Source of the DNA: Pseudomonas sp. GM78
GTDB taxonomy: Bacteria; Pseudomonadota; Gammaproteobacteria; Pseudomonadales; Pseudomonadaceae
Reading direction: 5' to 3'
Assembly: GCF_000282475.1 (NCBI RefSeq)
Contig: NZ_AKJF01000098.1
Location: 1 to 51,913, forward strand
Length of the DNA: 51,913 nt
Shown here: in pieces, positions 1-51,913 of the stretch
Layout of the letters: every line of letters begins with the position of its first letter
Numbering within the stretch: position 1 is the stretch's first letter
Made by a program: the position numbers and the translations under genes
Notes under the pieces: model-generated
Seen by the model: the letters and a program-made list of their open reading frames with translations, nothing else
Told to the model about the DNA's origin: nothing
The model's database searches: none

Positions 1-149
1 ACTGGAACATGCTGCCGATCGGACAGTTGCTCTGGGAGAAGGAGCTGATGTCATACAAGGACTTCCCGCCCATGCAGGCCCCGGAAACCTATAACCTGGA
101 CGGTATTCTCAAAGCCATGCGGCAGAGTGGTCATAACGGACACGATTAA
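1..149 (+). CDS. Arylsulfatase, C-terminal end (partial)
   Basis: This is the 3' end of a sulfatase gene cut by the window edge. The 48 complete codons before the TAA match the last 48 residues of the arylsulfatase at 34884-36596 at 47 positions (one Ser/Asn difference), so it is almost certainly a second copy of that periplasmic enzyme. The catalytic N-terminal part lies outside the window. A hairpin with a T tract follows the stop. What is seen is only the tail; the function comes from the paralogue. Confidence 0.85.
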   Translation, partial: WNMLPIGQLLWEKELMSYKDFPPMQAPETYNLDGILKAMRQSGHNGHD

Positions 150-166
150 CGCCGTGACTGGTCAAC

Positions 167-196
167 AACGGGCACCTGTTACAGGCGCCCGTTTTC
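167..196 (+). terminator. Rho-independent terminator after the partial arylsulfatase
   Basis: A 13-bp inverted repeat with one mismatch (AACGGGCACCTGT at 167-179, ACAGGCGCCCGTT at 181-193) runs into a short T stretch. It lies 18 bp after the sulfatase stop and also between two convergent genes. A similar, less regular GC-rich stem follows the paralogue at about 36626-36652. Confidence 0.6.
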
Positions 197-218
197 TGTA
201 ACGACATGAGGACTCCGC

Positions 219-1079
219 TTATTTGGCGAAAAACTCGCGCCAGATTTGGTGGCCGATATCGTCATACTGCTTGACCAGCTCACGGAATGAGCGGCGGTAC
301 GCGGCATCCACCAAGGGCTCGGGCAGCATCGGATCGAACACGATCTGACGCATGGCCTGGTCCCCCAGGAGGTACGCCTCACGGGCAGCCTCTTCAATCG
401 GCATGCCTGGCAAGCGCGCCATCGACGCTTGCAGCGTGTGCTGGCCGTCGTTGTAGCGATTGTGTAATTCGTTGGCATCCCAGAGCAAACGGGCTCGCGC
501 GTCTCGCTGCGGATCGAACTGCTGTGCCTGGAACACCGCCGTGGAGTTCTCCACGCCAAGTGACAACAGACGTTCGCGTGTCTGCACCACACCGCCGACC
601 AGGTTGTCAGGACGGATAAACAACCCGTCATCCAGTTCGCGCAAACCCACCAGACCGAACGCACGCTCTCGGGCACGCAATGCTTTGCGATCGCTGCGGC
701 CCAGGGCCGCTGTAAGCGCCACCACCCAGCTGCCATCCCACTCACGCAGGCGTGTTTCAGCCTGACGCCAGGCGCCGATCTCTTCCCCCAGCGCCCTGCC
801 AGCCTGGCCAAGGCGGTAGGCCCCGCGCGCGACAGTTTCGATCAGTTCGGCACTCTGCAACCGTGCAAGCGCAACGCGGGTGTTGTTTGCAGTCAGGCCA
901 AACAGAGCACAGGCGCGCACGGCGCTGGTGACATCCAGCTCACCACCTTCGACAACCAGGAGCAATTTGAGGATCAACTGACGCGGCGTAGGCGTCGGAT
1001 TTTCGAGCTCGTCTGACGCGGGTTCTAACAAGAAACAGTCCTCCCTCCAGGCACGATTCTGACGCGCCTGATGACTCAT
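219..1079 (-). CDS. PaaX-family transcriptional repressor
   Basis: This 286-residue protein has the length and layout of the PaaX family. An N-terminal winged helix covers about residues 30-100 (the stretch around 'GLTANNTRVALARL' is the recognition region), followed by the PaaX central and C-terminal domains. PaaX proteins are GntR-like repressors that bind a CoA thioester and release their operator. The gene is divergent from an acyl-CoA dehydrogenase/acyl-CoA synthetase pair, and the 75-bp gap holds a near-perfect palindrome over a good promoter. It therefore probably represses these two genes and itself. The inducer is likely the CoA ester they make or use, not necessarily phenylacetyl-CoA, since no paa genes are visible. 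Confidence 0.85.
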   Translation of the reverse strand: MSHQARQNRAWREDCFLLEPASDELENPTPTPRQLILKLLLVVEGGELDVTSAVRACALFGLTANNTRVALARLQSAELIETVARGAYRLGQAGRALGEEIGAWRQAETRLREWDGSWVVALTAALGRSDRKALRARERAFGLVGLRELDDGLFIRPDNLVGGVVQTRERLLSLGVENSTAVFQAQQFDPQRDARARLLWDANELHNRYNDGQHTLQASMARLPGMPIEEAAREAYLLGDQAMRQIVFDPMLPEPLVDAAYRRSFRELVKQYDDIGHQIWREFFAK

Positions 1080-1082
1080 CGC

Positions 1083-1124
1083 AAATTACAGTGATTGACA
1101 TAAAAAATGCATTGAGTGTAATTT
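1083..1124 (+). promoter_or_regulatory. Promoter with overlapping palindromic operator
   Basis: TTGACA at 1095-1100 and TAATTT at 1119-1124 are separated by 18 bp and face the acyl-CoA dehydrogenase. A dyad overlaps them: AAATTACAGTGATTG (1083-1097) against CATTGAGTGTAATTT (1110-1124), with 12 of 15 positions pairing. The arms cover both promoter hexamers, as expected for a repressor site. The divergent PaaX-like gene starts at 1079, so the site could also control its own promoter. Confidence 0.6.
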
Positions 1125-1154
1125 TCCCCGGACCTATCAGGGAGAAACCCGCTC

Positions 1155-2819
1155 ATGTCTGCCGCAACCCAGCCAAAGATCGACACCCCGTTTTCCACTC
1201 ACGAAGTCTTCAATCAGCCGCAGCCGTTGCCAGCTTACAACGCCTGGGACAGTGATGTCCCACTGCGCGAGGCAGTGCGAGTGAACGGTGGTGACTGGGC
1301 TCAAGCGCAGTTATCGGCCCATGGCGCCATGAGTGGCGGCGAGCAAATGGAGCTGGGCGAGCTGGCCAATCGCAACAAACCCGTACTGCATGCTTTCGAC
1401 CGCTATGGCCGGCGGATTGACGAAGTGCAGTTCCATCTCGCCTATCACCAACTGATGCTCAACGCGATGCGCGGCGAGGTGCACAGTTTTTCGTGGAACC
1501 ACTCGGGGCAACCCGGAGCCCATGTGGTGCGCGCGGCCTTGTTGTATCTCAATGGCCAGGCAGATGCAGGCACCTGCTGCCCGCTGACCATGACCCACGC
1601 CGCGATTCCGGCACTGTTGAACACCCCTGAGCTGGCAAAAATCTGGATACCCAAACTGACCGCCCGGGACTACGACCCACGTCCGCTACCCGTCGAGCAA
1701 AAACGCGCCTGCACCATGGGCATGGGCATGACCGAAAAACAGGGTGGCTCGGATGTACGCAGCAACACCACCCAGGCCCCCCCTCAAGCCGATGGCAGCT
1801 TCAAACTGGTCGGTCACAAGTTCTTCTTCTCTGCCCCCATGTGCGATGCGCACCTGGTACTTGCGCAGCTCAATGGGCGCGTGAGCTGTTTTCTGATGCC
1901 GCGAATCCTGCCCGATGGCTCGCTCAATGCCGTGCGCATCCAGCGCCTCAAAGACAAGTTGGGTGACTGGAGCAATGCTTCGTCCGAAGTGGAGTTTCAG
2001 GGCGCCACTGCCTATCTGGTTGGCGCTGAAGGTCGCGGGGTGGCGACCATTCTGGAGATGGTCGCGCTGACCCGTCTGGACTGCGTGATCGCCTCTTCGG
2101 CATTGATGCGCCAGGCCCTGGTGCAGGCGCTGAACCACGTCAGCCAACGACATGCCTTCGGTCATGTGCTGCTCGAACAACCGCTGATGCGCAATGTGCT
2201 GGCCGACCTGGCGCTGGAGAGTGAGGCCGCCGTGGCCTTTACCATGCGCATCGCCCGCGCCGTGGATGCCTCGCCGAACGATCCGCAGGAAGCGGCCTTC
2301 GCTCGTATCGCCACGGCAGTCGGCAAGTACTGGATTTGCAAACGCACCCCGGCGTTCGTCAACGAGGCCCAGGAATGTCTGGGCGGGATTGGCTTTGTCG
2401 AAGAAAACATCCTGCCGCGCCTGTATCGTCAGGCACCTTTGAACTCCATCTGGGAAGGCAGCGGTAACGTGCAATGCCTGGATGTGCTGCGCTCGTTGCA
2501 AAAAGACCCGGCGGTCAGCGAGGCCTTGTTTGCCGAATTGCACAGCGCCGCAGGCCTGCACCCGCTGTACGACAGCCACCTGCAGTGGCTGCTCGACGCA
2601 CTTCAGGACGTTGATAACCTCGAGGCTCGAAGCCGTCTGGTGGTGGAGCGCACCGCGCTGGCAATCCAGGCGGGGCTGCTGCTGAAGTCAGGCAATAACG
2701 AGATTGCCGACATCTACTGCCGGGCACGCCTGGGCGGCGAGTGTGGATTCGCCTTTGGCAGCCTCGATTCCACTGCACCGCTGAGCATCTTGATCGAGCG
2801 CGCCATGCCCCGTCTTTGA
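1155..2819 (+). CDS. AidB-like acyl-CoA dehydrogenase
   Basis: The protein has 554 residues, the length of the AidB/isovaleryl-CoA-dehydrogenase-like branch and longer than ordinary ~390-residue acyl-CoA dehydrogenases. Recognisable features are the flavin-contacting stretch 'MGMGMTEKQGGSDVRSNT' (about 188-205), 'ECLGGIGFVEEN' and 'LNSIWEGSGNVQCLDVLR', the AidB-type C-terminal motif. It should be a cytosolic FAD enzyme. True AidB binds DNA and is linked to alkylation stress, but here the neighbours (PaaX repressor upstream, acyl-CoA ligase 40 bp downstream) point to fatty or branched-chain acyl-CoA metabolism. The start follows a GGGAGAAA ribosome site. Confidence 0.85.
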   Translation: MSAATQPKIDTPFSTHEVFNQPQPLPAYNAWDSDVPLREAVRVNGGDWAQAQLSAHGAMSGGEQMELGELANRNKPVLHAFDRYGRRIDEVQFHLAYHQLMLNAMRGEVHSFSWNHSGQPGAHVVRAALLYLNGQADAGTCCPLTMTHAAIPALLNTPELAKIWIPKLTARDYDPRPLPVEQKRACTMGMGMTEKQGGSDVRSNTTQAPPQADGSFKLVGHKFFFSAPMCDAHLVLAQLNGRVSCFLMPRILPDGSLNAVRIQRLKDKLGDWSNASSEVEFQGATAYLVGAEGRGVATILEMVALTRLDCVIASSALMRQALVQALNHVSQRHAFGHVLLEQPLMRNVLADLALESEAAVAFTMRIARAVDASPNDPQEAAFARIATAVGKYWICKRTPAFVNEAQECLGGIGFVEENILPRLYRQAPLNSIWEGSGNVQCLDVLRSLQKDPAVSEALFAELHSAAGLHPLYDSHLQWLLDALQDVDNLEARSRLVVERTALAIQAGLLLKSGNNEIADIYCRARLGGECGFAFGSLDSTAPLSILIERAMPRL

Positions 2820-2859
2820 ATGGGCACCTGTCAGCCATAACAATAAAAAGGAGAGCGCC

Positions 2860-4362
2860 ATGAGCGTACATTTAGGTCGGTTGCTGGCGCAGCGCGCCGC
2901 CTTGACGCCGGACCGGGAAGCGCTGGTTTCACCCACGGGAAGATGGACCTTCGCCCAGTTCGACGCACGCTGTAATCGCCTGGCCAATTACCTGCTTGCA
3001 CAGGGCGTGGCCGAAGGCGATCGCGTAGCGGTCTATTCGAAGAACAGTGAATTTCTCTCCTGCGCGCTGTTTGCCGTAGCGAAGGTCGGCGCCACGTTGG
3101 TGGTACTCAACTGGCGTCTTCAGGCGCCCGAACTGAGCTATATCCTGGCCGATAGCGAACCGGCAGCGCTGCTGTTCGAGGACGTGTTCGCGCCGACTGT
3201 CCGGCACTTGGTAACTGATCGTCCAGGCCTGATCCTGATCAACACGGGTACCGAACAAGCGCCAGGTCCCTACGAGCGCATCACTGCCGATACCAGCCTG
3301 GACGCGCCGTTATTACTGGGCAGTGGCGGCGATGCTCCGGCGGTGATCATGTACACCTCGGGCACTACCGGAAAACCCAAGGGCGCGATGCTCTCCCATG
3401 CAGCGTTGATCTGGACCGCGCAAAGCAACAGCGCCACGCTGGAATGGAACCAGGACCACCGTTTTCTCCTGATCGCCCCGATGTTCCATATCGGCGGCCT
3501 TTCACCCATGCTGACCAACGTGTTCAAAGGTTGCACCACGGTGCTGCTGCCTGACTTCGACCCGACACAGGTCTGGGAGATGATCGCCCGCGAACGCATT
3601 ACCAGCCTGATGACCGTGCCGGTGATGCTTCAGGCATTGTTGGCCCTGGCAAAAAATCAGGCAGTCGATAGCAGCAGCCTGGTTTCCGTGACCTGCGGCG
3701 CCTCGGCGGTCCCCTACAGGCTGATCGAAGACTGTCTGGCCATTGGCGTGAAAGTGCAGCAGGTGTACGGCATTACCGAATTTTGTGGCGCGGTGACCTT
3801 TTGGACCCACGAAATGGGCCTTGCCCATGCCCACTCCCACGGCAAGGTGCTGATGTTTGGTGAGGTCAGAATTGTCGATCCATGCAGCCTGGAGCCATTG
3901 GCCCCCGGCCTGGAAGGCGAAGTTTGGTGTCGAGGGCCGATGATGTTTTCCGGCTACTGGCGTAATCCGCAAGCCACCCAGGTAGCTATTCAAAAAGGTT
4001 GGTACAGAACCGGTGACATTGGCCGTATCGACGAGCATGGATTTCTCCACGTTGTGGATCGGCTTAAGGACATGATTATCAGCGGGGGCGAGAATATCTA
4101 TCCGGCAGAACTGGAGGCGGTTATTGCCTCGTTGCCAGGTGTTGCCGAGGTCGCCGTGGTCGGCCAGCCTGACGAGCGATGGGGCGAGGTACCCGTAGCC
4201 TTCGTCGTTGCAGCGTCCCCAGGTGCTACCAGTGAGGCCGCGATCATTGAGGCATGCCGCCTGCGCCTGGCTGGCTTCAAGTGCGTGAAATCGGTACAGA
4301 TGATTGACTCGTTGCCCCGCAGTTCGGTGGGTAAGGTCCTGAAGAGACAGCTGGTTGCATAA
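2860..4362 (+). CDS. Acyl-CoA synthetase (AMP-forming)
   Basis: This 500-residue adenylate-forming enzyme activates a carboxylic acid with ATP and joins it to CoA. The P-loop-like motif 'YTSGTTGKPKG' lies at about 165-175, 'GWYRTGDIG' is near 387, the hinge 'DRLKDMIISGGENIYPAE' follows, and the C-terminal catalytic lysine sits in 'SSVGKVLKR'. The start has a clear AAGGAG site, and the gene is 40 bp behind the AidB-like dehydrogenase, so the two are probably co-transcribed. Together they would activate and then oxidise an acid. The substrate cannot be read from sequence; a medium- or branched-chain acid is the default guess. Confidence 0.88.
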   Translation: MSVHLGRLLAQRAALTPDREALVSPTGRWTFAQFDARCNRLANYLLAQGVAEGDRVAVYSKNSEFLSCALFAVAKVGATLVVLNWRLQAPELSYILADSEPAALLFEDVFAPTVRHLVTDRPGLILINTGTEQAPGPYERITADTSLDAPLLLGSGGDAPAVIMYTSGTTGKPKGAMLSHAALIWTAQSNSATLEWNQDHRFLLIAPMFHIGGLSPMLTNVFKGCTTVLLPDFDPTQVWEMIARERITSLMTVPVMLQALLALAKNQAVDSSSLVSVTCGASAVPYRLIEDCLAIGVKVQQVYGITEFCGAVTFWTHEMGLAHAHSHGKVLMFGEVRIVDPCSLEPLAPGLEGEVWCRGPMMFSGYWRNPQATQVAIQKGWYRTGDIGRIDEHGFLHVVDRLKDMIISGGENIYPAELEAVIASLPGVAEVAVVGQPDERWGEVPVAFVVAASPGATSEAAIIEACRLRLAGFKCVKSVQMIDSLPRSSVGKVLKRQLVA

Positions 4363-4435
4363 GCCCGAGCAAGTGCCGCTGAAACTAAGCGGCACTTACA
4401 CACGCGGCGCGTGACTTTCTGATCAGCGAAAACGT

Positions 4436-4882
4436 TCACTGAGCCGCTTGTGCGATATCCCCGCAAAAAAGATCGACGCTGCCATCCTCTGGCGTCGTGC
4501 GCACGACCACGGAATATTTACCGGACAACAGATCCGCCACAGAAACCGGTGCAACCCGCTCGAACGTCCACCCTGCCTGTGCAGTTCGTTGAGTGGTAAT
4601 CCTGTCATTCATCTCGTAGGCAACCGGGCCGGGCTGTTGGCAGTTGCCTCTGTTGACGAAGGTGTAAATGCGCAACGGCATGGTGGTTCCTGTCGGGACG
4701 CCAGAGATGTAGAAGTTGAAATCGCTTTCGTTGTTCACGGCGGTCAGCGTCGCGTTGGCGATCTGGCCGACATTCTGGTGGGTGGCTTTCAGGGGAATTG
4801 TCACCGATTGGTTGGATGAACGGGTACAGCCCGAGAGACTCAGGGTAATCAGTAGTGCTGTCAGTGGGACGGTATAGTTCAT
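4436..4882 (-). CDS. Small putative lipoprotein
   Basis: The 148-residue product begins with a lipoprotein signal: a hydrophobic stretch and a lipobox 'LSGC' with the acceptor Cys at residue 19. The mature part is Ser/Thr-rich and reads like a small beta-sandwich, with two further cysteines (in 'GNCQQP' and 'LFCGD') that may form a disulfide. I do not recognise a named family. It is convergent with the acyl-CoA synthetase and stands alone. Residue +2 after the Cys is Arg, not Asp, so outer-membrane sorting is the more likely fate. Confidence 0.75.
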   Translation of the reverse strand: MNYTVPLTALLITLSLSGCTRSSNQSVTIPLKATHQNVGQIANATLTAVNNESDFNFYISGVPTGTTMPLRIYTFVNRGNCQQPGPVAYEMNDRITTQRTAQAGWTFERVAPVSVADLLSGKYSVVVRTTPEDGSVDLFCGDIAQAAQ

Positions 4883-4919
4883 TGACAGCCTCGATCGGTG
4901 GCGGCAGCGCTGGATGGAA

Positions 4920-5104
4920 TATTGGGTATAGCTGATTACTCCAAGTTGTACTTGTCGAGAAATGCACCGCTCAGAAACGCCCCATGCCGCGCTAGCCTGG
5001 CATTGAGTAAAGCTTCAATACGAGTGCTCATACGGCAACTTTTCCCAAACACACTACACTGGACTCCCAACTGACTGCTGTAGTCATTGCCAGAGTGAGC
5101 AGCC
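4920..5104 (+). repeat. Duplicated upstream region of the HAD phosphatase genes (copy 1)
   Basis: The block begins with TATTGGGTATAGCTGATTAC and includes 'CCCAACTGACTGCTGT' and 'GTGAGCAGCCATGTAACC'. It recurs in the same order before the second phosphatase at 37367-37557. The shared non-coding stretch shows that the genes were duplicated with their control region. No clear -35/-10 pair was assigned. Confidence 0.7.
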
Positions 5105-5146
5105 ATGTAACCGCCAATGATTACCCCATCCACGTAGGTGAACGCC

Positions 5147-6226
5147 ATGAAGCTTATGATTCTGGTGCAGCGCACCTGGAACTCCGCAGTCACTACGAAC
5201 CTCCTTCGCTCGCACGTCGAACGTCGCTATGGCGCCCCCCTTGCCGTACTCGGGCTGAGCCTGATCGCTTCAACGACGGTGTTTGCGGCTGACCCTTTAG
5301 CCTCCTGGAATGAAGGGCCCGCCAAGCAAGCCATCGTGGAATTCGTCAAGGCGACTACCCAGGAAGGGGGTAGCCAGTTCGTTTCACCCGCCGAACGCAT
5401 CGCGACCTTCGACCAGGACGGCACGCTATGGGTCGAGCATCCCGCGTATGGCCAATTGTTTTATTGCCTGAGCCGCGTCCCGGCGGTGGTCAAGGCGAAG
5501 CCGGAGCTGGCCAGTGTCGAACCCTTCAAGACGGTACTGTCGGGCGACCGCGCCGCCATGGCGAAACTGACCCTCGATGATTACCTGAAAATCGCCATGG
5601 TGACCCTCAGCGGCATGCCTACGGATGAGTTCAAGCAGCAAGTTCGTGCCTGGCTGGGCGAAGCCCGTGATCCTCGCTGGAAGCGTCCTTTCACCGAGCT
5701 GACCTATCAGCCGATGAAGGAAGTCATGCAGTACCTGCGTGACAATGGCTACAAGACCTACATAGTTACCGGGGGTGGTCAGGACTTCGTTCGCGCCTAT
5801 TCCGAGGAGATCTATGGCGTGCCTCCTGAACAGGTCGTCGGGAGTGCCGGTGCCACCGAGTATGTCTACGACAAGAGCGGAAAACCGCAGTTGATCAAAC
5901 AACCCAAAGTAGTGCTCAACGACAACGATACCGGCAAGCCAGAGAACATTTATCTGATGACGGGTCGTCAGCCAAATGCGGCGTTTGGCAACTCCACCGG
6001 TGACAAGCAAATGCTGGAATACACCAAGGCCGGGCAGGGCGCGCGCCTGGTGATGCTGGTGCTGCATGACGACGCCGAGCGCGAATATGCCTATGGCCCG
6101 GCTCAAGCATTGCCGGAGACCAAGGTAGGTACCTTTACCCAGCCCCTTTATGACCAGGCAAAACGGGATGGCTGGACGGTCATCAGCATGAAAAAGGATT
6201 GGAAGAAGGTATTTGCGTTTGAGTGA
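5147..6226 (+). CDS. Exported HAD-superfamily phosphatase (copy 1)
   Basis: This is a haloacid-dehalogenase-type hydrolase of about 359 residues. The catalytic motif 'DQDGTLW' (nucleophile Asp near 89, acid/base Asp near 91) is followed by the motif II region 'IVTGGGQDF' and the Mg-binding 'GNSTGDKQM'. A long leader ends in a hydrophobic segment and 'VFA-ADP', a good signal-peptidase site near residue 47, so the enzyme probably works in the periplasm as a phosphomonoesterase. The ATG at 5147 was chosen because it aligns with the start of the paralogue; an in-frame GTG at 5138 is possible. A near-identical copy lies at 37593-38669. Flanking sulfatase genes suggest ester hydrolysis for nutrient scavenging. 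Confidence 0.82.
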   Translation: MKLMILVQRTWNSAVTTNLLRSHVERRYGAPLAVLGLSLIASTTVFAADPLASWNEGPAKQAIVEFVKATTQEGGSQFVSPAERIATFDQDGTLWVEHPAYGQLFYCLSRVPAVVKAKPELASVEPFKTVLSGDRAAMAKLTLDDYLKIAMVTLSGMPTDEFKQQVRAWLGEARDPRWKRPFTELTYQPMKEVMQYLRDNGYKTYIVTGGGQDFVRAYSEEIYGVPPEQVVGSAGATEYVYDKSGKPQLIKQPKVVLNDNDTGKPENIYLMTGRQPNAAFGNSTGDKQMLEYTKAGQGARLVMLVLHDDAEREYAYGPAQALPETKVGTFTQPLYDQAKRDGWTVISMKKDWKKVFAFE

Positions 6227-6448
6227 ACTGCAGCTTCAAGTGCATTCAACCTTTGAGCAATACACCGCTGAGCGACAAAAACCGCACTAGACTCGTTCGA
6301 GCGCCTTGATTCGTACGGGCTCATGCAACAAGGGGGGATGATTCTGTATGCAGTACCTGGGTTAATTACACGGTGGTCAATGCACCAAGGACCAATGCAG
6401 TTGTGCACTTATCACCGGCCAACATTATGAAACAACGAGGTTGCTGGT

Positions 6449-8107
6449 ATGGATAAGCTATCGGATCGTTTCAAGTTGTCTGTCGTGTTTGCTGCACTGT
6501 TGTCATTGAACGGGCTTGCCCACGCTGCTCAAACAGAAAAAACCAATATCCTGTTCATCGTTTCCGATGACACTGGCTACGGCGATCTGGGGCCGTACGG
6601 AGGCGGGATCGGGCGTGGCATGCCTACGCCTAAAATCGATGAGCTGGCGGCAGAAGGTGTGACCTTTTACTCCTTCTATGCCCAGCCGAGTTGCACGCCT
6701 GGCCGGGCGGCCATGCAAACCGGGCGCATCCCCAATCGTAGCGGCATGACCACCGTGGCGTTTCAAGGTCAGGGCGGTGGCTTGCCGGCAGCCGAATGGA
6801 CGCTGGCATCCGTGTTGAAGACTGGCGGCTATGACACCTACTTCACCGGCAAATGGCATTTGGGCGAAGCCGACTACGCGCTGCCCAATGCCCAGGGTTA
6901 TGACGTGATGAAGTACGTCGGCCTGTATCACCTCAATGCCTATACCTATGCCGACCCGACGTGGTTCCCCGACATGGATCCGGAGACCCGCGAGATGTTC
7001 CAGAAGGTGACCAAAGGTGCGTTGTCCGGCAAGGCCGGCGAAAAACCGGTTGAAGAATTCAAGATCAACGGCCAATACGTAGACACGCCGGTGGTCGATG
7101 GCAAGCCAGGCGTGGTGGGCATTCCGTTCTTTGATAACTATGTCGAAAAGGCAGCGCTGGAGTTTCTCGACACAGCGGCAAAATCGGACAAGCCTTTTTT
7201 CATCAACGTCAACTTCATGAAAGTACACCAGCCGAATATGCCGGCGCCGGAGTTCGTTCATAAGTCGATGTCAAAATCCAAATATGCCGATTCGGTCGTC
7301 GAACTCGATACCCATATTGGCCGCATCATGGACAAGCTCAAAGCGCTCGGTCTGGATAAGAACACGTTGGTGGTTTACACCACTGACAACGGGGCCTGGC
7401 AGGACGTTTACCCGGATGCCGGCTACACCCCGTTTCGCGGCACCAAGGGCACCGTGCGTGAGGGCGGGAACCGCGTACCGGCGATTGCCGTCTGGCCAGA
7501 AAAGATCAAGCCGAACACGAAAAATCACGAGATGCTCGGCGGCCTGGATTTGATGGCGACTTTCGCCTCTGTGGCTGGCGTGAAACTGCCAGAGAAAGAT
7601 CGCGAGGGGCAGCCGATCATCTTCGACAGTTACGACATGACGCCCGTACTCACCGGCAGCGCCCCTTCGCCACGGAAGGAGTGGTTCTACTTTACCGAGA
7701 ATGAACTGTCGCCAGGCGCGGCCCGTGTAGGGAACTACAAAGCGGTATTCAACCTGCGGGGCGATGATGGCGCCCAGACCGGTGGTCTCGCCGTGGACTC
7801 GAACCTGGGCTGGAAAGGCGCACAAAAATACGTGGCTACCGTGCCACAGGTTTTTGATTTGTGGCAGGACCCGCAAGAGCGCTATGACCTGTTCATGAAC
7901 AACTTCACCGAGCGCACCTGGACAATGGTGCCGATCTCGGCAGCGATCATGAAACTGATGAAAACGTACATTGATTACCCACCACGCAAACTGCAAAGCA
8001 TGGGCTATGACGGACCGATCGAACTGTCGCAGTACCAGAAATTCCAATACGTGCGTGATGCGCTGAAGAAAGAAGGTATCAACTTGTCGCTGCCAAACGG
8101 TAATTGA
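6449..8107 (+). CDS. Arylsulfatase, cysteine type, exported
   Basis: The protein has 552 residues and a type I signal peptide ending at 'AHA' near residue 27. The Ca-binding Asp pair is at 40-41. The sulfatase signature 'CTPGR' (Cys82) is the C-x-P-x-R site that is oxidised to formylglycine, and 'TDNGAW' and 'GTKGTVREGG' follow as expected. It hydrolyses sulfate esters in the periplasm. It is clearly diverged from the other two sulfatases here (CTPGR rather than CTAGR, different C-terminus). It follows the HAD phosphatase by 222 bp. No formylglycine-generating enzyme is in the window. Confidence 0.9.
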   Translation: MDKLSDRFKLSVVFAALLSLNGLAHAAQTEKTNILFIVSDDTGYGDLGPYGGGIGRGMPTPKIDELAAEGVTFYSFYAQPSCTPGRAAMQTGRIPNRSGMTTVAFQGQGGGLPAAEWTLASVLKTGGYDTYFTGKWHLGEADYALPNAQGYDVMKYVGLYHLNAYTYADPTWFPDMDPETREMFQKVTKGALSGKAGEKPVEEFKINGQYVDTPVVDGKPGVVGIPFFDNYVEKAALEFLDTAAKSDKPFFINVNFMKVHQPNMPAPEFVHKSMSKSKYADSVVELDTHIGRIMDKLKALGLDKNTLVVYTTDNGAWQDVYPDAGYTPFRGTKGTVREGGNRVPAIAVWPEKIKPNTKNHEMLGGLDLMATFASVAGVKLPEKDREGQPIIFDSYDMTPVLTGSAPSPRKEWFYFTENELSPGAARVGNYKAVFNLRGDDGAQTGGLAVDSNLGWKGAQKYVATVPQVFDLWQDPQERYDLFMNNFTERTWTMVPISAAIMKLMKTYIDYPPRKLQSMGYDGPIELSQYQKFQYVRDALKKEGINLSLPNGN

Positions 8108-8446
8108 TCAAACCCGCTAAAACGGGGCGACCTTACCCGAGGTCGTCCCTGGCCGGAGTAGGGCAGGCATTACATGTCTGAACCTCACTCAAGCAATTGA
8201 CACCGCCTGGTGCCTGGCGACATTGGAAACCAGCGTCGGCGAACGCGAATACGCTCGGTTCGCTATTCACCAGCAGACCGGCGACCTGGAAGATTGGTAT
8301 ATGTCGTAGCGCCAGAAAGTGATCGGCACGGTCGCGTCGAAGTGTCGCGACCAGTTCAAGCTAAGCAGTCACCTTTTGGACGATTAGCGACCTCCACGCA
8401 TTGCGACTGATCCACCCTTGTCCTTCCTCAACCTGGAGGGCAAGCC
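8108..8446. other. Gene-poor gap with a possible ORF remnant
   Basis: No convincing complete gene is present. In one frame, 8178-8309 reads as a natural-looking 43-residue peptide (containing 'AIDTAWCLATLETSVGERE') but lacks a good start codon. An out-of-frame ATG at 8174 suggests a shifted relic. The last 42 bp (8405-8446) match the leader of the second integrase copy. Confidence 0.4.
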
Positions 8447-9067
8447 ATGAACACTATCGCTTTACATCGCCATCAGCCTTGGAACAAAGGAAAGCTTGTA
8501 GGGCAGAAAGCCCCGCTTCGAGTCAGAGATATCTGGGCCATTCGGGTCAGACTTCAGCTCGCGGAGAAGACACGGGATCTGGCTCTCTTCAACTTGGCCA
8601 TCGACAGCAAACTGCGTGCCTGTGACTTAACCAAGCTACGAGTACGTGACATTGCGCATGGGGAGCATGTTTCGTCACGGGCCATCGTGATGCAGCAGAA
8701 AACTCAACATCCAGTGCAATTTGAAATTACTGAGCAAACACGAACAGTTCTGGAGGCTTGGATGCGTCAGGCACATCTTCGCAGTGAGGACTTTCTGTTC
8801 CCGACGCGATTGCATGACTCAGATCATCTCTCCACCAGGCAATACGCTCGAATAGTCAAAGCATGGGTAACAGCCATTGGACTTGACCCGACGATGTACG
8901 GTACCCACACACTACGGCGAACCAAGGCTTCGTTGATCTATCGCAGGACCAAGAACTTGAGAGCAGTTCAACTCTTGCTTGGTCATACGAAACTCGAAAG
9001 CACTGTCAGGTACTTGGGCATTGAGGTAGACGATGCTCTAGAAATGGCAGAGCAGACAGACGTGTAA
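8447..9067 (+). CDS. Short tyrosine recombinase (integrase), intact copy
   Basis: This 206-residue protein is a catalytic-domain-only site-specific recombinase. The expected residues are all present: Arg57 in 'KLRACDLTKLR', His154/Arg157 in 'HTLRR', His180 in 'LLLGHTK' and the nucleophile Tyr189 in 'TVRYLGI'. It resembles FimB/FimE-size enzymes rather than ~400-residue phage integrases, since it lacks the N-terminal arm-binding domain. It is followed by a terminator hairpin and a MITE-like element. A second copy with a nonsense codon lies at 11106-11726 beyond an IS. It may invert or mobilise nearby DNA; the target is unknown. Confidence 0.85.
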   Translation: MNTIALHRHQPWNKGKLVGQKAPLRVRDIWAIRVRLQLAEKTRDLALFNLAIDSKLRACDLTKLRVRDIAHGEHVSSRAIVMQQKTQHPVQFEITEQTRTVLEAWMRQAHLRSEDFLFPTRLHDSDHLSTRQYARIVKAWVTAIGLDPTMYGTHTLRRTKASLIYRRTKNLRAVQLLLGHTKLESTVRYLGIEVDDALEMAEQTDV

Positions 9068-9076
9068 TCTTCAATT

Positions 9077-9101
9077 GCGACGGTCTGGGCCAGACCGTCG
9101 C
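9077..9101 (+). terminator. Hairpin after integrase copy 1
   Basis: A perfect 11-bp stem, GCGACGGTCTG (9077-9087) with CAGACCGTCGC (9091-9101), follows the integrase stop by 9 bp and ends in CTTTCC. The same hairpin follows the second integrase copy at 11735-11759. The T tract is short, so termination may be weak. Confidence 0.55.
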
Positions 9102-9106
9102 TTTCC

Positions 9107-9292
9107 GACCGATTCTGTTGAAAAAGTCGGTGATCCCAAACTGCCTAATCATTGACCGGTGAAAAACCCTTTTTTACACGCTACTACGTGAAATCTGCGT
9201 CTGGAAACCTCTGCCAAAAGTAAAGATTTCAATCTCGGACGCGTGCTTTTCAGCTGCGGAAACCATGGCCGACTTTTTCAACAGAATCGACC
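9107..9292 (-). mobile_element. MITE-like element, copy A (inverted)
   Basis: This ~186-bp non-coding element is bounded by inverted repeats CCGATTCTGTTGAAAAAGTC and GACTTTTTCAACAGAATCG. Its interior, read on the minus strand, matches copies B (11765-11949) and C (38766-38951), including 'GAGATTGAAATCTTTACTTT' and the AATGATnAGGCAGT-type stretch. It is in reverse orientation relative to the adjacent integrase when compared with copy B. There is no coding capacity, so any movement would rely on an enzyme supplied in trans. Confidence 0.75.
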
Positions 9293-9392
9293 CAAAGCGG
9301 TCGTTCACGATCGACTGCTTTCGACCCAGGCTGTGTGAAAACTCCTGCGATTGTCTAATCTTCTGATCGTCTAGATCGTGGTGGGGACGATC

Positions 9393-10781
9393 ATGAAGCG
9401 ATTCATCGAAGGTGAGTCTCGGACGCAAGTCACCTTGCTGCCGGAGTGCCTGGACGATTACGTAGCCGAAGAAAATCCAGTGCGCGTGGTCGACGTTTTC
9501 GTCGATGAACTCGACCTGGGTGCACTTGGTTTTGAGGGCGTCGATCCTGCTGCAACGGGTCGCCCCGCCTACCATCCAGCGGTCTTGCTGAAGATCTATA
9601 TCTACGGCTACCTCAATCGTATTCAGTCCAGTCGCCGGCTTGAGCGTGAGGCCGAGCGCAACGTCGAGTTGATGTGGCTAACGGGGCGTTTGGCTCCGGA
9701 TTTCAAAACCATTGCCGACTTTCGCAAGGACAACGGCAAAGCCATTCGCAGCGTCTGCCGCCAGTTCGTGGTGCTTTGCCGTAACCTCAATCTCTTCTCT
9801 CAATCGATCATCGCCATCGATGGCAGCAAATTCAAAGCCGTCAATAATCGCGACCGCAACTTCACCCAGGGCAAAGTGAAGGCACGCATGCGGCAGATCG
9901 AGCAGAGCATTGATCGATATCTGGCGGCAATGGATTCGGCGGATCGGGCAACGCCCGAAGTGGCTGAGGCCAAAGCCGAGCGGCTAAAAGAAAAGATTGA
10001 AACCCTGAAACAGCAGATGCAGAAACTCAAAGACATCGAGGCGCAGCTTCACGACAGCCCAGACCAGCAAATCTCCCTCACCGATCCAGATGCACGCTCA
10101 ATGGCCACGAGCGGCCGAGGCACCGGAACGGTTGGCTATAACGTACAAACGGCCGTCGACGACAAACACCATCTGATCATTGCCCATGAGGTGACCAACG
10201 TTGGCAATGACCGGACGCAACTCAGCAATATGGCGAACCAGGCGCGTGAGGAGATCAGTGCCGAGTCGCTGACGGTGGTAGCCGACCGAGGTTATTACAA
10301 GGGTCTGGAAATCCTTGCCTGCGAGCAGGCTGGCATCACCACCTTCGTACCGAAACCTCTGACATCAGGCAGCAAAGCCGAAGGCCGATTTGGTAAGCAG
10401 GACTTCATCTACCTTGCCGCATCGGACGAGTATCGATGCCCTGCGGGACAGTTGCTGACCCGGCGGCATTCTTCAGTGGAAGACGGCATGTTATTGCATT
10501 GTTACTACTTCTCGGGGTGCCAGTCCTGCTCAATGCACAAGCAATGTACGACTGGTAAGGAGCGCCGGGTAAAGCGCTGGGAACATGAAGCCGTAGCCGA
10601 TGCAATGCAGGTACGGCTTGAAAATGATCCAACGATGATGAGGCGCCGCCGACAGACCGTTGAACATCCATTTGGAACGCTCAAATACTGGATGGGGAGT
10701 ACCCACTTCCTGACCAAAACCCTGCCGAGGGTAAGCACCGAGATGAGCCTTCATGTGTTGGCCTACACCTCAAACGAATGA
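9393..10781 (+). CDS. IS1182-family transposase
   Basis: This DDE transposase has about 462 residues from the ATG at 9393 ('MKRFIEGESRTQ'), the usual start in this family. An in-frame start at 9378 is also open. The N-terminal DUF772-type domain includes 'RPAYHPAVLLKIYIYGYLNRI'. Catalytic regions are 'IIAIDGSKFKAV' (first Asp), 'VVADRGYYKG' (second Asp) and 'VEHPFGTLKYWMG' (Glu). A central Lys/Glu-rich coiled-coil insert and a Cys cluster ('CSGCQSCSMHKQC' type) are typical. There is no frameshift, so it is probably functional. An 85-bp fragment of the same gene type lies at 20887-20971. Confidence 0.92.
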   Translation: MKRFIEGESRTQVTLLPECLDDYVAEENPVRVVDVFVDELDLGALGFEGVDPAATGRPAYHPAVLLKIYIYGYLNRIQSSRRLEREAERNVELMWLTGRLAPDFKTIADFRKDNGKAIRSVCRQFVVLCRNLNLFSQSIIAIDGSKFKAVNNRDRNFTQGKVKARMRQIEQSIDRYLAAMDSADRATPEVAEAKAERLKEKIETLKQQMQKLKDIEAQLHDSPDQQISLTDPDARSMATSGRGTGTVGYNVQTAVDDKHHLIIAHEVTNVGNDRTQLSNMANQAREEISAESLTVVADRGYYKGLEILACEQAGITTFVPKPLTSGSKAEGRFGKQDFIYLAASDEYRCPAGQLLTRRHSSVEDGMLLHCYYFSGCQSCSMHKQCTTGKERRVKRWEHEAVADAMQVRLENDPTMMRRRRQTVEHPFGTLKYWMGSTHFLTKTLPRVSTEMSLHVLAYTSNE

Positions 10782-10853
10782 TGAGCATCTTCGGTATCTC
10801 AGGACTGCTTGAAGCGATCAGGGCGTGATCCACCCGCGTGATCGTCCGTGAGT

Positions 10854-10887
10854 TGCTGTTTGGGCCGCTGACGCGGCCCAAACAGCA
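10854..10887 (+). terminator. Hairpin in the IS 3' region
   Basis: A perfect 15-bp stem, TGCTGTTTGGGCCGC (10854-10868) with GCGGCCCAAACAGCA (10873-10887) and loop TGAC, lies 73 bp after the transposase stop and inside the IS. There is no T tract, so it may block read-through in either direction or protect the transcript rather than act as a classical terminator. Confidence 0.55.
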
Positions 10888-11105
10888 TTAACGAACGCCT
10901 ATGTAACTGACTAGGGCAATTCGCGATTACGTCTGCTGGTTTCGCAGGCAACGCCCGTAGCTCTCAGCTTTCGAAGTGTTCAGTGCGTTTTCACACAGCC
11001 TGGGTCGGTTGCTGCCTGTTCCCACCGGCCGCTTAGGGTCGAACTGCGACCACCGCTCGTTCTGACTGATCCACCCTTGTCCTCCATCAACATGGAGGAC
11101 ACGCC

Positions 11106-11726
11106 ATGAATACAGCTACTAGATCCCGTCGTCAGCCTTGGAACAAGTGAAAGCTTGTCGGGCAGAAGGCCCCGCTCCGAGTCAGAGATATTTGGGCCAT
11201 TCGGATAAGACTCCAGCTCGCAGAGAAAACACGTGATTTGGCGCTTTTCAACTTGGCCATCGACAGCAAACTGCGTGCCTGTGACTTAACCAAGCTGCGA
11301 GTCCGAGACATCGCCCATGAGGAGCATGTGTCGTCACGGGCCATCGTGATGCAGCAGAAAACTCAGCATCCAGTGCAATTTGAAATCACTGAGAAAACCC
11401 GAACGGTATTGGAAGCTTGGATGCATCGGGCGCGTCTCCGAAGCGAGGACTTTTTGTTTCCGAGCCGATTGCACGACTCAGACCATCTTTCCACCAGACA
11501 GTACGCTCGAATAGTCAAAGCGTGGGTGACAGCCATAGGCCTTGACCCAACGATGTACGGTACTCACACGCTACGGCGAACCAAGGCATCGTTGATCTAT
11601 CGCAGGACGAAGAATCTGAGAGCAGTCCAACTCCTGCTTGGTCATACGAAACTCGAAAGCACTGTCAGGTACTTGGGCATCGAGGTCGATGACGCTCTGG
11701 AAATGGCAGAGCAGACAGAAGTTTGA
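11106..11726 (+). pseudogene. Short tyrosine recombinase, second copy with nonsense codon
   Basis: Aligned with the intact copy at 8447-9067, this gene has the same length, the same 42-bp leader beginning GACTGATCCACCC, and nearly the same protein. Codon 15 is TGA (11148-11150) where the intact copy has GGA (Gly). A downstream in-frame TTG at 11238 would give a 162-residue product that still holds the catalytic Arg, HxxR, His and Tyr but lacks the first ~44 residues. I treat it as a pseudogene; restart of translation is possible but has no visible ribosome site. Confidence 0.75.
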
Positions 11727-11734
11727 CCAACTTT

Positions 11735-11759
11735 GCGACGGTCTGAGCCAGACCGTCGC
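11735..11759 (+). terminator. Hairpin after integrase copy 2
   Basis: The perfect 11-bp stem GCGACGGTCTG / CAGACCGTCGC with loop AGC is the counterpart of the hairpin at 9077-9101. It lies just after the pseudogene stop and just before MITE copy B. Confidence 0.5.
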
Positions 11760-11764
11760 TATCC

Positions 11765-11949
11765 GGCCGATTCTGTTGAAAAAGTCGGCCACGGTTTGCG
11801 CATCAAAAAAGTACGCGTCCGAGATTGAAATCTTTACTTTTGCGGAGGGATCCGGACCCAGATTTCACGTAGCAGCGTGCAAAAAAGGCGATTTCTGCAG
11901 TCAATGATCAGGCAGTTTGGGCAGACCGACGTTTTCAACAGAATCGGCC
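11765..11949 (+). mobile_element. MITE-like element, copy B
   Basis: This 185-bp element has ends GGCCGATTCTGTTGAAAAAG and a GTTTTCAACAGAATCGGCC-type inverted repeat (one change: GACGTTTTC instead of GACTTTTTC). It is in the same orientation as copy C and inverted relative to copy A. It contains the shared interior 'GAGATTGAAATCTTTACTTT'. It lies directly behind the integrase pseudogene and 115 bp before the kinase start. Confidence 0.75.
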
Positions 11950-12064
11950 AAAAGCAGCCTGTCGCTACACTACCCTGTGGTTCAGCGAAAATTGCGCTCA
12001 ATCAGACTGATTGAACCTAGCTGCAACCCAGACCTCGGATATTGAAACCGCCTCAGGTGAATCT

Positions 12065-14236
12065 ATGAAAATCGAGGATACGTTGCTGCGCCAGCGTAAG
12101 GTGCTTGCCAAGTTTGGCGAGCTCGCCTTGACGTCAGATGACCTTGAGCAAATCCTCGACGAGGCATGTCGATTAGTCGGTGATGCCCTCGAAACCAATC
12201 TGGCCAAATTCATGCTGCTCGAAGAGGACGGCATCACGTTCTTCGTGAGAAACGGTGTGGGCTGGGCACCAGATGTAGTCGGAAAGGTTCGGGTGCAAGC
12301 ATGCGAAGGCAGTCCAGAAATATTCTCACTCAACACCAACGCTCCCGTCATTTCGACAGATATTTCAACGGAATCACGATTTCGCTATCACGATTTTCAA
12401 AAGAACAATGGGGTAAAAGCTTTCGTCAACGTTCTAGTCCACGGCGCCAACGGAGAGCGTCCTTTCGGAATATTTGAGGTGGACAGTCGAAGTCCTCGTC
12501 AATTTACGGACAGCGATATCGACTTCCTCCGGGGGTATAGCAATCTACTTGGTGCGGCTTTGAAGCGCTTCAAAACCTTGGACGCTATGCGCACGACGGA
12601 AAAGCGGCTGCGTGAAAGCGAAAGGCATTACCGCATTGCAGCTGAGCTCAATCCACTCTGGCCTTGGACTGCCGACAGGGGCGGCAACCTTATTTCTATC
12701 GATCCGCGTTGGTACGAATACACCGGCCTGTCGCTCGAGCAGACACTGGGACGTCTATGGGCCAGTGCTGCGTATGAGGCGGATCAGGTGTCGATTGCCG
12801 CTCTTTGGGATCAATCTCTGGGCACACTGCAGCCTTTCGACCTCCAAGTCCGATTACGAAAACATACGGGCGATTACCGTTGGTTTAGAGTCCGTGCGCT
12901 GTGCAGTCTCGACAGCGCAGGGAAATGCGAACAATGGTATGGCACCATCGAGGACATAGACGACAGGGTGCAACTAGAGAGTGCGCTGCGTGACTGGAAC
13001 GACCTGCTTGAAGTACGGATAGCACAACGCACCCAACAACTGGAAGAGGAGCAGCGAGAACGCGCTGTGGCGGAATCCAAGTTAAGGCAAAGCCAAAAAA
13101 TGGAGGCGGTCGGCCAACTCACTGGCGGAATTGCCCATGACTTCAACAATCTGTTGGCGGGCATCATCGGCAGCCTGGAACTGATGCAGCGACGCATTGA
13201 TGCGGGTCGCTACAATGATTTGGGTCGATACAACTCGGTGGCCATGACCTCAGCATCTCGCGCGGCGGCCTTAACGCAACGACTGCTTACGTTCTCCAGA
13301 CAGCAATCACTCGAACCTGAACTCCTTGATCCTCGGAAAGTGGTAGCAGATCTTGAGGAAATGATTCGGCGTTCTGTTGGGCCGAGCATCGTTGTTGAGT
13401 GCTCATTCAGAACAACCGACTGTATCAGGTGTGACCTTAACCAATTGGAAAACGCGCTGCTTAATCTTGCGATCAATGCACGGGATGCAATGCCCAATGG
13501 AGGAAGACTCGACCTTCAGGTTGAGCGATGCATTATCGATGAGGCATCTTCATCCGAAAAAATGCTACCGCCTGGATCATATGTGGGCATTTCTGCCACG
13601 GATTCCGGAACTGGCATCAGTCCTGATATTTTATCGCGCATCTTCGATCCGTTCTTCACGACCAAGAAATTGGGCCAAGGTACCGGGCTGGGTCTGTCAA
13701 TGATTTATGGTTTCACTCAGCAATCCGGTGGCCAGGTCAGAGTCCACAGCAGCCTTGGTGTCGGCACCACCGTGACGCTGTATTTTCCGGTAGATGATTC
13801 GCAGCCAGAAGAACTAAACGTAGAGCTGGACGACACTCAGCAGCTTATGACATCGGGACAGAACGAAACTATTTTGCTGGTGGACGATGAAGCGGCTATC
13901 CGGCAAATGGCGTCGGAGCTTTTGTCCGAAATTGGCTATCGCGTCATTGAAGCCGTGGATAGCCTTTCTGCAACAAAAAAGGCAGAGAAGCTGGAACACT
14001 TGGATTTGCTGCTGAGCGATGTAGGCTTACCAGGATTGATGAACGGGATCAGCCTGGCTGCGGAACTCAGGAAAAAATTTCCACAGCTCAAAGTGCTTTT
14101 CATTACCGGGTTTGCTGGTGGTTCGCGATTGGTCACGGTCGACAGGACAACCCGATTACTAACCAAACCCTTCAGTCTGAATGAGCTCACTTCGCGAGTG
14201 CATTTATTGCTCAACACTCCTCCAGATTGCAACTAA
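12065..14236 (+). CDS. Hybrid sensor histidine kinase (GAF-PAS-HisKA-HATPase-REC)
   Basis: The protein has 723 residues from the ATG at 12065; a TTG at 12011 would add 18. Domains in order are GAF (about 10-165), PAS (about 185-310, with 'WYEYTGLSLEQTLGR'), and HisKA with the phospho-acceptor His358 in 'GGIAHDFNNLL'. The ATPase domain has N box 'ALLNLAINARDAM', G boxes 'DSGTGIS' and 'GQGTGLGLSMIYGF'. A C-terminal receiver has Asp652 in 'LSDVGLPG'. There are no membrane segments, so it senses a cytoplasmic signal. It is an orphan with no response regulator beside it. Its target may be the stand-alone receiver at 34107-34523 or a distant partner. Confidence 0.9.
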   Translation: MKIEDTLLRQRKVLAKFGELALTSDDLEQILDEACRLVGDALETNLAKFMLLEEDGITFFVRNGVGWAPDVVGKVRVQACEGSPEIFSLNTNAPVISTDISTESRFRYHDFQKNNGVKAFVNVLVHGANGERPFGIFEVDSRSPRQFTDSDIDFLRGYSNLLGAALKRFKTLDAMRTTEKRLRESERHYRIAAELNPLWPWTADRGGNLISIDPRWYEYTGLSLEQTLGRLWASAAYEADQVSIAALWDQSLGTLQPFDLQVRLRKHTGDYRWFRVRALCSLDSAGKCEQWYGTIEDIDDRVQLESALRDWNDLLEVRIAQRTQQLEEEQRERAVAESKLRQSQKMEAVGQLTGGIAHDFNNLLAGIIGSLELMQRRIDAGRYNDLGRYNSVAMTSASRAAALTQRLLTFSRQQSLEPELLDPRKVVADLEEMIRRSVGPSIVVECSFRTTDCIRCDLNQLENALLNLAINARDAMPNGGRLDLQVERCIIDEASSSEKMLPPGSYVGISATDSGTGISPDILSRIFDPFFTTKKLGQGTGLGLSMIYGFTQQSGGQVRVHSSLGVGTTVTLYFPVDDSQPEELNVELDDTQQLMTSGQNETILLVDDEAAIRQMASELLSEIGYRVIEAVDSLSATKKAEKLEHLDLLLSDVGLPGLMNGISLAAELRKKFPQLKVLFITGFAGGSRLVTVDRTTRLLTKPFSLNELTSRVHLLLNTPPDCN

Positions 14237-14307
14237 TGACCACGCTGAATTGCGGTGATGTCTCGCTTAAATGGCATACAAGATGCACCTTAAAAGGAAC
14301 TTCGCTC

Positions 14308-16539
14308 CTACGGGGCAGGGGCCTCAGTGAGCTCCTCGACCTCATAATTCACATAACCGAACTCGTTACTGCGTGCCGCCACGTACTTGCCGTTCTGCTC
14401 GAATACCGTGGCCTCGAAGGGCGAGCCGCCGAGGGTTGTCAGCAGATGCCCGTCCTTGATTTCGTATTTGGCCGGCACGCCGAATTGGCCGCCGTGCAGC
14501 ATGTTCAGGTATTCCCCCTCTGCGGGCGCTTTGCCATCGACGCTGGCGACCAGGCGTTGGCCGTCGGTGCCATAGACGATTTCGAATGTCTGGCCGGTGA
14601 CGGTATTGCGCACCTTGATGGTTTTGCCCACTACGAAGGCTTGCAATTGCTCGTTGGTGAGCGCTTTGGCGCCTTCGGTTTTCAGTTGATCGATGGTTTT
14701 GCCGCCAGCGACAGACTTGCTGTCCTCGGCTGTCGGTGTGTACCAGATCGGTGAGGTCCACGCGCGCTCCTGGACGGTGGGCGAGACGTCGGCCGGCGGT
14801 GGTACTTGCAGCTTGGCCGCGTCATAGGTACTCCAGCGCGGTGTCGGGATCTGTAGCACGCGGGTGTAGTAGAACGCGTGCTGGGCAGGGTCGAAAGCCG
14901 GATCGACCCAGACTTTTTTCAGCTCGGTGGCACCGATGGTATTGGTGTAAGTCGCCTTGGACACATCGACCGTCGAGCCTACCGGTGGGACTTTTCCGGT
15001 GGCTGGGTCCGTTTGGCGATCACCGGACCAGACCACGTCGTAGACCTTCTCGAAGGTCTGGCCGTTTTTGGTCCAGCCCTTGATGATCTGGATGCGGTCG
15101 AGGTTGCCATCGTCGGCATCCTTGACTGCCCACACCACGAAGGACGGCGCCTGTTTGCCCGGTTTTGCCGGCAAGTCGCCGCCCATGGGAACGCCTTTGG
15201 CGTAAGCCGCATGCACCCAATCTTTGTCGTTCCACACACTGCTGTCGAAGCCCCATCCACCAAACATGCGCACGGGGATGCGCACGCCGCTGGTGCCATA
15301 GACTTCCTTGCGTTTCATGGCATCGAAGATCGATTCGCGGGTGTTTTCTTCAGCCCAGACGCCGGCCAGGCCGGACGTGCTGGTCTGCAGGGCCATCATG
15401 CCCGAGTTCTGTTTACCGGAAAGACGCGCCGCCGGGGTGCTGTCGGTGAAACCGTGGGAACCGAAGTTGTTGCTCTGCGAATACGGAATCACCCCGTTGT
15501 GCGAGTCGCTGGCGCCGACTACGCCCATTTTGTAAGGGTTGTAGCCAAGGGCTTCCTGCAAGGCCATACCGTTTTGCCAGGCTTGCCTGATGTAGCTGCC
15601 ATTGAGTTTCGAGGTGCTGTTGTCGATGCCGATCAGGAAACTCATGATTTCGTAATTGGCAAATTCGTCGGTCGGCGACAGTTCTGGATGGGTTTCGGAG
15701 GTGCCCTTGACCTGGTGAATTTCGGTCAGAGATTCGTTACGCATCCGCGTTTCGGCCCAGGCGTCATCGATGGGACGGCCACGGTCATCGACATCCACCG
15801 GAAACATCAGGCCGTTGCTGAGGTTGGCATTGTGGGAGATCGCCAGCACCTCGTTGCCCTTTTTGCGCTGATCGTCCATCCAGCCCCACAAATCCTCCGG
15901 TTTGTCCGAGTCGAGGGCCGTGAAGGGCAGGTCCGGCACCTTCTTCGAGTCGCGGAAAAACACATTACGGTGCATGTTTTGATTGTTTGGTGCCGAGGTC
16001 CATTCATAGGCGACAAACGTGGTGAACTTGCCGGGCTTGTAGTACTTGTCGGCGATGGCGACGTTCTGCTGCCAGATATTGCCGGCAATCTTTGGATCAA
16101 TCAGCTCCTTGATCGGGTGGCTCAAGCTGCCGGCGATCCACTTGAACACCCGGTTGAAGTCCTCCGGCGTCTTGGCAATCAGTTTTTGCGCGATCGGCAG
16201 CTTGCTGAAGTCGGACTTCGGATCGTTGGCCAGGGCGATCACGCCGACGTATTCCGAATGGTCGGTCACGCCATGAAAATCCAGCGGCCGGCCTTTGAGT
16301 TGCACCTCGAAACCCATCGGATGCTTGACCGGCATGCCCAGCGAGTATTGGTAGGCCTGCTCTGGATCGACCTGATGGTTGCCGATCAGGTAGGCATCGA
16401 TTGACCAGGAGCTGTGCGAGTGCGTCTGGCCAAAGTAAACCTCGCGATCCGGGTTGCCCTCTGCCAGGGCCAGCGAGCTGACAGCAAGCACGGCGCAACC
16501 CAACAGTGACGGCACGGTGGTGTGTGTAGGGGGTTTCAT
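14308..16539 (-). CDS. Exported DUF3604 protein (PHP-like metallohydrolase)
   Basis: The protein has 743 residues with a signal peptide ending at 'SLALA' near residue 26. The mature N-terminus has 'YFGQTHSHSSWS' (His40, His42) and 'HGVTDHSEY' (His94), and further His/Asp sites such as 'ISHNAN' and 'VGASDSHNG'. This spacing resembles the metal site of PHP phosphoesterases, so a periplasmic metal-dependent hydrolase is likely, but the family's substrate is not known to me. It is the last gene of a three-gene run with the HupE-like and PPIase genes. The start follows an AGAGGTGG ribosome site. Confidence 0.85.
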   Translation of the reverse strand: MKPPTHTTVPSLLGCAVLAVSSLALAEGNPDREVYFGQTHSHSSWSIDAYLIGNHQVDPEQAYQYSLGMPVKHPMGFEVQLKGRPLDFHGVTDHSEYVGVIALANDPKSDFSKLPIAQKLIAKTPEDFNRVFKWIAGSLSHPIKELIDPKIAGNIWQQNVAIADKYYKPGKFTTFVAYEWTSAPNNQNMHRNVFFRDSKKVPDLPFTALDSDKPEDLWGWMDDQRKKGNEVLAISHNANLSNGLMFPVDVDDRGRPIDDAWAETRMRNESLTEIHQVKGTSETHPELSPTDEFANYEIMSFLIGIDNSTSKLNGSYIRQAWQNGMALQEALGYNPYKMGVVGASDSHNGVIPYSQSNNFGSHGFTDSTPAARLSGKQNSGMMALQTSTSGLAGVWAEENTRESIFDAMKRKEVYGTSGVRIPVRMFGGWGFDSSVWNDKDWVHAAYAKGVPMGGDLPAKPGKQAPSFVVWAVKDADDGNLDRIQIIKGWTKNGQTFEKVYDVVWSGDRQTDPATGKVPPVGSTVDVSKATYTNTIGATELKKVWVDPAFDPAQHAFYYTRVLQIPTPRWSTYDAAKLQVPPPADVSPTVQERAWTSPIWYTPTAEDSKSVAGGKTIDQLKTEGAKALTNEQLQAFVVGKTIKVRNTVTGQTFEIVYGTDGQRLVASVDGKAPAEGEYLNMLHGGQFGVPAKYEIKDGHLLTTLGGSPFEATVFEQNGKYVAARSNEFGYVNYEVEELTEAPAP

Positions 16540-16578
16540 ATTCCACCTCTTGGGAATACGGGGGTGACAGAGTGCAAT

Positions 16579-17577
16579 TCAGGTCCAGAAGCTGGACAGC
16601 CGTTCGAAAAACCAGAAGGCTGCCAGCGTACCCAGCGCGTACGATGCAACCGGACGGGCATACAGCAGCGCAGGCCGTGGCAGACGAAAGCGCAGCAACA
16701 ACGCGCGCAGGCTCAGCACCACGGCGACGAACAGCAACTGGCCGATCTCGACGCCGACGTTGAAGCTGAACAGCGCCAGGGGCAGGTCGCGCTGCGGCAA
16801 GCCGATCTCCGCCAGCGCCCCGGCAAAACCGAAGCCATGCAACAAGCCAAAATAAAACGCCACGACCCATGGCCATTGAATCGTAAAACTGCTTTGCCCA
16901 CGGTTTTTGCGGGCGATTTCCACCGCCAGCAACAGAATGCTCAGCGCAATCATCGCCTCTATTGGCGGGCCGGGAAGCCGCACCGCACCCAAGGCGGCGA
17001 GTGCCAGGGTGATGGAGTGGGCGAGGGTAAACGCGGTGATGGTCTTCACCAGCATCCAGCCATTACTCACCAGCAGCAGGAGGCCGAAGACGAACAACAG
17101 GTGATCGAAACCGCCCAGGATGTGCTGGATGCCATGGATCAGAAACGCACCGGCCACCGAGAACATTCCCGGTGTGGCGGCGATTTCCAGCCAGGGTTGC
17201 GCGGGGTGGACGAGGGTGGTCGTCAGGCTGCCGTCCAGGCGTGAGACACGCACCAGCACATCAGTGATGCTAGCTTGCAGACCGATGAATTCGATGCGCT
17301 GCCCGACCAGTCCCGTGGTGCCGGCATCAATGACCCGGCGCTCGATCAGTGAATCGTTGAGCTCGCTTTCCACGGGCTCGACGACAGTGCGCACTCCTTC
17401 GGCAAACCGCAGCACAATCGGCAATCGCATGCCCGACAGCACCGGCGTGCGCCAAAGGACGTCATAGCGCCCGGCCGCCGTTTCGTTGAGTTCCAGGTAA
17501 GCGGGGCGCGACTCATGGGCCATGGCGGTCAGCCCCATCAAGCAAAGCAGCAACAGTCGCCAGACCCTGCGCCTCAT
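16579..17577 (-). CDS. HupE/UreJ-family membrane protein
   Basis: This 332-residue protein has a signal peptide (about 1-20), a periplasmic beta-rich region to about residue 135, then roughly six membrane helices. The motif 'HGIQHILGGFDHLLF' (148-162) is the His/Asp signature of HupE/UreJ proteins, which are linked to nickel or other metal uptake. The start codon overlaps the stop of the PPIase gene (ATGA), showing translational coupling. Next to a probable metal-dependent DUF3604 enzyme, it could supply or handle its metal; that is inference. Confidence 0.85.
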   Translation of the reverse strand: MRRRVWRLLLLCLMGLTAMAHESRPAYLELNETAAGRYDVLWRTPVLSGMRLPIVLRFAEGVRTVVEPVESELNDSLIERRVIDAGTTGLVGQRIEFIGLQASITDVLVRVSRLDGSLTTTLVHPAQPWLEIAATPGMFSVAGAFLIHGIQHILGGFDHLLFVFGLLLLVSNGWMLVKTITAFTLAHSITLALAALGAVRLPGPPIEAMIALSILLLAVEIARKNRGQSSFTIQWPWVVAFYFGLLHGFGFAGALAEIGLPQRDLPLALFSFNVGVEIGQLLFVAVVLSLRALLLRFRLPRPALLYARPVASYALGTLAAFWFFERLSSFWT

Positions 17578-18485
17578 TGCGGCCGCTCCGTTTGACTGGC
17601 GGCAATTCCATCGGCGGAAGCAGGCAGCGTCACCACCACTTCATAGCGTGCTTTGAGCGCATCGAAATTCGCGCGTTTCGATTTGCTGCGCTGCTCGAAC
17701 AACCAATCGGACTTGACCTGTTGGGCTACGGTTTCGAAGGCCGGTGCCGGCGGTTTGGCCAGCGTATCGATCCACACCAGGTGCCAGCCAAAACCTGACT
17801 CCACAGGCCCCACCCAGCCCCCCGGCGCCTGCTTGAACAATGAAACGGCGAACTTCGAACCAAAGACCCGCGCCACTTGATCCTGTGATTGCTCTGAGTA
17901 GGCGCTGTTGAACATGAAGGCATCGCCATCACCGCTGTGCTTGTCAGTCAGGCTACTTAACGCGGCTTGAGCCTGGACTCGCGCATCCGCACCGCGTTTA
18001 TCCAGGGCGAAGAATAAATGGTGGAAGGTCGCCAGTGGCGGTGGGGCATATTGGTCTGGATGCCGGTTGTACCAGGCCTCAAGTACACCGGGTGCCGGTT
18101 CGCGGAGCGACGCAACATCCTCAGCGAGAAAATCCATTTTTTGCGCCAGTCGGCGGCGAATGATGGTGTCGTCTTTATCCAGGCCAAGCTTCAGGGCTTC
18201 GCGATAAAGAATTTCCTCTTTCACATATTCATCGATCAGACCCTGCAGTTGTTGCTCTGATGCGGGTCGTTGCCAGCGTGCCAGCCAGGAAATCGCGATC
18301 CACTGAACAACTTCAGGGGTGATTTCGATGCGTTGCGGGTCTTGATTGACTGTTGAACGGTGCAAACCGCCATACAGCCCAAAGAGTGCAAAACCGGCGA
18401 TTAAAAAGTGCAGTAACGGCTGGCGAAGGCATCGTTTGATTAACGAAAGTCGAGACGCTTTCGCTTCACCCACGGTCAAGTTCAT
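17574..18485 (-). CDS. Membrane-anchored peptidyl-prolyl isomerase (parvulin type)
   Basis: The protein has 303 residues from the ATG at 18485; an upstream GTG at 18500 is less likely. One N-terminal helix (about 21-40) anchors it with the rest in the periplasm. A SurA-like N-terminal part precedes a rotamase domain ('ATFHHLFFALDKRG' to 'VGPVESGFGWHLVWID'). It is the first gene of the operon with HupE-like and DUF3604 proteins. A dedicated chaperone for folding or exporting the DUF3604 enzyme is a reasonable reading. Confidence 0.85.
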   Translation of the reverse strand: MNLTVGEAKASRLSLIKRCLRQPLLHFLIAGFALFGLYGGLHRSTVNQDPQRIEITPEVVQWIAISWLARWQRPASEQQLQGLIDEYVKEEILYREALKLGLDKDDTIIRRRLAQKMDFLAEDVASLREPAPGVLEAWYNRHPDQYAPPPLATFHHLFFALDKRGADARVQAQAALSSLTDKHSGDGDAFMFNSAYSEQSQDQVARVFGSKFAVSLFKQAPGGWVGPVESGFGWHLVWIDTLAKPPAPAFETVAQQVKSDWLFEQRSKSKRANFDALKARYEVVVTLPASADGIAASQTERPQ

Positions 18486-18667
18486 GACTTGGTGCCCCAC
18501 GCTATACTCGAATGGTTTTCGAAGTAGAGTGGAGTATTGCTGCTGGGCCGGAACTTTCCACCGAGGCTAATCACGATAGGAACTAAGCATTAGTCGCAAT
18601 CGGATTAAATGATTCCTCGGGATAATGCAGTCAATCGCCGGCACAGCCCGGTTGGAGCGCCCATCTG

Positions 18668-19006
18668 ATGAAAGGACTGTTGGTTTTCGCCGCGATCATC
18701 GAGGCCGCCGCGGGCGTGGGCCTACTGCTTATCCCGTCGCTGGTCGGGCATCTGCTGCTTGGCATCGAACTAAGCGGTGTCATCGTCCGCATAGCCGGGA
18801 TCGCCCTCATTGCATTGGCCGCTGCCTGTTGGCCCGGCCCCCCCATGCTCGGCATGCTGACCTATAACGCAGCGGTTACGCTGTATCTTTCCTATGCTGG
18901 CTTCATGGGACACGCGAGTGGGGTTCTCTTGTGGCCGGTGGTCATCTTGCACGCAGTCATGTCGGTACTGCTGATTCGGGCAATGACCAGGGAGATCAGC
19001 CATTGA
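18668..19006 (+). CDS. Small four-helix membrane protein
   Basis: This 112-residue hydrophobic protein has about four membrane helices ('LLVFAAIIEAAAGVGLLLIPSL', 'VIVRIAGIALIALAAACW' and two more) and a short basic C-terminus. I do not recognise a characterised family. Its TGA stop overlaps the TTG start of the next gene, so the two are co-translated and probably act together. It is divergent from the PPIase operon across a 180-bp gap. Confidence 0.7.
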   Translation: MKGLLVFAAIIEAAAGVGLLLIPSLVGHLLLGIELSGVIVRIAGIALIALAAACWPGPPMLGMLTYNAAVTLYLSYAGFMGHASGVLLWPVVILHAVMSVLLIRAMTREISH

Positions 19007-19764
19007 GCTCCATCATCATTGGCGGAATGGTTTTCGCCTGCCTGTTCGCTGCCGCGATGATGGGGATGCTGTTGCGCTTGCGATTACCGAATCATCACCT
19101 GGATGTCGAGTCCAAGGACGTCATTCGCCTAGCAACGGCCGTCGTGGGGACGCTGTCCGCACTGGCGCTCGGGTTGCTGATTGCGTCTGCAAAAAACGTT
19201 TACGACAGTAATGAGATTGAAGTGCGGACATCGGCCGCACGCATCGTCCTGCTCGACAGGGTCATGGCCCAGTACGGACCGGAGACCGCGCAGGCTCGAA
19301 CTCGTCTGCGTCAATTGATTGAAACGCGGTTGAACCGGGGTTGGGGCAATTCGTCCACCGAGTCGACTGCGGTCAATCCATTTGACGAGTCTCCGGGGAT
19401 CGAACCGGTGCAGGTTGTGCTGCGGGCACTGACGCCCGGCAACGAACCGCAACGCATGCTGCAGGCCCGCGCACTGGAGGTCAGCTCTCAGCTGGCGGAA
19501 GCCCACTGGATACTGGTCGAGAGCAATACGGAGGGACTGCCCACGGCATTTCTCGTGATCCTGACCTGCTGGCTGGCCTGGCTATTCGCGACGTTCGGCC
19601 TGCAGGCGCCGGCCAATCCCACCGTGATAGGCGTCATGCTCATTTGCTCCCTGTCGGTGGCCGCGGCGGTCTTTCTGGTGGTCGACATGGCGCATCCTTA
19701 CATCGGGATCATCCATGTTTCCGATGCGCCGTTGCGCACGGCGCTGATGAACATTGGCAAGTGA
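19003..19764 (+). CDS. Membrane protein, DUF4239/bestrophin-like
   Basis: The likely start is the TTG at 19003, which overlaps the previous stop and has GGAGA 7 bp upstream; the longer reading from 18931 would overlap the neighbour by 76 bp. The 253-residue product has two N-terminal helices, a central charged soluble region with 'LRQLIETRLNRGW', and two C-terminal helices. This topology resembles DUF4239 proteins, sometimes compared with bestrophin channels. Role unknown. Confidence 0.75.
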   Translation: MSSIIIGGMVFACLFAAAMMGMLLRLRLPNHHLDVESKDVIRLATAVVGTLSALALGLLIASAKNVYDSNEIEVRTSAARIVLLDRVMAQYGPETAQARTRLRQLIETRLNRGWGNSSTESTAVNPFDESPGIEPVQVVLRALTPGNEPQRMLQARALEVSSQLAEAHWILVESNTEGLPTAFLVILTCWLAWLFATFGLQAPANPTVIGVMLICSLSVAAAVFLVVDMAHPYIGIIHVSDAPLRTALMNIGK

Positions 19765-19803
19765 TTTTCCCGAGTGAAGCAGTAACGACTATCCAAAGGC
19801 TGC

Positions 19804-20580
19804 CTAAGGCGCACTGAGCCGCTCGTTGATGCCCGCTGCCTGCGCCCGGTAAGCCTTGGGCGCGCAGCCCTGGGCTTTGTGGAAAAAGCGGCTGAAGGCG
19901 CTCAGGCTCGAAAAACCCAGCACCTCGGAAATCTGCGAAAGCTTCAGGTCGGTCTGGCTCAGGTATTTGCGGGCCAGGTCCAGTTTGGTCTGTTGCTTGA
20001 TGGCCTGGAAGGTGGTGCCGCTGCCGGCCAGCCTGCGTTGCAGGGTTCGGCGGCTTTGCAGTTGATTGAGAGCGACGGCCTCCAGGGGCGCGCCACTGCT
20101 GGCCAGCAATTTGCGCACGGAGTCTTCGGTCGCCGAGGCCGGGCTTCGGTTGCGTCGCTGTTGGTTTTCCCGCAGGTAGTCAAGCAGGGCGGGACGGGAG
20201 AAGCGCTGTTTCTCGTTCAGTGGATGCGCCAGCACCTGGTGGCTGAGCAGCATGCCGTTGCACTCCTGATTGAAAAACACATTCTGGCTGAACACCCGGG
20301 TATAGCTGACGCGGCTGCGCGGTTCCCGGCAAAGCAGCATCACGCGCTCGGGTGACCACTGCGGGTACAGGTCGTTTCGCAAATTGCGCGCGAGCAGGGC
20401 GAGGCCTAGGTGGACGGACTGGGTTTCGTCGATCTCGGCCGCCGCGGTCACTTCGTAGTGCACGGTCAGCCCTAACTCGTGTTGCTCCAGGTGCACCAGG
20501 GCACTGGACATCAGCACGTGAAAGAAGGTTTGATGGGCCTTTCGCAGTGACGATTTATGTCGTCTGCGCATTGAAACCAA
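19804..20580 (-). pseudogene. AraC-family regulator, 5'-truncated
   Basis: The 258-residue frame has a full C-terminal AraC DNA-binding domain ('SRRTLQRRLAGSGTTFQAIKQQ' and 'ISEVLGFSSLSAFSRFFHKAQG', about 165-245) and most of an arabinose-binding-like N-terminal domain (OruR/ArgR-type). Family members are usually ~330-340 residues, so about 80 N-terminal residues are missing. The first ~12 residues of the ORF do not look native. Directly upstream on the other strand is an integrase fragment, which marks the break point. It may once have controlled the nearby DUF3604 or DUF1254 genes. Confidence 0.65.
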
Positions 20581-20587
20581 TCAGCTC

Positions 20588-20848
20588 GTGCCGGGCGAAG
20601 GGCTGAGCCTGTTCCTCTCCAGCAGCAAATCCGACCGTGGACATCAGGGGCGCAGCGTCAGTGTGCCGGTGTTAATACGTCTGTGCCCGGTGCAGGCCTA
20701 TGAAGTGTGGCTGAGCCTCAGCCAGTTGCAGGCAGGGCCAGTGTTTTGTGGCATCGACCGCTGGGGCAATTTGTCCACCGAGGTCCTGCACCCGTACGGC
20801 GTGGCGCGGGTGTTACGCCGGGCCTTGACCCGCGCTTGGCCGGTTTGA
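20588..20848 (+). pseudogene. Integrase C-terminal-region fragment
   Basis: This 86-codon frame carries patterns of phage/plasmid tyrosine recombinases: 'GEGLSLFLSSSKSDRGHQGRS' (the beta-hairpin with the catalytic Lys), 'CPVQAYEVWLSLSQ', 'GPVFCGIDRWGN' and 'VARVLRRALTRA'. The HxxR...H...Y part is absent because the frame stops before it. It is a relic unrelated to the short integrase at 8447. It abuts the truncated AraC gene. Confidence 0.6.
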
Positions 20849-20886
20849 CGTGCGCTACGTGGAGGCCGACGCACCGTTCGGTGACT

Positions 20887-20971
20887 GCGTGCCTTCACTT
20901 TGCCCTGAGTGAAGTTGCGGTCGCGATTATTGACGGCTTTGAATTTGCTGCCGTCGATGGCGATGATCGAT
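20887..20971 (-). pseudogene. IS1182-family transposase fragment
   Basis: An 85-bp piece, reverse strand, encodes 'IIAIDGSKFKAVNNRDRNFT' and continues to 'QGKVKA', identical at protein level to that part of the complete transposase at 9393-10781. Both sides are unrelated sequence. The fragment shows an older IS1182 copy was lost here. Confidence 0.8.
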
Positions 20972-21002
20972 CCATAGCTGCCGGTCAGCAGCGGCAGAAT
21001 TC

Positions 21003-21024
21003 GGCCCAGAGTGTGTAAAAACAC
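21003..21024 (+). repeat. Degenerate IS end
   Basis: GCCCAGAGTGTGTAAAAACAC resembles the left IS1182 end at 9323-9342 (GACCCAGGCTGTGTGAAAAC). It lies 32 bp from the transposase fragment and probably marks the edge of a decayed IS copy. The following bases to about 21440 hold no gene I can support. Confidence 0.4.
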
Positions 21025-21442
21025 CTACGCGAACCCTTGCTATGATTTCTGAGTGTAGGCGCTGACGCCGAATTGCCCCAGATGCCGAGATGTCACTGAC
21101 CCAGTCTTACTCCTCGAAAAACGTTCCCTAGGCAGGGTTTGTGCCGACTTGGAGGTGGGGCAGTCTTGCGTCGGCACGTGGGTCAATTCGGCATGGCCCC
21201 AACAGGTCAGCGTACTCATGGCGGTGAACTGCAATGAGTTCAAAGCACCAAAAAGACTTAGCATCAGCACCTGCAACCCGATACTTCGTGACCCTTGGCC
21301 CTTCGGCTTCGCAATGCATTGATCAGGCTGCGCCGACCACCGGTTGACGCTTGGTTTTGCTCCGTACAGAGGTTATTGCCGATAGGAAGGTAGCGAGGGG
21401 ATGTCTCGTGCGCGTGACTTTGGCGAAGTCGGAGGCTGGAAC
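21025..21442. other. Gene-free stretch
   Basis: Several short frames exist on both strands but none has a convincing ribosome site or family signature. The stretch lies between IS debris and a two-gene minus-strand operon, and is probably decayed sequence. Confidence 0.4.
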
Positions 21443-21631
21443 TCACACGAGGGTATTCGACATTTTTATCCAGCGCAGGAGTCGATATAACGTAGCCCGG
21501 GCAGATGTGACATCGCCGCTGTCCATCTCATGTTTCATCTGGATGTAAATATTTGGGGGGAAGTGCCTTGAGGCATAGAGAGCGCCAGCTCCGACCATAG
21601 TGAGAAAGGCCCAAAGTTTGAGAGCACTCAC
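21443..21631 (-). CDS. Small single-span membrane protein
   Basis: This 62-residue product begins with a hydrophobic helix ('LWAFLTMVGAGALYA') followed by an amphipathic, charged tail. The GTG start overlaps the TGA stop of the upstream gene (GTGA), so it is translationally coupled to it. No family recognised. Confidence 0.55.
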   Translation of the reverse strand: MSALKLWAFLTMVGAGALYASRHFPPNIYIQMKHEMDSGDVTSARATLYRLLRWIKMSNTLV

Positions 21632-21837
21632 TCAGGCGTCATTAGCACCGCAAGCGTCATGTTGATGAACTCTTCATTCTTGCTGATTGTGTCCAAAGCA
21701 CCGCGTACGTTGCCGGCGACCTCCGCTGAGCCACGCTGCTCGACCCAGAGTGTCAGTTCCATGATCGCGGCTTCGAGCGCGAGTTGGATTTGATTGATCT
21801 TGAAGAGTAGGGAAGGGAGTAGGTCTGCGTTCGACAT
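21628..21837 (-). CDS. Small acidic hypothetical protein
   Basis: The 69-residue product starts at the ATG at 21837, which has a strong GGAGGAAT ribosome site; the longer frame from 21936 has none. It is helical and acidic ('INQIQLALEAAIMELTLWVEQRG'). It forms a two-gene operon with the overlapping membrane protein. No family recognised. Confidence 0.6.
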   Translation of the reverse strand: MSNADLLPSLLFKINQIQLALEAAIMELTLWVEQRGSAEVAGNVRGALDTISKNEEFINMTLAVLMTPE

Positions 21838-21867
21838 TGTGATTCCTCCGTGGAAGAGGTCAGCGTA

Positions 21868-22272
21868 GATCAGATGCTCAGGGACGTACGACCTACACCA
21901 CCCTGACGCGGATGCTCGGCATTTAGGAGCGAACAAACAGCCTCTGCCTCCGTCCTGACTTTGAACACGCCATGCTTGCTGGCTGACCCTCCCTCGACAA
22001 GATCAACAACCCTGAATCGCTTGCTGCCATCGCCCAGTGTGGTGGTCTCAATCACTCTGAATCTTGCGTGCATGGTTGCTTTCCGTGCATGACATTGGTG
22101 GCTTAGAAGTACCGGCAAACCAAGACAATTTCAAGAACGGGGCGGGCTTAAGCTGAGACAATTTATGACGGTGCACTGTGCTTCTCATCGCAGGAACGAC
22201 GGTACAAACAGCAGGATCCGCGTTGAGCCATTTTTCCTATAGTCGATGCTTCGGGCCAGCAGGGCCCGGCTA
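21868..22272. repeat. ~400-bp direct repeat, copy 1
   Basis: From GATCAGATGCTCA to GGGCCCGGCTA this block matches 29065-29455 in the same orientation, with scattered substitutions and small indels. It carries the small gene at 21870-22073 plus about 200 bp of conserved upstream DNA. The far end contains a GC-rich inverted repeat (GGGCC-AGCAG-GGCCC). Confidence 0.8.
21870..22073 (-). CDS. Small hypothetical protein, repeat-borne copy 1
   Basis: A 67-residue product from the ATG at 22073 ('MHARFRVIETTTLGDGSKRF'). The reading frame is conserved in the copy at 29067-29270, with mostly conservative changes, which supports a real gene. It looks like a compact beta/alpha fold: 'RFRVVDLVEGG' strand pair, then 'AEAVCSLLNAEHPRQ' helix. 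No family recognised. Confidence 0.6.
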   Translation of the reverse strand: MHARFRVIETTTLGDGSKRFRVVDLVEGGSASKHGVFKVRTEAEAVCSLLNAEHPRQGGVGRTSLSI

Positions 22273-22527
22273 AGATTTAGATTTTACTGATGGAGGTACT
22301 GACGCTGCCATCGATCCTAATGCCGAAGTTTTCGGCATAACCCTCTCATGCCCTCGACCTTAAAAAAGAAGCGCAGATGACCTGTACAGAATCTCTAGCC
22401 GTGTACAGGAATCATGGCCAATTGTCCGATTTATAAATCAATCTTGACGCACCCCGTTGCGTCACCGCCTCGCTGAGCTATGGTGAGTTTTCCGATAACT
22501 AAGACTAAAGTCGTAGGAGGAGGCGGA

Positions 22528-22818
22528 ATGCGAATTCGTGGGGATGTGTTTTGGCAATGGGCTGATCTAGCACTTCACCATCGGACACACGATGAGACGT
22601 TAGACGATGGCACGTTCATTGATGTCCAAGTGAGGCCATCGCCCTCGGGATGCACCCAGATGTTCATCGGAGTGTATGCGGCGAGCGGCATGGCTTTGCA
22701 TGAAGAGGCATTTGATTCCAGACCGGGTGAATCAATGACTCGTGCTTTAGCCTGGGGTGTGGGGTGTGCAAGGCGGCTCGCGATTAGTCTCAAGCAGACA
22801 GAGAGGCATGTGGCCTAG
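22528..22818 (+). CDS. Hypothetical protein, 96 residues
   Basis: The ATG at 22528 follows AGGAGGAGGCGGA, a strong ribosome site, and is preferred over the frame opening at 22480. The product ('MRIRGDVFWQWADLALHHRT') is soluble, with no signal or membrane segment and a C-terminal helix 'ALAWGVGCARRLAISLKQ'. No family recognised. It is flanked by gene-free DNA on both sides. Confidence 0.6.
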   Translation: MRIRGDVFWQWADLALHHRTHDETLDDGTFIDVQVRPSPSGCTQMFIGVYAASGMALHEEAFDSRPGESMTRALAWGVGCARRLAISLKQTERHVA

Positions 22819-23043
22819 CTCTCATAACAGCAGCTTGGTAGGCACCTGGTCATCTAATCAGGCGTCAAGTGACGACCCCATCATCCTTAATCCAAGCTGC
22901 TTTCTTGTACCCCCAAGATCTAGGACGGATTGGCAAATTCCGTTTGCACCGTTCAGTACGGCGCCTCATCAGTCCAGGCCGCATTTGACGTTCGAATTAT
23001 TTCGAGCCTTTTGTCGGGGCAGGGGAGTTCAGTTAGGCGAGCG

Positions 23044-23265
23044 CTAGGTGCCTTCGCCTATACCCTCGATAGATCGCGTGTAGAGGGTCGTTGCCTTCTC
23101 GATGAGCCTTCCTCGTTCTTGTGAACTGATAAAGCCCTGATCTTCAAATTCGTCCGCGAGATGCAGCAGTGCCTCGTACTGCTCCTCTGCGTCCATCCGA
23201 ATCTCAGGCTGGTTAAACAGTTTTTCCCACGTTGCCAGTGCTTGGGTTTTGCGAATGTCGTTCAT
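23044..23265 (-). CDS. Hypothetical protein, 73 residues
   Basis: A small, acidic, helical protein ('EEQYEALLHLADEFEDQGFI', 'SQERGRLIEKATTLYTRSI'). The ATG at 23265 is taken as start, though the ribosome site is weak. No family recognised. It resembles many short accessory proteins of pseudomonads. Confidence 0.5.
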   Translation of the reverse strand: MNDIRKTQALATWEKLFNQPEIRMDAEEQYEALLHLADEFEDQGFISSQERGRLIEKATTLYTRSIEGIGEGT

Positions 23266-23513
23266 CACGAAAGACCATTAGGTGTGTGCTTTGATAGATT
23301 CCCATGGAATCCGTGAGTTCGAGGGAGAGGACGACCAGTAAAAGGGTGTTTAGAGAGTGTGTATGCATCGTTTTGGCAGCCGATTGGACTGACGTAAGGG
23401 CGCATCGCCGATGGACTCTGCCGCAACGTCTGCGGTCAAATGGATATGGGGTATTTAATTCCTCAGCAGTCAGCCACGCGCGACAAACCTTCTTGCTCGC
23501 TCTGGATACGATC

Positions 23514-23933
23514 ATGAACACAACACATTTTTCCCCGTTAAAACATGTTCGTCATCATCCCCCTCTAGTGAGCGAGAGCCCACAGGACGCCGCTCGAGCG
23601 GACTGGCTCTACAACGCAGCGGAAGAACTTCTGCGCGGCAACAGCGTGTCATTCCAACGTCGCATGCATCCTCAGCAAGGTGTGACTGCTGAAGAGTTCG
23701 CCCTGGCAGTGGATGAGTACGTGAACAACCGTCTTGCCGATAACGAGGTACATACCCCGGCGCTGGGCTGGCTGATCATTACCACCGAGCGAGGACATGC
23801 CGACAAGATTGCAACAGCAGAACTGCTGGGCAATTGTGATCACCCGTTGGGCAAGCTCGGCGAGATTGCCGAGACGCTGCTTGAACCCCTCGCGGATGAC
23901 GCTCTGCTAGCCAAAGCTGAGGATGAGCTATGA
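23514..23933 (+). CDS. Hypothetical protein, 139 residues
   Basis: The frame is open from 23304, but the natural-looking protein starts at the ATG at 23514 ('MNTTHFSPLKHVRHHPPLVS'). It has a helical, acidic C-terminal half ('LGKLGEIAETLLEPLADDALL'). The upstream part of the frame is unlike a protein. No family recognised. A DUF2934-like gene follows after 66 bp. Confidence 0.6.
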   Translation: MNTTHFSPLKHVRHHPPLVSESPQDAARADWLYNAAEELLRGNSVSFQRRMHPQQGVTAEEFALAVDEYVNNRLADNEVHTPALGWLIITTERGHADKIATAELLGNCDHPLGKLGEIAETLLEPLADDALLAKAEDEL

Positions 23934-23999
23934 GCCCATACCTTTGGGATCAGCCAGTTTAAGAACCAGGATCAATTAGAGACTCAGAGAGGAATGACA

Positions 24000-24182
24000 A
24001 TGATTGACGATTCGAAAGTCCGAGAAAGGGCATATGAGTTGTGGGAAAAAGATGGTCGTCGGGAAGGATCTGAAGAGTTTTATTGGCGACTTGCGCAGGA
24101 ACAGCTTGAGACGGAGGCCACTCGTCAAGCTACGGATGGTGAGTGGCCAGCAAAAGGCGAAGCCAGCCGCGTTGATCACTGA
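24000..24182 (+). CDS. DUF2934-like small protein
   Basis: The 60-residue product contains the DUF2934 pattern: 'VRERAYELWEKDGRREGSEE' followed by 'FYWRLAQEQLE'. Start 24000 is favoured by spacing to AGAGAGGA; an ATG at 23994 is also in frame. DUF2934 proteins are short, soluble and of unknown function. Confidence 0.7.
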   Translation: MIDDSKVRERAYELWEKDGRREGSEEFYWRLAQEQLETEATRQATDGEWPAKGEASRVDH

Positions 24183-24527
24183 TGACTACGGTTCTTCACT
24201 CCGCTTCCGATACGCTTTGCTGTCTTTGAGCAAGCATGTCCCTGTTCGAGGACAACGTCGCCGCTGCAACAGAATGATGAGCTCGCCGGCTTGAGGGCTC
24301 GGTTCAAAGCGTCCACTGAAGATGCTGAGGACGAGGGTGGAGACGAACGCTGTGCTCGATCTTATCGGTCGAATGCAGCGGTGGTTCTTGTGTGAGATTC
24401 GATAGGCGCCTTGTTAGGCTGTGAAGTGAAGCTATTACGGCTATCGCTCCTTCGGGCTTAAGCCCGGCTCGACGCGTCGTGCGACAATCGAAGCCACGTA
24501 GGATCTTGCTGATGCGGAGTGTTAGAG
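24183..24527. other. Gene-poor stretch with possible relic
   Basis: No complete gene is supported. A run around 24274-24350 reads as a charged peptide ('NDELAGLRARFKASTEDAEDE') in one frame without a start and may be a gene relic. Confidence 0.35.
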
Positions 24528-24671
24528 ATGGTATTCACCTTCACCCTGAATCACGAACTGACGTCTGATGAGAGCGATATGGACGCGCTTGTAGAACGCT
24601 TGGCGGAAGAAGGCTGTGATGATGCGTTGGTCGGAGTTGGACAGCCAGGTCGCCTAGTTTCATCACTCTGA
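24528..24671 (+). pseudogene. Small gene truncated at the 3' side by repeat debris
   Basis: This 47-codon frame ('MVFTFTLNHELTSDESDMDA', then 'LVERLAEEGCDDALVGVGQP' and 'GRL') resembles the N-terminus of a small helical pseudomonad protein that normally continues for several tens of residues after 'GQPGRL'. Here the frame runs into TCACTCTGAATCTTGCGTGC, a piece of the ~400-bp repeat, and stops at once. The family resemblance is from memory; the junction is seen. Confidence 0.5.
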
Positions 24672-24682
24672 ATCTTGCGTGC
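24662..24682 (-). repeat. Short third fragment of the ~400-bp repeat
   Basis: ATCACTCTGAATCTTGCGTGC matches the start-codon region of the repeat-borne gene (about 22052-22072 and 29249-29269). It is only about 20 bp and lies exactly at the point where the small gene at 24528 breaks off. Confidence 0.55.
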
Positions 24683-24790
24683 AGAGGTAGCGGCGATCAA
24701 GCCAGTGTGAACTATCTCTGTGCAGCCCACTCAACCGTCTGAGGAGCATCAGTTCTTCAATGGCGGTGAGATCCGCCCAAGGCAAAGATC

Positions 24791-25009
24791 ATGGCATCTA
24801 TCGATGACTTCAGAATCGAGTCACATAATCTCTTAATGGAACTGGATGCCGCCACCATGAGAATGATGATGCTGGTGTCAGCCAGATGTGTTTCCGGCCC
24901 CGATTGGGACGCTGCGAGCAAGAGGCAGCACGATGCCTACGAAAGCTGGGACAAATTTATAAACTTTCCATCAGGGGCGATGCCTAGCAATGCCCCGTTT
25001 ACTAACTGA
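24791..25009 (+). CDS. Hypothetical protein, 72 residues
   Basis: The product ('MASIDDFRIESHNLLMELDA') is helical with a Met-rich segment ('TMRMMMLVSARCVSG') and a Trp-containing C-terminal helix ('YESWDKFINF'). It is cytosolic by appearance. No function recognised, although it reads like a conserved Pseudomonas small protein. Confidence 0.6.
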   Translation: MASIDDFRIESHNLLMELDAATMRMMMLVSARCVSGPDWDAASKRQHDAYESWDKFINFPSGAMPSNAPFTN

Positions 25010-25190
25010 ATCATTGCAGTATCCCTGATTTAAATCCCCATTCTTGGTGAATGTGAGTGCGCCGGCGAGAAGCGCGGTCACCGACTGCATGCCTCTTCTG
25101 GCCGAATCGGGTTCCTCTGCTAGATTTTCTATCGATGTGTTTACTGCCAAGAACAGGTCTTTCGAAAATTCCAAGCAAGGAAGCGTCTTC

Positions 25191-26645
25191 ATGTATAAGT
25201 CCCCTTTATTTACTCTTTGCCTGCTCACGACGGCGGTGTTGCTCGGTGCGCCTGCTGTGCAGGCGCAGAGCAAGCCGGTGGCTCAGGTGTCTGGCCCTGA
25301 AGCGGATGTGAAGGTGACCGAAACCTATGTGCGCATGATGGCGCGCGAGGCGTATTTCTGGGGTTGGCCGATGGCCAATATCTATAACCGGCGGCTGAAG
25401 TTTAAGGATCTGCCCGAAGCCGGCCTGATGGGCGGCATCGTGCCCGTGGCGCCGATCAATCATCTGTCGATGCTTACCGATTACATCTCGCCAGGGGAGC
25501 GCCTGGTGGCCTGTCCGAACCAGGATGTGGTCTACGGCGCCGGCAGCATTGCGCTGGATCTGGAACCGGTGGTCTTGCAGGTACCGGATTTCGGCGACCG
25601 GTTCTGGGTGTATCAAGTCGTGGATCTGCGCTCCGACAGTTTCGCCGAGCTGGGCAAGATGTATGGCACCAAGCCCGGTTTCTACCTGCTGGTCGGGCCG
25701 GACTGGAACGGTAAGGTGCCTGAAGGCATCACAAAGGTTTTTCGCGCCGAAACCAACACCGGTTTCGTGATTCCACGAGTGTTCCAGGACGATACCGCCG
25801 CGGATCGCAAAGCGATTCAGCCGTACCTGTCCGGGATCGATATGTACCCGGTGTCCCAGTACGACGGCAAACTCAAACAGCGTGACTGGAGCAAGTCGCC
25901 GAAATTCCCGGCAGAAGCGGCGGGCGCGGAAGAAACTCGCTGGGTGCTCCCGGAAAAATTCTTCGATGAACTGCCGGCACTTCTCAAGGACGCCAAGCCG
26001 TTGCCCGGCGAAGAAGCGCGTTACGCGCAACTGTCGGTGCTGGCGCAGATCGCCCAGCGTGATCCAGAATTGAAAAAGGCCATGATCGACGAGGCGCAAA
26101 AGTCCGATGCCGAGGTGGTCAAGCCGCTGTTGCAGTTTCGCAACTATGGCAAGCAGTTGCCCAATCACTGGAGCACCATCGACAACGGCGCGGCGTTCGG
26201 CACCGACTATTTCCTGCGCACAGCGGTGGCCCGCTCGAACATCTTCGTCAACAAGCAGATCGAGACCAAGTATTTCTACCAGGACCTGGATCAGTCCGGT
26301 GCGCGGCTCAACGGCGGCCAGCGCTACAGCGTGACCTTCCCTAAAGATGCCTTGCCGCCGGTCAAGGGTTTCTGGTCGCTGACCTTGTATAACGAACAGC
26401 ACTTTTTCGCGGATAACCCACTGGGCCGCTATTCCCTGGGCACCAAGAACAAATCGCTCAAACCCAATGCCGACGGCTCGCTGACGCTGTACGTGCAGAG
26501 CGAATCGCCAGGTGCCGACAAGGAAAGCAACTGGTTGCCCGCGCCGAAGGGGGCCGACTTCTCGCTGTACGTTCGAGCCTACTGGCCTGACGCGGCGGCA
26601 TTGAACGGCCAGTGGACGCCGCCGGCAGTGGTCAAGGCAAACTGA
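25191..26645 (+). CDS. Exported DUF1254/DUF1214 protein (copy 1)
   Basis: The 484-residue product starts at the ATG at 25191 behind AAGGAAG, not at the frame opening at 25044. A signal peptide ends at 'AVQA' near residue 25. The DUF1254 domain ('EAYFWGWPMANIYNR' through 'GFYLLVGPDWNG') occupies the N-terminal half. The DUF1214 domain ('GFWSLTLYNEQHFFADNPLGRY') is near the C-terminus. Such proteins are periplasmic and of unknown function. A second member follows after 49 bp, so they form an operon. Confidence 0.88.
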   Translation: MYKSPLFTLCLLTTAVLLGAPAVQAQSKPVAQVSGPEADVKVTETYVRMMAREAYFWGWPMANIYNRRLKFKDLPEAGLMGGIVPVAPINHLSMLTDYISPGERLVACPNQDVVYGAGSIALDLEPVVLQVPDFGDRFWVYQVVDLRSDSFAELGKMYGTKPGFYLLVGPDWNGKVPEGITKVFRAETNTGFVIPRVFQDDTAADRKAIQPYLSGIDMYPVSQYDGKLKQRDWSKSPKFPAEAAGAEETRWVLPEKFFDELPALLKDAKPLPGEEARYAQLSVLAQIAQRDPELKKAMIDEAQKSDAEVVKPLLQFRNYGKQLPNHWSTIDNGAAFGTDYFLRTAVARSNIFVNKQIETKYFYQDLDQSGARLNGGQRYSVTFPKDALPPVKGFWSLTLYNEQHFFADNPLGRYSLGTKNKSLKPNADGSLTLYVQSESPGADKESNWLPAPKGADFSLYVRAYWPDAAALNGQWTPPAVVKAN

Positions 26646-26694
26646 AAGCCGTGCCCAGATTTACCTTCAAACTGCGCCACCATAAGGACATCCC

Positions 26695-28188
26695 ATGAGC
26701 AGCTTGCGCAACACCCTGACCGCCCTGGCAGTGGCGGTCTCCCTCAGCGGCGTCGCCGATGCCGCCACGCGTTACGAAGAGCTTGCCAACCAGCCCTTCG
26801 AAAACGGTTTCCCGACCGAAGCCACTGCACGCAGCATGATCGACGAGCTGATTTTCCAGCGTGCCGTGCAGTCGTATCTGTGGTCGTTGCCGGCCATCAA
26901 CATCTGGTCGATGAAGGAGGCGTCGGAGAAACAATTCGGCGCCGGCTACAACATCCTGCCGACCTGGAAGAAACGCATCAACGCCAAGACGCTGGTGACC
27001 ACGCCGAACTCCGACCTGGTCTACGCCATGAGTTATCTGGACCTAGCGAAGTACGGTCCGCTGGTGGTGGAAGCACCGCCCGGCGTGCAGGGCATGTTCG
27101 ACGATTTCTTCCAGCGGCCCATCGTCGGTCCGACCATCGATGGCAAGACCTGGCGCGGCGACGTCGGCCTGGCCGGTCCCGACAAGGGCAAGGGTGGCAC
27201 CTATGTGCTGTTGCCGCCTGGCTACACCGGTCCGGAACCCACCGAGGGTTTCGTCTACCGCTCGCGCACCAACAACGTGTTCCTGTTCTGGCGCACCTTC
27301 TTCAAGGATCCGAAAGACCTGAGCGTGCCGGTGGCCGAAGTCGAGCGCACGAAAATCTATCCGTTAGGCAAGAAGGATTCGGCGCTGCCGATGCGATTCC
27401 CCGATGCCACCGGTGCGCCGATCAACATGCTGTTCCCCGAGGACGGCCGATACTTCGATCTGCTGTCGCGCTTCATTGAAGCCGAAGCGGTCGACCCGGC
27501 GGACATGGACATGCGCGGCTTCCTGCACACCATCGGCATCGAAAAGGGCAAGGCCTTCGCCCCGGATGCACAACGGCGCAAGCTGCTGGATGACGCTGCG
27601 CGCATCGCGTTCAAGATGAGCAAGGTCGTTACCAGTCATCTGCTGATGAAAGAGCCGGGCGGCCTGTACTACACAGATCGCCAGTACGTGAACACCTTCG
27701 CCGGGGAAAACACCGAGTTTCAGGCCAGCGGCACATTCACCAACCTCGAGCAGCGTGTGGCGTTCTTCACCTCTGCCTACTCGGACAGTCCGGGCATGGT
27801 GATGAACATGGTCGGTGCCGGCGCCAAGTATCCGGCCACCACTCGCGATGCCGACGGCAAGTTCCTCGACGGTGCCCACACCTACAAGCTCAACCTACCC
27901 GCCAATGTGCCAGCGGCGTTGTTCTGGTCGGTAACCGCTTACGACAACCTCACCGCTTCGGGTTTGGACAACGGCCAGCCGTTCCCCTCACTCAATCAGA
28001 TGGACAAACCGGCGCAAAACAGTGATGGCTCGACCGACCTCTACTTTGGCCCCGAATCACCGGGCGAAGGCAAGAACTGGATCAAGACCGTTCCGGGCAA
28101 AGGTTTCCTCGTGATTGTGCGGCTGTATGGGCCGAAACAGGCGTTTTTCGACCAGAGCTGGAAGCCCAGCGATCTGGTCAAACAGTAA
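26695..28188 (+). CDS. Exported DUF1254/DUF1214 protein (copy 2)
   Basis: The 497-residue product has a signal peptide cleaved after 'VADA' near residue 22. 'VQSYLWSLPAINIWSMK' marks the DUF1254 start and 'PAALFWSVTAYDNLTASGL' the DUF1214 region. It is diverged from copy 1 but shares the overall layout and the ending ('SDGSTDLYFGPESPGEGKNW'). The pair is probably co-transcribed. Acting as a heteromeric pair is possible but not shown. Confidence 0.88.
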   Translation: MSSLRNTLTALAVAVSLSGVADAATRYEELANQPFENGFPTEATARSMIDELIFQRAVQSYLWSLPAINIWSMKEASEKQFGAGYNILPTWKKRINAKTLVTTPNSDLVYAMSYLDLAKYGPLVVEAPPGVQGMFDDFFQRPIVGPTIDGKTWRGDVGLAGPDKGKGGTYVLLPPGYTGPEPTEGFVYRSRTNNVFLFWRTFFKDPKDLSVPVAEVERTKIYPLGKKDSALPMRFPDATGAPINMLFPEDGRYFDLLSRFIEAEAVDPADMDMRGFLHTIGIEKGKAFAPDAQRRKLLDDAARIAFKMSKVVTSHLLMKEPGGLYYTDRQYVNTFAGENTEFQASGTFTNLEQRVAFFTSAYSDSPGMVMNMVGAGAKYPATTRDADGKFLDGAHTYKLNLPANVPAALFWSVTAYDNLTASGLDNGQPFPSLNQMDKPAQNSDGSTDLYFGPESPGEGKNWIKTVPGKGFLVIVRLYGPKQAFFDQSWKPSDLVKQ

Positions 28189-28198
28189 CGATGAACTT

Positions 28199-28229
28199 GC
28201 ATCACCCCGTTTGTTAAACGGGGCGATGC
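28199..28229. other. Strong hairpin between convergent genes
   Basis: The stem GCATCACCCCGTTT / AAACGGGGCGATGC with loop GTT has one mismatch and lies 10 bp after the DUF1254 stop. It is followed by AAAAAA rather than T's, so on the plus strand it is not a standard intrinsic terminator. It may still limit read-through. Confidence 0.5.
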
Positions 28230-28272
28230 AAAAAAGTCAGTGAGAGACAGGGCGAACCATCCTGGTGTGCCT

Positions 28273-28902
28273 TCAAACCGGTCGGTTGAGCATCAGCAAA
28301 CGCGCCGCCAGAGCCGTCATTACTGCCGCGAAGCTATAGGCGCCAAGGCGTTTAAAGATAAAGCCTTCGCGAAGGCGCCCATGCAGCCGCCCGGCGCAAA
28401 AGCCGAGCAGGGAATGGAAGATCAAGGCGATCAGCGCAAGCAGCAACCCCAGGAACATCAATTGCGAGGTGACGCTGCTGCCCCCGACAGTAACAAACTG
28501 CGGCAGGAACACCATGAAGAACAACAGTGCCTTGGGATTTAACAGGCTGTTGAACGTGGCTCGGGCGAAAATCTTGCGCATCGAAGCTTGTGTGGCTTGA
28601 GTATTGGTATCCGCAAAGGGAGCCTTCAATGCCTGCCAGGCCAACCACATCAGATAGCAAGCACCGGCCCAGCGCAGCAAGTCAAACGCCGGAGACCAAC
28701 TCATTACCAGTGCACCGAGACCGGTGCTCACCGTGACGGTCATCAGCACATCGGCCAGAGTTATTCCCAGAGCGGCGGAGAAACCGGCGCGCCAGCCGTG
28801 GGCGACCGCATGGCTGGTGACGATAGCCATGTTAGGGCCAGGCACGAGGAGCAACAGCAAAGCGGCAACAATGAATAGGTAGAGGTTAGTGGCGTCCGGC
28901 AT
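28273..28902 (-). CDS. LysE/RhtB-family exporter (first)
   Basis: This 209-residue inner-membrane protein has about five to six helices. The family signature is 'LLLLVPGPNMAIVTSHAVAHGWRAG' at 15-40, with 'LLRWAGACYLMWLAWQAL' and 'SLLNPKALLFFMVFLPQFV' following. LysE/RhtB proteins export amino acids or related amines using the proton gradient. The start has a strong GAGGAGGT site. It is convergent with the DUF1254 operon. Substrate unknown. Confidence 0.87.
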   Translation of the reverse strand: MPDATNLYLFIVAALLLLLVPGPNMAIVTSHAVAHGWRAGFSAALGITLADVLMTVTVSTGLGALVMSWSPAFDLLRWAGACYLMWLAWQALKAPFADTNTQATQASMRKIFARATFNSLLNPKALLFFMVFLPQFVTVGGSSVTSQLMFLGLLLALIALIFHSLLGFCAGRLHGRLREGFIFKRLGAYSFAAVMTALAARLLMLNRPV

Positions 28903-29064
28903 AGGGTAATACCTCCTCGGGTGGAGGAGTCATGCTACCCGGCGTTAGTCAGGCAGAAGCAGATACAGTGGGGATGGAATTGGCCGCTACAGTCAGGTGT
29001 GGAGAGGAAAAATATTCCGTTTGACGGCATTGAGAAACAAGGTGGCCAGTTATGGCAAGGAGTG

Positions 29065-29455
29065 GATCAGATGCTCAAGGACGTATGACTTAAGCCACTT
29101 TGTCGCGGATGCTCGGCGTTCAGGAGCGAACAAACAGCTTCTGCCTCCGCCCTGACTTTGAACACGCCATGTTTGCTGGCTGACCCTCCCTCTACAAGAT
29201 CAACGACCCTATATCGCTTGCTGCCATCGTCCAGTGTGGTGGTTTCAATCACTCTGAATCTTTCGTGCATGGTTGCTTTCCGTGCATGACATTGGTGACT
29301 TAGAAGTACCGGCAAAAGGAGATGATTTCAAGAATGGGAGGGCTTAAGCTGAGACAATTTTTATGACGGTGCACCGTGCTTTCTCATCGCAGGAATGACT
29401 GTTCAATGAGCCATTTTCCCAATAGTCGATGCTTCGGGCCTGCTGGGCCCGGCTA
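29065..29455. repeat. ~400-bp direct repeat, copy 2
   Basis: This is the partner of 21868-22272, in the same orientation, with a shorter spacer (a CAAACAGCAGGATCCGCG-type stretch is missing). It carries the paralogous small gene. Recombination between the copies would remove about 7.2 kb that includes both DUF1254 genes. Confidence 0.8.
29067..29270 (-). CDS. Small hypothetical protein, repeat-borne copy 2
   Basis: The 67-residue product from the ATG at 29270 ('MHERFRVIETTTLDDGSKRY') matches copy 1 at most positions, with changes such as Ala/Glu, Gly/Asp, Phe/Tyr and Thr/Ala and a divergent tail before the shared 'TSLSI' ending. Conservation of frame and ending supports a real coding sequence. 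Function unknown. Confidence 0.6.
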   Translation of the reverse strand: MHERFRVIETTTLDDGSKRYRVVDLVEGGSASKHGVFKVRAEAEAVCSLLNAEHPRQSGLSHTSLSI

Positions 29456-29524
29456 TCGCCTAGGCGGGTAATCGACTGCACGCAGCCTTCTGTGAGTGGA
29501 TCAAGACAACGCATTGCGGCTGTC

Positions 29525-29767
29525 TCATTTCTCCTGGGCGTTACCAAGCCGTGTGCTATCCCAAGCTTCAGTGAGCTCGTCTATTCGATCCGCAATCTGA
29601 GGCGTTTTTGATAGGACAAGGCAGCGCGTGTTGCCGACAAATTCTTCTATCAGGTACACATCGTCGCCGACATCCAGTTCGAGCTCCTGCAGCGCTTCGT
29701 CCGGAATCCGAATCGCACCGTCACCATCCCATTCTTCGATAATGATTTTCATAGGTGGCTTTTTCAC
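29525..29767 (-). CDS. AbrB/MazE-like DNA-binding protein
   Basis: The 80-residue product starts at a GTG (29767) with GGAGA 7 bp upstream; an internal ATG at 29752 is less well placed. 'GDGAIRIPDEALQELELDVGDDVYL' over about residues 15-40 is the swapped-hairpin AbrB/MazE fold that binds DNA. Relatives are often antitoxins, but no toxin gene is next to it: downstream is the repeat, upstream is an unrelated small gene. It may be an orphan antitoxin or a plain regulator. Confidence 0.75.
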   Translation of the reverse strand: MKKPPMKIIIEEWDGDGAIRIPDEALQELELDVGDDVYLIEEFVGNTRCLVLSKTPQIADRIDELTEAWDSTRLGNAQEK

Positions 29768-29829
29768 ATTTGGTCTCCGTTGCTATGAGCCGGCAAGCCG
29801 CTTCCGTCTGTAGATTCTCAGCGGCGCGT

Positions 29830-30111
29830 TTACAGATCAGGATAATCATCAAGCTTAAGGCTAGGAGCGCCTCCGTCCTCCGGTTCGCGCTTAGGCGTAT
29901 GTATCACTCCAGCCTCTGCGTCTGCACGCATCTGCTCGAGCTCTCTGTCAAAAGCCTTATCCTGGACTGTGCGTTTGCTAACGTAGGGCTTCCGCTCAGG
30001 GTTTCGATGCGCTGCATAAGTCGTTAGCGCGTCCGGATCGTCCAGTAGCTTTTGTTGAACCTGAGATTCGAGCATCGCACGAAGCGAGTCTTTGTCGGGA
30101 CGGTTTAGCAT
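29830..30111 (-). CDS. Hypothetical charged protein, 93 residues
   Basis: This highly charged, Pro- and Asp-rich product ('NPERKPYVSKRTVQDKAFDR', 'TPKREPEDGGAPSLKLDDYP') is probably largely disordered at its C-terminus. The 5' end lies 12 bp from the broken DUF1232 gene on the opposite strand, so its upstream region may have been rearranged. No family recognised. Confidence 0.6.
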   Translation of the reverse strand: MLNRPDKDSLRAMLESQVQQKLLDDPDALTTYAAHRNPERKPYVSKRTVQDKAFDRELEQMRADAEAGVIHTPKREPEDGGAPSLKLDDYPDL

Positions 30112-30122
30112 TTTTCATACTC

Positions 30123-30386
30123 GTGGTGTATGCGTTGAGCCCAATCCACCTTATTCCCGATTTCATTCCCGTGCTGGGTTATCTGGACGATGTGATTATT
30201 TTACCGCTTGGCATTCTACTCGCTATTCGGCTCATGCCTGAGCTAGTGCTCCAGGCGTGTCAGGTTAAGGCGAGTGAGTGGGAGGCAAACCATGAAAAGC
30301 GGCCAGTGAACAGATTTGCTGCGATGGTTGTTGTTTTGACCTGGCTCGTTGCTGCGTCGGGTGTCTGGTGGGCTTGCGTTCGCTGA
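30123..30386 (+). pseudogene. DUF1232 (YkvA-like) protein, 5'-truncated
   Basis: The frame begins with a GTG within the DUF1232 motif: 'YALSPIHLIPDFIPVLGYLD' then 'DVIILPLGILLAIRLMP', followed by a C-terminal membrane helix 'MVVVLTWLVAASGVWW'. Full members carry about 40 more residues before 'YALSP'. Those are missing, and the frame upstream is occupied by the 5' end of the opposite gene. No ribosome site precedes the GTG. The gene is probably dead, though the core domain is intact. Confidence 0.65.
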
Positions 30387-30604
30387 GCGAAGTCGGTTTT
30401 TTCACCGAGCGACTGAATCCGCCTTCCTCAAGCGAGGTACGCACCTTAGATTTTTTTACGTTTTTTTTACGGTAGCTGTTTTGGTTCGCAACGATACTGG
30501 CCGCGATTTTTATCGACCCAATGTCCGAGCCTCCAACGGCTCTGGCAAACCGTATTGCCCAAGGATGGCATGCAATTCCTTTTCGCAGTTTGAGAGAAGC
30601 CCCC

Positions 30605-32506
30605 TTGAGCAAAACAGTGACCAGTGCGAACGACGGCTCCGAAACTAAAACGTCAGGCGTGGCCATGCTTATTGCCGCTGTCGGAGTGGTTTACGGGGAC
30701 ATTGGCACCAGCCCTCTCTACACGCTCAAGGAAGTTTTTTCCGGCCACTACGGTGTTCAGTTAAATCACGATGGTGTACTGGGCATTCTGTCGTTGATCC
30801 TCTGGTCGCTGATCTGGGTGGTCTCCATCAAGTACGTGCTGTTCATCCTGCGTGCCAACAACCAGGGTGAAGGCGGTATCATGGCGCTCACGGCATTAGC
30901 TCGTCGCGCGGCAGCACCTTATCCGCACATGAGCAAGGTACTGGTTCTGCTCGGCCTGTTCGGGGCGGCACTTTTTTACGGGGACAGCATGATCACCCCG
31001 GCCATTTCGGTGCTCTCTGCGGTTGAAGGGCTACAGCTGGCCTTTGACGGAATAGAGCACTGGGTGGTGCCGTTATCGGTGATCGTGTTAGTGGCATTGT
31101 TCCTGATACAGAAACACGGCACGGCTCGAATTGGGATCTTGTTTGGCCCGGTCATGGTGCTGTGGTTTGTAGTGTTGGGTGCGCTCGGGATCTACGGGAT
31201 TTTGCAGCGGCCTGAAGTGCTGCAAGCGCTCAACCCTGCTTGGGCAGTGCAGTTCTTTGTGGTTCATCCAGGTATTGGTGTGGCGATTCTGGGTGCTGTC
31301 GTCCTGTCACTGACCGGTGCTGAAGCCTTGTATGCCGACATGGGGCACTTTGGTCGCAAACCAATTTCCCGTGCCTGGTTTATCCTTGTCTTGCCCGGTC
31401 TAGCCCTCAACTACTTTGGTCAGGGCGCTTTGATCCTGGGAAACCCGGAAGCGGTGCGCAATCCTTTCTATTTGTTAGCGCCTGACTGGGCGCTACTGCC
31501 TATGATTGCTCTATCAACTCTGGCAACGATCATCGCCTCTCAAGCCGTGATCTCTGGTGCCTTTTCCCTGACGCGCCAGGCCATTCAGCTGGGATACGTC
31601 CCTCGAATGTTTATCCAGCACACCTCCGACCAAGAGCAGGGCCAGATATACATCGGCACAGTTAACTGGGCGTTGATGGTCGGTGTTGTGCTACTGGTGA
31701 TTGGTTTTGAGTCTTCCAGCGCCTTGGCCGCCGCTTATGGGGTTGCTGTGACTGGAACGATGTTGATCACCACCATCTTGTCCTCGGCTGTAGTCTTGCT
31801 CCTATGGAAAACACCGCGCTGGTTGGCCATCCCAATGTTGCTCGGTTTTCTGTTGGTGGACAGTCTGTATTTCGCGGCCAATGCGCCGAAGATTTTTCAG
31901 GGGGGGGCCTTCCCGGTGATTGCCGGCATCGGCCTGTTCATTTTGATGACGACCTGGAAGCGGGGGCGCAAGATTATTGTTGAGCGGCTGGATGAAACCG
32001 CGCTTCCGCTTCCGCTCTTCATCAGCAGCCTTCGTACACAACCTCCCCACCGCGTACAAGGCACGGCAGTATTCCTTACAGCTAAGGCCGAAGCTGTTCC
32101 TCATGCGTTGCTGCACAACCTGCTGCATAACCAGGTGTTGCATGAGCAGGTGGTGCTGTTGACCGTGGTTTCCGAAGACAGCCCGCGAGTGCCTGTCGAC
32201 CGCCGGTTCGAAGTTGACTCTTTTGGCGAAGGTTTCTTTCGGGTCAGTCTGCACTTCGGTTTTACTGAAGAACCGGATGTACCTCTCGCGTTGCGTGCCT
32301 GCCATTTGCCCGAGCTTGATTTCAGTCCCATGCGCACGACTTATATCTTGAGTCGGGAGACGGTCATCCCGACCAAGCGCATCGGTATGGCCAAGTGGCG
32401 CGAGTACTTGTTTGCGTTCCTGCTCAAGAACGCCAACAGCAACCTGAAGTACTTCAATTTGCCATTGAACAGGGTCATTGAGTTGGGTACACAGGTCGAA
32501 ATGTAG
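30605..32506 (+). CDS. kup: Kup low-affinity potassium transporter
   Basis: The protein has 633 residues from the TTG at 30605, preceded by GAGAG; this gives the usual Kup length, whereas the ATG at 30521 would add 28 atypical residues. The signature '[20 protein letters not shown]' is near residue 30-50. About twelve membrane helices follow, with '[20 protein letters not shown]', then a cytosolic C-terminal domain. Kup imports K+ with protons. The gene stands alone. Confidence 0.92.
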
Positions 32507-32558
32507 TGAAAGATCAGGGGAGGGCAATCGTTATACGAATCGAATCACTTGGTCAGCT

Positions 32559-32998
32559 TCATTCACACGCTATGTTGACCGCTTTCTCGGCGCGTTGGAT
32601 TTCCAGCTTAACGTCAGTCGTTATCCGCTGCTTCTTGAACTGTTGCACTAGGAAGGGTTGATTGCCTCGCGACTTCACTTCCGCGTCGGTTGCGGCGACC
32701 TTGGCCTCGACATTTGCGGAGTGCTCCGTAATTACTGCTTCCGCCTCTTCCTTGGTTTTAGCGGTATCCAGCGCGTTGATGAGCTTGCCCACCTCGGTTT
32801 TTTCCGCTTCGGCGTAGCCTTCGACAGACAGACCGGTTGCCATGGCGCGTGCCTGGATTTCGACGGCCTTCAGATGCTCCTGCGCTACCTTGCACAGTGC
32901 ATCCTCTCGCTGATCCTTACTGGCTCCCCAAGTGCTAAATCCATCACCGCAGCCCCGAAGGTCACGACTGCAGAGGTACCAATCGTTTTGCCTTTCAC
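32559..32998 (-). pseudogene. Exported small protein, probable frameshift near the 5' end
   Basis: The 3' frame encodes a helical, Ala/Glu/Lys-rich protein of about 120 residues ('EDALCKVAQEHLKAVEIQAR', 'AVITEHSANVEAKVAATDAE'). In that frame the N-terminus reads unnaturally. In the adjacent frame a GTG at 32998, with GAGG upstream, opens a signal-like segment ('VKGKTIGTSAVVTFGAAVM'). Joining the two frames near 32940-32955 gives a normal exported protein, so a one-base indel or sequencing error is likely. An uninterrupted alternative starts at TTG 33014. No family recognised. Confidence 0.5.
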
Positions 32999-33014
32999 GT
33001 TTACATATCCTCAA

Positions 33015-33401
33015 AAGGCAAGGATAAAAGGGATGATGGGACTCAAGAATGGAAGGTTAGCCCAGGATGGGGAAAGACTCTTCAAGATGAATAAAAACCA
33101 GTTTGATTTCGTGGGGGCCATTTTGGCATTCACCAGCTGATTCGAGCCATGTGGATCAGCCGGGGTCGCCGTCAACGGGCTTGGCACTCTGACAATCGTC
33201 AGGATGACCTTGGTGGCCATGATCACTCTCGAGTCATCCGCCGCCGTGGTTGTCACTGAGGCCGTGATGGAAAAACCTTACCCCGAATCAGAAATTTTTT
33301 CCGTACCGACGACTCATCTGTAAGCAATTCGATCTATCCATGATCCGATGCCGGGATTGGTAAGGCCTACAATGGGATGTCTCCCACAAGGAGCTATGAC
33401 C
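33015..33401. other. Gene-free stretch
   Basis: I see no supported gene here. A minus-strand frame at 33011-33256 is open but has no ribosome site and an unusual composition. The last part should hold the promoter of the gene at 33402. Confidence 0.4.
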
Positions 33402-33635
33402 ATGACCGAACCGAATAACCTGTATGCCAATTGGCCCGCGCATCACCTGATGTTTGTGGCCCTGCGCGACGGCGGCGACGCCCCAGAGCATCTGGCCCCG
33501 GCCGTCGCGGCTTTTCATGGCATCAGCGTCGATGAATTAAAAGCGCAATGCCGGCGCGCCGGTGAAGAGTGGATCGCCCGCGACGGCGGCCTCGGTGAAA
33601 TCAATCACCGTGTGTACGCCTGGGCGAAAGGCTAA
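33402..33635 (+). CDS. Hypothetical protein, 77 residues
   Basis: The ATG at 33402 ('MTEPNNLYANWPAHHLMFVA') lies 8 bp after AAGGAG; an ATG at 33396 is in frame but too close to it. The product is soluble and well-formed, with two helices ('LAPAVAAFHGISVDELKAQCRRAG'). A strong terminator follows at 33669. No characterised family recognised. Confidence 0.65.
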   Translation: MTEPNNLYANWPAHHLMFVALRDGGDAPEHLAPAVAAFHGISVDELKAQCRRAGEEWIARDGGLGEINHRVYAWAKG

Positions 33636-33668
33636 GGGTGGCGCTACCGACAATGGGGCGTGATCAAT

Positions 33669-33704
33669 AGGCCCCACACATGAGCCAGGTGTGGGGCCTT
33701 TTTT
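33669..33704 (+). terminator. Rho-independent terminator
   Basis: A perfect 11-bp stem, AGGCCCCACAC (33669-33679) with GTGTGGGGCCT (33689-33699), is followed by TTTTTT. It ends the transcript of the gene at 33402-33635. Confidence 0.85.
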
Positions 33705-33817
33705 CTCGAGCACGAACCCAGTCGTGCTTATTTTGAAATACCAGAGCCCACAGAACTGGTTTGAGGCCGTGACTGCCACAGGAGGCACCGGCCCAAGACG
33801 GTAGCTCGCGAAGACGG

Positions 33818-33907
33818 CTAAAGGAACAACACAAGGCTCGCGAGCGCGGCGGCAACGCACAACGCAGAGATCGTTAACAGCAGGCGTAGGACGTCGTTCG
33901 TTCCCAT
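33818..33907 (-). CDS. 29-residue single-span membrane peptide (first)
   Basis: From ATG 33907 the frame reads 'MGTNDVLRLLLTISALCVAA' and ends '...LASLVLFL' before a TAG. One transmembrane helix fills residues 7-28, with a short polar N-terminus. The ribosome site is weak (GAGCAAG). The composition and clean ends suggest a true small protein. It is in tandem with a second 29-residue peptide. Confidence 0.45.
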   Translation of the reverse strand: MGTNDVLRLLLTISALCVAAALASLVLFL

Positions 33908-34000
33908 GACTTGCTCGGTGTGAATGCAGCGTGTGGGCAAAGGTGGGCGAATTTAGGAGACCAATAACACCACCGAGTGTTGTAGAGCCGTCGTGCTGAT

Positions 34001-34090
34001 CTAGCTGACCAGAACAATTACCCCGCTAACAATCGCAATCCATAGCGCACACAACGCAAAGAGGAGGCCAATGAAGCCTTTCTGGGTCAC
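34001..34090 (-). CDS. 29-residue single-span membrane peptide (second)
   Basis: GTG at 34090 follows a strong GGAGG site with 6-bp spacing. The frame reads 'MTQKGFIGLLFALCALWIAI' and ends 'VSGVIVLVS' before TAG. Residues 6-28 form one membrane helix behind a Lys-containing head. The gene lies 16 bp below the receiver protein, so it may be co-transcribed with it. It is too short for normal ORF calling. Confidence 0.55.
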   Translation of the reverse strand: MTQKGFIGLLFALCALWIAIVSGVIVLVS

Positions 34091-34106
34091 AGAAACCTCC
34101 AGCAAC

Positions 34107-34523
34107 TCAGTGGGACGTCTTGATGATGGGGTTTCCGGGCTGCAGCAGGGTGGCCACCGAAATCACCAGGTCATCCAGTGACCAAGGCTTGTGCAGATAG
34201 ATCGTATGGACGGGTAGGTCGCTAGGATCGATCAAATAACCGGACGTGAGAATGGAGGCGATCCAGGGGAGACGACTCTGGATCATCTCAATAAACTCCA
34301 ACCCTTGTATCTGCCCAGGTAGCGCATGATCCACGATCACCAGCGGGCAGTGGAAAGTGTTTTGCAAAAAGTACGTCAGCGCGTCGTCTGCAGTCTCAAA
34401 AGCCAGAGACTGGGCGCCAATCTCGGCCAGGATGTCCGTCATCAGTGCTCGAAGGGTAGGATCATCCTCAATAACGATCACCGTACCTTCGATTGGCCGC
34501 ATTCCTTCCCAGTTCACGTTCAC
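34107..34523 (-). CDS. Stand-alone receiver-domain protein
   Basis: This 138-residue CheY-like protein has only a receiver domain: acidic pocket Glu19/Asp20/Asp21, phospho-acceptor Asp65 in 'VIVDHALPG', Thr93 and Lys112 in 'YLHKPW'. There is no output domain. It should relay phosphate within a multi-step pathway or bind a partner. No kinase is adjacent; the orphan hybrid kinase at 12065-14236 is one candidate partner on the same stretch. A tiny membrane peptide follows by 16 bp. Confidence 0.85.
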   Translation of the reverse strand: MNVNWEGMRPIEGTVIVIEDDPTLRALMTDILAEIGAQSLAFETADDALTYFLQNTFHCPLVIVDHALPGQIQGLEFIEMIQSRLPWIASILTSGYLIDPSDLPVHTIYLHKPWSLDDLVISVATLLQPGNPIIKTSH

Positions 34524-34883
34524 GCGCCTTGTCCTTCAAGGTCAGGTTTTGCCTCATCGAAGAGACAGCATAGGCGACCCAGATTGCTATGAGCTAGCCG
34601 TGTGGTCGATCTCTCCTTGATTTCGAGGCAGAGAAAGTAACTTGGGAGGGAAAGTTAGGGATTTCCTAGCATCAGGTGCAGCGCAATTGATGGTGAGGGG
34701 CCGTCCTGCGTGAGGATCCTTACTTCAACCGCAGGTCGCAGATAGGCGAGCGATTGCAGCAAACACGTGGCTGACCGTCGGTATAGGGATTGGGGTAGTT
34801 GCAGTTTTTGAGCCTTGAGAGATGAGAGCACGACGTATCCGAGACGGGTAGTTCTGTGAATCAACTGCTAGAGGATCAAATAC
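34524..34883. other. Intergenic region before the arylsulfatase
   Basis: No gene is supported; open frames here lack ribosome sites. The segment separates divergent genes and should hold promoters for both. An AGAGGATC ribosome site precedes the sulfatase start. Confidence 0.4.
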
Positions 34884-36596
34884 ATGAAGCTCAGAAAACT
34901 TGTACTAACGGGATTGGCGTTGAGCAGTCTGGCAGCAGGAGCCAGCCTGTCGACAGTGATTCAAGCTGCCGATCAGAAACCCAACATCGTATTCATCATG
35001 GCCGACGACATCGGCTGGATGCAGCCGAGCATCTATCACCAGGGTCTGGCGGTCGGTGAGACGCCGAACATCGATCGCATCGCCCAGGAAGGCGCGAAGT
35101 TCATGACCTACTATGCCGAGCAGAGTTGCACGGCAGGACGTAACGCTTTCTTTACCGGGATGCACCCGCTGCGAACCGGCATGATCCCACCGCAATTGCC
35201 CGGCAGCCCATCCTGGCTGCGCCCTGGTACACCCGCACTGTCCAAGTTTCTGCTGGATCTGGGTTACACCACGGGTGAGTTCGGCAAGAACCACCTCGGC
35301 GACAACTTTGAAGCACTGCCGACATCCCATGGTTTCCAGGAGTTCTGGGGTTACCTCTATCACCTCGACGCGATGCAGGGCGTGAGTTTTGTCGACATCA
35401 ACAAGACGCCGCAAGTGCAGGGCATCGCACCACCGTGCAAGGCCACACCGATCAATGGGCTGCCGGACGCTCCCGGCGCCATCGATCCGCGGGAAGGCAC
35501 CTGCCTGACGCCACCTCGTCCGGTCATGTCATGCGTTTCCAGCGACGGAACGCAGAAGAACACCACGTGCAAGGACGAAGGTCCGCTGACGCTGGAGCGC
35601 TCGAAGTCCGTGGATGAAGAAATCTCCGCCAAGGTCATCGACTTCCTCGACCGCAACGATCCGAAGAAAACCAACAAACCTTTCTTCGTCTGGTACAACC
35701 CGGCGCGCATGCACATCACCACGGTGCTGCCACCCAAATACGACGCCATGGTCGGTGAGCCCGGTGGAAAAGACTGGGGCACCAACGAAGCCGGCATGAA
35801 GCAACTCGATGACAACATTGGTTATGTCTTGAAGAAACTTCAGGACATGGGCCAGCTGGACAACACCATTGTCGTCTTCACCACCGACAACGGCGCGGAA
35901 ACCATTACCTTCCCGGACGGCGGTACGACCCCGTTCAAGGGCGGCAAGTTGACCACTTGGGAAGGCGGCATGCGCGCTCCACTGGTCATTCGCTGGCCTG
36001 GAAAAATCAAACCTGGCACCGTCCTGACTGACATCTTTGCCTCACTCGACTGGGTGCCGACGCTGGTCAATATCGCTGGTGGCAAGAAGGGCAATGAACT
36101 CAACGAGCAAATCATGGCGGGCAGCTACCCAGGCATCGTCAAGACCAAGCTCGATGGGGTGGACCAGACTGACTACCTGACGGGTAAAACCGACAAATCG
36201 GCGCGCGATACATTCTTCTACTACACCGGCTCGCAACCTTCGGCGGTGCGCTACAAGAACTGGAAGATGTACTACACCATGGTGCCGGATACCGCGACGG
36301 GCGGGCTGTATGGTGCGACCACGTTTCATTGGACCCAACTGCTCAACCTCAAGCGCGACCCTTTCGAAACAACGGTCGGTGCCGACGCCAAGTCCATCAC
36401 GGGCTATGGCGGTGCTTTGGGCTCACCGGGCAATGCCTATGTCTACAACTGGAACATGCTGCCGATCGGGCAGTTGCTCTGGGAGAAGGAACTGATGTCA
36501 TACAAGGACTTCCCGCCCATGCAGGCGCCGGAAACCTACAACCTGGACGGCATTCTCAAAGCCATGCGGCAGAACGGTCATAACGGACACGATTAA
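34884..36596 (+). CDS. Arylsulfatase, C-x-A-x-R type, exported
   Basis: The protein has 570 residues with a signal peptide ending near residue 28 ('VIQA-AD'). Metal ligands Asp41-Asp42 are in 'MADDIGW', and the maturation site is Cys82 in 'SCTAGR', which is oxidised to formylglycine. 'FTTDNGAET' and 'KGGKLTTWEGGMRAPL' complete the active-site framework. It is a periplasmic sulfate-ester hydrolase. Its C-terminus is almost identical to the partial gene at the window's left edge. Downstream are a MarC gene and a HAD phosphatase that is also duplicated. Confidence 0.92.
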   Translation: MKLRKLVLTGLALSSLAAGASLSTVIQAADQKPNIVFIMADDIGWMQPSIYHQGLAVGETPNIDRIAQEGAKFMTYYAEQSCTAGRNAFFTGMHPLRTGMIPPQLPGSPSWLRPGTPALSKFLLDLGYTTGEFGKNHLGDNFEALPTSHGFQEFWGYLYHLDAMQGVSFVDINKTPQVQGIAPPCKATPINGLPDAPGAIDPREGTCLTPPRPVMSCVSSDGTQKNTTCKDEGPLTLERSKSVDEEISAKVIDFLDRNDPKKTNKPFFVWYNPARMHITTVLPPKYDAMVGEPGGKDWGTNEAGMKQLDDNIGYVLKKLQDMGQLDNTIVVFTTDNGAETITFPDGGTTPFKGGKLTTWEGGMRAPLVIRWPGKIKPGTVLTDIFASLDWVPTLVNIAGGKKGNELNEQIMAGSYPGIVKTKLDGVDQTDYLTGKTDKSARDTFFYYTGSQPSAVRYKNWKMYYTMVPDTATGGLYGATTFHWTQLLNLKRDPFETTVGADAKSITGYGGALGSPGNAYVYNWNMLPIGQLLWEKELMSYKDFPPMQAPETYNLDGILKAMRQNGHNGHD

Positions 36597-36668
36597 CATC
36601 GTGGCGGGTTAGTTGTCCTAAACGACGGGGCGCCCCAAACAGGCGCCCGTTCTGCATGATTTGCAGTC

Positions 36669-37328
36669 CTACTTTATTACACCGTTGAGCAACACCCCAT
36701 ACGACTGGAGAAATTCCACCGTCCCGTGAAAGATCAGGCCGACGCCCATCGCCGAAACGAAGAAACCGACGATGCGCGTCGCGGCATCGATCCCTTGCGG
36801 GCCAATCTTTTTGAGGATGGTGTTGGCGTAGGCCAGCGAGAGGTAAGTGACCAGCATGGTGGCGCAGATCGCCAGCGCCACGACGGCGAAGGACAGTACG
36901 GCGCGGTCGGAGTCTTTAATGGTGCTGGTCAGGCCAATCACCGTGGCAATGGCGCCGGGGCCGAACATGATCGGCATGGCCATGGGGATGAAGGATACGT
37001 CCTCGTCGCCTTTGCCACCGCTTGGAATCAGGCTGCTGTTGGGTGAGGGCGCAAAAAGCTCGAAGCCGATCCGCATCAGGATCACCCCGCCGACCACCCG
37101 AATCATACTCAGCGGAACTTCAAACAAACGCAGCAGCAGGTTGCCGAAGATCAAAAAGAAAAACATCAACAGCAACGCATAAAGACAGGCTTTTCGCGCC
37201 ACGCGGCGTTGTTCGGCAGCGTCCTTGTTCTGCAGCAAACCCAGGAATACCGGAATGGCCTCCAGTGGGTTGATGATTACCAGCAGGGTAGTGAACATGC
37301 CGAAGAACAGGGTGAAGTAGGCGTTCAT
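36669..37328 (-). CDS. MarC-family membrane protein
   Basis: This 219-residue inner-membrane protein starts at the ATG at 37328 ('MNAYFTLFFGMFTTLLVIIN'). It has six helices and the family features 'NPLEAIPVFLGL', 'GGVILMRIGFELF' and 'MAMPIMFGPGAIATVIGLTS'. Despite the name, MarC proteins have no proven role in antibiotic resistance and resemble small-solute transporters. It is convergent with the arylsulfatase. Confidence 0.88.
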   Translation of the reverse strand: MNAYFTLFFGMFTTLLVIINPLEAIPVFLGLLQNKDAAEQRRVARKACLYALLLMFFFLIFGNLLLRLFEVPLSMIRVVGGVILMRIGFELFAPSPNSSLIPSGGKGDEDVSFIPMAMPIMFGPGAIATVIGLTSTIKDSDRAVLSFAVVALAICATMLVTYLSLAYANTILKKIGPQGIDAATRIVGFFVSAMGVGLIFHGTVEFLQSYGVLLNGVIK

Positions 37329-37366
37329 GGATGATCTACCCAAGCGCGTGGTTGACCGACTTACCT

Positions 37367-37557
37367 TATTGGGTATAGCTGATTACCCGGTATTGCATTT
37401 TTCGAGACGTACTTCTTAGAAATCCTCCATGCCGTGCCGGGCCTTCATCGAGCAAAACCTTCTACGAGCGCGGAAATAGCAAGTATTCCCACACCCACTA
37501 CACTGAATTCCCAACTGACTGCTGTCGTCATCGCCTGAGTGAGCAGCCATGTAACCA
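37367..37557 (+). repeat. Duplicated upstream region of the HAD phosphatase genes (copy 2)
   Basis: It starts with the same TATTGGGTATAGCTGATTAC as copy 1 (4920) and shares 'CCCAACTGACTGCTGT' and 'GTGAGCAGCCATGTAACC', with more divergence between these blocks. Such conserved blocks upstream of both genes are candidate regulatory sites. Confidence 0.7.
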
Positions 37558-37592
37558 CCGACGATCAACCAGATCCCTCATAGCTAGACATC

Positions 37593-38669
37593 ATGGTATT
37601 CATGAGCTTGGTGCAGCGTATTTGGAACTCCCTTGCCTCTTCGAACCGTTCTTGCTCTTACCTCAAGCGACGTTATGGCGCGCCCCTTGTAATTGGTATG
37701 AGTCTGATCGCGTCAACGGCGGTGTTCGCTGCTGACCCTTTAGCGTCCTGGAATGAAGGGCCGGCCAAGCAAGCCATTGTAGAGTTCGTCAAAGCGACCA
37801 CCCAGCAAGGCGGTGCTCAGTACGTATCGCCGGCTGAGCGTATCGCAACCTTTGACCAGGACGGCACCCTGTGGGTCGAGCACCCAGCCTACGGTCAATT
37901 GTTCTATTGCCTGAGTCGCGTGCCGGCCGCCGTCGAGGCCAAACCCGAGTTGGCTCAGGTTGAGCCCTTCAAAACGGTGCTGTCAGGTGATCGTGCCGCC
38001 ATGGCGAAACTGACTCTCGATGACTATCTGAAAATCGCCATGGTAACTTTCAGCGGCATGCCCACGGACGAGTTCAAGCAACAGGTTAACGCTTGGCTGG
38101 CGAACGCCAAAGACCCTCGCTGGAAGCGCCCCTTTACCGAGCTGACGTACCAGCCGATGAAGGAAGTCATGCAATACCTGCGTGACAATGGCTACAAAAT
38201 TTACATCGTCACCGGCGGAGGGCAGGACTTCGTTCGCGCCTATGCCGAAGAGATCTATGGTGTTCCTCCCGAACAGGTAGTTGGCAGTGCCGGGGCCACC
38301 GAATATGGCTATGACAAAAGCGGCAAGCCGCAGTTGATCAAGCAGCCCAAAATATTGCTCAACGACAACGATGCCGGTAAGCCAGAGAATATTTACTTAC
38401 TGGTCGGGCGTCAGCCCTACGCCGCTTTCGGCAATTCCACCGGTGACAAGCAAATGCTGGAGTACACCAAGGCCGGCAAGGGGGCGCGATTGGCAATGCT
38501 AGTGCTGCACGACGACGCCGAACGTGAGTACGCCTATGGCCCGGCGCAAGGACTACCAGATACTAAGGTAGGCACCTTCACCGAATCGTTATATACCCAA
38601 GCGACAAATGAAGGCTGGACTGTGATCAGCATGAAAAAGGACTGGAAGAAGATTTTTGCATTCGAGTGA
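37593..38669 (+). CDS. Exported HAD-superfamily phosphatase (copy 2)
   Basis: This 358-residue paralogue of the gene at 5147 is nearly identical from the mature N-terminus onward and diverged in the leader. It keeps the catalytic 'DQDGTLW', 'IVTGGGQDF' and 'GNSTGDKQM' motifs and the signal-peptidase site 'VFA-ADP'. An ATG at 37602 is an alternative start. Unlike copy 1, it ends in a strong terminator. The two copies may differ in control rather than in chemistry. Confidence 0.83.
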   Translation: MVFMSLVQRIWNSLASSNRSCSYLKRRYGAPLVIGMSLIASTAVFAADPLASWNEGPAKQAIVEFVKATTQQGGAQYVSPAERIATFDQDGTLWVEHPAYGQLFYCLSRVPAAVEAKPELAQVEPFKTVLSGDRAAMAKLTLDDYLKIAMVTFSGMPTDEFKQQVNAWLANAKDPRWKRPFTELTYQPMKEVMQYLRDNGYKIYIVTGGGQDFVRAYAEEIYGVPPEQVVGSAGATEYGYDKSGKPQLIKQPKILLNDNDAGKPENIYLLVGRQPYAAFGNSTGDKQMLEYTKAGKGARLAMLVLHDDAEREYAYGPAQGLPDTKVGTFTESLYTQATNEGWTVISMKKDWKKIFAFE

Positions 38670-38696
38670 AATGCAGCGGTGATTGAATTCCGCTTG

Positions 38697-38742
38697 CCAA
38701 AAGCAGCCTCTCTTGGGGGGCTGCTTTTGGCCGTTTTTTTTT
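38697..38742 (+). terminator. Rho-independent terminator after phosphatase copy 2
   Basis: A perfect 12-bp stem, CCAAAAGCAGCC (38697-38708) with GGCTGCTTTTGG (38719-38730), is followed by nine T's at 38734-38742. Confidence 0.9.
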
Positions 38743-38765
38743 GCCTGTCACGAACGGCAGAAAGC

Positions 38766-38951
38766 GGCCGATTCTGTTGAAAAAGTTGGCCATGGTTTCC
38801 ACGACAGAAAAGTACGCGCTTGAGATTGAAATCTTTACTTTGAGCATGGGATTCGGGGCTCAGATTTCGCGTATCGACGCGCAAAAAAGACGTTTTCAGC
38901 GGTCAGTAGGGGGGCAGTCTGGGAGAACCGATTTTTTCAACAGAATCGGCC
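38766..38951 (+). mobile_element. MITE-like element, copy C
   Basis: This 186-bp element has ends GGCCGATTCTGTTGAAAAAG and CTTTTTTCAACAGAATCGGC-type, the same interior as copies A and B (including a 'GAGATTGAAATCTTTACTTT' run), and the same orientation as B. No integrase gene is beside it. The flank AGAAGCGGACGTTCATGAGCG resembles the flank of copy A, so some surrounding sequence may belong to the unit. Confidence 0.75.
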
Positions 38952-39218
38952 AGAAGCGGACGTTCATGAGCGACGGCTTGCCCAGAGCTGCATGGCGCCA
39001 AAGGCAAGAATTGTCTCTATGCAATTGAAAATCAGATAGAGTTTTGACGGTTGACGGGACAGCATCAGCGGGAGTTACTCTGTCCCGCTCACCCATCAAG
39101 CATTAATGAGTGACGCGAGAAAAAAGAAATAGACCTAGGTCACCACGGCTCAAACTGCTGAATTGGAAGCCCGCCAGACATGGCGTGGCCAGAAGCGACG
39201 CTCCAATAACGGTGAGTC
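38952..39218. other. Gene-free stretch with a hairpin
   Basis: No gene is supported. An 8-bp stem, CGGGACAG (39055-39062) with CTGTCCCG (39080-39087), lies downstream of the LysR gene's stop on the minus strand. It has no T tract. Confidence 0.4.
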
Positions 39219-39238
39219 CCGTAATTGGTCCAGCACGC

Positions 39239-40219
39239 TCAGCCGATAGGGGCGCTTTGGTCGATAGCATCGGTGCGCTCCACTACTCGAATGCCTTTTT
39301 CCGCGAGCGCTTGCCGCACTGTCACTTGGTAGGCATCTATTGCACCCCGTAGCCAGGTCTCAAATTTTTGGCTAGCCGGTGAGTTGGGTCTTGCCTTGGT
39401 CTTGAACAGACTGTAGTTCTGCGCGCTGACCAGGCCCAGTGGGTAGGGGACGATCAGCTCGCCTGTTTTGATGGCGGGCAGTGCAAGGAAGCTGTCGCCG
39501 ATGGTCAGACCGCCACCTGATGCGGCGACCGATAGGCACAGGGTGGTTTCGTTGAACACTGTCTGCTGGCGACGCGGACCGCCAGAATCCAGCCCGGTTA
39601 GAGCGCACCACTCGTCCCAGACATCGTAATTGGCATCGATCAGGTAAGGCGCTTCGCAAGGCTTGTGGCCTTCACCTAAATAGGTTTCTGCAAAGGCGCG
39701 GGTGCAGACTAGAACATCGACCCAGCGACACAGCTCAGTTTCTTCCAGTCCTGCGCCAACCCTGGCTCCGTGCATACCATAGAAAATTCGGAAGTCGAAA
39801 TCTTCATCAAGGCGGAAGCTGAAGTTGTTTTCGGCGGTGATTTCTACGGATATGCCGGGATTGGCAACCAGGAATTTTCCCACCTGGCCGGCCAGCCAAC
39901 TTGACGCGAAGTCACGGCATACCAACACCCGTAGATGCTCTCCCCGCCGTGCCCGGCGGCTGATGGTATCGGTGGTCAGCTGAATCAACTCGAAGGCTTG
40001 TTGCAAGGCCGCAAACAACTCGCGGCCCGCCGACGTCAGGCGGATCACATTGCCCGTACGCTGGAGCAGGGCGCAGCCCATGTCGCTCTCCAACTGCGTA
40101 ACCTGTTTTGACACTGCTGGACGCGTTACATGCAGCTCCTGCGCAGCGGACGAGATGCTATTAAGTCGGGCAACGGCCTCGAAGGCGCGAAGCGCGGTTA
40201 GCGATTGATGTTTTCTCAA
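39239..40219 (-). CDS. LysR-family regulator of the GMC/cupin cluster
   Basis: The protein has about 326 residues from TTG 40219, which has CGGAG at good spacing; the frame is open to 40240. The N-terminal winged helix is 'LTALRAFEAVARLNSISSAA' with recognition helix 'TRPAVSKQVTQLE'. A substrate-binding domain follows, with the GcvA-like pattern 'GEHLRVLVCRDFASSWLAG'. It is divergent from the cupin and GMC genes, with an 8-bp dyad in the gap. It likely activates that cluster in response to its substrate. Confidence 0.85.
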   Translation of the reverse strand: MRKHQSLTALRAFEAVARLNSISSAAQELHVTRPAVSKQVTQLESDMGCALLQRTGNVIRLTSAGRELFAALQQAFELIQLTTDTISRRARRGEHLRVLVCRDFASSWLAGQVGKFLVANPGISVEITAENNFSFRLDEDFDFRIFYGMHGARVGAGLEETELCRWVDVLVCTRAFAETYLGEGHKPCEAPYLIDANYDVWDEWCALTGLDSGGPRRQQTVFNETTLCLSVAASGGGLTIGDSFLALPAIKTGELIVPYPLGLVSAQNYSLFKTKARPNSPASQKFETWLRGAIDAYQVTVRQALAEKGIRVVERTDAIDQSAPIG

Positions 40220-40237
40220 GTAAGCGCTCCGTAACTT

Positions 40238-40268
40238 CAAGTGACTCAGGCTGAAATCTTGTCACTTG
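40238..40268. promoter_or_regulatory. Inverted-repeat operator candidate
   Basis: CAAGTGAC (40238-40245) and GTCACTTG (40261-40268) form a perfect 8-bp dyad with a 15-bp spacer, between the divergent LysR and cupin genes. Size and position fit a LysR-type binding site. Confidence 0.55.
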
Positions 40269-40331
40269 CCCGTATAGGAGCCTGACTTTAGCTTGGACGT
40301 CAATCCCAACACGCCATTGCGAGGTTTCATA

Positions 40332-40691
40332 ATGCTCCTGCCAATCCGTTTTTCTTCCACTGGCCCGACTGACTGGCAGCAATTGCCAAACGAGGCTCTT
40401 GAACATGCCGAGCTGATCGAAGGCCGCCCGATGGGCCTGGATCATGCCTACTTCTGCCGTAGCGAACCACCGGTGAAGTCGGGTATCTGGCGCTGCGAAC
40501 CCTACATCGAGCGTTACGAGAACTATCCGGCTGATGAGTTCATGGTGGTACTGGAGGGGGAGGTCACTCTCGAAGCAGAGGGTTTCTGCGAAACCTATAC
40601 CCAAGGTGATTCCTTTCTGGTGCCCAAGGGGTTTCGTGGCGTGTGGCGTCAGCCAGTTCCGATGCTGAAGTTTTATGTGATTGTCGGTTAG
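40332..40691 (+). CDS. Cupin-domain protein
   Basis: The 119-residue product starts at the ATG at 40332 ('MLLPIRFSSTGPTDWQQLPN'). The C-terminal half is a single small cupin barrel ('YPADEFMVVLEGEVTLEAEG', then 'YTQGDSFLVPKGFRGVWRQP'), close to the DUF861/EutQ type. It probably acts as a small-molecule binding or isomerising helper. It is the first gene after the regulator and lies 158 bp ahead of the GMC oxidoreductase, so it is likely part of the same pathway. Confidence 0.8.
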   Translation: MLLPIRFSSTGPTDWQQLPNEALEHAELIEGRPMGLDHAYFCRSEPPVKSGIWRCEPYIERYENYPADEFMVVLEGEVTLEAEGFCETYTQGDSFLVPKGFRGVWRQPVPMLKFYVIVG

Positions 40692-40849
40692 CCAGCTGAA
40701 GAGGTGGGTGCGAGTCAAAACAATCAATCGCAAAGCCCAAGCTGAGCAATCACTCCTTTAAACCAACCCGGACCCTGAACCTGGCGCGGACATTGCCCAG
40801 CGGGGTGAATGGGTCTGCCTCCAGCATTACGTCTGTGGGAATCATTACC

Positions 40850-42637
40850 ATGTCGACTCTTAAGCAAACATCGTTATCCAGCCCGCTAGACGAAGGGCGT
40901 TATGACTACATCATCGTCGGTGCCGGCGCAGCCGGTTGCGTTATGGCCAATCGCCTTGGTGAAGACCCGGACTTGCGGATATTGGTGATCGAGGCGGGTG
41001 GCAGCGATGCCTCGCTCTTCGTGTCGATGCCGGCCGCACTGTCGATCCCGATGAACACCAAACGCTTCAACTGGGGCATGAAGACCGAGCCGGAGCCTGG
41101 CCTGGATGGGCGGCAAGTGAACCTGCCCCGTGGCAAAGGGCTGGGCGGCTCATCGTCGATCAACGGCATGTGTTGGGTTCGCGGAAACCCCATAGATTAT
41201 GAGCTATGGGAGGCGCTGGGTGCCGATGGCTGGCGCTGGTCCAACGTGCTGCCTTACTTCCAGCGTCTGGAAAACGTCGAGGGCGGAGGCTCTCTGCGCG
41301 GGTTCAATGGGCCGATGCACATCAAGCGGGGGCCGGAAACCAATCCACTCTATCGGGCCTTCGTCAAAGCCGGGAACGAGGCCGGCTACGCTTTAAGTGA
41401 CAACATGAACAATCGGCAGCACGAAGGCTTCGGACCGATGGAAATGAACGTTTGCGACGGGCGCCGCATGAGCGCTGCCCGGGCCTATCTGCGGCCTGCC
41501 ATCGCCCGGGGGAACGTACGTGTAATCAAGGGCGGCCTAGTTGACCGGGTGATGTTCGATGGCCGACGAGCAACCGGTGTTTTGTTTTCGGTAGCGGGCA
41601 AGCCTGCCCGAGCCATGGCCACGCGGGAAGTCATCCTGTCAGCTGGGGCCATCATGTCTCCGGTGATCCTCAAGCGCTCGGGCGTGGGACCTGCGAGGGA
41701 GCTCGCGCAGCAGGGTATTGCGGTGATCCATGACTCACCCGAAGTGGGCGAAAACCTGATGGATCATATGGAGCTCTACCTCCAGATGGAGTGCACCCAG
41801 CCGGTTAGCCTGTTTCCCACCCAGAGCCTTCTGGGCAAGGCCAAGATCGGTATCGAGTGGCTCGCTACCCGGCGCGGGCCTGGTGCGACCAACCACTTCG
41901 AGAGCGGCGGTCATATTCGCAGCCGGGCGGGCATCGTTTATCCCGACATCCAGTTTCACTTCCTGCCGCTGGCCATCTCCTATGACGGGCAGACACTCGC
42001 CGCCGGGCACGGCTTTCAGGTGCATGTCGGCACAAAGCGTTCGAAGAGCCGCGGTTGGGTCAGGCTGCGTGACGCCCGTCCGGAAAGTTTGCCGCGAGTA
42101 CGCTTCAACTACATGACCCATAGCGATGATTGGACGGAGTTCAGGGCCTGCGTGCGCCTAACGCGGGAGATCTTTGCCCAGCCGGCCTTCGCCCCTTATC
42201 GGGGCCGAGAACTGGCCCCGGGCGCGGCAGTGCAGGACGATGCGGCCATAGATGCCTTTCTCAAGCAGAAGTTGGAAAGCGCCTACCATCCCTGCGGCAC
42301 TTGTCGTATGGGCAGCGACGAAGCTGCGGTGACATTCCCCGACGGTCGGGTGCGCGGCGTGGAGGCGCTGCGGGTGGTAGATGCCTCGCTGATGCCCGCT
42401 GCCACAGCTGGCGACTTGCAGGCACCAACACTGATGCTGGCCGAGCGGCTGTCCGATTTGATCCGTGGCCGCCACCTGCCGGAGGCGCAGGGCGCCGAGT
42501 TACTGGCAGATCCGCAATGGGCCACCCGGCAACGCGGCCCCAATATCACCCGAGACTATTCCAGCGAGCGAAATCGGCTAGCGGCCGCGTTATTGGAAAA
42601 TGCCAAGGGACAACAGCTGCCGATGGTGGCGGGTTGA
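40850..42637 (+). CDS. GMC-family FAD oxidoreductase (choline-dehydrogenase-like)
   Basis: The 595-residue product starts at the ATG at 40850. The FAD-binding 'DYIIVGAGAAGCVMANRL' (Gly24-x-Gly26-x-x-Gly29), the GMC signature 'RGKGLGGSSSINGMCWVRG' and the C-terminal catalytic region 'AYHPCGTCRMGSDEA' are all present. It oxidises a primary alcohol to the aldehyde. Family members act on choline, glucose, or alkanols; the amine-linked neighbours favour an amino alcohol. This is not safely BetA, because no betaine aldehyde dehydrogenase or BetI is present. Confidence 0.88.
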   Translation: MSTLKQTSLSSPLDEGRYDYIIVGAGAAGCVMANRLGEDPDLRILVIEAGGSDASLFVSMPAALSIPMNTKRFNWGMKTEPEPGLDGRQVNLPRGKGLGGSSSINGMCWVRGNPIDYELWEALGADGWRWSNVLPYFQRLENVEGGGSLRGFNGPMHIKRGPETNPLYRAFVKAGNEAGYALSDNMNNRQHEGFGPMEMNVCDGRRMSAARAYLRPAIARGNVRVIKGGLVDRVMFDGRRATGVLFSVAGKPARAMATREVILSAGAIMSPVILKRSGVGPARELAQQGIAVIHDSPEVGENLMDHMELYLQMECTQPVSLFPTQSLLGKAKIGIEWLATRRGPGATNHFESGGHIRSRAGIVYPDIQFHFLPLAISYDGQTLAAGHGFQVHVGTKRSKSRGWVRLRDARPESLPRVRFNYMTHSDDWTEFRACVRLTREIFAQPAFAPYRGRELAPGAAVQDDAAIDAFLKQKLESAYHPCGTCRMGSDEAAVTFPDGRVRGVEALRVVDASLMPAATAGDLQAPTLMLAERLSDLIRGRHLPEAQGAELLADPQWATRQRGPNITRDYSSERNRLAAALLENAKGQQLPMVAG

Positions 42638-42813
42638 GTCACAGCGTTACCGGGCAACGAAGCTTCGCATAATCGAGCTTTCGTTCTGCTTTCAGCTGTA
42701 CAGGTAATAAAAGTTACTGCGATTGACCAGCAATTGGAGGGTGCCCCAGAAAGCTTGATGAATGAAGCCTCAGTGATTCAGCCCCGATCAATCTCAATTA
42801 GGAAAACAAGAAA

Positions 42814-44277
42814 ATGGGAACGACATCAAACGGGAAAACAGCCACGGTGACGCCTGTTATTCAGCAGGGCCGACTCGATGGTGCGGAACGGCGCTCTGTA
42901 GATTTCGTACCGGTGTCGGAGCGCCATGGCACGGTGCGACATCTCGGTGCGGTGTGGTTAGTTGCCAACATCAACCTGACCGCAATGGCTACCGGCGTTA
43001 CCACACTGGCGCTTGGCGGTTCACTGTTCTGGACTCTGGTTGCCACCGTGTTCGGTTCACTGTTCGGAACCCTTTTCATGGCTCTGCATTCTTCGCAGGG
43101 GCCTCACCTGGGTCTACCGCAGTTAGTTCAGTCCAGAGCACAGTTCGGATTTTTAGGGGCCGCAATCACGGTGTGGGTCTTCGCCTTTGTGAACTACTTC
43201 AACTACAACGTCGCCGACGCGATCCTTGCAGGATCGAGTCTGCATTTCCTCCTCGGGATTCCAACTTCCTGGGGGTTCCCAATCGCGGTATTGATCGCCG
43301 GCACCTTGGCGCTGTATGGCTACCGGTGGATCCATCGGGTTAACCGATTCCTGGTCGCACCGCTGGCCTTGACGGTCGTGATACTCACCTTTGCTGCAGT
43401 GGCGCGGGGCGGGATTCCTTCGGGGGCTTTCACTCCGGGGCCCATTCAATGGCATTCGTTCGCGACCACCTTCGTAATCGTCGCAGGTTTCCAGCTTGGT
43501 TGGGCGCCATACGTATCGGACTACTCCCGCTACCTCCCACCCACCGTTTCCACTCGATCGTCGTTCCTGTGGACCTATCTGCCTTCAGCGATATCAGCGC
43601 TATGGGTGATCGGCCTTGGCTCCTTACTCGCGGCAGCGACCCCCGGCGTCTCCGTCATCATGGCGATCGCGCAAGGTGGCGACGCCCTGATGGCAGGAGG
43701 TGGTCGAATAGCCGTCGCATTGTTGTTCATCGGTCTTCTGGTGGTGATGGCGCTCAACGCTTACGGAGGCAGCTTGACCCTGATCTCGATCGTTGACTGT
43801 TTCCGTCGGGTCCGGCCATCGTTGTTTTTGAGGGGCATCACAATCGTCGCGATGACCCTGTCCGTAGGCGTTGTCGCGGCAATGGTCGGGGAGGAACAAT
43901 TCAATGTTTTCTACGGCAACGTATTGGTATTTCTGGCCTATCTGTTCACACCATGGACTGCAATAAACCTGGTGGACTTTTATATCGTTCGCAAGGGGTG
44001 TTATTCGATCCGCGAACTCTTCAATCCGGCGGGTATTTACGGCCGATGGGGATGGCAAGGAAACGTCGCCTATATCGGAGCACTGGTGACGATGGTGCCG
44101 TTTTTTGTCACCGAGCCTTTCACTGGATGGATAGCTCACCGGATGGGTGATATCGACATCTCGATGTTTGTAGGTCTTGTAGTCGCAAGCCTCCTCTATT
44201 TGCTCACATCTCGGACTCTTGATTTGAGCTACGAGCGAAGCCTGGTGGAAAAAGAAGGAATAGCTGGCGAGCTATGA
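42814..44277 (+). CDS. NCS1-family permease (purine/cytosine type)
   Basis: This 487-residue transporter has about twelve membrane helices. Typical features are 'GAVWLVANINLTAMATGVTT' and 'GWAPYVSDYSRYLPPTVSTR', the substrate-site helix pattern of cytosine/purine permeases. It would import a small nitrogenous compound with cations. It lies between the GMC oxidoreductase and the deacetylase in one orientation, so it probably imports the pathway substrate. Confidence 0.85.
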   Translation: MGTTSNGKTATVTPVIQQGRLDGAERRSVDFVPVSERHGTVRHLGAVWLVANINLTAMATGVTTLALGGSLFWTLVATVFGSLFGTLFMALHSSQGPHLGLPQLVQSRAQFGFLGAAITVWVFAFVNYFNYNVADAILAGSSLHFLLGIPTSWGFPIAVLIAGTLALYGYRWIHRVNRFLVAPLALTVVILTFAAVARGGIPSGAFTPGPIQWHSFATTFVIVAGFQLGWAPYVSDYSRYLPPTVSTRSSFLWTYLPSAISALWVIGLGSLLAAATPGVSVIMAIAQGGDALMAGGGRIAVALLFIGLLVVMALNAYGGSLTLISIVDCFRRVRPSLFLRGITIVAMTLSVGVVAAMVGEEQFNVFYGNVLVFLAYLFTPWTAINLVDFYIVRKGCYSIRELFNPAGIYGRWGWQGNVAYIGALVTMVPFFVTEPFTGWIAHRMGDIDISMFVGLVVASLLYLLTSRTLDLSYERSLVEKEGIAGEL

Positions 44278-44341
44278 AGGCAGCCCGATGTTTCGGGCAA
44301 AGAACTTATCCCTATCGACACGAAAAAGTAGAGTTAGAACC

Positions 44342-45454
44342 ATGACGACAACCGGCTGGATTTGGGACGAAAGATTTATGACTCATGACACGCGGGCTTG
44401 GAGCCTACCGTGGCAGGAACCCATCGACCATCCTGAGAAGGGCGATACCAAGCGACGCTTTGCAAGCCTCGTCAAGCGAAGCGGCCTCGATCAATACCTT
44501 GTTCCGCTACCCTTCACTCCGGCCTCTGAAGCCGATCTGTTGCGGGTACACACTCCGGAGTATGTCGATCGAATCCTGAACCCGACCGGTCCTGTCTGGA
44601 GCGATGCAGGCGACGGTGAAACGCCCGTCGGACCAGGATCGGCAGACATTGCCAGACTTGCAGCAGGCGCTGTCATCTCGGCGTTCAATGCAGTTGTATC
44701 GGGTACTGTGACGAACGCCTACGCGCTCATTCGACCGCCAGGACATCATGCGATTGCCAATCAGGGTATGGGCTATTGCATATTCCACAACACCGCGGTC
44801 GGAATCCGCCATCTGCAGCAAACAGGAGCGGTGAAACGAGTCGCGGTCATCGACTGGGATGTTCATCATGGTAACGGGACCGAGACCCTTTTTTATGACG
44901 ATCCGTCGGTGCTGACGATCTCTCTTCACCAGGACGACCTTTACCCCATCGGACGCGGAAAGGTACAAGACATCGGAACGGGTCCCGGACTAGGTGCCAA
45001 CCTGAATATTCCACTACCCGCAGGGTCGGGCCGAGGGGCCTACCTGGGCGCGTTCGAGCGTATCGTAATGCCTGCGGTCCGCCGTTTTCAACCGGATCTC
45101 ATCGTGATTGCGAGCGGATTTGACTCCGCTGCGATGGACCCCTTTGGCCGCCAACTCTTGTACTCCGGGGCATATCGCGAGCTGACGACTCAGGTGATGA
45201 ATCTGGCTGAAGAAGTGTGCAAATCGCGGGTCGTCGCTGTGCATGAGGGGGGCTACGATCCGCTGATGGGACCATTCTGCGGTCTTGCCGTGGTTGAAAC
45301 ACTTGCAGGGCGGCGAACCGCAGTCGAGGATCCATGGATGAACACAGTCGCGAATCTTCCGGAACAAGCTTTGTTGCCGCACCATGACGCAGCGATACGA
45401 GCGTGTGAACAACTTCTCACGGGAGTACCTGATGGATCCAAGAGCGCGCGATAA
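44342..45454 (+). CDS. Class II histone-deacetylase-like amidohydrolase (acetylpolyamine type)
   Basis: The protein has 370 residues from the ATG at 44342. It carries the zinc-hydrolase motifs 'RPPGHHA' (His135-His136), 'DWDVHHGNGT' (zinc ligands Asp173, His175) and 'ASGFDSAAMDP' (Asp261). Bacterial members remove acetyl or acyl groups from polyamines or similar amines. It lies 64 bp behind the permease and upstream of a polyamine-type binding protein, supporting deacylation of an N-acyl amine. An active enzyme is expected. Confidence 0.87.
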   Translation: MTTTGWIWDERFMTHDTRAWSLPWQEPIDHPEKGDTKRRFASLVKRSGLDQYLVPLPFTPASEADLLRVHTPEYVDRILNPTGPVWSDAGDGETPVGPGSADIARLAAGAVISAFNAVVSGTVTNAYALIRPPGHHAIANQGMGYCIFHNTAVGIRHLQQTGAVKRVAVIDWDVHHGNGTETLFYDDPSVLTISLHQDDLYPIGRGKVQDIGTGPGLGANLNIPLPAGSGRGAYLGAFERIVMPAVRRFQPDLIVIASGFDSAAMDPFGRQLLYSGAYRELTTQVMNLAEEVCKSRVVAVHEGGYDPLMGPFCGLAVVETLAGRRTAVEDPWMNTVANLPEQALLPHHDAAIRACEQLLTGVPDGSKSAR

Positions 45455-45542
45455 CGGGGAATTTCAATAGCCTTCCACCGAAGGGGGCGAGCCATCTGGC
45501 GATGAGGCGCCAGTGCTGACAAGCGCTGCGCCTCGACAAGAC

Positions 45543-46460
45543 TCAGCCCACTGTCTGCAACCAATTAAGTAAATCCATTTCCAAGCTGCCTGGCTGAGGG
45601 GGGTTGGGAGATAACAGGCAATAGCGTGAGCCGTCTTCAATAAATCCTAATGGCGCGGCTAAAACGCCGCTCTGGATATCGTCATGCACTAAGTGCCATG
45701 GGCCAATGGCCACCCCCAGGCCCGCGACAGCCGCCTGGATGCTGAAATAAAAGTGCTCAAAAGATTGCATCTCCATGGCAGGAGCGGGCAGTCCTTTTGC
45801 AATAACCCACTCCTCCCAAGCTGTAGGTCGGCTATTAGTCTGAAGCAGCGGGGCCGAGGAACGCAGGCATTTCCTGCTTTTGCCAAACCATTGATCTACC
45901 TTTTCCGGCCGGCATACAGGGCCGATCTTCTCAGGGAATAGGGTCTCAGCATGATAGTCGGAGGGGCGAGGAAAATCGTCCCGCCGAATGGCCAAGTCGA
46001 TGCCATGGTCGAATGAAAAGATGCCGCCGCCGGCCACTAAATGAATGTCTAGCCCCCGATGTTGTGTTTGGAAGTCGTTCCAGCGAGGAATCAACCATCG
46101 CATTAAAAGCGTTGGCTCGCAGGACAGGACAAGCTGACGGGTACGACGGGCGTCGGTGCGTATCTCGCGAACTGCCTGGTTCATCAATCCAAGCCCTTCA
46201 CTAACTGCTTTCGCCAGGCGTTTGCCGGCGTCAGTTAAAAAAACCCTTCGGTTACGCCGCTCGAACAGGTCAACGCCCAGATCCTCTTCAAGCAAGCGCA
46301 CTGCTCGACTTATGGCTCCTGGTGTCAGGTGCAGTTCGTCAGCCGCGCGTGCGAAGTTTTCGAACCGTCCGGCGGATTCGAAGCAACGCAACGCGAGCAG
46401 AGAAGGCAGGCGAGCCTCGGTGATTAGTGATTTGAAGTCACTATGTTCATCAGAAACCAT
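45543..46460 (-). CDS. LysR-family regulator (GcvA-like)
   Basis: The 305-residue product starts at the ATG at 46460; the frame opens at 46508. The winged helix 'LLALRCFESAGRFENFARAA' with 'LTPGAISRAVRLLEEDLG' is of GcvA type. The effector domain follows. It is divergent from a LysE exporter with a 65-bp gap, the classical LysR arrangement, so it likely controls that exporter in response to its substrate. Confidence 0.87.
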   Translation of the reverse strand: MVSDEHSDFKSLITEARLPSLLALRCFESAGRFENFARAADELHLTPGAISRAVRLLEEDLGVDLFERRNRRVFLTDAGKRLAKAVSEGLGLMNQAVREIRTDARRTRQLVLSCEPTLLMRWLIPRWNDFQTQHRGLDIHLVAGGGIFSFDHGIDLAIRRDDFPRPSDYHAETLFPEKIGPVCRPEKVDQWFGKSRKCLRSSAPLLQTNSRPTAWEEWVIAKGLPAPAMEMQSFEHFYFSIQAAVAGLGVAIGPWHLVHDDIQSGVLAAPLGFIEDGSRYCLLSPNPPQPGSLEMDLLNWLQTVG

Positions 46461-46525
46461 CGTTATTACCAAAGAGCAGGATCTGTAAAAATCGCTTTCT
46501 ACTACCAATAATTGAAGGGTGTCGC

Positions 46526-47143
46526 ATGAGCGAATGGATAGCAGTAATCACCATTACAATACTCGCATGCATCAGTCCTGGGCCAGATTTCGCCATGGTT
46601 TCTCGCAATGGATTGCTGCTGTCTCGACGTGCGGGCATTCTCACAGCTGTAGGAATTGGTATGGGGGTAATTGTCCACGTCTGCTATACGCTGCTCGGAC
46701 TAGGGTTAGTGCTTCAACAATCGCCTTGGTTGTTCAACGCGCTGAAGCTGGCTGGAGCTGCGTATCTTGTCTATCTAGGCATCCAAATGCTTCGTTCCAA
46801 GCCAGCTATGGAACAGCCGGACGCACCGCCTCCCGCCATGTCAGATCTGGCAGCTCTGCGTACAGGATTTGTCACGAACGCGTTGAATCCGAAAACATCG
46901 ATCTTCATCGTCAGTCTGTTCATGGGCGTTATACAACCGGACACCGCCCTGACAATCCAAATTGCATATGGGCTGTTCATCGCTGGGGCGCACGCGGTGT
47001 GGTTCAGCCTCGTCGCGTTTTGCTTCTCAGCGGGGATGGTGCGCGAGAAATTGGTGGCTGCACGACAATGGATTGACCGAATTTTTGGCGGCCTACTCGT
47101 GAGCTTCGGGATGCTACTGACAATCGCTCAGCGTTCAGTCTGA
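46526..47143 (+). CDS. LysE/RhtB-family exporter (second)
   Basis: This 205-residue protein has about six membrane helices. The signature 'SPGPDFAMVSRNGLLLSRRAG' is near residues 17-37, with 'LFNALKLAGAAYLVYLGIQML' and 'FVTNALNPKTSIFIVSLFMG' following. It exports amino acids or amines. Its location next to a divergent LysR gene and inside the amine cluster suggests release of excess substrate or a toxic intermediate. Confidence 0.88.
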   Translation: MSEWIAVITITILACISPGPDFAMVSRNGLLLSRRAGILTAVGIGMGVIVHVCYTLLGLGLVLQQSPWLFNALKLAGAAYLVYLGIQMLRSKPAMEQPDAPPPAMSDLAALRTGFVTNALNPKTSIFIVSLFMGVIQPDTALTIQIAYGLFIAGAHAVWFSLVAFCFSAGMVREKLVAARQWIDRIFGGLLVSFGMLLTIAQRSV

Positions 47144-47489
47144 GTTGAATTAACCCTTGCGCAGGGCCTTTCAAGCACGCCGCATGTTCGAGTTGCTTCT
47201 CGACCTAGCCGATTGCTGCCTGTCTCGAGGGACATCAACAACTCGGAGCTGCCTTTCCTAACGCGGACGTGGAATCCAGCAAAGCGACTGAATCAATCAC
47301 AAACGGGGCGAGCCCCGTCTGGATAAGCGGGCGCTCACTGATTGTCGCCCCCTATCCTGCAATGTCGTTTTCACGTCACTACTCATTTGTAGTTACCCCA
47401 GGGGGGTAATTACGCGTCGCTCTACCGCGCTCCATACTCTGGCCAACCCTGGCGGATTGGGCCCTTACTTAACTGTGCAAGGAACAGAG
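47144..47489. promoter_or_regulatory. Intergenic region with a palindrome
   Basis: No gene is supported. GTAGTTACCCC (47389-47399) and GGGGTAATTAC (47403-47413) form a near-perfect dyad (one mismatch) about 75 bp before the nitrilase start. It could be an operator or promoter element. Confidence 0.45.
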
Positions 47490-48305
47490 ATGAAGATTGA
47501 GTTGGTGCAACTGGCTGGCCGTGATGGTGATGTCGTTCACAACCTCGGGCGTACCTTGGAGGCCATCGCTACCTGCGCGGCTGACACGGATCTGTTGATC
47601 TTCCCGGAAACCCACCTGACGGGATTTGTCGATGCCGAGCAATTGGCGAGTGTGGCCGAACCGTTGGATGGCCCCACCTTGCAGGCCATCGAGCAACTGG
47701 TGCGCAAACGTAATGTCTCGGTCGTCGTCGGCATTGCGGAGAATGATGGCGGCATTTTTTACAACACCTCGGTACTGGTGACGCCCGAAGGTATCGCCTT
47801 GCGCTATCGCAAAACCCACCTGTGGCCATCGGAGCGTGGTCTGTTCCAGCCGGGTGACCGCTATGTCACGGCACTGTGGAAGGGCCTGCGTGTAGGCATC
47901 CTGATTTGCTACGACATCGAACTCCCGGAAAGCGCCCGCGCCCTCGGACAGCTCGGCGCCGAGTTGATACTGGTCACTAACGGCAACATGGATCCCTATG
48001 GCCCGGTCCATCGCACGGCAATCATGGCCCGTGCCCAGGAAAACCAGGCGTTTGCTGTCATGGTGAATCGGGTGGGAAAAGGGGATGACGGCCTGGTGTT
48101 CGCGGGGGCTAGCGCAGTGGTCAATCCGTTCGGACAAATAATGTTTGAGGCCGGCCGCGAGGAGTGTCAGCAGGTGGTCACACTTGACCTTGACCAGCTC
48201 AAGGAGTCCCGTCGGGATTACGACTACCTGAACGACCGTCGCCTGCATCTAACAGGTGTGCAACTTGAGCATACGGACGGTCGTCGCGAGCTGCTGATTC
48301 CTTGA
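47490..48305 (+). CDS. Carbon-nitrogen hydrolase (nitrilase superfamily)
   Basis: The 271-residue product starts at the ATG at 47490 behind AAGGAACAG. The catalytic triad is clear: Glu40 in 'IFPETHLTGF', Lys108 in 'YRKTHLWPSE' and Cys140 in 'ILICYDIELPE'. Members hydrolyse amides, N-carbamoyl compounds or nitriles; the size fits an aliphatic amidase or an N-carbamoylputrescine-amidase relative. Placed before a polyamine-type binding protein, an amide of a polyamine is a good substrate guess. Confidence 0.87.
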   Translation: MKIELVQLAGRDGDVVHNLGRTLEAIATCAADTDLLIFPETHLTGFVDAEQLASVAEPLDGPTLQAIEQLVRKRNVSVVVGIAENDGGIFYNTSVLVTPEGIALRYRKTHLWPSERGLFQPGDRYVTALWKGLRVGILICYDIELPESARALGQLGAELILVTNGNMDPYGPVHRTAIMARAQENQAFAVMVNRVGKGDDGLVFAGASAVVNPFGQIMFEAGREECQQVVTLDLDQLKESRRDYDYLNDRRLHLTGVQLEHTDGRRELLIP

Positions 48306-48432
48306 GTCGCTCGAATTCTTTTCCTTGGTAATACGTTGTTGATCTTGCCGATGTCGGCCCTGCCCTATAAATCTAACAATCAGCAGGCGCAGCGCTGGTT
48401 TTTAAACAGCGCTATCGCTCCGGAGTCTCCAG

Positions 48433-49533
48433 ATGAACCCGAAAGTCGGTTTACAGCTAGTCCTTGCCTCACTGTTGAGTACAAGTATCCTCTGCACTGA
48501 GGCGGCTGAGCCCCAGATGAATATCTACAGCTGGTACGACTTTATCGCACCGGATGCGACGAAAAATTTTCACAAAGAAACTGGCATCAAAGCGACGTAT
48601 GACTCGTTCGATAACGCCGATGTCATGCAAAGTAAAGTCATGACCGGTCGTAGCGGGTATGACGTGGTGATTGCTACTGATGGGCTGTTGCCGAACCTGA
48701 TAAAGGCCGGTGTCCTCAAGGAAATAGACCGCGCGCAATTGTCCAATTATCACCATCTAAACCCGGATATCCTTGCCAAGTTACAAGCTAACGATCCAGG
48801 TAATCGATACGCAGTTCCGTATATGTGGGCTACCACCGGGATTGGTTATGATGCGGACAAGGTCAAGTCGATCCTTGGTCCGGATGCTCCGGTCAATTCA
48901 TGGGATCTGATTTTAAAAGAGGAGAACCTCGCCAAGTTAAGCCAATGCGGCGTGGCCATGCTGGACGCACCGGGTGAGATTTTTCCGATAGTACTGCATT
49001 ACCTTGGGCTGCCCTATAACAGTCAGAGTCCTGAGGACTTCCGGAAAGCTGAGGCGCTGTTGCTGAAGCTGCGCCCGTACATCCGTTACTTCGACTCATC
49101 TAAATTCAGCGCTGACTTGGCCAATGGCGACGTCTGTGTTGTGCTCGGCTGGGCTGGCGGAGTTTTCGGGGCACAAGAGAGTTCCAGACTTTCTGGTAAC
49201 GGCCGCAAGATCATCTATAGCATTCCTCGCGAAGGTGCTCCGGTTTGGGTGGAAAACCTTGTGCTGCTTAACGATTCCCCGAATCCAGCGGAAGGAATGG
49301 CCTTCATCAATTACATGCTTCGCCCTGAGGTCATCGCTAAGTCCTCCAACTATTTGGCATATCCGAACGCCAACAAGGACGCCACCGCTCTGGTCGAGGA
49401 GAATATTCGCAATAATCCTGACGTTTATCCGTCGAAGCAGGTTTTGGATACTCTGTTCCCGCTTGAGCCGATATCGATGAAAATGGAGCGTGTACGTACC
49501 CGTCTCTGGAGCAAGATCAGGACTGGCAGTTGA
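48433..49533 (+). CDS. Periplasmic polyamine-type binding protein (PotF/SpuD-like)
   Basis: This 366-residue protein has a signal peptide (about 1-25). The mature start 'MNIYSWYDFIAPDATKNFHK' and 'YDVVIATDGLLPNLIKAGVL' match putrescine/spermidine binding proteins, as do 'PYMWATTGIGYD' and 'WVENLVLLNDSPNPAEGMAF'. Asp and Trp/Tyr residues expected for amine binding are in place. No ABC permease or ATPase genes follow in this window, so it must pair with components encoded elsewhere or be an orphan. It is 127 bp behind the nitrilase. Confidence 0.88.
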   Translation: MNPKVGLQLVLASLLSTSILCTEAAEPQMNIYSWYDFIAPDATKNFHKETGIKATYDSFDNADVMQSKVMTGRSGYDVVIATDGLLPNLIKAGVLKEIDRAQLSNYHHLNPDILAKLQANDPGNRYAVPYMWATTGIGYDADKVKSILGPDAPVNSWDLILKEENLAKLSQCGVAMLDAPGEIFPIVLHYLGLPYNSQSPEDFRKAEALLLKLRPYIRYFDSSKFSADLANGDVCVVLGWAGGVFGAQESSRLSGNGRKIIYSIPREGAPVWVENLVLLNDSPNPAEGMAFINYMLRPEVIAKSSNYLAYPNANKDATALVEENIRNNPDVYPSKQVLDTLFPLEPISMKMERVRTRLWSKIRTGS

Positions 49534-49833
49534 TCTGCAGAAGGACGATTAGGGCCATTGCTCGCACTGCCCTGGAGATCCACAGTGACCGCTTCTGGCC
49601 GTTCTCTACCGGTCATGGCTGGCTGCGTTTGGCTTATTTCTGCAGTTAGCAGGTGGTAATCGATCAAGAGCAGCTTCTGAAATGGAAGCTCCAAGCAATG
49701 TAATGTAGGTCAAGGGTAGGGCTCCTACGGCCCGATTCAGCTTTTAATGACCCAGGTTCAAAATCTAATGAATCTCTATGCGGATGCGCCGCTTAGTGAA
49801 TCCCATATTCGTCAGATTGCCGGCATGATCCTT

Positions 49834-49861
49834 GAGTACCGAGTACCGAGTACCGAGTACC
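49834..49861. repeat. Heptanucleotide tandem repeat
   Basis: Four perfect copies of GAGTACC stand in a row, followed at once by GAGTGCT and a hexamer repeat. Seven is not a multiple of three, so each gain or loss shifts any overlapping reading frame. Confidence 0.9.
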
Positions 49862-49866
49862 GAGTG

Positions 49867-49902
49867 CTGGTGCTGGTGCTGGTGCTGGTGCTGGTACTGG
49901 TG
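49867..49902. repeat. Hexanucleotide tandem repeat
   Basis: Six copies of CTGGTG (the fifth is CTGGTA) follow the heptamer block after 5 bp. In the plus frame they encode alternating Leu-Val; in the minus frame they encode alternating His-Gln. Confidence 0.9.
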
Positions 49903-50019
49903 GCGGACCCGTTGATGACGTCTGATGTAAAAACTCGAGAAGTTGTGGACGATTTTGAAGGTCTCAGCGGCGGCGGTGGCTCGCCATCCGAACCCAGGCA
50001 CTCTCACGGGTGGCCGCTG

Positions 50020-51611
50020 ATCTTACCCGCCACACCGCCACGTTCGGCGGTGTAGGCATTTTTGCTGGCGTCCCACAGCAGGGCGCTATCGGCCACGTCG
50101 CTGACAGACTGGTTGGTCTGCTTGAGCTGCAGCAGGTTGACCGCGTCGTTGTCCTAGGTACCCGCGGCGACGTTGGTGATCTGCCGTTTGAGGGGGCCAT
50201 GGCCGACCGATACGCTGTCCGCCCGGTCAGTGGTGCTTTTGGCACCCAGCGCCACGCTGTTGCCGTTGCTTACCGATGCGTTGAACCCCAGCGCCACGCC
50301 ATCGGAGGCTGCTGCGCTGGTGCGTGCCAGGGCACCGATGGCCGTGCCGAAGTTACCGCTGGCGCTGGCATTGTGGCCCAGCGCAGTGCCGCGTTCGCCG
50401 CTGGCGATGGAACTGCCGCCCACTGCGGTGCTGCGCATGCCGCTGGCCTGGGCATTGGCACCGGCGGCCAGGCTTTCAGTGGTGGACGCCTTGGCGGCCT
50501 CGCCGATGGCAATGGCAATGGCATCGACACCCGCCGCACTGGCGTCGGTGCCGGTAGAATTGGCTTTGAAGTAGCGGGTACCGGTGTTGTTGATAATGTC
50601 TACAGTACTGGCCAGGCTATCGAGTTGGCCCTTGTTCACCGCATCGGTGGCCGCAGTGCCCGCCGCCAGGTCGGTGATTTTGCCGGGCAGGCCGCCATGC
50701 ATGGCCTTGTAGGCTCCGGTACCGGCGTCCCACAGCAAAGCATTGCCGGTGAGGGTGGTCATGCTGGCATTCAGCGTACTCACTGAGCCTGCCAGGCCGC
50801 TGACGGTCTGGTTGGTCTGGGTCAGTTGGCCGAGGTTGACGGCGTCGTTGGTCTGGGTACCGGCGTTGACGTTGGTGATCTGCCTGCCACCGACCGCCAC
50901 ACTGTTGGTCCGGTCGGTCCTGGTGTAGGCACCCAGCGCCACGCTGTTGGCATGGTTGGCGGTTGCATGCTGCCCGAGCGCCATGGAACGGGTGGCACTG
51001 CTTTGCACCTTGGCGAAGGAACCGAGGGCGACGCCGAAGTCCGCGTTGTCCGCCACTTCCGCGCCGTAGCCGACGGCGACACTGTCCCAGGAATTCTTGC
51101 CGACGCGGCTGCGGTCACCCAGCGCAATACTGCTGCTGCTCTGATGACCCATCATGCCACCGGCGACGTCGTCGACCATGGCATCGGCACCAATGGCGAT
51201 GCTTTTGTAGGCACCACCGGTGACCTGTGCATTTTTGCCGATGGCGATGGCGTCAGATGCACCCGCGTCGACCGTGGCAGCGTCACCGATGGCCATGCTG
51301 TAAGGCGCGCCAGCCGAACCGCCGCCGGCTTCATAAGCCGCCAGACCGGCACCGAGCAAGCCCATCTGCACCAGCGGACTTGCATCCGGGTCGTGCATCT
51401 GCATGATCCAGATGAGGTTCTTCTCTTCCACTTCTTCCAGCGCCGCGGTCAACGCGGCGGAGGGATCACTGAGCAACGCCATGCTCAGTGCCAGCGAAGC
51501 ACCCACGACTCTTTTGGAACGTCCCGGCTTGCCACTGCCCAACGCAAACTCGCAAGCCACGACCCAGGCATGCCGAGCCTTGTTCCAGATCACCCGAAAA
51601 CACTTGTTCAT
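50020..51611 (-). pseudogene. Trimeric autotransporter adhesin (YadA-like), decayed
   Basis: From the ATG at 51611 the frame encodes an extended signal peptide ('MNKCFRVIWNKARHAWVVAC') and YadA head repeats ('SIAIGADA', 'SVAVGYGAEV', 'SMALGQHA', 'SVALGAY'), then a neck ('ITNVNAGTQTNDAVNLGQL') and more head/stalk repeats. It stops at a TAG at 50154-50156 ('ITNVAAGT*DNDAVNLLQL'), where the family has Gln (CAG). The frame continues in register to about 50020 and ends at a rearranged junction. The membrane-anchor domain is absent, so no adhesin can reach the outer surface. Confidence 0.8.
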
Positions 51612-51761
51612 GATCAATCTCCTCGGGCACCGAGGTTCGGCGCCAATGTGGGTTCAGCGACCGGATGTATCGGTCGGATGGCCCATTCTCCTGGCGTGAC
51701 TGGGTGGAGGAGGATCGGGGAAGCACGAGAGTGTTGTAGTGCATGCACTACAGGCGCAGGG

Positions 51762-51807
51762 CTATAAAAAACGCCGCCCTTCTAACGAGGGGCGGCGTTT
51801 TTTATAG
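51762..51807. terminator. Bidirectional terminator of acnB
   Basis: A perfect 18-bp inverted repeat, CTATAAAAAACGCCGCCC (51762-51779) with GGGCGGCGTTTTTTATAG (51790-51807), has an A/T run at each base and a GC-rich centre. It lies 10 bp past the acnB stop and upstream of the adhesin gene, both on the minus strand. Confidence 0.9.
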
Positions 51808-51817
51808 CGTTGCAGCG

Positions 51818-51913
51818 TCAGGCTTGAACGACCGGAATGTGGGCGTTCGCTGCAGCTTCACGGAACTCGGCAATCTGGTCGAAGGACAGGAAGCGGTAGA
51901 CATCGGCCGCCAT
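51818..51913 (-). CDS. acnB: Aconitate hydratase B, C-terminal end (partial)
   Basis: The last 31 codons ('MAADVYRFLSFDQIAEFREA' and 'AANAHIPVVQA', then TGA) match my recollection of the AcnB C-terminus ('xxYRYLxF' pattern). The gene continues past the right edge. AcnB is the main TCA-cycle aconitase in pseudomonads and would mark return to core genome. The assignment rests on a short tail. Confidence 0.7.
   Translation of the reverse strand: MAADVYRFLSFDQIAEFREAAANAHIPVVQA

Follow-up and report, generated by a model that had tools for sequence, protein, structure and literature searches.

Integrons, with their integrase IntI and attC sites, carry imperfect palindromic sites between genes and a variable content at a fixed chromosomal site. 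The pdif modules of Acinetobacter are bounded by inversely oriented 28-bp sites, in which 11-bp arms enclose a 6-bp spacer, and comprise two alternating module types that undergo inversion and exchange at the spacers (PMC13141974, excerpt), and insertion sequences of the IS1202 family target pdif and dif sites (PMC10132070, excerpt). In P. fluorescens, the repeats R0-R200 and IR1_g are dispersed in intergenic regions, and some are thought to be MITEs (PMC2718517, excerpt). The integron-like elements of rulB, also considered here, differ in carrying three recombinase-type ORFs (PMC4542609, excerpt), and no description of an integrase module system of the kind reported below was recognized in the literature searched.

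Here, we analyze the window, the whole 51,913-nucleotide stretch of Pseudomonas sp. GM78 DNA, in which each of two integrase genes forms a small module between two inversely oriented 28-bp sites. Each site consists of an 11-bp outer arm (NNGNCNGCTTT), a 6-bp spacer (TGGCCG or GGGTCG) and an 11-bp inner arm (GTTAGCGACC-like). The sequence comparisons below indicate that the locus is probably an array of site-specific recombination modules, dif-module-like or integron-like, equipped with its own 206-aa Xer-like recombinase. The features of the locus are as follows.

8366..8393, + strand: left site of module 1 (outer arm 8366-8376, spacer TGGACG 8377-8382, inner arm ATTAGCGACCT 8383-8393)
8417..8444, + strand: hairpin in the integrase 1 leader, in whose stem the Shine-Dalgarno sequence is paired
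8447..9067, + strand: integrase 1, an intact 206-aa tyrosine recombinase
9077..9101, + strand: hairpin with 11-bp arms, bordering the right end of module 1 on its inner side
9095..9304, - strand: right site of module 1, split by MITE1 (inner arm 9095-9105, outer arm 9294-9304, spacer halves flanking the MITE)
9111..9288, + strand: MITE1, 178 bp, with terminal repeats GATTCTGTTGAAAAAGTCGG and target duplication GACC at 9107-9110 and 9289-9292
9294..9321, no strand: outer arm, 6-bp TCACGA and outer arm, an 11-6-11 junction between adjoining units
9328..11001, + strand: IS1182-family element with ends AGGCTGTGTGAAAAC (by eye) and a transposase family match, abutting spacer-like CGACCC and GGGTCG
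11008..11035, no strand: arm GTTGCTGCCTG, 6-bp TTCCCA and arm CCGGCCGCTTA, connecting the IS to module 2
11025..11052, + strand: left site of module 2 (outer arm 11025-11035, spacer GGGTCG 11036-11041, inner arm 11042-11052)
11106..11726, + strand: integrase 2, of the integrase 1 family, with an in-frame TGA at codon 15
11735..11759, + strand: hairpin with 11-bp arms at the right end of module 2
11753..11961, - strand: right site of module 2, split by MITE2 (inner arm 11753-11763, outer arm 11951-11961)
11769..11945, - strand: MITE2, 177 bp, with target duplication GGCC at 11765-11768 and 11946-11949
38719..38952, no strand: separate mini-module-like site without an integrase, whose right spacer holds a third MITE (38766-38949, DNA match)

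A preliminary description had recognized a duplicated module of integrase, hairpin and MITE, and all of its parts were recovered: one intact integrase and one with TGA at codon 15, the 11-bp hairpin behind both genes, the IS1182 element between the modules (identified by its transposase family match) and the opposite orientation of the two MITEs relative to the integrases. The inverted bounding sites had been overlooked. The 42-bp leader repeat is indeed present in both modules, but its length was understated, since the direct repeat reaches farther upstream, from 8373 and 11032; likewise, the MITE lies near the hairpin, not simply after it but inside the right-hand site, between 4-bp duplications. 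At up to 3 mismatches, the hairpin pattern occurs at only these two places in the window, on both strands at each, against a mean of 0.00 in 100 shuffles. The left site of module 1, with diverged arm and spacer, scores low (10.3 bits) and was overlooked by automatic end picking.

The two integrases are 93% identical as proteins, and integrase 1 matches the catalytic domain PF00589 (E 9e-20), as expected of a tyrosine recombinase. In an alignment of 22 proteins, comprising the window copy and 21 selected relatives with 71-97% identity to it, R57, K85, H154, R157 and Y189 are invariant and H180 is present in at least 90%; we take these to be the catalytic residues of tyrosine recombinases (R-K-H-R-H plus Y). 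The protein falls well short of the curated Xer families (XerC/XerD/XerS and XerA-type), reaching 72 bits for the best of them (cut-off 220) and no more than 64 bits for the others (cut-offs 267-371), with family matches beginning only at about residue 37-41 of 206. Some 35 residues precede the catalytic match, and a core-binding domain of the normal type is absent. The closest solved sequences are XerD, an XerC-like protein, XerH and XerA, and the structure model matches the folds of XerA, Cre and XerH, the moderate quality of the model (mean pLDDT 71) counting against our interpretation. The integrase is thus predicted to be a Xer-like tyrosine recombinase made up of a catalytic domain and a very short N-terminus, resembling Xer and simple tyrosine recombinases in its catalytic domain and Xer-type nearest relatives, but lacking their normal core-binding domain (PMC8138268, excerpt). 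This widespread gene is annotated only as tyrosine-type recombinase/integrase.

Across 74 integrase loci, 47 left and 51 right ends carry a scored inverted end motif, compared with means of 0.14 and 0.34 (maxima 1 and 2) in 50 letter shuffles of the same flanks. As in dif and pdif modules, two inversely oriented 11-6-11 sites thus surround the segment, with ends recognized at about two-thirds of the loci; the 27 left and 23 right ends that went unrecognized count against the proposed array. The count is weakened further by a control with reversed, instead of shuffled, flanks: the score is still attained at 16 left and 19 right ends, in part because the motif is near-symmetric. A loose outer-arm plus spacer pattern is not enriched in the whole GM78 genome (84 matches against 222 in the reversed control), so that the site model requires both arms or a mini-module. 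The symmetric arrangement of outer arm, spacer and outer arm, at up to 3 mismatches, occurs in 137 of 149 genomes (0-11 per genome against 0-3 in the reversed control), none of these matches being paired, as an empty target, with an occupied relative. Nor did any locus turn up in an empty as well as an occupied state with matching flanks on both sides; in searches from the window's own flanks, homologues of the flanks were found in other genomes, with none of the fetched loci joining the two as an empty site, which also counts against the array.

These sites are also seen again as mini-modules of 40 bp that carry no gene. A strict mini-module pattern is present in 27 of 249 genomes (control 0), and a mini-module profile yields 90 matches on both strands at E<=1e-3 (reversed control 0). 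Mini-modules and integrases co-occur weakly (13 of 27 genomes with mini-modules against 60 of 222, p 0.04; 8 of 27 and 37 of 222 when only near-full-length integrases are counted, p 0.11), as would suit an alternative in which arms and spacers are a dispersed repeat used by homologous recombination and by IS and MITE insertion, and the integrase is a solitary gene of ordinary kind lying between repeats, with no dedicated site. The insertion of IS1182-type elements and MITEs into spacers also fits this alternative. We nevertheless consider it unlikely, given that 28-bp repeats are a short substrate for homologous recombination and that homology breaks at the 6-bp spacers in several separate pairs of loci from other Pseudomonas: L049/L121 (99.9% identity over 3,674 bp), L054/L218 (97.3% over 2,170 bp) and L196/L201 (95.5% over 1,819 bp), as well as L121 compared with three records that lack the module at the same place. 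Furthermore, two modules that are 98.7% identical over 745 bp have unrelated flanks, with the boundaries at the spacers, and the near-identical modules L041 and L081 differ in their outer arms and hardly in their inner arms.

One conserved flank, present in 34 of 268 genomes, marks a hotspot at which outer arm and spacer are kept in 14 of 20 fetched loci (at most one spacer mismatch, by eye) before the sequences diverge. These loci include an integrase module reversed relative to L041, so that at one chromosomal site the module lies one way round in some species and genomes and the other way round in others. A mini-module is present in 7 of 18 extended stretches of the hotspot, and in some genomes mini-modules recur between genes at irregular spacing. 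The genomes G232 and G246 differ in the orientation of a 2.1-kb permease/acetyltransferase segment, both breaks of the inversion falling at spacers; the hotspot arrays of G183 and G220 differ at breakpoints without a clear site. That no integrase was seen in the inverted part of the 2.1-kb segment, together with an 11-6-11 layout and inverse orientation matching the pdif modules (PMC13141974, excerpt), would agree with real sites worked by host XerC/XerD, the integrase being a passenger. This, too, is improbable: by eye, arms and spacers are plainly unlike the pdif arms tabulated in the excerpt of PMC13141974, and the integrase gene is itself bounded by the same sites at about two-thirds of the ends examined.

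The module structure, the conservation of the sites, the breaks in homology at spacers, the two orientations at a shared site and the use of spacers as MITE targets are all observed at the sequence level, and we infer from them that the recombinase would act on the 28-bp sites. In the array of modules that we favor, an autonomous module would consist of the integrase gene, a hairpin at the ribosome-binding site before it, a hairpin behind it and an inverted 28-bp site at each end. Crossover, presumably within the 6-bp spacer, would link the inner arms of the module to outer arms supplied by the target, and by this likely insertion route modules would enter, replace one another or be turned round at spacers. 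Besides forming mini-modules, the sites lie at the borders of a gene-carrying segment. An inverted pair of sites alone predicts inversion, excision requiring a direct pair, and this point weighs against the scheme.

Like the Acinetobacter modules, the elements have 28-bp 11-6-11 sites in inverse orientation, two alternating module types, inversion and exchange at spacers and sites targeted by IS; unlike the modules described in the excerpt of PMC13141974, they have other arm and spacer sequences and a dedicated recombinase inside one module. They further differ in their 40-bp gene-free mini-modules and their occurrence in many Pseudomonas genomes and some megaplasmids. With integrons they have in common a tyrosine recombinase, variable content at a fixed site and imperfect palindromic sites, which in some genomes recur between genes; however, the 206-aa recombinase is far below the cut-off for integron integrases (26 bits against 265 for TIGR02249), and the recombinase module itself looks mobile, occurring in either orientation at one site. 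The P. fluorescens repeats, including R178 and R200, are likewise dispersed and intergenic, a likeness by description only (PMC2718517, excerpt). We regard it as about as likely as not that the elements form a third natural system of gene cassettes, next to integrons and Xer/pdif modules, in which a self-carried minimal 206-aa recombinase with 28-bp sites would spread 40-bp gene-free mini-modules. Arrays of genes open to exchange and inversion would in this way be built up at fixed sites on the chromosome in Pseudomonas and, where the ends have diverged, also in other Beta- and Gammaproteobacteria. Should the recombinase act on the sites, a function would be assigned to a widespread gene known only as a tyrosine-type recombinase/integrase; a class of Pseudomonas intergenic repeats could be identified as sites of recombination, and a concealed path by which genes are exchanged and flipped at conserved loci would become directly testable.

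The MITEs share end sequence (by eye) and target duplication with a full IS1182-type element, and are IS1182-type miniatures that probably entered spacers independently. The full element, on plasmid pPUV-7, resembles the MITEs in its ends GATTCTGTTGAAAAAGT and in its GGCC duplications and occupies the left spacer of an integrase module; the MITEs lack such a transposase. The IS1182 element of the window has other ends (AGGCTGTGTG), and its flanks, CGACCC and GGGTCG, are inverted, not direct. Attraction of IS1182-type elements and MITEs to the sites would explain their clustering at this locus. Among 13 two-ended MITE copies in this genome, 11 lie inside a scored site, and the other 2, in diverged sites below profile detection, count against this picture. 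MITE1 and MITE2 are 86% identical and in opposite orientation. The preliminary description had linked this flip to the neighboring recombinase, in an undescribed self-flipping or integrase-mobilized element; the link largely falls in this genome, since no integrase match lies near 11 of the 13 copies and the copies divide 6:7 by orientation relative to the outer arm (by eye, two calls uncertain). The recombinase gene does belong to a small mobile-looking unit, but this unit is the integrase module, found in both orientations at one site, and the data do not support the MITE as that unit. It is thus very doubtful that, after duplication of an integrase-MITE module, the MITE was turned round where it lay, whether by the adjoining recombinase or through an exchange between its terminal repeats. 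In favor of this view, each of the two MITEs is the nearest relative of the other within the set of 13 (86% identity, compared with no more than 81% to the remaining copies), and the inserted ends abut spacer and arm, so that the MITE could itself be an invertible module. Against it, both duplication copies differ between the modules (GACC against GGCC), which fits two insertions better than one insertion and a flip, and the palindromic GGCC leads one to expect either orientation upon insertion. The flipped MITE is therefore best read as an independent insertion into a spacer, a possibility that the preliminary description had also raised; MITE1 and MITE2 may still stem from one MITE lineage.

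The ribosome-binding site is paired in 56 of 61 folded integrase leaders, with stems that differ between lineages (by eye). In several Burkholderiales copies (e.g., L079), the 3' arm of the hairpin behind the gene extends across the inner arm into the spacer, and this hairpin may therefore belong to the recombination site, though it may also be a simple shared terminator.

The duplicated unit reported in the preliminary description, comprising a leader, a tyrosine recombinase gene (here, integrase), a hairpin and a MITE, is present in both copies, separated by an IS1182-family element (NF033551). The integrase genes and MITEs of the two modules are located as follows:

8447-9067: integrase 1, intact
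9111-9288: MITE1
11106-11726: integrase 2, protein 93% identical to copy 1, with TGA at codon 15
11769-11945: MITE2

The hairpin pattern occurs at two places only in the window, both in the modules (mean of 0.00 in 100 shuffles). The integrase genes differ at 79 nucleotides, 58 of these in synonymous codons, and thus both appear to have been under protein constraint for some time.

With flanks compared side by side, the integrase gene lies between inverted 28-bp sites, each consisting of an 11-bp outer arm, a 6-bp spacer and an 11-bp inner arm, with the consensus ...GNCNGCTTT-TGGCCG-GTTAGCGACC... at the left end and ...GGTCGCTAAC-CGGCCA-AAAGCNGNC... at the right end. Conserved outer-arm positions are G-8, C-6, G-4 and C-3; the spacer is conserved as well, and so is the inner-arm sequence TAGCGAC. 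When at least 14 positions were required to agree with the consensus, 47 left and 51 right ends of 74 integrase loci matched, against means of 0.14 and 0.34 for letter-shuffled flanks; flanks read backwards still matched at 16 left and 19 right ends, in part because the motif is nearly symmetric, and about one-third of the ends at these loci carry no recognizable site. Within the window, module 1 has a diverged left site (spacer TGGACG), and a MITE splits the right site of each module. The unit behind the MITE is probably a novel form of tyrosine-recombinase module system, an assessment lowered slightly because of the reversed-flank control, and the sites are the putative substrates of the recombinase. 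Two modules that are 98.7% identical over 745 bp in unrelated surrounding DNA (loci L041 and L081) have unlike outer arms, GGCTGCTTC and GGCAGCTTT, which suggests that the target, rather than the module, contributes the outer arm. A loose outer-arm pattern was not enriched genome-wide (84 matches versus 222 in the control).

Homology between related loci breaks at the spacers. Locus L049 and the megaplasmid pPA942-IMP45 (L121) are 99.9% identical over 3,674 bp and diverge from the right spacer onward, as do L054 and L218 (97.3% over 2,170 bp), and L196 and L201 (95.5% over 1,819 bp) diverge left of the left spacer. In the ptxD-LysR flank of pPA942-IMP45, homology to L123, L124 and L126, where the module is absent at the equivalent place, ends between TTATTGG and CCGGTTAGCG; because the right flank has no match in these three records, this comparison is not a clean empty site, and no locus matched on both flanks was encountered in both an empty and an occupied state.

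Next to a DJ-1/PfpI-family gene, a conserved flank present in 34 of 268 genomes forms a hotspot at which 14 of the 20 fetched loci retain the outer arm and spacer (at most one mismatch) and then diverge, and 6 do not, as judged by eye. Some loci have IS-like ends inside the spacer, and mini-modules, 40-bp gene-free units with the same sites, recur there among ordinary genes, with matches in 7 of 18 extended stretches. The integrase module in genome G046 is reversed relative to that in L041, and G256 carries a reversed-end hairpin (by eye); two module orientations at a shared site could reflect either inversion or separate insertion. Nearer to inversion is a segment encoding a permease (cytosine/purine-type) and an acetyltransferase, which lies in opposite orientations in G232 and G246 (99.3% identical across 1,662 bp, 96.1% across 490 bp; G246 has ~0.3 kb more), with both breakpoints at spacers and the orientation of the conserved flank unchanged. 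The breakpoints between the hotspot arrays of G183 and G220 have no clear site.

The integrase comprises 206 residues, with ~35 residues ahead of a PF00589 catalytic domain, and scores well under the cut-offs of curated Xer and integron integrase models. The solved proteins nearest in sequence are XerD, an XerC-like protein, XerH and XerA, and the predicted structure (moderate confidence, mean pLDDT 71) is nearest in fold to XerA, Cre and XerH. The residues that we take to be catalytic are kept in 21 relatives selected for alignment (71-97% identical). Among the best 80 of at least 558 relatives, names are mostly of Beta- or Gammaproteobacteria. The ribosome-binding site is paired in 56 of 61 folded leaders upstream of integrase genes, with stems that vary between lineages (by eye); as is known for transposases, such pairing would limit integrase expression from read-through transcripts. 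Downstream of the gene, most of the 37 folded right ends retain a hairpin of altered sequence. Integrase modules also occur on the Pseudomonas aeruginosa megaplasmids pPA942-IMP45, at the end of the ptxD-LysR operon, and pPUV-7 (L119), and an unverified faecal bacteriophage clone (L122, MT837468.1) has a 92% identical integrase with the same type of ends.

Of 249 Pseudomonas genomes, 27 contain a strict mini-module pattern (spacer, inner arm, middle of 4-14 bp, inner arm, spacer), which has no match in the reversed control; all listed matches but one are 40 bp long, which together with the outer arms gives 11-6-11-6-11-6-11 spacing. A mini-module profile (E <= 1e-3) produced 90 matches, both strands counted, and none in the reversed control, across 434,230 bases drawn from the hotspot, the own genome and the window; these stretches were picked mostly for sites, MITEs or the hotspot, so that this number is not a genome-wide density. 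Mini-modules and the integrase are only weakly associated across genomes, which weighs against the module system, as do the lack of enrichment of the loose outer-arm pattern, the unrecognized ends, the missing matched empty and occupied locus and the G183/G220 comparison.

This layout resembles that of Acinetobacter pdif modules, in which inversely oriented 11-6-11 sites bound two alternating module types, but the arms differ and the recombinase is here carried within the module, as far as the accessible part of that account goes (PMC13141974). Integrons are alike in array structure and fixed chromosomal site, whereas the protein described here falls under the integron integrase cut-off. The accessible portion of a tyrosine recombinase survey describes no subgroup of such size and structure (PMC8138268), and searches of open-licence papers returned no recognizable description of the module system, although one may exist elsewhere.

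The preliminary description connected the opposite orientation of the two MITEs with the neighboring recombinase. A DNA search yielded 25 MITE matches in the own genome, and 13 copies with both ends were analyzed (one with a missing end was left out). Eleven coincide with a profile-found site, and the remaining copies, L014 and L016, are embedded in diverged, site-like sequence (by eye). Eight copies have the 4-bp duplication GGCC, two GACC, one GGTC and one GCCG, and one further copy has unequal duplications (GGCC and GGTC). The MITE occurs mostly without the integrase, which adjoins only the two copies in the window modules, the other 11 being 27 kb off or on contigs without integrase matches; orientation against the outer arm is even, 6 versus 7, as read by eye with L014 and L018 uncertain. 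MITE1 and MITE2 may share a recent source, being the closest pair (86%, and at most 81% to the remaining copies); given their unlike duplications, GACC on both sides in module 1 and GGCC on both sides in module 2, deriving both from a single insertion that was then duplicated and flipped would require the two flanking repeats to have changed in the same way. The suggested link is partly right, in that the recombinase gene belongs to a module-like unit; the opposite MITE orientation very probably reflects ordinary independent insertion. On pPUV-7, an IS1182-family element with MITE-type end sequence and GGCC duplications occupies the left spacer of a further integrase module and is taken as the kind of parent from which the MITE would derive. 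Relatives of MITE1 also occur on 11 plasmid records, 10 from Pseudomonas and 1 from Stutzerimonas.

Elsewhere in the own genome, sites, mini-module matches and MITEs cluster within a few kb on contigs C13 (L157) and C82 (L158), suggesting further arrays; C178 and C129 have partial integrase matches with a hairpin just downstream, and C205 a hairpin pattern match only. The window's IS1182 element has CGACCC (9322-9327) on its left and GGGTCG (11002-11007) on its right, inverted rather than direct, and the same IS-type end directly follows the spacer in some mini-modules elsewhere (L234, L252). A gene fragment just left of module 1 (8185-8358) stops before the left site; L188 and L189 contain a longer sequence resembling it. 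At 38719-38952, a mini-module-like site without an integrase carries a MITE in the right spacer and adjoins a region that resembles 5284-6214; relatives match parts of 38148-38677 and of 5284-6214.
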